Made by a program: the position numbers and the translations under genes. The notes under the pieces were generated by a model. The model was not told the DNA's origin and did no database searches. It worked only from the letters and a program-made list of their open reading frames with translations. A DNA stretch of 23,142 nt from a virus: the IMG/VR virus record IMGVR_UViG_3300017719_000217, positions 1 through 23,142 of that record; one strand, written 5' to 3'. Below, piece by piece: positions 1 through 23,142 of the stretch (positions are counted from its first letter, which is position 1; each line of letters starts with the position of its first letter).

Positions 1-60
1 AACAGGGATATCCTTTGAGCGAACGATTCCTGAAAAGGCGCTTTTTCTTTTGATAATCAT
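1..60 (-). CDS. Conserved small phage protein, N-terminus only (runs off the left edge)
   Basis: Only the first 20 codons are inside the window, reading MIIKRKSAFSG and on to the edge. ATG lies at 58-60 with GGAGA five bases upstream. The MIIKRK..F(S/T)G opening resembles a short protein common in marine T4-like phages with no known function; this is a recollection of the family, not a search result. A consensus promoter at 89-117 lies just upstream, so this is probably the first gene of a new transcript. Confidence 0.6.
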   Translation of the reverse strand, partial: MIIKRKSAFSGIVRSKDIPV

Positions 61-88
61 AACATTCTCCATTAACTGATTCTAGATT

Positions 89-117
89 AATATAATCTAT
101 TTTAATAGAAATGTCAA
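89..117 (-). promoter_or_regulatory. Sigma70-type promoter, TTGACA-17-TATATT
   Basis: On the minus strand, -35 TTGACA is at 112-117 and -10 TATATT at 89-94, separated by exactly 17 bases. The TGA stop of the upstream GIY-YIG gene lies inside the -35 box (GGTTGACA). It points at the gene starting at 60. The match to the host housekeeping consensus suggests early expression by unmodified host RNA polymerase. Confidence 0.75.
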
Positions 118-548
118 CCATTACTATCGTCCATGAGCCATTTTAATCCCTTAACATGGCTTCTATGGATTTTAGCTTGGCATATGCCGTTGTAGTATGA
201 ATCGTCTAGCAATGCGTGACGAGTAATTTGTTCGTAAAGTTCGAGATAGCCCATTTCACCTTTCTTATCGCAAAGGTGTATAATTTCTCGGTAAAAGTTA
301 TCAGGGCCTTTTTCTTCTACCATAAGTTTGACTTCTTCTGACGAGCCATAGTACTTTTGCCAATCAGACTCTACTATCTTAGTTCTTCGGCGGGTCTTGC
401 CCTTCAAAGGTTTAAGTCTTCTTTTTGATTTGAAAATCTTTTTACCGATATATTTTTTATCGTTAGAGTTATCTGTGATTATATAAACAAAGCCAATATA
501 ATCACCAATCATCTCTGAGGTAAACTCCTCACCTTTGTAATGCCACAT
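114..548 (-). CDS. GIY-YIG domain protein, Seg-like putative endonuclease
   Basis: A 144-residue protein with a GIY-YIG nuclease core near the N-terminus: VYI at about 21-23 and YIG at 33-35, separated by a short polar loop. A very basic stretch follows (residues 36-58, KSKRR and TRRR). A WQKYYGSS segment and an acidic ELYEQ segment near residue 103 could supply the catalytic Glu. In T4, free-standing GIY-YIG enzymes (Seg family) act as homing endonucleases. No intron or interrupted gene is visible here, so this copy is free-standing and could also be a domesticated nuclease. ATG at 548 has GGGG seven bases upstream. A TATAAATA box at 573-580 could drive it late. Family call is fairly firm; activity is inferred. 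Confidence 0.75.
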   Translation of the reverse strand: MWHYKGEEFTSEMIGDYIGFVYIITDNSNDKKYIGKKIFKSKRRLKPLKGKTRRRTKIVESDWQKYYGSSEEVKLMVEEKGPDNFYREIIHLCDKKGEMGYLELYEQITRHALLDDSYYNGICQAKIHRSHVKGLKWLMDDSNG

Positions 549-572
549 AGAATAACCCCATAGTAATAGGAT

Positions 573-580
573 TATTTATA
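573..580 (-). promoter_or_regulatory. T4-like late promoter box TATAAATA (candidate)
   Basis: An exact TATAAATA octamer lies on the minus strand in the 34-base gap between two genes, 25 bases ahead of the GIY-YIG start at 548. It matches the T4 late -10 consensus recognised by a gp55-type sigma factor. The sequence is AT-rich, so chance matches occur; the intergenic position is the supporting point. Confidence 0.4.
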
Positions 581-582
581 TG

Positions 583-738
583 TTACTTTGCGACCTTTGT
601 TTTAATGTTACCGCACTCTTTGCATTGCAAAGTATACTTACGTAGCAATTTTTTATTAGGTCCTTTGATGATATCAGTGCAGAGAATTTTGTAACTGCAA
701 ATATGACCCCAAATAAGTTTCTGAATTATTGCCCACAA
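583..738 (-). CDS. 51-residue zinc-ribbon-like peptide with TTG start
   Basis: A TTG codon at 736-738 directly abuts the TAA of the upstream gene (739-741). It is preceded by AGGAG with about 8 bases of spacing. The 51-residue product contains HICSY...LC and a later CKECG, a Cys/His set that could bind one zinc, followed by a basic tail. No function is assigned. The good ribosome-binding site and exact stop/start abutment argue that it is real. GTG at 735-737 is out of frame, and no ATG is available. Confidence 0.6.
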   Translation of the reverse strand: MWAIIQKLIWGHICSYKILCTDIIKGPNKKLLRKYTLQCKECGNIKTKVAK

Positions 739-1083
739 TTAACTTCTCCTCATTTGAGCAGCATCTATAATTGACTGCTTGTTATCTTTACGTACTGGCA
801 TCAGATTAGATTTGTGAGTTGTTACAATACCTGCGATTTCGTTGCCAGTATATTTTACAGTTTCTTTTTTAGAACCGTTGCCAGCAACCTTATCAGAGGT
901 TACGCGAGGTCCAGTATTATAATTGGGTAGCTCATAACGGTAATCAGCTTTCTTACCAGTGTACCCTACGCGTGCTAAAAAAGCCTCGTGTTCAGCCTCT
1001 GCGGCTAGCAACCGTTTGCTTTTGTTTTTACGTTTTTTAGTATTTCCGTGGACTTGAACACCACGTATCATATGCATAGACAA
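739..1083 (-). CDS. Conserved hypothetical phage protein, 114 aa, very basic N-terminus
   Basis: The N-terminal third is strongly basic (TKKRKNKSKR around residues 15-24). It is followed by a conserved-looking middle (YELPNYNTGPR) and a C-terminal IVTTHKSNLMPVRKDN segment. This architecture resembles an uncharacterised protein frequent in marine phages; no domain with known function is recognised. The basic segment suggests nucleic-acid contact, which is inference only. The alternative start at the third codon (MHMIRG) cannot be excluded. It ends abutting the TTG start of the zinc-ribbon peptide, and the two are probably co-translated. Confidence 0.7.
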   Translation of the reverse strand: MSMHMIRGVQVHGNTKKRKNKSKRLLAAEAEHEAFLARVGYTGKKADYRYELPNYNTGPRVTSDKVAGNGSKKETVKYTGNEIAGIVTTHKSNLMPVRKDNKQSIIDAAQMRRS

Positions 1084-1085
1084 TC

Positions 1086-1328
1086 TTATACCTCCACGAT
1101 CATAGTTTTAATTTGTTCCTCATCAAGCGCGCGGCCTGAGCCAAGTACTTGTTCGGTCAATTCTTGGAGCATATCAAAAGTTTCAGATGCAAATGTGTAA
1201 AGAGGATTTCCTCCTGCAGGACCTTCTTCAATCCTCATCATTACGCGGCAACCATGTTCAGTTGCAAATTGAACAACTTCTTCATGTGTTGCTTCGTGGG
1301 AGATATCAAGTTCAACTGTGTATGTCAT
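1086..1328 (-). CDS. Hypothetical small acidic protein, 80 aa
   Basis: The frame is open up to 1385, but the start at ATG 1326-1328 (MTYTVELDIS) is preferred. It has AAGGA seven bases upstream, and the longer start would lie inside the -35 box of the promoter at 1357-1385. The product is acidic, with predicted alternating strand and helix: VVQFATEHGCRVMMRIEEGPAGGNP, then a helical half with EQVLGSGRALDEEQIKTM. It could be a compact alpha/beta protein of the two-strand/helix type. No family is recognised. It is the first gene behind its own promoter and just ahead of the basic 114-residue protein. Confidence 0.7.
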   Translation of the reverse strand: MTYTVELDISHEATHEEVVQFATEHGCRVMMRIEEGPAGGNPLYTFASETFDMLQELTEQVLGSGRALDEEQIKTMIVEV

Positions 1329-1356
1329 AATGTATTCCTTTTCATTTGATAGAATC

Positions 1357-1385
1357 AATCTACCATAGTTGAAAGAAAATGTCAA
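1357..1385 (-). promoter_or_regulatory. Sigma70-type promoter, TTGACA-17-TAGATT
   Basis: -35 TTGACA at 1380-1385 and -10 TAGATT at 1357-1362, 17-base spacer. It sits just past the glutaredoxin stop codon and about 30 bases before the ATG at 1328. The -10 is one mismatch weaker than those of its sister promoters. Confidence 0.65.
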
Positions 1386-1388
1386 TAG

Positions 1389-1637
1389 TTAAAATGCGTC
1401 TTGACCAAAATTACGAGTGTTTTCAATTTCCATCGCAAACTCGTTGTATCCACCAAGATACTTATCATTCCACCAAATTTGTGGAACTGTTTCAGCATCA
1501 GGTTTTAAATCATACATTTCTGTTCTGTATTGGTCGAAGTCAACACTCTTATATTCATATTCTAGGCCATGCCGTTCGGCGAGCTTCTTAGCACGTAAAC
1601 AGAAGCCGCAAGCGCTTTTACCGTATATTATTACCAT
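1389..1637 (-). CDS. Glutaredoxin
   Basis: Small dithiol oxidoreductase of the thioredoxin fold, probably reducing the phage class I ribonucleotide reductase encoded near 11-14 kb. Starting at MVIIYGKSACGFC, it shows the opening strand and CGFC active site (residues 11-14). A cis-proline TVP follows, then the GGYNEF segment typical of glutaredoxins for glutathione binding. Its 82 residues match the family. ATG at 1637 follows TGGA with seven bases of spacing and overlaps the upstream gene by 7 bases; a start four codons earlier (1649) is also possible. T4 encodes an equivalent reductant (nrdC). Confidence 0.85.
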   Translation of the reverse strand: MVIIYGKSACGFCLRAKKLAERHGLEYEYKSVDFDQYRTEMYDLKPDAETVPQIWWNDKYLGGYNEFAMEIENTRNFGQDAF

Positions 1638-1876
1638 TCTGAGTTCCATCCTTTCTTTTGTAACATGTATGTGCCTTCAGGTAAGTCAAAAGAATGCACA
1701 AGCTGGTTAAACTGAGTTGCCGTTAATGCTATCACGGAAAACCTTTGCGTCTCTTCACACCATTGTCGAATATATGTAATGTCTTCGTATAAAATAAATT
1801 GAACGTCTTCTTCTTTTCCTTCAGGATCAAGTAGAGTGATTAACGTTTCTTCCATGTCCATTTCTATTGTAAACAT
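1631..1876 (-). CDS. Hypothetical protein, 81 aa, upstream of glutaredoxin
   Basis: It has a very strong ribosome-binding site (AGGAGGT, seven bases before ATG 1876). The acidic N-terminal half reads as strands (FTIEMDMEETLITLLDPEG). The C-terminal half resembles a short helical repeat with FNQLVHSFDLPEGTYML. No known domain is recognised. It overlaps the start of glutaredoxin, so the two are probably translationally coupled. Confidence 0.7.
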   Translation of the reverse strand: MFTIEMDMEETLITLLDPEGKEEDVQFILYEDITYIRQWCEETQRFSVIALTATQFNQLVHSFDLPEGTYMLQKKGWNSEW

Positions 1877-1896
1877 GTGGCCACCTCCTTTATTTG

Positions 1897-2070
1897 TTAT
1901 TTAGGAGATTTAGCGAGAATTTTGTCAATCTTTTTTTCAATACTGTCTATTTTTTTGAGTACTTCCGCCACCATCTGTTCCATCGTCATATCTGGTTTAG
2001 GTAAGTTAACCGGAGCTACATCTTTATCAAAGTCAATTTCGTACACATCATTTTTCTTTTTAAACCACAT
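1897..2070 (-). CDS. 57-residue hypothetical protein with C-terminal coiled coil
   Basis: ATG at 2068-2070 lies one base after the phosphomannomutase stop (2072-2074), with AAAGGA seven bases upstream. The product begins MWFKKKNDVYEIDF and ends in a heptad-like amphipathic helix (MVAEVLKKIDSIEKKIDKIL), consistent with a short coiled coil. No function is recognised. The spacing, ribosome-binding site and downstream AGGAGG-led gene support it as a genuine small gene. Confidence 0.65.
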   Translation of the reverse strand: MWFKKKNDVYEIDFDKDVAPVNLPKPDMTMEQMVAEVLKKIDSIEKKIDKILAKSPK

Positions 2071-2071
2071 A

Positions 2072-2794
2072 TTAAAGTCCTTTCAAAATTTCCCACGTAT
2101 CTTGCCAATCCTTAACTTGAAAGCATTTAGCATTAGGATAGTCTTTAAGAGTGTTGGCGAGAGGCCAATCATTTCCACCAATTTCCATCTTATCTCCAAA
2201 GAAATAAATTTCATCATCCATACTGAAATCCTGAACGATTTGAGCTTTATCTCTACCAATAGGATAAATGTCTAAACCAGTTTCGCCACCAATTTGAGCG
2301 GTAAGACAAGTACTTTCAGAACCAAACACATAATTGAAAGTTCTAGAAATATGTAGGCGTTCATTGTTTATTTTGTCATACTTAACATATTGCTCTCTTT
2401 GTTCTGGTGTTGCGTTACGTCCTACAATGCTGAAGTTAACACAACCGCGGCGTTCTTCAATATGATTACCAGTTTGTGGTTGGAATGGTGAACGAATGAG
2501 TTCCATTTCTAACCAATGACGAGCGGTGTCTGGCAATGTCCAACTTGATGCGTTGGCAATCTTGCCTTTAAATCTTGTTTCGTTTCCGCTGCAATTATAA
2601 ACAGTAACAACTTCTTCGCAAATGTTTTTGCCGAGCTGTTCTAATGTTTTTGGATAATCACTGCCAGTAACAAGCCATGTTTTGTTTGTTTGGATAAAAC
2701 CCCAAAACCATTTTTCAAAATGGAAGTCTATTTTTGCACGACTAGGAGTAAGAGTTCCGTCAACGTCAAATATAAATTTTCTTAGTTTTGCCAT
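2072..2794 (-). CDS. Eukaryotic-type phosphomannomutase (HAD superfamily)
   Basis: Predicted to interconvert mannose-6-phosphate and mannose-1-phosphate, feeding GDP-sugar synthesis. Starting at MAKLRKF, it shows HAD motif I FDVDGTLT (residues 9-16; nucleophile D10, acid D12), motif II around LVTGSD, a cap with RRGCVNFSIVGRNATPEQRE...YDK, a Lys in GRDKAQ, and motif IV FFGDKMEIGGND. The cap signature and GGND match the PMM1/PMM2 family (PF03332), about 245 residues, rather than the bacterial alpha-D-phosphohexomutase family; length is 240. ATG at 2794 is chosen over GTG at 2800. It overlaps a 53-residue gene upstream, with no clear ribosome-binding site, suggesting coupling. A nucleotide-sugar dehydrogenase and a cytidylyltransferase lie just upstream. 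Confidence 0.85.
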   Translation of the reverse strand: MAKLRKFIFDVDGTLTPSRAKIDFHFEKWFWGFIQTNKTWLVTGSDYPKTLEQLGKNICEEVVTVYNCSGNETRFKGKIANASSWTLPDTARHWLEMELIRSPFQPQTGNHIEERRGCVNFSIVGRNATPEQREQYVKYDKINNERLHISRTFNYVFGSESTCLTAQIGGETGLDIYPIGRDKAQIVQDFSMDDEIYFFGDKMEIGGNDWPLANTLKDYPNAKCFQVKDWQDTWEILKGL

Positions 2795-2943
2795 GCGCAC
2801 GCCGTTAATTCATTATCCTCAAAAGTTGCCCGTAACACTGCTTGGTTAATATCACACTGCTGCCGTGTATTATAACGGTTAAACTCTACAACTTTATAAT
2901 CATTATATTCTGGAATAAACGATATGACAAATAATATCCACAT
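2782..2943 (-). CDS. 53-residue conserved-type small phage protein
   Basis: The start overlaps the previous gene's stop as TAATG (2945-2941), and the end overlaps the phosphomannomutase start by 13 bases. The sequence opens with a hydrophobic stretch (MWILFVISFIPEY) and contains a YNTRQQCDINQAVL segment. It resembles short proteins seen in marine T4-like phages. The opening could be a membrane anchor or a beta strand. Function is unknown. A possible ribosome-binding site, AAGGAG, lies 12 bases upstream. Confidence 0.6.
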   Translation of the reverse strand: MWILFVISFIPEYNDYKVVEFNRYNTRQQCDINQAVLRATFEDNELTACAWQN

Positions 2944-3059
2944 TATTCTTCCAACTCCTTATAGACCCAACGACTTAGGGGAGGGTCGCCAAAATAGCGA
3001 GCGTAAACAATATTACCTACGCGTTCAAAAATTAGATGTTTACTATCTTTCGTTTCCAT
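2943..3059 (-). CDS. 38-residue conserved-type small phage protein
   Basis: ATG at 3057-3059 has AGGAGA about 10 bases upstream. The product centres on FERVGNIVYARYFGDPP, a pattern I associate with a short conserved protein of T4-like marine phages (recollection of family, not a search). It overlaps the 60-residue gene upstream by 17 bases and shares TAATG with the next gene. No function is known. Confidence 0.6.
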   Translation of the reverse strand: METKDSKHLIFERVGNIVYARYFGDPPLSRWVYKELEE

Positions 3060-3225
3060 TACACCAATGTCTCCTATTATGAGCGTTTTTAATTAGTTCA
3101 CTAAAGCGGTCTGCAATTCGTCTAACTTCAGGACCAGCGTTATTATCATGTTGTTCCATAATACGTGCAGTGTTATGTAGTTGATTCAGCATTTCTGAAT
3201 CCATTTCCCATTGCTCGTCACTCAT
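3043..3225 (-). CDS. 60-residue helical hypothetical protein
   Basis: It starts by ATGA overlap with the preceding 59-residue gene (TGA 3222-3224, ATG 3223-3225). It is mostly helical and charged (MLNQLHNTARIMEQH and VRRIADRFSELIKNA) and ends CNGNER. There is no strong ribosome-binding site beyond GGTG, consistent with translational coupling. No family is recognised. Confidence 0.6.
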   Translation of the reverse strand: MSDEQWEMDSEMLNQLHNTARIMEQHDNNAGPEVRRIADRFSELIKNAHNRRHWCNGNER

Positions 3226-3401
3226 CGTTGCACCAACGGTTTAACGTTTTGGTTATCATGATAGTCGCCTGACGTATAATAGTCTCGGCTTGCTTCTTCT
3301 TTAATCATACTGCCGTTACGCATACGATATGTAATAATTTCACGTCTGATTACGCCGTCAGTATCAGCATCAAACGCGTTCTTAAATGGTCCATCAGTCA
3401 T
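3222..3401 (-). CDS. 59-residue conserved-type small phage protein
   Basis: ATG at 3399-3401 overlaps the end of the cytidylyltransferase gene by 8 bases, with GAGAG about 6 bases upstream. It ends by ATGA overlap with the next gene. The product carries REIITYRMRNGSMIKEEASRDYY and then GDYHD, a combination that looks like a short conserved protein of marine T4-like phages. Function is unknown. It is one of four consecutive genes under 62 codons linked by exact overlaps. Confidence 0.6.
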   Translation of the reverse strand: MTDGPFKNAFDADTDGVIRREIITYRMRNGSMIKEEASRDYYTSGDYHDNQNVKPLVQR

Positions 3402-3801
3402 TACAAACTCTCTTTCTTAAATCACTTGTACTAAAACGGTGATCCCGTTTATTAAAATATAAATCTATACCACGTTTACGGCAAATGTCTTTACCTGTAA
3501 AATCTTTTTCCTTATACTCAACTCCGAGGATACGAATATCTATATGGTACATTGATAATATATCACAAAGATCACCTTCTGTCAAATACGGAATGATCTC
3601 ATCAACGTAACTTATAGCTTTTAATTGCGTATAGCGCTCAACCACAGTTTGCACGGGAGCGTTCTTATCAGGGCGATCTAAAGTTGGATTGATTTGTAAA
3701 CCACAAATTAAATAATCGCACTGTTCTTTTGCGTCTCTTAACATTTGTACATGTCCTGCATGCAGTAAATCAAATGCTGATGCTGTAAACCCAACCTTCA
3801 T
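3394..3801 (-). CDS. TagD-like cytidylyltransferase
   Basis: Nucleotidyltransferase of the HIGH superfamily that most likely activates a small phosphate ester (for example glycerol-3-phosphate) with CTP, releasing pyrophosphate. With the start at ATG 3801, residues 10-17 (FDLLHAGH) hold the HxGH motif, and residues 122-131 (RFSTSDLRKR) match the C-terminal ISTS/T signature. Length 135 fits the family (about 130). AGG lies seven bases before this ATG, and the previous gene stops two bases upstream. A start five codons earlier is less likely. The substrate could also be a sugar or alcohol phosphate; that part is inferred. It lies between the dehydrogenase and phosphomannomutase genes of the glycan set. 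Confidence 0.8.
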   Translation of the reverse strand: MKVGFTASAFDLLHAGHVQMLRDAKEQCDYLICGLQINPTLDRPDKNAPVQTVVERYTQLKAISYVDEIIPYLTEGDLCDILSMYHIDIRILGVEYKEKDFTGKDICRKRGIDLYFNKRDHRFSTSDLRKRVCND

Positions 3802-3802
3802 T

Positions 3803-4582
3803 TTATGACCTAACAATACTAATCACGTTTGATGTATCCACTTTTAGGTTTTCATTGTATTTTCTTGCAGCTTCAATAATAGACATATTTTCTCCATAAC
3901 GTTCACCTGTCCTGCATATAGCGCTCGTATCTTTTGGAAAGCAATGTCCACCAAATCCACGTTCACGCGTAATAGTCGTATGGCTTTTTCCTATTCTGCG
4001 GTCTTGCGTTACAAAGTGAGATACTAATGCATAATCAACTCCTGCGGCTTCGCACAAATCATAAATCTGATTAAAGAACGAAACCTTGGTCGCTAGGAAT
4101 GAATTGATAAAGTATTTAGCTAAAATTAATTCTTTAGGATCTGCTACTTCTAATTTGCAGCCTAATCTTTTTCCTAATATATCTACCCAGAACGCAACGT
4201 CACCGCCGCCGAGCTGTATTACTTGTTGCTTTTTAAAATCTTCAACAGCATACTTAGCTCTGAGGTATTCTGGCGAAAACGTAATTTGTTTATCAGGGAA
4301 ATTATTTTCAATTGAGACCCATCCTTCTAGACTAATAGTTGATTTAATTAAAATTGGAACATCAGGACATGTTTCAAGAACTCCATACACATTACGCATA
4401 TCACAAGATCCATCATCTTCATGCTGTGGTGTACTGACTGCAATAATAACGCAGTCAGTATTTTCATCCCAATTTGTATATCCTAATGCAGGATCGTAAA
4501 CAGTTACATTATCGTTTTTACCTGCAAGAGCAAACGCGTGAGCCTTTCCAACAAACCCGTATCCTGCTATTTGAATTTTCAT
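3803..4582 (-). CDS. UDP-glucose/GDP-mannose dehydrogenase family protein, short form
   Basis: NAD-dependent oxidation of a nucleotide sugar C6 alcohol to a uronic acid is the family reaction. Seen: an N-terminal Rossmann motif (GYGFVGKAHA, residues 7-16), IAVSTP at 47-52, the family Glu in SPEYLR, Lys156 and Asn160 in LAKYFINSF, and the catalytic Cys214 in GFGGHCFPKDT. Only 259 residues are present, against about 390-450 for the family: the C-terminal NDP-sugar-binding domain is missing. There is no sign of a frameshifted remainder, because the next gene starts two bases later. Either it works without that domain or has a changed role. Start ATG overlaps the upstream stop (ATGA). Confidence 0.8.
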   Translation of the reverse strand: MKIQIAGYGFVGKAHAFALAGKNDNVTVYDPALGYTNWDENTDCVIIAVSTPQHEDDGSCDMRNVYGVLETCPDVPILIKSTISLEGWVSIENNFPDKQITFSPEYLRAKYAVEDFKKQQVIQLGGGDVAFWVDILGKRLGCKLEVADPKELILAKYFINSFLATKVSFFNQIYDLCEAAGVDYALVSHFVTQDRRIGKSHTTITRERGFGGHCFPKDTSAICRTGERYGENMSIIEAARKYNENLKVDTSNVISIVRS

Positions 4583-4926
4583 AATTTAAGCCATTCCATT
4601 TTTTCAACCTGCAAATCACGATAAGCAATTTGTTCTACATCTTTATCCGGATCGTCTATCATTGTTTGCCATACATGGTAAACGTGGTTTTCAACTTGAT
4701 AAGATGATTTGTCGCACACATATTCAGATTTAGCTGTCATAAATATCCAAGACAATCCATCTTCTGATTCCCTACACTCCAAAATTCCTCCAGATATTTT
4801 CCATTCAGTCTTTGCCTTTGCGGCCTCATAACCTTCGTTCCAACCACATAATAACCGATAGTGTGGTGTTTCGTGGTTTTTTACTTTAAATATTACCCAG
4901 CTGCTAGGGTTCCATTGCTTTAACAT
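4579..4926 (-). CDS. Hypothetical protein, 115 aa, Trp-rich
   Basis: Rich in tryptophan and predicted beta strands: SSWVIFKVKNHETPHYRLLCGWNEGY, then WKISGGILECRES and LSWIFMTAKSEYVC. This suggests a small beta-rich fold, with a helical tail ending QVEKMEWLKL. No domain is recognised. ATG at 4926 has GGA eight bases upstream and lies inside the end of the preceding gene. It overlaps the dehydrogenase start by ATGA. It may be a small beta protein found in related phages; the role is unknown. Confidence 0.65.
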   Translation of the reverse strand: MLKQWNPSSWVIFKVKNHETPHYRLLCGWNEGYEAAKAKTEWKISGGILECRESEDGLSWIFMTAKSEYVCDKSSYQVENHVYHVWQTMIDDPDKDVEQIAYRDLQVEKMEWLKL

Positions 4927-5143
4927 TTTTGTATTCCATTTCTGTTTTTATTTCTGTCCCTTCTTTATCGTAGGCAATTCCCAGAGCAAGTGATTGTATG
5001 TCTTCAATCAAAACTCGGCACGTATGCGCATCATATGTTTGCTCTGCCAAGTCACTATATTGATTTCTAAGACGGTGAACCATAACAGCTTTGTCTTTCA
5101 TAACTTCTATACGTCTAATTAAATCTTCAATAGTATGTTGCAT
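4904..5143 (-). CDS. Hypothetical helical protein, 79 aa
   Basis: The start shares TAATG with the stop of the upstream 110-residue gene. The sequence is largely helical and charged (IEDLIRRIEVMKDKAVMVHRLRNQYSDL), consistent with a short coiled coil. It has two cysteine- or histidine-bearing positions (HTCRVL). It overlaps the next gene by 23 bases. No function is recognised. Confidence 0.65.
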   Translation of the reverse strand: MQHTIEDLIRRIEVMKDKAVMVHRLRNQYSDLAEQTYDAHTCRVLIEDIQSLALGIAYDKEGTEIKTEMEYKNVKAMEP

Positions 5144-5475
5144 TACATTACGCTTTCATCTTCCCAACGATTGAGGGACTTGAGTTTTTGTTCCACTGTC
5201 CAATCCGCTAAATATTCGTTATCTGAATCAAACAGCTTTAGTACTTCTTCTTGAGTTAACACGACTTTGTCAACGGTTTGTTCTCCCAACCATTTTTGAG
5301 AGAATTCTTTAACGCGTTCTTCCATCACCAACTCTTCAACCCACGTTAAAGCTTCTTTATCGTTTCCTTCGAGTTTTGTATTTGGGTTTAATTTTTGCAA
5401 GTCAGAAATCGGTACTGCATATCTCATGCGGTGTGTTGAAACCACGGTTACCATTGCAAATCGTTCATCACTCAT
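5143..5475 (-). CDS. Hypothetical protein, 110 aa
   Basis: The N-terminal third looks like beta strands (FAMVTVVSTHRMRYAVPISDL). It is followed by an acidic helical part with EALTWVEELVMEERVKEFSQKWLGE and a C-terminal WTVEQKLKSLNRWED. ATG at 5475 overlaps the previous TGA as ATGA. It resembles uncharacterised proteins of T4-like marine phages. Role unknown. Confidence 0.65.
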   Translation of the reverse strand: MSDERFAMVTVVSTHRMRYAVPISDLQKLNPNTKLEGNDKEALTWVEELVMEERVKEFSQKWLGEQTVDKVVLTQEEVLKLFDSDNEYLADWTVEQKLKSLNRWEDESVM

Positions 5476-5774
5476 CTTTTACGTTTCCTTCTTTTATTTA
5501 TCGGTCGCAAGTGGTGCAAACCGTCTATCACACGATTAGGGTATTCACCGAGATAAGTACCCGCTATTAGATCCATAGGACCGATTAAATGTTTATGAAA
5601 ATGTTCTATTTCATTCCATTTGTCATACATTACTTTTGCCATATTATCAAAGAACTGATCTGACAATATTGGATCATCTTCTTTATAGTATGCATATGCA
5701 GCCATAAGATACCAAGGAACCATAAGATTAATATTTTTATCAAAAAAACCTTGTGCTTTAGTATCTAACAACAT
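5472..5774 (-). CDS. Hypothetical protein with DNA-ligase-Ia-like segment, 100 aa
   Basis: ATG at 5774 directly follows the TAA of the hydrolase gene (5775-5777). The central stretch PWYLMAAYAYYKEDDPILSD followed by QFFDNMAKVMYDKW resembles the N-terminal Ia helix pair of NAD-dependent DNA ligase (pattern Y-Y...D.P.LSD..FD.L). The rest of the ligase, including adenylation motifs, is absent. The C-terminus is very basic (KRRKRKR). The likeness is limited and may reflect a common fold without NAD chemistry. Similar stand-alone proteins occur in marine T4-like phages. Function unassigned. Confidence 0.65.
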   Translation of the reverse strand: MLLDTKAQGFFDKNINLMVPWYLMAAYAYYKEDDPILSDQFFDNMAKVMYDKWNEIEHFHKHLIGPMDLIAGTYLGEYPNRVIDGLHHLRPINKRRKRKR

Positions 5775-6302
5775 TTACTGATCCCAACGATAAAAGATAT
5801 GAGCACCAAGACGGCCAACCTGCTGAAGGTCTTTAGCCCAACGCGGACTTACATAAGTTGCATGATAATGAGTGGCTCCTTCGGTAATGCCACGGTATTT
5901 TCCCCACTCAAGTAATTGTGACGCAATCATTTGAGCTTCATTCCAACGATCCTGATCTTGTGGGTTATCAGATTTTCCGTCGCAGTACCAGCTAAACTGA
6001 CACATATTACGCTTCATTGAACCGTCTGCATTTTTAATGCCTTGCTGGACAACTTCGCATATTGTGTTAGGATAACGTGTATCGTACTTTCTATTTAGAA
6101 CTACATCTGCAACTCCAGCTTTATCCGCAAGGTTGCTGCCACGTGATTCATAGTATATGTTTAAAGCCAAGCAGTTAGCTTCTTGTTCTGACCATAGTCT
6201 TTCTTGCTCGGCCGCAATTACAGGTAGTGTAAGAGATCCTATAACTACTGTTCCTGTCAAAGCTGCGGATACTGTTGCTGCGATAATTTGTTTCAGTTTC
6301 AT
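5775..6302 (-). CDS. Exported cell-wall hydrolase, SleB/CwlJ family
   Basis: Predicted peptidoglycan-cleaving enzyme (PF07486 family). From MKLKQII, residues 1-31 form a signal peptide (basic start, hydrophobic core, cleavage after VIAA). The catalytic domain shows LALNIYYESRG (Glu52), AGVADVVLNR, CQFSWYCDG, then GATHYHATYVSPRW and the closing RLGAHIFYR. The family's full core is present in 175 residues, with no cell-wall-binding repeat. ATG at 6302 has GAGG six bases upstream, better than the ATG four codons earlier. It has its own consensus promoter and a TATAAATA box, and sits far from the endolysin/spanin genes, so it may act at another stage or site. Confidence 0.85.
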   Translation of the reverse strand: MKLKQIIAATVSAALTGTVVIGSLTLPVIAAEQERLWSEQEANCLALNIYYESRGSNLADKAGVADVVLNRKYDTRYPNTICEVVQQGIKNADGSMKRNMCQFSWYCDGKSDNPQDQDRWNEAQMIASQLLEWGKYRGITEGATHYHATYVSPRWAKDLQQVGRLGAHIFYRWDQ

Positions 6303-6318
6303 TGTGTGCCTCAATTTA

Positions 6319-6326
6319 TATTTATA
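6319..6326 (-). promoter_or_regulatory. T4-like late promoter box TATAAATA (candidate)
   Basis: An exact TATAAATA octamer on the minus strand lies between the TTGACA/TATATT promoter and the hydrolase ATG. Transcription from it would begin near 6313, leaving a leader of only about 11 bases containing the GAGG ribosome-binding site. That short leader weakens the case. Confidence 0.3.
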
Positions 6327-6332
6327 GTTACT

Positions 6333-6361
6333 AATATAACTGATTCTATTGAGTATGTCAA
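6333..6361 (-). promoter_or_regulatory. Sigma70-type promoter, TTGACA-17-TATATT
   Basis: -35 TTGACA at 6356-6361, -10 TATATT at 6333-6338, 17-base spacer. It lies in the 62-base gap ahead of the exported hydrolase and directly after the stop of the 80-residue coiled protein. The spacer contains TAGAATCAGTTA, which recurs near the promoter at 89-117. Confidence 0.75.
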
Positions 6362-6364
6362 TGG

Positions 6365-6607
6365 TTATTTTCTATCTTGCCTTATTTGGTTCAAAACATT
6401 TTTAAGTTTAAACACAATTCCGGTTTGCAATGCTTCTTTGGACCAATAGCTTTCATCTTCAGTCAAAGCATCAAGAGTATCCATAAGCATCATGTTTTGT
6501 CCACGCAAACCGTCAATATCGCTACGTAACATTGCCTTTTCAACTTTGTGTTGTTTGATTTCTTGCTGTAAGTAATGTACTCCAGCTTCGTTTGGTTTGA
6601 CTCGCAT
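6365..6607 (-). CDS. Hypothetical coiled-coil protein, 80 aa
   Basis: Begins MRVKPNEAGVHYLQQEI and is almost entirely amphipathic helix (EIKQHKVEKAMLRSDIDGLRGQNMMLMDTLDAL), so an oligomerising coiled coil is likely. The start overlaps the previous gene's stop as TGATG. No family is recognised. It is the last gene before the hydrolase promoter. Confidence 0.65.
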   Translation of the reverse strand: MRVKPNEAGVHYLQQEIKQHKVEKAMLRSDIDGLRGQNMMLMDTLDALTEDESYWSKEALQTGIVFKLKNVLNQIRQDRK

Positions 6608-8175
6608 CAGCCGTGCTTTTCAAAGAAATTGTAATCTGAAATGTAAATCCATTTAATAAAGTCAATTTGGTCTTTACTGAAATCGTCTGCGGTGATTTCT
6701 TTTACTGTAAAGTTTAGTACTTTGTTTATTTTAAAAAAGTTATTGACTTCGTGTTTATTAATAACTTGAAACTCTTTAAAGTTTTTAGTATCAACAAACA
6801 TACATTGAGGATGAAAATGATGTACTTGATGCGCGCCTGATATTTTATGGAGATTTTTAAAGAACAAGTCTATCTTTTCTTGCTTTGTACACTCAGCAAG
6901 GTTTTTACCAAATGAATTGAAAATATCCTTTCCGTAATCGTAATATCTTTGACCTTCAGTTAAGTATACATTGATTAAAGAAACGAACCTTTCAACGGGA
7001 TCTGTGAATACGACTATAGGTGTACCTTTATCCTTTTTGTTTTTTATGACTGCTTTATATTCTTTTGTATCTCTAAAGATTTGCTTTCGGTCAGGATGCG
7101 TTTCCTTAATTGTAACCGAACAACTTCTTGGCACTTCAAACCAAGTTTGTTTTCCGTCAAGATCATATAATAAAGGCCATGAAAGTTTATTGCACCAAAA
7201 ACATTCGCAAGGTGAAAACTTGAATTCTTTAAACAAGTCTGTTTCAGGTAAAAAGAAATCTCTTAACTTTTGATTTTGCAAAAGCATAGATGGAAGTTTG
7301 GCAAGTGGATATCTTTTCAACACGTGGTCTGCAAATCCGTCAGGAGCAGGTCCACCTTCAACTGGTTGTGTATCCTTTACAAATTTCTTATATGCTCCAT
7401 CGTTATAACCATCTAGCGTTTTCATCCATTGAAGTTTATCAAAAGCATGTGCAAAAGATTTGGCTTTCGTTTCACGCTGAGAGTTTGTTCCCATCCATGC
7501 AAAATGCCAACCAAGATCTTGTATCATTTGTCCGCCGTGCATTGCAAACTGTAGCTTAAATGGCATATTGCCACAGCGAATGTTTAACATACCACCTGAC
7601 CTGTTAACCTGGTGTTTAGTTGCCATAAACATAGCTCGTTGCCAAATTCTAAAGGCACCTGTCGATTTATGATATACTCTTAAATCAGCTCTGCCTTGTA
7701 AATAAACTAAAGGTATTTTAAGAATGGAGTGATTACTATTTTGTTGAACGAGTTCAGCTAACCACTTTACGTTTTTAGGATCTACGATTTCGTCTGCATC
7801 GCCATATATAAAAACATCATCCGAGTCAAAATCTTTCATACCTTCCATAACAGCATCTTTTTGCAGACGCTCACGTACACGGCACAGTATAGATTCTATG
7901 CTACTATTTTTACCGGCATTTTGCTGGTCAATTGGCATTACAACCAAATCATTATCGTCAGGAATATCATGCTCAATGTAAATGATTTTTTCCATAGGAA
8001 GTCCAAGGTTCCTTGCAATTTCAAGAAACTTTCTTTCAACAGGCGCACCGCTGTGTGTCTTATTAGACTCAACGATGATAAAGTTATCAACCACATCTTT
8101 TAGCATATTAACCCGAAGCTGCAGAATTTCTTCGTTAGTCGGAGCAAAAAATGGAAAGCAATCTACAATTTTCAT
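6607..8175 (-). CDS. GT17-like glycosyltransferase fused to a sulfotransferase-like domain
   Basis: Two domains in 522 residues. Residues 1-250 match glycosyltransferase family 17 (PF04724, bisecting-GlcNAc transferase relatives): KIVDCFPFF, RVNMLKDVVDNFIIVES, SGAP, KIIYIEHD, and the metal/nucleotide site GDADEI (125-130). Residues 320-522 resemble membrane-type carbohydrate sulfotransferases: a PAPS 5'-phosphosulfate-like loop WFEVPRSCSVTIK (345-357), a 3'-phosphate-like FTDPVERFVSL (390-400), HHFHPQ (452-457), and a terminal YISDYNFF. No signal peptide or membrane segment, so it would act in the cytoplasm. The gene abuts a methyltransferase gene; together they suggest assembly and sulfation or methylation of a glycan. 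GT17 call firm; sulfotransferase call probable, activity and substrate inferred. Confidence 0.8.
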   Translation of the reverse strand: MKIVDCFPFFAPTNEEILQLRVNMLKDVVDNFIIVESNKTHSGAPVERKFLEIARNLGLPMEKIIYIEHDIPDDNDLVVMPIDQQNAGKNSSIESILCRVRERLQKDAVMEGMKDFDSDDVFIYGDADEIVDPKNVKWLAELVQQNSNHSILKIPLVYLQGRADLRVYHKSTGAFRIWQRAMFMATKHQVNRSGGMLNIRCGNMPFKLQFAMHGGQMIQDLGWHFAWMGTNSQRETKAKSFAHAFDKLQWMKTLDGYNDGAYKKFVKDTQPVEGGPAPDGFADHVLKRYPLAKLPSMLLQNQKLRDFFLPETDLFKEFKFSPCECFWCNKLSWPLLYDLDGKQTWFEVPRSCSVTIKETHPDRKQIFRDTKEYKAVIKNKKDKGTPIVVFTDPVERFVSLINVYLTEGQRYYDYGKDIFNSFGKNLAECTKQEKIDLFFKNLHKISGAHQVHHFHPQCMFVDTKNFKEFQVINKHEVNNFFKINKVLNFTVKEITADDFSKDQIDFIKWIYISDYNFFEKHG

Positions 8176-8751
8176 TTATGATCTTTCTAATACTGTCAGT
8201 CCGTTATTGTTTGTTCTATGGTCTCTAAATTTCCAATGAGGATTTGCCATAATAAATTCAATAATGGCTGGAAGCAATCCTTGACCTTTGATTGCTTTAC
8301 GGTTTGGATTTGACGCCCACTCCATACTTTCGTCAACAGTACCATATGTATGAGTATCATGAAATGCTAAGAATCTTGTTGGTACATTACCATGCATAGC
8401 AAGTTCTTGTCTTAGTTGAGCCTGTGAATGCCATGTATCAATAAACAGCATATCAGTCGGTTCAATTTTAACTTGCAGTACATCTTTGATAATATAGTCA
8501 ACATCCTTACCTGCTTTACGAGCCATTTCAAATAATTCAGTAACACTTGGTTCTTCGTAAATGTCATATGACCGCAACACTACATCGCAAGTTAGGAATG
8601 CTCGAGAGCTCGCGCCACGGCGAACTCCCATTTCAGTTACGTGTTTACAGTGTTCAGCATAGTCTTTTAAAATCGGAAGATGCTCATTAATATCAGTGGG
8701 CTTAGCGGACCACTCATTGTATGTTTGGTTTATAATTGTTTGAAAGTTCAT
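8176..8751 (-). CDS. Class I SAM-dependent methyltransferase-like protein
   Basis: Resembles the Methyltransf_24/CmcI-type group that often O-methylates sugars. SAM motif I is HVTEMGVRRGASS (residues 37-49; E40, G42, G46). The acidic ribose-binding strand may be SYDIYEE. The motif LFIDTWHS and the AFHDTHTYG segment (HD..H) carry acidic and histidine residues that bind metal in relatives. Length 191 fits a single Rossmann domain. It starts by ATGA overlap with the RmlB-like gene, AAGGTGG eight bases upstream. Glycan methylation is inferred from its neighbours; a small-molecule target is possible. Confidence 0.75.
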   Translation of the reverse strand: MNFQTIINQTYNEWSAKPTDINEHLPILKDYAEHCKHVTEMGVRRGASSRAFLTCDVVLRSYDIYEEPSVTELFEMARKAGKDVDYIIKDVLQVKIEPTDMLFIDTWHSQAQLRQELAMHGNVPTRFLAFHDTHTYGTVDESMEWASNPNRKAIKGQGLLPAIIEFIMANPHWKFRDHRTNNNGLTVLERS

Positions 8752-9773
8752 ATGTCAAGCCACCTTCTGTTATCTAAAGTCCACTGGACCACTTCAGCAA
8801 TTCTTTCTCTAACAGGTTGCGGACGCCAACCCATATTCGCCATACGATCACCACTAAGAGCATAACGAAGATCATGGCCAGGACGGCTAGAATGGAAATC
8901 CATAAACTCATATTTAAGTTCCTTTCCTTGTGCGTCAGCAATAAGATTTGCGAGTTCTAAATTGTTAAGCTCGGTTGCTCCGCAGATGTTAAACTTAGGA
9001 CATTTAATACCACTATTATTTGACATATCTAAAGTACGATTGTGTTCTAGCAAAAACATTGTTGCGTCAGCTACATCTTCAGCGTGAATGTAATGACGAG
9101 ATCCTGGTATTGTTTTGCTTGCATCGCTATGAATTGTAACAGTACCGTCATCTCTTACATTCCGAATAGTCATAGGAATAAACTTTTCAGGATGTTGACG
9201 TTGGCCAAACACATTCATAGTGTGAGTAATATAAATTGGCATATTATAAGTATTTTGATATGCAACAGCCAATTCCTCAGCTCCAGCCTTAGATGCTGAA
9301 TATGGATTAGTACAATTATAACGATCATATTCGTCATACTTAATTCCATCCGGAGCAGGTCCAAATACTTCGTCTGTTGAAAAGTATAAGAACCTTTCAA
9401 GATTGTCTTGCCGACGACCATAATCTAAAAGATTAGCCGTACCCACTACGTTATCCATAACAAATTCCATAGGACGCTCAATAGAACGATCTACGTGGGA
9501 ACCAGCTGCCAGGTGAGCAATAATATCAACAGGACCAATGTCTGCTTCGAGCATTGGGTTGATTTCTGCCTTTAAGTCGTGGAAGATTGTTCGTACACGT
9601 TTACGCTCAGCAGGAGTTCGTTCCTGAAGTAAATCATGGAGGCGATTGAGATTACCGCTATAATCTAAACGATCAAGCGTTACAATTTCCCAGTCTGTTC
9701 GGAGGAGTACCTGATTAATTAAATGGTGAGCAATAAAACCACCGCCACCAGTAATTAGAATACGTTTTGCCAT
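8748..9773 (-). CDS. rmlB: dTDP-glucose 4,6-dehydratase-like SDR enzyme
   Basis: Extended short-chain dehydrogenase/reductase that most likely converts a nucleotide hexose to its 4-keto-6-deoxy form. Seen: NAD-binding ITGGGGFI (residues 7-14), HLAAGSHVDRS, a catalytic STDEVFG (132-138) with the Asp-Glu pair typical of RmlB, then YSASK with Tyr158 and Lys162. VFGQRQHPEKFIP and RHYIHAEDVADA follow. Length 341 matches RmlB (about 340-360). ATG 9773 has AAAGG seven bases upstream. The DE pair and length favour RmlB over GalE or GDP-mannose dehydratase, but the nucleotide is not certain. No RmlA, C or D is in the window, so the host would have to supply them, or the keto sugar goes elsewhere. Confidence 0.85.
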   Translation of the reverse strand: MAKRILITGGGGFIAHHLINQVLLRTDWEIVTLDRLDYSGNLNRLHDLLQERTPAERKRVRTIFHDLKAEINPMLEADIGPVDIIAHLAAGSHVDRSIERPMEFVMDNVVGTANLLDYGRRQDNLERFLYFSTDEVFGPAPDGIKYDEYDRYNCTNPYSASKAGAEELAVAYQNTYNMPIYITHTMNVFGQRQHPEKFIPMTIRNVRDDGTVTIHSDASKTIPGSRHYIHAEDVADATMFLLEHNRTLDMSNNSGIKCPKFNICGATELNNLELANLIADAQGKELKYEFMDFHSSRPGHDLRYALSGDRMANMGWRPQPVRERIAEVVQWTLDNRRWLDI

Positions 9774-9815
9774 AATATACCTTTCATCATATTCATATTA
9801 TATAAGTTTATTTAT

Positions 9816-10235
9816 TTACTTTAGCCAACCGATCCTTTTGCCTTTAGCAATGCGATCTTCAGCAATAGCCTGGGAGCCAGGATAACGCCATGCCCATGTA
9901 ACAATTAATGCGAATGTAATAAACAAGTAAAGCGTTGCTTTTTCATTACCTGTACCAAAATACATAAATGCCAAAGACGTGGACATAACTGCAACCATCA
10001 GCCATTTAGCGGCGGTTGGATATACACGGTACTTTGACCAGTTTTTAACAAATGGACCAAACCTTGGGTGGTTCATAATCCATGCATGCAATCTATCACT
10101 TGATTTAGCGAAACAAAACGTTGCGCCAAGAATTGGTGTTGACCAAGGTAGACCAGGTAGTAATACGCCGAGATACGCTACTCCTACTAAAATAATTCCT
10201 AGACAAAACCAAAAGGCTTTTTTAATCTTACTCAT
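9816..10235 (-). CDS. DUF454 (YbaN-type) inner-membrane protein
   Basis: From MSKIKKAFW, a hydrophobic helix (FCLGIILVGVAYLGVLLPGLP) leads into GLPWSTPILGATFCFAKSSDRLHAW and FGPFVKNW, the DUF454 signature. Two further hydrophobic segments lie near residues 75-110, so 3-4 membrane passes are expected. ATG at 10235 has AAGGA about seven bases upstream and gives the usual family N-terminus. An in-frame ATG at 10289, overlapping the previous TGA and led by GGAG, would add 18 residues. Function of DUF454 is unknown. It is unusual phage cargo, placed just behind 5-aminolevulinate synthase. Confidence 0.75.
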   Translation of the reverse strand: MSKIKKAFWFCLGIILVGVAYLGVLLPGLPWSTPILGATFCFAKSSDRLHAWIMNHPRFGPFVKNWSKYRVYPTAAKWLMVAVMSTSLAFMYFGTGNEKATLYLFITFALIVTWAWRYPGSQAIAEDRIAKGKRIGWLK

Positions 10236-10285
10236 TTTATTTTCCTTCCACAGTCGTTTTCCAAAGAATGCAGACTCAAGTTGAT

Positions 10286-10384
10286 TCATAATCCTAAACT
10301 CCACATCCATACTGGTATTACTACAACGTGTAAAAACACGCATAGAAATAACATCAGTTTGACTGTTAACATATTATTGTTCAT
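10286..10384 (-). CDS. 32-residue hydrophobic (membrane) peptide
   Basis: ATG at 10382-10384 overlaps the ALAS stop as ATGA. The frame ends with TGA at 10286-10288, overlapping the alternative DUF454 start at 10287-10289, again as ATGA. The product [19 protein letters not shown] and following VVVIPVWMW forms one transmembrane helix. It is supported only by the double overlap and composition; the ribosome-binding site (GAAG about 8 bases upstream) is modest. It may be a small membrane peptide accompanying DUF454. Confidence 0.45.
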
Positions 10385-11574
10385 TTAAGCACTTCTTTCA
10401 ATGCTTCTACCAACTCTACCATCATCACGTCATTGTGATACGGCGTTGGCGCAATTCGTAATCTTTCAGTACCAGCATTAACGGTTGGCGAATTAATTGC
10501 TTGAATATAAATTCCATACTCATTCAACAAACGATCACTGGCGTCTTTGCACTTAAACGCATCATTAACCATTACAGGGACGATATGTGTGCAACACGAG
10601 TCATGAACTGGTATATTAGCTTCGCTCAACAATTGTTTCAGTTTTGTTGCTCGTTGTTGATGTTGGGATCGCAAGCCTGTATGATCTTTGAGAAATTTGA
10701 TTGAGGCAATTGCTCCGGCGCACACGGCGGGCGATATACTTGTTGTAAAGATGAACCCAGAAGCCACGGACCTAATAGCGTCAATGACAGTACGATTCCC
10801 ACTAATATACCCGCCTTGAACTCCGAATGCTTTTCCAAGTGTACCATTAATAATATCTACCCTGTCTTCTAAACCAAGGTGCTCGCAATAACCTCCACCT
10901 TGTTCGCCGTATAAACCAACGGCATGTACTTCGTCAATATACGTAATTGCGTTATATTTATCCGCTAAGTCCAATATCTGTTCAATAAGAGCAACATCGC
11001 CATCCATAGAATACACAGACTCAAATAGTATACAAGGTACCTGTCCACTTTCTGTTGCAATAGTTAATGCTTCCTCGAGATCTGCCATATCGTTATGATG
11101 AAAAATCATTTTATCAGCACGGCTGTGCTTAACGCCCATAATGATAGACGCATGATTTTTGTTGTCAGAAATAAAACATATGTTTGGTATAATTCTACTT
11201 AAAGAAATAATAGCCCATTCGTTTGCAACATATGCGGACGAGAAAAGAAGTGCTGACTCCTTTTTATGAAGCGACGCAAGTTCTCTTTCTAATGTAACAT
11301 GGTATTGCGAGGTTCCGCCAATATTGCGTGTACCGCCGGATCCTGATCCTGTTTGGTCTAAAGCTGTGTGCATAGCGTCAATAACATATTCGTTTTGACC
11401 CATACCAAGATAGTCGTTTGAGCACCAATTAACAATATTCTTAGGAGCGTATTTGCCATACCAAATTGCTTTTGGAAAGTTACCACGTTCTCTTATGATA
11501 TCATTAAAAACTCTATAACGACCATCTTCTCTATAACTATCGACTGTATTTTTAAAATAGTGCAAATGTTTCAT
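10381..11574 (-). CDS. hemA: 5-aminolevulinate synthase
   Basis: PLP enzyme condensing glycine with succinyl-CoA to 5-aminolevulinate, the first committed step of haem and other tetrapyrrole synthesis (C4/Shemin route). From MKHLHYF (397 aa, family about 400): [25 protein letters not shown] (76-88), [28 protein letters not shown] (214-220), PLP lysine K248 in [16 protein letters not shown], and [11 protein letters not shown]. The TRNI motif and close fit throughout favour ALAS over glycine C-acetyltransferase or BioF. Complete, all key residues present. ATG 11574 lies one base after the NrdA TAA, with GAAG six bases upstream. Embedded in the nucleotide-synthesis operon, so expressed with it. 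The alphaproteobacterial type suggests the host lineage; no regulatory CP motif is visible. Confidence 0.9.
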
Positions 11575-11575
11575 A

Positions 11576-13234
11576 TTAAGCTTCGCAGGCTGCACAACCT
11601 TCTAACATTACACGCTTTCGAGTAAGTGATTGCGCTGCAGACATTGAATAACTGTAGTACAAACTCTTTACACCCATTTCCCACGCATATAGATACATTT
11701 GATTGATTTCTTTAACTGACATATCAGGATCTAACATTAGGTTTAGACTTTGCGATTGGTCAATGTATTCTTGACGAATTGCGGCTTGGTCAATAATTGC
11801 GTTTGGATTAATTTCTGAAAACGTTTTGAATACGGCTCGTTCATTTTCATCCAGCAATTCTACAAGGTGTTGCACAGATCCATCTCTTGCTTTAATACTA
11901 TCCCACGTTTCTACGGTATCTGCACCTTTATCTTCAAGGAGTTTTTGTAGATATGGATTTTTGATTGTAACTTTCATTTTGGCCAGATCTTTAACATAAC
12001 AGTTGCTGAACTCAGGCTCAATTGATTGTGATACTTGCCCAAGAATAAAGCTCGATGATTTAGTAGGAGCAATTGCCATCGTTGTAGTATTACGCATTCC
12101 ATAACCTTTTAGTAAAGGTGGCTCGCCTAAAGTTTTTGCTAACTCAGTAGACGCCGCGTGGGATCTTTCACGTAATGTTTGTGCAATTTCTAAATTCAAT
12201 TTTGACGCAGCTGAACCTTCAAAGGCCATCATTTTTGATTGAAGTAACGAATGCCATCCAAGAATACCAACACCAAGGGCGCGGTGGTTCATAGCAAAGT
12301 CACGCGCTCGTTTTAAATAGATTTGGCCTTCTGTTTTAATAATAAATTCTTCACAAACAGTATCAAGGAATTTTGTCATTGTTTCAATCGCGTCAGTATC
12401 TTTAATTTGATCCCAATGCAATACGTTAATAGAAGAAAGTACACATGTAAATGTTTCTTCGTGGCTGGATGGTAACGCAATTTCAGCACACATGTTTGAA
12501 GCATAAACTCTCATATCTTTGTCTTTATAGACTTGCGGTCTTCCGTTATTTACATTATCGGAATATAGGATATAAGGAAAACCAACTTCAGAACGACGTT
12601 GTAGAACCTTTGCCCACAAGCGGCGCTTTTCAGGATCCCCTGCTTTCATTTCTTCAATGAATTTATCACTAACAGTAATACCAGTTGTTAGACCTTGAAT
12701 AGGATTGCCTTCTGTACCAATGTCCAAAAACTCATCAGCATCAGGATGTTCAATGTCTTGATATGCAGCAAAGAAACCGCGGCGAACAGAACCTTGTGAT
12801 ACAACAGACGCAAGTGTATCATACATTTGCATAAAGTGTACTGAGCCTGAGGACTCGCCTGAGTCTCGAATAGGAGCGCCACGATGACGGATATTACCAA
12901 AGTAACCTGACGTACCACCACCGTTTTTCATTAGCATACCGTTTTCAGCATGACCAAACAAGATAGCTTGCATGCTATCATCAATGTATGAACCAAAGCA
13001 AGATACAGGTAAACCTCGTTCTTTACCGTAATTAGCCCAAACAGGAGATGCTAACGAATAAAAGCCACGAGCCATATACTCATAAAACTTGTCCGCAAAT
13101 CCTGGCTCGTTTAAATATTCTTCTGCTTTGTTTGCAATATCACGGATACGGCTTTCAGGAGTTTCACCTTCGCTAAGATAGCCGCGCGACAAAAATGTAC
13201 GAGAGTCCTCGTTTAACCAATAAAAATCTTTCAT
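11576..13234 (-). CDS. nrdA: Class I ribonucleotide reductase, catalytic subunit
   Basis: Reduces ribonucleoside diphosphates to deoxy forms, using a radical from NrdB. Seen: redox Cys79 in LPVSCFG, its partner Cys264 in FTCVLSS, the active-site N-M-C249-A-E251, the [12 protein letters not shown] loop, a radical-transfer tyrosine pair in SLYYS (526-527), and the C-terminal CAAC shuttle (547 and 550). At 552 residues it is about 200 shorter than E. coli NrdA (761): it begins directly in the ten-helix region and has no ATP-cone. The cone is instead fused to the partner NrdB upstream. ATG 13234 has AAGGA with good spacing. Followed immediately by the ALAS gene; a 12-base gap separates it from nrdB. 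Confidence 0.95.
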
Positions 13235-13246
13235 GTTTTTTCCTTA

Positions 13247-14530
13247 TTAAAATAGATCGTCTTCGGTGAATGCTTTGGTCTTTTTAGAATATGCTGTACT
13301 ACGTTTAACAAAGAAGTCAACATTCTTTGTACTCAAAATTTCTTCAACGAACCAGTCGGTACTTTTTACCGCCTCTTGATCTACCTCATATAAAGGCTTC
13401 ATATCTATAGCTGTTAATGATTGATTGAAACGATGTTTTAGGAATTCTTTAACAGTTGCTTTCGGCAAAAAGTCTAGGTCAGATTCACCATAGATCCAAT
13501 CGACGATAGCAGACTCAGCCTTGAAGGCATCGCGGCAAAGTCTATTCACTTCGTTAATACTTTCTTTATCAAACCACTCTGGGTTTTCTTCACGGATAAT
13601 GTTTACAAGCTCAAATCCGAAACGAGCATGGATATCTTCTTCTTTTGATGTTGCCTCTACGGCGTTGGAAATACCTTTTAATACATTCTTGTGTTTATTA
13701 AATGCCATCATAATTAGGAACTGACTAAACAGTGATACGTTTTCAACAAACATAGAGAATAGAATAATTTTATGGAAATAATCTTTATCATCAACTGGTG
13801 CAGCAATTGACTGCTCAAGATAAGCAATACGCTTTTTCATGGCAGGTACTTCTACAATCTTTGCAAACTCTTCGTTAAGTCCCATAATCTCAATAAGATT
13901 TGAATAAGCGTCGGCGTGACGTACTTCAGACTCGCCAAAGGTTACACCAACTGCCTGTACTTCTGGCTTTGGAAACTTATCACCGATTTTTGACCAAAAC
14001 GTTTTAACCGCAACTTCAATTTGAGAAATAGCCAACATTGCTTTCTTTACAATATCAACTTCCTCAGGTGTCATACGTACTTTCATATCTTGAATATCTG
14101 AGGAATAATTAAACTCAGTATGTACCCAATACGAATGGCGAATAGCGTCAGTAAATTCAACTACCTGTGGATACTCGTATGGTTTTAAACTTGTTCTTTT
14201 ACGAAAAATGTTTGGTTGGTTATTATAACGGAATAAAATATATTCACGAGCAAGATCGTGTAATCCCATATCCATAATTACATTTTCTACCTTTTGGTGC
14301 ACGGCATCAACATCAACTTGAATGTCTGCTTCATCATCTCGGTTCAACAAATCTGTAACTTCTAACGCAACTTCACCAGGAAGCATTCTACTTCGCATAC
14401 CAACGGTTTTCATAGCTTTAGATACGGCAGTACTAATTTTATTCTCATCATAAGATTCAGTAGTACCATCGCGTTTAGTAACGTAATTAACTCGTCTTAG
14501 AATTTCTGGTGGAGTTGATTGTAGCATCAT
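13247..14530 (-). CDS. nrdB: Class I ribonucleotide reductase radical subunit with N-terminal ATP-cone
   Basis: Residues about 14-105 form an ATP-cone (YVTKRDGTTESYDENKI ... LAREYILFRY), the allosteric activity domain usually found on NrdA. The ferritin-like core follows, with likely metal ligands D148, E202, H205, E263, E298 and H301 (SEVRH, FVENV, SKEEDIH). The radical tyrosine Y209 is in the ADAYS segment, so a tyrosyl-radical type is expected. The C-terminus ends in TEDDLF, the region that contacts NrdA. Length 427 equals a core (about 325) plus cone. Cone-bearing NrdB proteins are known, for example in Leeuwenhoekiella blandensis, where the cone controls activity through oligomerisation of NrdB. 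Two adjacent ATG codons are possible; the second has better spacing from GAGGA. Confidence 0.95.
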   Translation of the reverse strand: MMLQSTPPEILRRVNYVTKRDGTTESYDENKISTAVSKAMKTVGMRSRMLPGEVALEVTDLLNRDDEADIQVDVDAVHQKVENVIMDMGLHDLAREYILFRYNNQPNIFRKRTSLKPYEYPQVVEFTDAIRHSYWVHTEFNYSSDIQDMKVRMTPEEVDIVKKAMLAISQIEVAVKTFWSKIGDKFPKPEVQAVGVTFGESEVRHADAYSNLIEIMGLNEEFAKIVEVPAMKKRIAYLEQSIAAPVDDKDYFHKIILFSMFVENVSLFSQFLIMMAFNKHKNVLKGISNAVEATSKEEDIHARFGFELVNIIREENPEWFDKESINEVNRLCRDAFKAESAIVDWIYGESDLDFLPKATVKEFLKHRFNQSLTAIDMKPLYEVDQEAVKSTDWFVEEILSTKNVDFFVKRSTAYSKKTKAFTEDDLF

Positions 14531-14565
14531 CGGTCCTCTTTCTTATGTGTTTGTGATAAAGCCAA
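14527..14565 (-). CDS. Possible 12-residue leader peptide ahead of nrdB
   Basis: The minus strand has GGGAGG at 14573-14578, seven bases before a TTG (14563-14565). The frame reads MALSQTHKKEDR and stops at TGA 14527-14529, overlapping both candidate nrdB start codons (ATGATG). The ribosome-binding site is stronger than that of nrdB itself. A short hairpin, CCGA-loop-TCGG (14578-14590), abuts the GGGAGG. It could be a coupling or regulatory leader peptide, or only a leftover ribosome-binding site; there is no independent support. Confidence 0.35.
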   Translation of the reverse strand: MALSQTHKKEDR

Positions 14566-14697
14566 AGATATACCTCCCGACTTAATCGGATCAATATATT
14601 GTGGCTAAGGGATATTCTTTAACTATAGATGTCAAATTGTAGGGATATTTATTCATTTAGGTTTCCGTTTTTGGGCGATATTTGAACTTTTTTATTT

Positions 14698-15366
14698 TTA
14701 TTTTTGAACATAAGTATCAATTAACGGAAATATTTTGGATATGGCTTTTGCACATTCAGCTGCAATATCCATGTGTTCTTGTTGTGTTCCATTTGAAGCA
14801 CGCAGCTCAATATAATGGATCCAAGATCGGATAGAGCCTTGCATATACAAACGGCTAATAGTATTACCTTCAGGCAAAACCGCACGAGCCTGCTCTTTAG
14901 CAATACCATTTTCAATAGCCCACTTGTATGCATCTTCCGCCGCACGAATAACTTCACCCTGTTTTGAGTCCCACATCATCTGCAAACGTTCGTCAGAGTT
15001 AGCAATACTATTTTGACGGTTTTTAGTATCTTGTAAACGTGCTTCACGCGTTACAAACTGATTACCCATAAGCGCAGGGTCAGCATATCGTTGACTAAAC
15101 TCCTGAAAAGCAAAGGAGCGATGTCGTAACATTTGGCGAGCAATATCACGAGTAGTTTCAATTTCCATTGTTGCATTAGCCATTTCAAATGGTGACCAAT
15201 GAGCATGTTTTGCTAAGTAACCTAATAGCTTCGGCGCTGTTTCTTGGTTCAATTGATTAGTAGGATTTGACACTCTTGCGCAATATGCAATCATATCTTG
15301 CACATCGTCGAGCCCAATAATTTCTCCTTCAGCTGGTTGAGTATAACCAATTAATCTAACTTGCAT
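14698..15366 (-). CDS. thyX: FAD-dependent thymidylate synthase ThyX
   Basis: Converts dUMP to dTMP with methylenetetrahydrofolate, FAD and NADPH, supplying the phage with dTTP beside its ribonucleotide reductase. The signature RHR-x7-S is seen at R81-H82-R83 to S91 (RHRSFAFQEFSQR). HWSPFEMANATMEIE precedes it, and LPEGNTISRLYMQGSIRSW supplies the C-terminal active-site Ser/Arg region. Length 222 matches the family. ATG at 15366 has AAGGA seven bases upstream. A 167-base gap separates its stop from nrdB. Complete, no anomaly. Confidence 0.95.
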   Translation of the reverse strand: MQVRLIGYTQPAEGEIIGLDDVQDMIAYCARVSNPTNQLNQETAPKLLGYLAKHAHWSPFEMANATMEIETTRDIARQMLRHRSFAFQEFSQRYADPALMGNQFVTREARLQDTKNRQNSIANSDERLQMMWDSKQGEVIRAAEDAYKWAIENGIAKEQARAVLPEGNTISRLYMQGSIRSWIHYIELRASNGTQQEHMDIAAECAKAISKIFPLIDTYVQK

Positions 15367-15375
15367 TTTGTATCC

Positions 15376-16380
15376 TTATGATTTGCGCCATGCGCTGAGT
15401 TTCAATTCTGCTTGTAATCCTTGATAAGTATTATCTTCAATTAACTTTTCAGGATCAAGTCCTGCTAAATAGATTTCGTTAATATCTTTACCTGGGACGT
15501 CGGATGGCCATATACAAACCTTGTAGCCTGCTTTAATAACCTTTTCCATTCTTTTGTGTATTTCTTTGTTTCTTGGCTCAGCATCAAAGACATATATTGC
15601 GTTGTCTCCTGCAGCGTTGCCGTTGCCTTCAGCACCATTCATTGCAATAGCGTTTTCAATAAAGAAACTATCAATAGCGCCTTCAACAATATAATATGGT
15701 TGTGAAAAGTCAACTTTATCAAGGCCAAATATTTTTGGTCTTTCTTCAAACATTATAGTTATATATCTAATTCCTTTAGGATCAAACCCACGAGCAGATA
15801 CACCAAAGCAATTGCCGTTTTGATCTAAGAAAGGTATTACCAACCGCGGTTCATCTTTACCTATGTTTTCAAATTTATTAGGAATAATTTCATTAATCCA
15901 AGTCTTAAACTTTTTTGCAAAGTATAAACGATAATGATGCTTAGTTGGTATTTTACGTTTTTCAATATATCTTTTAATAGGATGGTCAGATTTAAGTTGA
16001 CTTATCTTCTTAATTTTTAACAGCGGGTTCTTCTTATTAAAGACTGGAGCTTTTGTCTTAAATTGATTCTCATCAGGTTCCGAGTCTTTTACAGCAGTAT
16101 TAGCCATAAACTTTTCCGCCACATAATCATTATACAATAATTGGTCTATGCTCTTTAAAAAGAACGAGAAGCCTTGGCTAGCTCCACAGTTGTGGCAGTA
16201 ATAATGGAACACGTTCTTTGACTCTAGGAGCCAACCACGGCTTTTAGACCGTGACTTTTGGGAGTCCCCACAAACTGGGCACCGAAAGTTAATTTTGTAA
16301 GGATTTGTGTTACGTATTCTAAAGTTTTCCAAACGCCCGGATAGCATTTGTGCATACTTTAGTTCTGTAAAATCTACCAT
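15376..16380 (-). CDS. DNA primase, T4 gp61 type
   Basis: Synthesises RNA primers on the lagging strand with the phage replicative helicase. Seen: an N-terminal zinc ribbon with C34-C37 and C62-C65 (RCPVCG and CHNCGAS), a basic linker, then the Toprim-like catalytic half with YIVEGAIDS (Glu233) and VFDAEPRNKEI (Asp266), plus KDINE. Length 334 is close to T4 gp61 (342). ATG 16380 has a weak ribosome-binding site (GAG nine bases upstream) but follows a perfect consensus promoter at 16415-16443, so it begins the replication/metabolism unit. The helicase is not in the window. Confidence 0.85.
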   Translation of the reverse strand: MVDFTELKYAQMLSGRLENFRIRNTNPYKINFRCPVCGDSQKSRSKSRGWLLESKNVFHYYCHNCGASQGFSFFLKSIDQLLYNDYVAEKFMANTAVKDSEPDENQFKTKAPVFNKKNPLLKIKKISQLKSDHPIKRYIEKRKIPTKHHYRLYFAKKFKTWINEIIPNKFENIGKDEPRLVIPFLDQNGNCFGVSARGFDPKGIRYITIMFEERPKIFGLDKVDFSQPYYIVEGAIDSFFIENAIAMNGAEGNGNAAGDNAIYVFDAEPRNKEIHKRMEKVIKAGYKVCIWPSDVPGKDINEIYLAGLDPEKLIEDNTYQGLQAELKLSAWRKS

Positions 16381-16414
16381 AATAAAAAGCTCAATCTGAT
16401 TCTGTATATATTAG

Positions 16415-16443
16415 ATTATAATTGGATCAGGCCCAAATGTCAA
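16415..16443 (-). promoter_or_regulatory. Perfect consensus sigma70 promoter, TTGACA-17-TATAAT
   Basis: -35 TTGACA at 16438-16443 and -10 TATAAT at 16415-16420 with a 17-base spacer: both boxes match the bacterial consensus exactly. It lies in the 81-base gap before primase and should drive primase, thyX, nrdB, nrdA and hemA. The first base of the upstream 28-bp duplication touches the -35 box. Confidence 0.85.
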
Positions 16444-16498
16444 CCAAATAATGTAGTCCAATTAATTTCCACCAAATAATGTAGGCCAATTAATTTCC
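16443..16498 (+). repeat. 28-bp imperfect tandem duplication
   Basis: Units at 16443-16470 and 16471-16498 (ACCAAATAATGTAG then T/G CCAATTAATTTCC) differ at one base: T at 16457 against G at 16485. The upstream coding copy specifies the last residues of the 166-residue coiled protein. Because 28 is not a multiple of three, the second copy is read in another frame and gives an immediate TAA. Without the duplication the protein would end at a TGA inside the TTGACA box. Confidence 0.9.
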
Positions 16499-16962
16499 GC
16501 AACAACTATTGCTAACACTAGGCCCATGCCCATAAAATACCAACGCCAATTTTCAAGTACGTTTACTTTTTTAGTCTGTTCATTCAGTCTCATATGTAAT
16601 GATTGTTCTACCGCTTCTAACTTTTCAAGTACTTCTTTATTACTCGTAGCTCGCTTTTCGGCGTTGTGATTAGCTAGCTTTTCGTGGTCAGCCCTAGAAG
16701 ATCTTCTATATTCTTCAAGTCTATCGCTTAAAACATTCATACGCAACTCGTCAGTACGTTTTGTTTCTTCGCAGAGCTTTTCTACGTCGTCGAGCTTTTC
16801 TTTAGTAAACTCTAAGACTTCATTTTGCACAGCAACGTTTTTGGACAAGTCAACCATCATGTCCATTGAGTCCTCAACTTTGTTGAAGAATTTTTGTATC
16901 TGTTTGATATCTGACTTAATTAGGGCGATATCTGTTTCCCAATTTGACTTTGTATTTGCCAA
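16462..16962 (-). CDS. Coiled-coil protein with C-terminal membrane anchor, 166 aa
   Basis: Residues 10-125 are a long charged coiled coil (IKSDIKQIQKFFNKVEDSMD, VLEFTKEKLDDVEKL, LEKLEAVEQSLHMRL). A single hydrophobic helix WYFMGMGLVLAIVVAEI lies near 141-157, followed by a short tail. The topology is a tail-anchored membrane protein, similar in outline to XhlA-like proteins of phage lysis regions, though no sequence family is recognised. Start is TTG at 16960-16962 behind AAAGGA, since the next ATG is 32 codons later. It is the only gene between the promoters at 17058 and 16415. The stop lies inside the 28-bp duplication. Confidence 0.7.
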   Translation of the reverse strand: MANTKSNWETDIALIKSDIKQIQKFFNKVEDSMDMMVDLSKNVAVQNEVLEFTKEKLDDVEKLCEETKRTDELRMNVLSDRLEEYRRSSRADHEKLANHNAEKRATSNKEVLEKLEAVEQSLHMRLNEQTKKVNVLENWRWYFMGMGLVLAIVVAEINWPTLFGGN

Positions 16963-17026
16963 TTTCTTTTTTCCTTTTATGCCTTTTGATTACGGAGGCT
17001 GGGTGGCGAACTCCGGTATTAAGAGT

Positions 17027-17055
17027 AAAAAAGGGGCATCATTACTATGTACCCC
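17027..17055 (-). terminator. Terminator-like hairpin with six-T tract
   Basis: On the minus strand GGGGTACAT (17055-17047), a four-base loop AGTA, then ATGATGCCCC (17042-17033) with one bulged A, give a 9-bp stem that includes one G-T pair. TTTTTT (17032-17027) follows. This is the form of a rho-independent terminator ending transcripts from the lysis/head genes. Its left arm starts only 2 bases past the -10 of the promoter at 17058-17086, so transcripts starting there should lack part of the stem. Confidence 0.6.
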
Positions 17056-17057
17056 TC

Positions 17058-17086
17058 AATATATCACTGATAACTAATTATGTCAA
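17058..17086 (-). promoter_or_regulatory. Sigma70-type promoter, TTGACA-17-TATATT
   Basis: -35 TTGACA at 17081-17086, -10 TATATT at 17058-17063, 17-base spacer. It lies 7 bases after the outer-spanin stop and 96 bases before the TTG start of the coiled membrane protein. Predicted transcription start is near 17051-17053, inside the adjacent hairpin. Confidence 0.75.
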
Positions 17087-17092
17087 TACTAT

Positions 17093-17470
17093 TTATTCAG
17101 AAAGTGCACCCTCATAGTAGCCAATTATAGCGTTTTGCTCTTTTATGTATCGTCTAAGATCGCCAATTCCAATTGCAAGATTTTCATATCCTTTTGCAGA
17201 AATAGCAAAGAACACAACATTGCCAGTTGATGTTTTTAATTCTTCAATTTTTTGGTCAAGATTTTCCTCAGTCACAACGTACCATTCAACTGGTGGCATC
17301 TCCACCTTTTTAGGCCGTTCCTGTGTTGGAATATTTTGACTTACATATTCAGTCTGCGTTACTACCGTCGGTTCCGGCGTCCTGCCCAGGCACGCTGTCA
17401 GCATCGTCAGCGGTACTAGGATTAGGATCAGTTTCATCGGCAATTTTTCCAATAAGTTCTGCAACTGCAT
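17093..17470 (-). CDS. Outer-membrane spanin subunit (o-spanin lipoprotein)
   Basis: The Rz1-type partner in disrupting the outer membrane after endolysin action. It has a basic start, a hydrophobic core MKLILILVPLTM and a lipobox L24-T25-A26-C27, so Cys27 would be lipidated. A proline-rich stretch (RTPEPTVVTQTEYV, then PPVEWYV) follows, then a periplasmic domain of about 70 residues ending YEGALSE. ATG 17470 has AGGAAAGG seven bases upstream; the in-frame ATG at 17437 would also give a lipoprotein. The gene starts inside the i-spanin gene in another frame, an overlap of 122 bases, a hallmark of spanin pairs. At up to 125 residues it is longer than lambda Rz1. Confidence 0.75.
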   Translation of the reverse strand: MQLQNLLEKLPMKLILILVPLTMLTACLGRTPEPTVVTQTEYVSQNIPTQERPKKVEMPPVEWYVVTEENLDQKIEELKTSTGNVVFFAISAKGYENLAIGIGDLRRYIKEQNAIIGYYEGALSE

Positions 17471-17798
17471 TGTTTACCCTTTCCTCCAAATTTTGCGCGT
17501 CAGTGAGCGCTTCCATAGTCAAATCTATTCTAGCAAATACGCCGCGCAATTTGTCAAGATGTGCTTGAGATTGTTGTAATTGCTTAGTTAGGTTATTATT
17601 CAATTCTTCGTTTCGTGCTGCATCCGCAACCATTTGGTCAACAGTGTTTTGCAGAGTTTCCGCAGCGTCCTGAAGTTTCACATTATTAGTACGTAAAGTG
17701 GTGATAGTTTCCTGCGACCAATCAAAGTACGATTTTGCCGCGAAACCACCACCACCTAAAATACTTAGTATAATGATTATAAGATAGAGTCTAGCCAA
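17349..17798 (-). CDS. Inner-membrane spanin subunit (i-spanin, Rz-like)
   Basis: Residues 3-20 are one N-terminal membrane helix (LYLIIIILSILGGGGFAA). A periplasmic coiled coil (LRTNNVKLQDAAETLQNTVDQ, then LNNNLTKQLQQSQAHLDKLR) follows, then an acidic, low-complexity tail (DETDPNPSTADDADS). This topology plus an overlapping lipoprotein gene identifies an i-spanin. The start is TTG at 17796-17798, with AGAGGA six bases upstream and two bases after the previous stop; no early ATG is available. The acidic tail is encoded by the stretch that overlaps the o-spanin gene, so its composition may be set by the other frame. Confidence 0.75.
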   Translation of the reverse strand: MARLYLIIIILSILGGGGFAAKSYFDWSQETITTLRTNNVKLQDAAETLQNTVDQMVADAARNEELNNNLTKQLQQSQAHLDKLRGVFARIDLTMEALTDAQNLEERVNNAVAELIGKIADETDPNPSTADDADSVPGQDAGTDGSNAD

Positions 17799-17800
17799 TC

Positions 17801-18025
17801 TTAGTCCTCTTCTTTGTCCTCATCTTCATCTTCGTCATCTTCATCGTCGTCTTGATCTTCGTCATCTTCGTCCTCGTCTTCATCAGCAGCTGCTTCCATC
17901 ATGCTAGCTGTTGCTTTTTCTTCGAGGGCTGCTAAAATACGTTTTTCCATTTCTGCTTCAAACGCTTCTTTCAAACCAAGTGGACGTGCCTCGACGGCTT
18001 CCTGGACAATCTTTTCTAAAGACAT
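17801..18025 (-). CDS. gp67-like prohead core protein, acidic tail
   Basis: A helical N-terminal half (IVQEAVEARPLGLKEAFEAEMEKRILAALEEKA) is followed by about 28 residues made almost only of Asp and Glu. T4 gp67, a prohead core component processed by the head protease, has the same size (about 80 residues), helical start and DE-rich tail. Similarity is in architecture and in the EAF..EM..R pattern. ATG 18025 has AAGGAG seven bases upstream. In T4 the gene sits by the head genes 68-23; here it lies between endolysin and spanins. An unrelated acidic protein is an alternative. Confidence 0.6.
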   Translation of the reverse strand: MSLEKIVQEAVEARPLGLKEAFEAEMEKRILAALEEKATASMMEAAADEDEDEDDEDQDDDEDDEDEDEDKEED

Positions 18026-18061
18026 GTTGTTCTCCTTGTTATGTTAACTGTGTATTATTTA

Positions 18062-18919
18062 TTATTTAAACATTTTGGCTTGTGTTGCTGGGCCTACAAT
18101 GCCGTCTGCCACTAAACCGTTAAGTTTTTGCCATTTTTTAACTGATGTTTGCGTTCCGAAACCAAAGTCTCCGTCTGCTGTAATACCTAAAGCTTTTTGC
18201 ATTTTAGCGACATCGTCACCTTTCATACCTTTGCGTAAAGTACGAGATTTTGCTGGTGCAGATTTCTTTGCTGCTTTTGGCGCGGGTACTTTACCACCAA
18301 GAATAGCTAATGCTTCTTCCCAACGACGTGTACGATCTTCTAAACCAATTGTACCACCATTTATCTTTTTTGTCAATCCTTTAATGTCGCCTTTATCAGC
18401 CCACTTGTCAAGTTTATTTGTTGCCCAGAACCAGCAGGCTGACTCTAAAGCTCCTCGTTCGGTTGCAACGTAGTCTGCTGCTTCTTCCGCTGACATTCCG
18501 ACTGACTTTCCAAACGCTGTATAATTGTTTCTACCTGTAAGTTGCTTAATGCCACGGCCCCTAAATCTCCACCCATCACCGGCAGTGGTGTTGCCCATAG
18601 CGCCTCGTTTGCTGCGGTATTCATCTTGATAAACATAGTTTGCAATTTTTTCAGGATTGCGCGCGTATTCTTTAGCATCTCGTTTGCCCTTTCCGAAATA
18701 ACGACCAAACACTCCGTTTAACGCTTTTTCTGAATAGTTAAGGTTTTCTTCAAGTCTTGTAAAGTCTAAAGACTCATGCGCGCATTGAGCCATGAAACCG
18801 GCTAATCGGTTTGTTGTATTAATTTCGTATTTTTCAAACATAGGAACCGCGGCATCGTACCAAGACTCAGCGTCCTTATTTTTTGGGATCATTGCGCTAA
18901 ATTGTTCTAATGTAATCAT
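18062..18919 (-). CDS. Endolysin: GH19-type lysozyme with C-terminal peptidoglycan-binding domain
   Basis: Cleaves peptidoglycan to release progeny. Residues 1-205 form a glycoside hydrolase 19/predicted-chitinase domain: LAGFMAQCAHESLDF (catalytic Glu49), a second acid near Glu58 in LEENLNYSE, NPEKIANYVY, and the signature GDGWRFRGRG and KQLTGRNNY (114-133). An Ala/Lys/Pro linker (210-225) leads to a PG_binding_1 repeat (RKGMKGDDVAKMQKALGI ... DGIVGPAT, 228-278). No signal peptide, so it needs a holin, which I could not identify. ATG 18919 has GGAGA seven bases upstream and overlaps the prior TGA as ATGA. Spanins follow after the gp67-like gene. Confidence 0.9.
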   Translation of the reverse strand: MITLEQFSAMIPKNKDAESWYDAAVPMFEKYEINTTNRLAGFMAQCAHESLDFTRLEENLNYSEKALNGVFGRYFGKGKRDAKEYARNPEKIANYVYQDEYRSKRGAMGNTTAGDGWRFRGRGIKQLTGRNNYTAFGKSVGMSAEEAADYVATERGALESACWFWATNKLDKWADKGDIKGLTKKINGGTIGLEDRTRRWEEALAILGGKVPAPKAAKKSAPAKSRTLRKGMKGDDVAKMQKALGITADGDFGFGTQTSVKKWQKLNGLVADGIVGPATQAKMFK

Positions 18920-19845
18920 AAGGTTTCTCCATTAATAATATTTCTCAGTGTTTTACGCTTTTTAGTTTTATTCTTGGATGTCCATTTCTTTTGAGCTGCT
19001 TTTGACATTGCAGTTCCATCCATTCCTGCAATATTTCCATCCCCAACGTTATTAACCGGTGTATCTTCTTTTAACCTATCCATGATCCAAGCTTTAGCGT
19101 TTGCTTTACCATATTCGGTTGTCTCCCACTCCCAGTCACGTTTATCCCAAACCATAACTTTCCATTCGCCTTTATGGCGTTCGTTACTATCTAAAGCTTT
19201 TTCTATTTTGTATTTTTTACCACCGATAGTAGCTTCTATTTCGCCATCAGTACCTGCTCGTTTCCAACGTGGAACAGCGGCTTCTTCTAATGACTCGTCA
19301 ACTGCAAGCTTAGCAGCAATTGCCATTTTACGGCGTTTTTCTTTTGACTTGCCTTTAAACTGTGGTGCGTCTGATTTGTAAAAGTCGTCAATCCAATCGC
19401 CCATATCATCAGATGCTTTTAGCTTTTCTAAAAAAAGTTCAGCCTTTTCGTTTAAACTATTGACATCTTCTGCAAGTGTGGTATAATGAGTATATCTACT
19501 ATAAAATAATTGTATTGATTCATCTAATTGTTTATCAGTTAATTCTTCTGTAAGAGTAGTTTCATCAGTAAAATGTTTATATTCTTTAATGAGAAATAAC
19601 GCAGCAGCGTATGATGCAAATCGAGAACTACCGCCAGGAACTTTAGCTAACAACTTTTTAAGGTTGGCTACCATTCTATCAAAAACTCCCCATGATTTAC
19701 GCTGAGCAGCTTTAGTAAAATCTTTTGATTTGATTAGTACTTTACCGTCTTTATCAATAACACCAAGCTTAAACGCTTCCCATTTATTAAAAGGAGTTGC
19801 GAGCCTGCGGATAAATTGGTATACTAAAAATAGATCAACGATCAT
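18916..19845 (-). CDS. Conserved T4-like phage protein, 309 aa, probably virion-associated
   Basis: It opens MIVDLFLVYQFIRRLATPFNKWEAFKLGVID, a conserved-looking start I associate with a protein of marine T4-like phages. FGVFDRM-like and LLAKVPGGSSRFASYAAALFLIKE segments follow. Middle residues about 150-185 hold DDFYKSDAPQFKGKSKEKRRKMAIAAKL, a motif repeated in virion proteins of such phages. A Trp-rich domain (GEWKVMVWDKRDWEWE) and a strongly basic C-terminus (KNKTKKRKTLR) end it. Enzymatic function is not recognised. The next gene overlaps by ATGA. Virion location is an inference from motif and position. Confidence 0.6.
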   Translation of the reverse strand: MIVDLFLVYQFIRRLATPFNKWEAFKLGVIDKDGKVLIKSKDFTKAAQRKSWGVFDRMVANLKKLLAKVPGGSSRFASYAAALFLIKEYKHFTDETTLTEELTDKQLDESIQLFYSRYTHYTTLAEDVNSLNEKAELFLEKLKASDDMGDWIDDFYKSDAPQFKGKSKEKRRKMAIAAKLAVDESLEEAAVPRWKRAGTDGEIEATIGGKKYKIEKALDSNERHKGEWKVMVWDKRDWEWETTEYGKANAKAWIMDRLKEDTPVNNVGDGNIAGMDGTAMSKAAQKKWTSKNKTKKRKTLRNIINGETL

Positions 19846-19849
19846 AAGA

Positions 19850-20224
19850 TCATATTCCTTTAAGTTTTTCTTCTATAACTGGATCAGCTATAATATTTTC
19901 TTTACCTATTATACGATCTTCATACATTATTTCTATAGGCATATAGTTTAAGTATTCAACAAACGGCTTAATGTATTCATGGTATTCTTCAAGTTTCATG
20001 AATAACATATGTGTCGCTTCTGGCCCAAACATATTATAGATAATTATCAAGTGGTTCAGAATCAACCTTTCTTTTAATTCATTATCTTGTCTGTATCTTC
20101 CAAATAATTTGCGTAAATATTGAAACCTTTTCAGGTCTTCCTCAAATTCTGATACGTCGGAACATTGAGGATTGTCGTAATATTTAGATGCAAATAACAG
20201 AAAGGTTGATTCTGTCAATTTCAT
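19850..20224 (-). CDS. Conserved T4-like phage protein, 124 aa (DUF7207-like)
   Basis: All-helical, 124 residues, with LNHLIIIYNMFGPEATHMLFMKLEEYHEYIKPFVEYLNYMP, a pattern I associate with a widespread T4-like phage family of unknown function (recollection; not searched). ATG 20224 has a weak ribosome-binding site. It precedes the 309-residue gene by four bases, so the two probably act together, likely in the virion or its assembly. Confidence 0.6.
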   Translation of the reverse strand: MKLTESTFLLFASKYYDNPQCSDVSEFEEDLKRFQYLRKLFGRYRQDNELKERLILNHLIIIYNMFGPEATHMLFMKLEEYHEYIKPFVEYLNYMPIEIMYEDRIIGKENIIADPVIEEKLKGI

Positions 20225-20242
20225 ATTATATTTTCTTTACTT

Positions 20243-20545
20243 TTATGAGTCAGCTACGATAGCATCTTCAACAGCGGTGTCGCCTGTTACACCCAAGTCA
20301 CCAGCAGCAACCGCGGTTACTTTCATTGGTACTAGACATTCAGCGTGGTGACGTCCGCCATCTGTATGGTATAACCACCAGCCTGGACCAGTAATGCCTT
20401 TTGCACGGTTAGATGCAATTCCAGCCTCTGTAAGGTCAACAAAGATTGCGTTATCTCTATCGTTTGATTTGTTTGTGTTTGACGCAGCATCTTCCAACCA
20501 TTTTGGTACGGAAGCCAATGCATCTGTTTTTCCCCAAAGTGCCAT
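20243..20545 (-). CDS. Putative virion protein, 100 aa
   Basis: Starts MALWGKTDALASVPKWLED and continues with VDLTEAGIASNRAKGITGPGWWLYHTDGGRHHAECLVPM, then a small, acidic, Ala/Gly/Thr-rich end. Small proteins with this MALWG opening occur among structural genes of marine T4-like phages. No catalytic motif. The strong ribosome-binding site AAGGAG ten bases upstream indicates high expression, consistent with a structural protein. Confidence 0.6.
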   Translation of the reverse strand: MALWGKTDALASVPKWLEDAASNTNKSNDRDNAIFVDLTEAGIASNRAKGITGPGWWLYHTDGGRHHAECLVPMKVTAVAAGDLGVTGDTAVEDAIVADS

Positions 20546-20577
20546 TTTTTTATATCTCCTTATTTGGGTTTCTTGAT

Positions 20578-20787
20578 TTATTTATCTTCTGATAAGCGAG
20601 CTTCTTGTTCTTCTTTCATAGCCTTTTTGATAGCTTTGCGGCGTTTGTGAAGATACTCGTCTGAATCGTCAACGTCTCCGTCGTTATCAATATCATCGTC
20701 GGCTTGTCCAACCGGATCCATTTTCTTTTCTTCGAGATCTTCTAAAGTTTCTAAGATCTTTGATTTAAATGATGATGCAAAATCCAT
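20578..20787 (-). CDS. 69-residue acidic protein with EF-hand-like loop
   Basis: Residues 30-45 (ADDDIDNDGDVDDSDEYL) fit an EF-hand or dockerin-like calcium loop: D-x-D-N-D-G-D-V-D-x-x-D. Basic helix (LHKRRKAIKKAMKEE) follows. The N-terminus (FASSFKSKILETLEDLEEKK) is helical. A calcium site could help virion assembly or stability; this is inferred. ATG 20787 has AGAGGA seven bases upstream. The same D-N-D-G-D...YL.KRRK pattern is known to me from marine phage small proteins. Confidence 0.65.
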   Translation of the reverse strand: MDFASSFKSKILETLEDLEEKKMDPVGQADDDIDNDGDVDDSDEYLHKRRKAIKKAMKEEQEARLSEDK

Positions 20788-20808
20788 TTTTTATTCCTCT
20801 ATTATTAA

Positions 20809-21186
20809 TTAAGGGTTAGTTTGTTGTCTAGCTTTTCTAAAATCTTTGCGAGCAGTTCTTAAACCGGCTCTAGCAGTCTGAAGCTTTTTACGAGTATCTG
20901 TGGCTCGTTTCAATTCTTTTTTCTTTCTTTCAATATTATCAATTTTTGCTTGTCTTGCGTCGTTACGTCCAGCACGAGAAACTCTAAGATTACCTTGTTT
21001 ATTAACAAGACCTCGGCGTATACCTTTGGCTGCGAGCTTTGCTGCTCCACCAATCACCTTACCAATGATTTCATTTAACTCTTCTTCGGTTAAATCATCG
21101 GGGTTGATATTTTCTTCATGCATGTGTTCCCACACGAGCGCAAGCTGCATTTCATGCTCAGTCATATGTGATTTAAACGTCTTCAT
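20809..21186 (-). CDS. Basic head-type protein with capsid-targeting-like N-terminus, 125 aa
   Basis: N-terminus MKTFKSHMTEHE resembles the T4 internal-protein capsid-targeting sequence (MKTYQEFIAE). An acidic helical part (NPDDLTEEELNEIIGKVIGGAAKL) leads to a very basic C-terminal half (RRGLVNKQGNLRVSRAGRN, then KKELKRATDTRKKLQTAR). A DNA-packaging internal head protein would have this charge layout, but no family is recognised. ATG 21186 has AAGGA well spaced. It overlaps the cupin-like gene's end by 14 bases. Confidence 0.6.
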   Translation of the reverse strand: MKTFKSHMTEHEMQLALVWEHMHEENINPDDLTEEELNEIIGKVIGGAAKLAAKGIRRGLVNKQGNLRVSRAGRNDARQAKIDNIERKKKELKRATDTRKKLQTARAGLRTARKDFRKARQQTNP

Positions 21187-21448
21187 TTATTATTATCCTT
21201 AATTTGCTTTTTCCAGGTATTATCCTGTGATAAACCATTTTAGGTATTTCTATCGTATCACGTTTATTTATAACAGTAGGCAGTTCATCATCAAATTGTA
21301 TTTTCCAACCATCGCCATCTAATACTGTAAATACTCTATCGTTTTTATCCCTATGCCAAACATAATCATCAGCGGTTGTGTTATAAGGGTTAAATATTCG
21401 TATCCATTGGTTATCTGTCAAATGTTCATCATAATATGGTTTTACCAA
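21173..21448 (-). CDS. Small cupin-like protein, 91 aa
   Basis: Beta-rich sequence with spacing of a cupin barrel: DDYVWHRDKNDRVFTVLDGDGWKIQ, then TVINKRDTIEIPKMVYHRIIPGKSKLRIIINE. Candidate metal or ligand residues are H (WHRD) and H (YHR). Too short for a full bicupin. Start is TTG at 21446-21448 behind GGAGG; no early ATG exists. It overlaps the next gene. Role unknown; single-domain cupins occur in phages as small-molecule or structural proteins. Confidence 0.65.
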   Translation of the reverse strand: MVKPYYDEHLTDNQWIRIFNPYNTTADDYVWHRDKNDRVFTVLDGDGWKIQFDDELPTVINKRDTIEIPKMVYHRIIPGKSKLRIIINEDV

Positions 21449-21972
21449 AAGAACGAACCTCCATTTTTTAATCCTAATTCATTTGCATATCGAGGTAAAC
21501 GGCAAGACCAATACCCAGCTTTAGTCTTATCGTTTTTTAAATGACATTGGTGGCGAGCTGCGAAAGACTTGCGTGCCTCTTTATCATCAAAGTTTACGGC
21601 CAAACCGGACGTATCCCCGAAGGTTACTTTTTTGACTTTATCCCCATCTTTCACATACACATAGAACTTTTTGGGACCACCTCTTTGTGGCTTGTTGAGC
21701 TCAACGTCCTTTTCATCCTCCATCATGGGAATGTCAAGTGGAACTCGCCGTTCTTCGTAAATATCGTGTTCACCTATATCTGTTTCTAATAGGTCTCTAT
21801 CGAAATAATTAGATGGGTTTATGATTCCTTCTTTGAATAACTTACGCGCTTCAATAAAAAATTCGTAAAACGATTTGCTGTGTGGTCTATATACACACTC
21901 TGCTAACGGAATGTCGTTTTCTAAATGATACGCAATACCTTCGTGTAAGTTATGCTTTGCAAAGGTTTTCAT
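21442..21972 (-). CDS. DUF5872-like virion protein, 176 aa
   Basis: N-terminus MKTFAKHNLHEG contains an LHE site of the form cleaved by T4 head protease (L/I-x-E). C-terminal residues about 90-165 (GGPKKFYVYVKDGDKVKKVTFGDTSGL, ARKSFAARHQC, and KAGYWSCRLPRYA) match the DUF5872 pattern of T4-like phages, with two conserved cysteines. Function is unknown. It starts by ATGA overlap with the 85-residue gene. A virion role is inferred from neighbours. Confidence 0.7.
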   Translation of the reverse strand: MKTFAKHNLHEGIAYHLENDIPLAECVYRPHSKSFYEFFIEARKLFKEGIINPSNYFDRDLLETDIGEHDIYEERRVPLDIPMMEDEKDVELNKPQRGGPKKFYVYVKDGDKVKKVTFGDTSGLAVNFDDKEARKSFAARHQCHLKNDKTKAGYWSCRLPRYANELGLKNGGSFFW

Positions 21973-22226
21973 ACTCTGTCTTCCTTACTATCTAAAAATC
22001 TTGTTCTAAATAATGCTGCATCTCGAGCTGTTTGGAAATATATGGAATGTTCATGAAAATCAGTCCATTTTTGAAATTTCCATCTGTAATCTTCAAGATG
22101 ATATTCTAACCATTTAATAGCACCATGTTTTCTGCTGCTATGTATTGTAACTTGTTCTCGATTTTCAGATTTCATCCATTCGGCAATAACTGCTAAATGT
22201 TGTTCTGTCTTTGGTCCCTTATTCAT
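21969..22226 (-). CDS. Hypothetical protein, 85 aa
   Basis: Strong ribosome-binding site GGAGGATAACTG before ATG 22226. Mixed alpha/beta, with Trp and His clusters: AVIAEWMKSENREQVTIHSS, IKWLEYHLEDYRWKFQKWTDF, and ARDAALFRTRFLD. No family recognised. Overlaps the DUF5872-like gene by ATGA, so coupled to it. Confidence 0.65.
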   Translation of the reverse strand: MNKGPKTEQHLAVIAEWMKSENREQVTIHSSRKHGAIKWLEYHLEDYRWKFQKWTDFHEHSIYFQTARDAALFRTRFLDSKEDRV

Positions 22227-22229
22227 CAG

Positions 22230-22457
22230 TTATCCTCCAAACTCGTGACCTGCGACTCTGCGCATTTGTTTATTAAATTCTGCCTGTGATGGCTTTTCTT
22301 TATATAGTTTAATTGAAATCTCAGGTCTATCTTTACCTTTAATTCTCCAATTTTTTCCGTCGTCTTTATGCTCAGGTTTAGTAGTTTTGACAACACGGCG
22401 CTTATAACCAGCTTCCCATGTTTCTGAACCTTCGCAAAACTGTTTAAAACTTTTCAT
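22230..22457 (-). CDS. Small basic protein with capsid-targeting-like N-terminus, 75 aa
   Basis: From MKSFKQFCEGSE (start 22457, AGGA six bases upstream; an upstream in-frame start at 22481 is weaker). The rest is basic: GYKRRVVKTTKPEHKDDGKN, KGKDRPEISIKLYKEKP, and FNKQMRRVAGHEFGG. The opening matches T4-type targeting segments apart from the exact cleavage site. Possibly an internal head protein; no homology known to me. Confidence 0.6.
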   Translation of the reverse strand: MKSFKQFCEGSETWEAGYKRRVVKTTKPEHKDDGKNWRIKGKDRPEISIKLYKEKPSQAEFNKQMRRVAGHEFGG

Positions 22458-22459
22458 TG

Positions 22460-22780
22460 TTATCCTACCTTTGGAACGCAATTAGGAACCATCTTGTTCC
22501 CTTTCTTTTTCATACCAACTTGTTTGTAATCAGACCAACAAGCTTCTTGTTGCCCAGCTTCATCGCTGTCTTGAGACTTCATATAATCTCTCGCAGTGTC
22601 AATATAATCAGTAGCTTTAGTAATCTTTGATTGAACCCACTCTGGCATGTTTTCGTCGTCAGATAACATATCATGCAATTGTTGTGCTGCATCAATCATG
22701 GTTTTTAATTGGCCTTTTGCCATTCCACCTTCGTTATCGTATTCGTCTTTGGACTCTATAAACGTTTTAAAATTTTTCAT
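22460..22780 (-). CDS. Virion-type protein with capsid-targeting-like N-terminus, 106 aa
   Basis: MKNFKTFIESKDE start, then a helical segment GGMAKGQLKTMIDAAQQLHD and MLSDDENMPEWVQSKITKATDYID, and a C-terminal YKQVGMKKKGNKMVPNCVPK. Both blocks recur in marine T4-like phage small proteins (recollection). ATG 22780 overlaps the previous stop by ATGA. No enzyme motif. Internal head location is inferred. Confidence 0.65.
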   Translation of the reverse strand: MKNFKTFIESKDEYDNEGGMAKGQLKTMIDAAQQLHDMLSDDENMPEWVQSKITKATDYIDTARDYMKSQDSDEAGQQEACWSDYKQVGMKKKGNKMVPNCVPKVG

Positions 22781-23070
22781 TTCATTAACTTCTTTATTGT
22801 TGCCAAGGCTTTCTTGCCGTCTGGATGTTTTGGATTAATGCCTACAGGCTCTCCATTTACAAGTTCAGATACATTAACCGATTTACGTAAAGCTGCAATT
22901 GCTTTGTGTAAAGGATCTTTTGGATCATACTTAGTTTCAAACCCAGGTTTACCGCGAACTTCAACCCAAGATTTTTCATTGCTGTCTTTTATTTTTAAGA
23001 CGTCTTCGGCCTTACCCCTAATGAGTTTAAGTTTAAGACCTTCAGAAATATATTGTTTAAAACTATACAT
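22777..23070 (-). CDS. Hypothetical protein with capsid-targeting-like N-terminus, 97 aa
   Basis: ATG 23070 gives MYSFKQYISEG, with the site I8-S9-E10 of the L/I-x-E form cleaved by T4 head protease. A TTG at 23091 upstream is less likely, because it would overlap the preceding gene further. The body is a charged alpha/beta domain: LKLIRGKAEDVLKIKDSNEKSWVEVRG, HKAIAALRKSVNVSELVNGEPVG, and KKALATIKKLMK. No family recognised. It starts inside the last codons of the upstream gene. Confidence 0.65.
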   Translation of the reverse strand: MYSFKQYISEGLKLKLIRGKAEDVLKIKDSNEKSWVEVRGKPGFETKYDPKDPLHKAIAALRKSVNVSELVNGEPVGINPKHPDGKKALATIKKLMK

Positions 23071-23142
23071 ACTCTTTAATTTTTTTCTCAATTGCCGTAA
23101 TGATCTTATTATGTGTTTTGCTCAAATATCTATCACTACGTA
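23063..23142 (-). CDS. C-terminal end of a gene running off the right edge
   Basis: An open frame enters at the window edge and stops at TAG 23063-23065, giving 25 residues, SDRYLSKTHNKIITAIEKKI and on. The SDRYL.KTHN pattern ahead of a final helix fits C-termini of small phage proteins, but it is too short to identify. It overlaps the start of the next gene by 8 bases. Confidence 0.45.
   Translation of the reverse strand, partial: RSDRYLSKTHNKIITAIEKKIKEYV

Follow-up and report, generated by a model that had tools for sequence, protein, structure and literature searches.

The window analysed here, the whole of a virus record of 23,142 bases, carries on its minus strand a run of genes in the order primase, thyX, nrdB, nrdA, putative 5-aminolevulinate synthase (ALAS) gene and DUF454, in which nrdB and nrdA encode the radical-generating and the catalytic subunit of a ribonucleotide reductase (RNR). 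The features on which the analysis centres are as follows.

14698–15366, minus strand: thyX, flavin-dependent thymidylate synthase (PF02511), upstream in the same nucleotide-metabolism cassette.
13247–14530, minus strand: nrdB, class Id (NrdBi) radical-generating subunit of 427 residues with an N-terminal ATP-cone (PF00268 and PF03477; 5OLK).
14222–14485, minus strand: ATP-cone domain of NrdB, residues 16–103, with K19, R20 and K31 at the inner site and Y97 and R101 in helix 4 (PF03477).
14210–14227, minus strand: shortened cone–core junction, NrdB residues 102–107 (YNNQPN), as seen when 34 viral-type sequences are aligned with 79 bacterial ones.
13331–14209, minus strand: di-metal core of NrdB with the class Id signature (ten columns without variation across the phage clade and bacterial cone-bearing NrdBi).
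11576–13234, minus strand: nrdA, minimal class Id catalytic subunit (NrdAi type) of 552 residues without an ATP-cone (Pfam; PDB 6dqx and 6dqw).

The end of nrdB and the start of nrdA are separated by 12 nucleotides, and this β–α order fits the correlation reported between such an order and a cone-bearing NrdB (PMC9669993). The end of nrdA is overlapped by the gene for a 404-residue PLP enzyme (10381–11595, minus strand) that reads as an ALAS, directly followed by the gene for a DUF454 (YbaN-like) protein (9816–10343, minus strand) for which a PHROG match was not found. An ALAS gene lies near nrdBA in 29 of the 80 IMG/VR relatives fetched, the DNA fetched for many of the others being too short to tell; phage AlaS was described in 2024 in a study that does not mention RNR (PMC11480375). 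Adjoining the nucleotide cassette is a run of sugar-nucleotide and surface-polysaccharide genes (2072–9773, minus strand), which includes phosphomannomutase-like, cytidylyltransferase, UDP-glucose dehydrogenase-like, glycosyltransferase 17-like and GDP-mannose dehydratase/epimerase genes.

Residues 16–103 of NrdB match the ATP-cone family PF03477 (52.3 bits, E value 9e-14; cut-off 25.8) and are followed by the Ribonuc_red_sm domain (residues 113–384, Pfam). Searched in full with PF03477, the record yielded this single cone (14222–14485, minus strand; 52.3–55.4 bits against the cut-off of 25.8). The best match in the PDB is the NrdB of Leeuwenhoekiella blandensis (5OLK), aligned with residues 14–427 (E value 8e-141). 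Structure prediction, which had been proposed as a check on the cone, agrees: a ColabFold model built with 63 homologues, bacterial ones included (mean pLDDT 82, cone blocks about 73–93), which replaced an earlier model from viral sequences alone (pLDDT 67), aligns with 5OLK over residues 13–399, cone included (Z value of 40.5 over 386 residues), with r.m.s.d. values of 3.8 Å for cone plus core and 1.4 Å for the core alone (6SF5). The N-terminal ATP-cone that the earlier note had read in the phage NrdB, from a YVTKRDG...ENKI motif that is indeed present at residues 16–32, is thus borne out by the family match, the full-length 5OLK match and the predicted fold. Its placement ahead of the core also stands, and only the length given for it, about 90 residues, needs correction, the N-terminal extension comprising about 105. 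A chance motif or artefact was ruled out by Pfam, PDB, fold and 80 relatives.

Used on its own in a PDB search, the cone retrieved 5OLK first (E value 9e-7), then Prevotella copri NrdD and Pseudomonas aeruginosa NrdA, whose cones, like that of 5OLK, each bind two nucleotides (PMC11226230). Compared with this two-nucleotide type, the window cone shows invariant Y97 and R101, but its helix 4 has lost the basic residues at the end.

The signature of NrdBi, or class Id, consists of Glu in place of Asp at the first metal ligand, a conserved Trp and a Lys three residues before that Trp (PMC6754362). In the window NrdB these are E172, W179 and K176, invariant across the phage clade; indeed, ten metal-site columns (E172, K176, W179, E202, H205, Y209, E263, T294, E298 and H301) are invariant over the phage clade and the bacterial cone-bearing NrdBi together. 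Judged by sequence, NrdB and NrdA belong to subclass NrdAi/NrdBi (class Id), for which a Mn2(IV,III) cofactor and the lack of a tyrosyl radical are characteristic; a dimanganese site that forms no stable tyrosyl radical is therefore probable here too. Since the metal site has the class Id signature, the di-iron core described earlier is probably wrong.

Only all-alpha and barrel families were matched by NrdA in Pfam, a search in which an ATP-cone was not found, as expected from the earlier reading of a coneless subunit of 552 residues. Its best PDB matches are 6dqx (E value 8e-212) and 6dqw (E value 3e-182), both class Id α structures, and the motifs NMCAE, SCFGS, FTCVLSS and LYYSYS and a C-terminal CAAC can be read directly. 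NrdAi has been defined as a short α subunit, with a median length of 564 residues and no ATP-cone (PMC9669993), a description that the window NrdA fits in both length and lack of a cone. At loci L067, L052, L053 and L064, NrdA is broken at about residue 249, in the N-x-C-x-E active-site motif, by an intein-like sequence; the two halves occupy separate ORFs in the first three, in the manner of a split intein, and L064 is one long ORF.

Conservation of the cone was examined over 81 viral NrdBs. V17, K19, R20, I32, A35, H78, E82, M86, R95, Y97, I98 and R101 are invariant in this set, K31 is Lys in 80 of the 81, position 27 is aromatic (Phe or Tyr) throughout, and position 25 (E25 in the window) carries Glu in 54 sequences and Lys in 25. 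Matched by motif, the invariant positions correspond to the inner-site motif of NrdR (V48, K50, R51, E56, F58 and K62) and to the outer-site Tyr83 and Arg87 of P. copri NrdD (PMC11226230). The cone is under purifying selection, weaker than that on the core: its dN/dS of 0.07 (median) to 0.10 (pooled) is low, yet two to three times the core value of 0.03 (NG86, 55 usable, non-independent pairs). Because selection is purifying and the nucleotide-binding motifs are retained, the cone is probably functional. An apparent mosaicism of cone and core in close pairs looked gradual in sliding identity, without a sharp change.

In line with the earlier proposal, the closest characterised enzyme is the NrdAi/NrdBi of L. 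blandensis (5OLK, 6SF4 and 6SF5; PMC5794259, PMC6754362), as judged from the full-length match to 5OLK and the fold comparison. The two systems have in common an N-terminal cone on NrdB, a coneless minimal NrdA and a β–α operon, and their NrdBs are 51% identical and share all class Id metal-site residues. L. blandensis NrdB is controlled by ATP and dATP, the latter inducing a β4 assembly through cone helices 3 and 4 (PMC5794259). The hydrophobic residues of that tetramer interface, Met80, Ile92 and Ile93, have Met86, Ile98 and Leu99 as their counterparts in the phage; Lys89 becomes Arg95 and Gln72 becomes His. Asp73, which forms salt bridges inside and between cones (PMC5794259), is mostly Lys or Arg in phages and Gln in the window. 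The residue published as Asp76 (PMC5794259) is a Glu at position 76 of the L. blandensis sequence that we fetched and Glu82 in the phage.

The most distinctive difference lies between cone and core. In the alignment of the 34 viral-type with the 79 bacterial sequences, the junction is four residues shorter in all viral-clade sequences than in the bacterial homologues, and L. blandensis Arg102, at the end of helix 4 and invariant in all 79, is deleted in the phage clade; its equivalent is present in both aligned cultured phages. The tetramer interface thus appears to be partly conserved, and the shorter helix 4 end could change its geometry. Together with the altered salt bridge, the shortened junction suggests an inhibited complex whose geometry is not that of L. 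blandensis.

Taken together, these features mean that the phage encodes a class Id NrdAi/NrdBi RNR whose sole ATP-cone sits on the radical-generating subunit, and make it likely that it keeps a dATP brake on dNTP supply, as in L. blandensis. The sequence itself shows how the domains are arranged, which subclass is present, how the genes are ordered and that the protein is conserved under purifying selection, and the mechanism is modelled on the L. blandensis homologue. With ATP on the cone, the NrdB dimer would pair with the minimal NrdA dimer and dNTPs would be made. As dATP accumulates it would displace ATP on the cone, and dATP-bound cones would then stick to one another via helices 3 and 4, locking NrdB in an inactive higher oligomer. 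The net effect would be that the phage retains a dATP brake over its own dNTP supply. Control of activity by ATP and dATP is likely to be kept, and it is plausible that inhibition would run through precisely the tetramer of L. blandensis.

It is quite possible, though on balance not what we expect, that the cone regulates without a β4 of the L. blandensis type, for example through another cone–cone contact or a contact between cone and NrdA. Both the four-residue deletion at the junction and the change of Asp73 to Lys, Arg or Gln in the phage clade would be in keeping with such an arrangement, and the cones of P. copri NrdD use another contact again (PMC11226230). However, M86, I98 and L99 of the interface are retained, together with E82 and the basic R95, and β4 is the form adopted by the closest characterised homologue (PMC5794259). 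With its shorter junction, the phage clade provides a natural variant for studying the influence of cone geometry on the inhibited oligomer.

As to the origin of the cone, the earlier note had it moved from NrdA to NrdB. No NrdAi has been reported to carry a cone (PMC5794259), and the cones nearest to that of the phage are those of phage NrdD and of 5OLK; since nothing indicates NrdA as the donor, the word ‘moved' should leave the title of that note. An E. coli-type NrdA cone was likewise rejected as the source, because NrdA-like cones of the sampled genomes score no more than 12–18 bits against the cone model, or drop out, and E. coli NrdA is absent from the results of the cone-only PDB search. 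Scans for viral NrdD relatives yielded three loci only.

In a core tree calculated with plain LG, the phage clade lies outside coneless and cone-bearing bacteria, a placement that first suggested an independent fusion. Under the C20 mixture model, support for a deep phage clade is 100/100 and coneless bacteria are nested inside cone-bearing ones (97/91); cone-bearers as one clade are rejected by the AU test (mixture model, p 0.008). This topology accommodates cone losses as well as it does an independent fusion; in the preferred reading the cone was lost by Rhizobium phage Y65 and by the nested coneless bacterial group, several gains being possible too. In the cone tree, the phage NrdB cones form a clade (97/98) with uL284, an uncultured relative with a short junction like that of the phage clade, and this clade falls on the side of the phage NrdD cones (93/89).

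This placement brings in a tentative and rather doubtful alternative, namely that the phage lineage gained its cone independently, the source being an NrdD-type (anaerobic) cone of a phage, and that the cones of bacterial NrdBi are not its orthologues. Phage NrdB and Vequintavirinae NrdD cones also have in common the signature I-H..VE..MDMGL..AREYI, the identity to several phage NrdD cones is 33–39% against 27.6% to a Staphylococcus-type phage NrdB cone, and the junction length differs from that of bacterial NrdBi. Nevertheless, a single NrdB-cone clade survives the AU test on the cone tree (p 0.30; 97 columns only), the mixture-model core tree fits a single gain with two losses, and the best PDB match of the cone is still 5OLK. 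If this were indeed a second gain, the switch would have relocated convergently to one and the same non-homologous subunit; as the junction is shorter here, the inhibited complex would probably differ as well. The phage-specific junction and this possible independent fusion are the points of remaining interest.

The general view is that RNR activity control is shed in viruses, which tend towards loss of the cone (PMC9669993). Coneless class Id phage relatives exist, so the switch is dispensable in some lineages. The window cone might accordingly be a relic or a constitutive ATP-bound stabiliser, its dATP inhibition removed by phage selection, and its faster evolution relative to the core and the loss of a bacterial-invariant Arg could be read in that sense. 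We consider this unlikely: a useless domain of 105 residues would be expected to decay or vanish, as it has in the coneless relatives, whereas the cone is retained in all 80 relatives fetched (the best 80 of 224) with its nucleotide-contact residues invariant and dN/dS about 0.1. That a large uncultured phage clade keeps the NrdB switch, a small and separable domain, under purifying selection suggests that unlimited dATP is harmful even in infection.

In IMG/VR, relatives are encoded on 224 stretches, the best 80 of which are 70–100% identical. A match that spans at least 80% of NrdB occurs in 70 of 50,697 cultured-phage records; those listed are nearly all from Staphylococcus phages, with Sporosarcina phage Lietuvens in addition. 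Silviavirus (Staphylococcus phages Romulus, Remus and others) and Lietuvens encode a cone-bearing NrdB and then a coneless NrdA, as in the window, and their NrdBs are 46–49% identical to the window NrdB over the whole length. These group with the bacterial cone-bearing NrdBi and keep the long junction, whereas the window clade stands apart with its short one. An earlier mention of an NrdB cone was not found in the studies of phage and marine viral RNRs examined. Taking into account these cultured phages and the 93 RefSeq NrdBi with N-terminal cones, from viruses and bacteria, counted in 2018 (PMC5794259), the arrangement is not new, having been described before in marine bacteria and in phages. 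What is new is a large, separate phage branch, numerous and with its own shortened cone–core junction.

The best cellular NrdBs are 50–54% identical and come mostly from Flavobacteriales. One exceptional match, at 83%, lies on a 43-kb contig (L084) in the Rhodobacteraceae bacterium Water_Bin34 MAG; it is probably phage DNA, because it carries the ThyX-NrdB-NrdA-ALAS cassette of the phages. The contig may be mis-binned into the MAG or may hint at a host; 289 genomes sampled from its class gave no match above 27% identity apart from L084 itself. Recent acquisition of NrdB and its cone from a bacterial host, although the same architecture occurs in many marine Flavobacteriia, is highly improbable, given the 50–54% identity of the best cellular NrdBs against 70–100% within the phage clade, the probable phage nature of the lone 83% match and the depth of the clade (100/100). 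The earlier note had left it to phylogeny to decide whether the fusion is host-derived, and this finds no support: no cellular gene is nested in the clade, except the phage-like L084.

Related architectures occur elsewhere in class Id. By literature description, the Grx-cone-NrdB fusion of Facklamia ignava (PMC6187632, PMC6754362) resembles the window NrdB in being a class Id NrdB with an ATP-cone and differs in its glutaredoxin domain, which the window NrdB lacks. The coneless class Id NrdBs of Flavobacterium johnsoniae (6CWO to 6CWQ) and Aggregatibacter (8DQ3) have the same core as the window protein (fold Z values of 38–40), and the coneless NrdB of Rhizobium phage RHph_Y65 has the same class Id signature residues. 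A further coneless class Id phage NrdB (L303, from 2935, plus strand) contains an intein-like insert between its SREE motif and the metal-ligand LHS motif. In a Bacteroidota genome (L270; genome G1242, contig C65), a class Id NrdB is fused to the N terminus of NrdA in one ORF of at least 839 residues, apparently a one-chain class I RNR. Finally, Proteus phage Privateer gp067 (L351, 292–588), annotated as ribonucleotide reductase, is a stand-alone ATP-cone protein of 98 residues.
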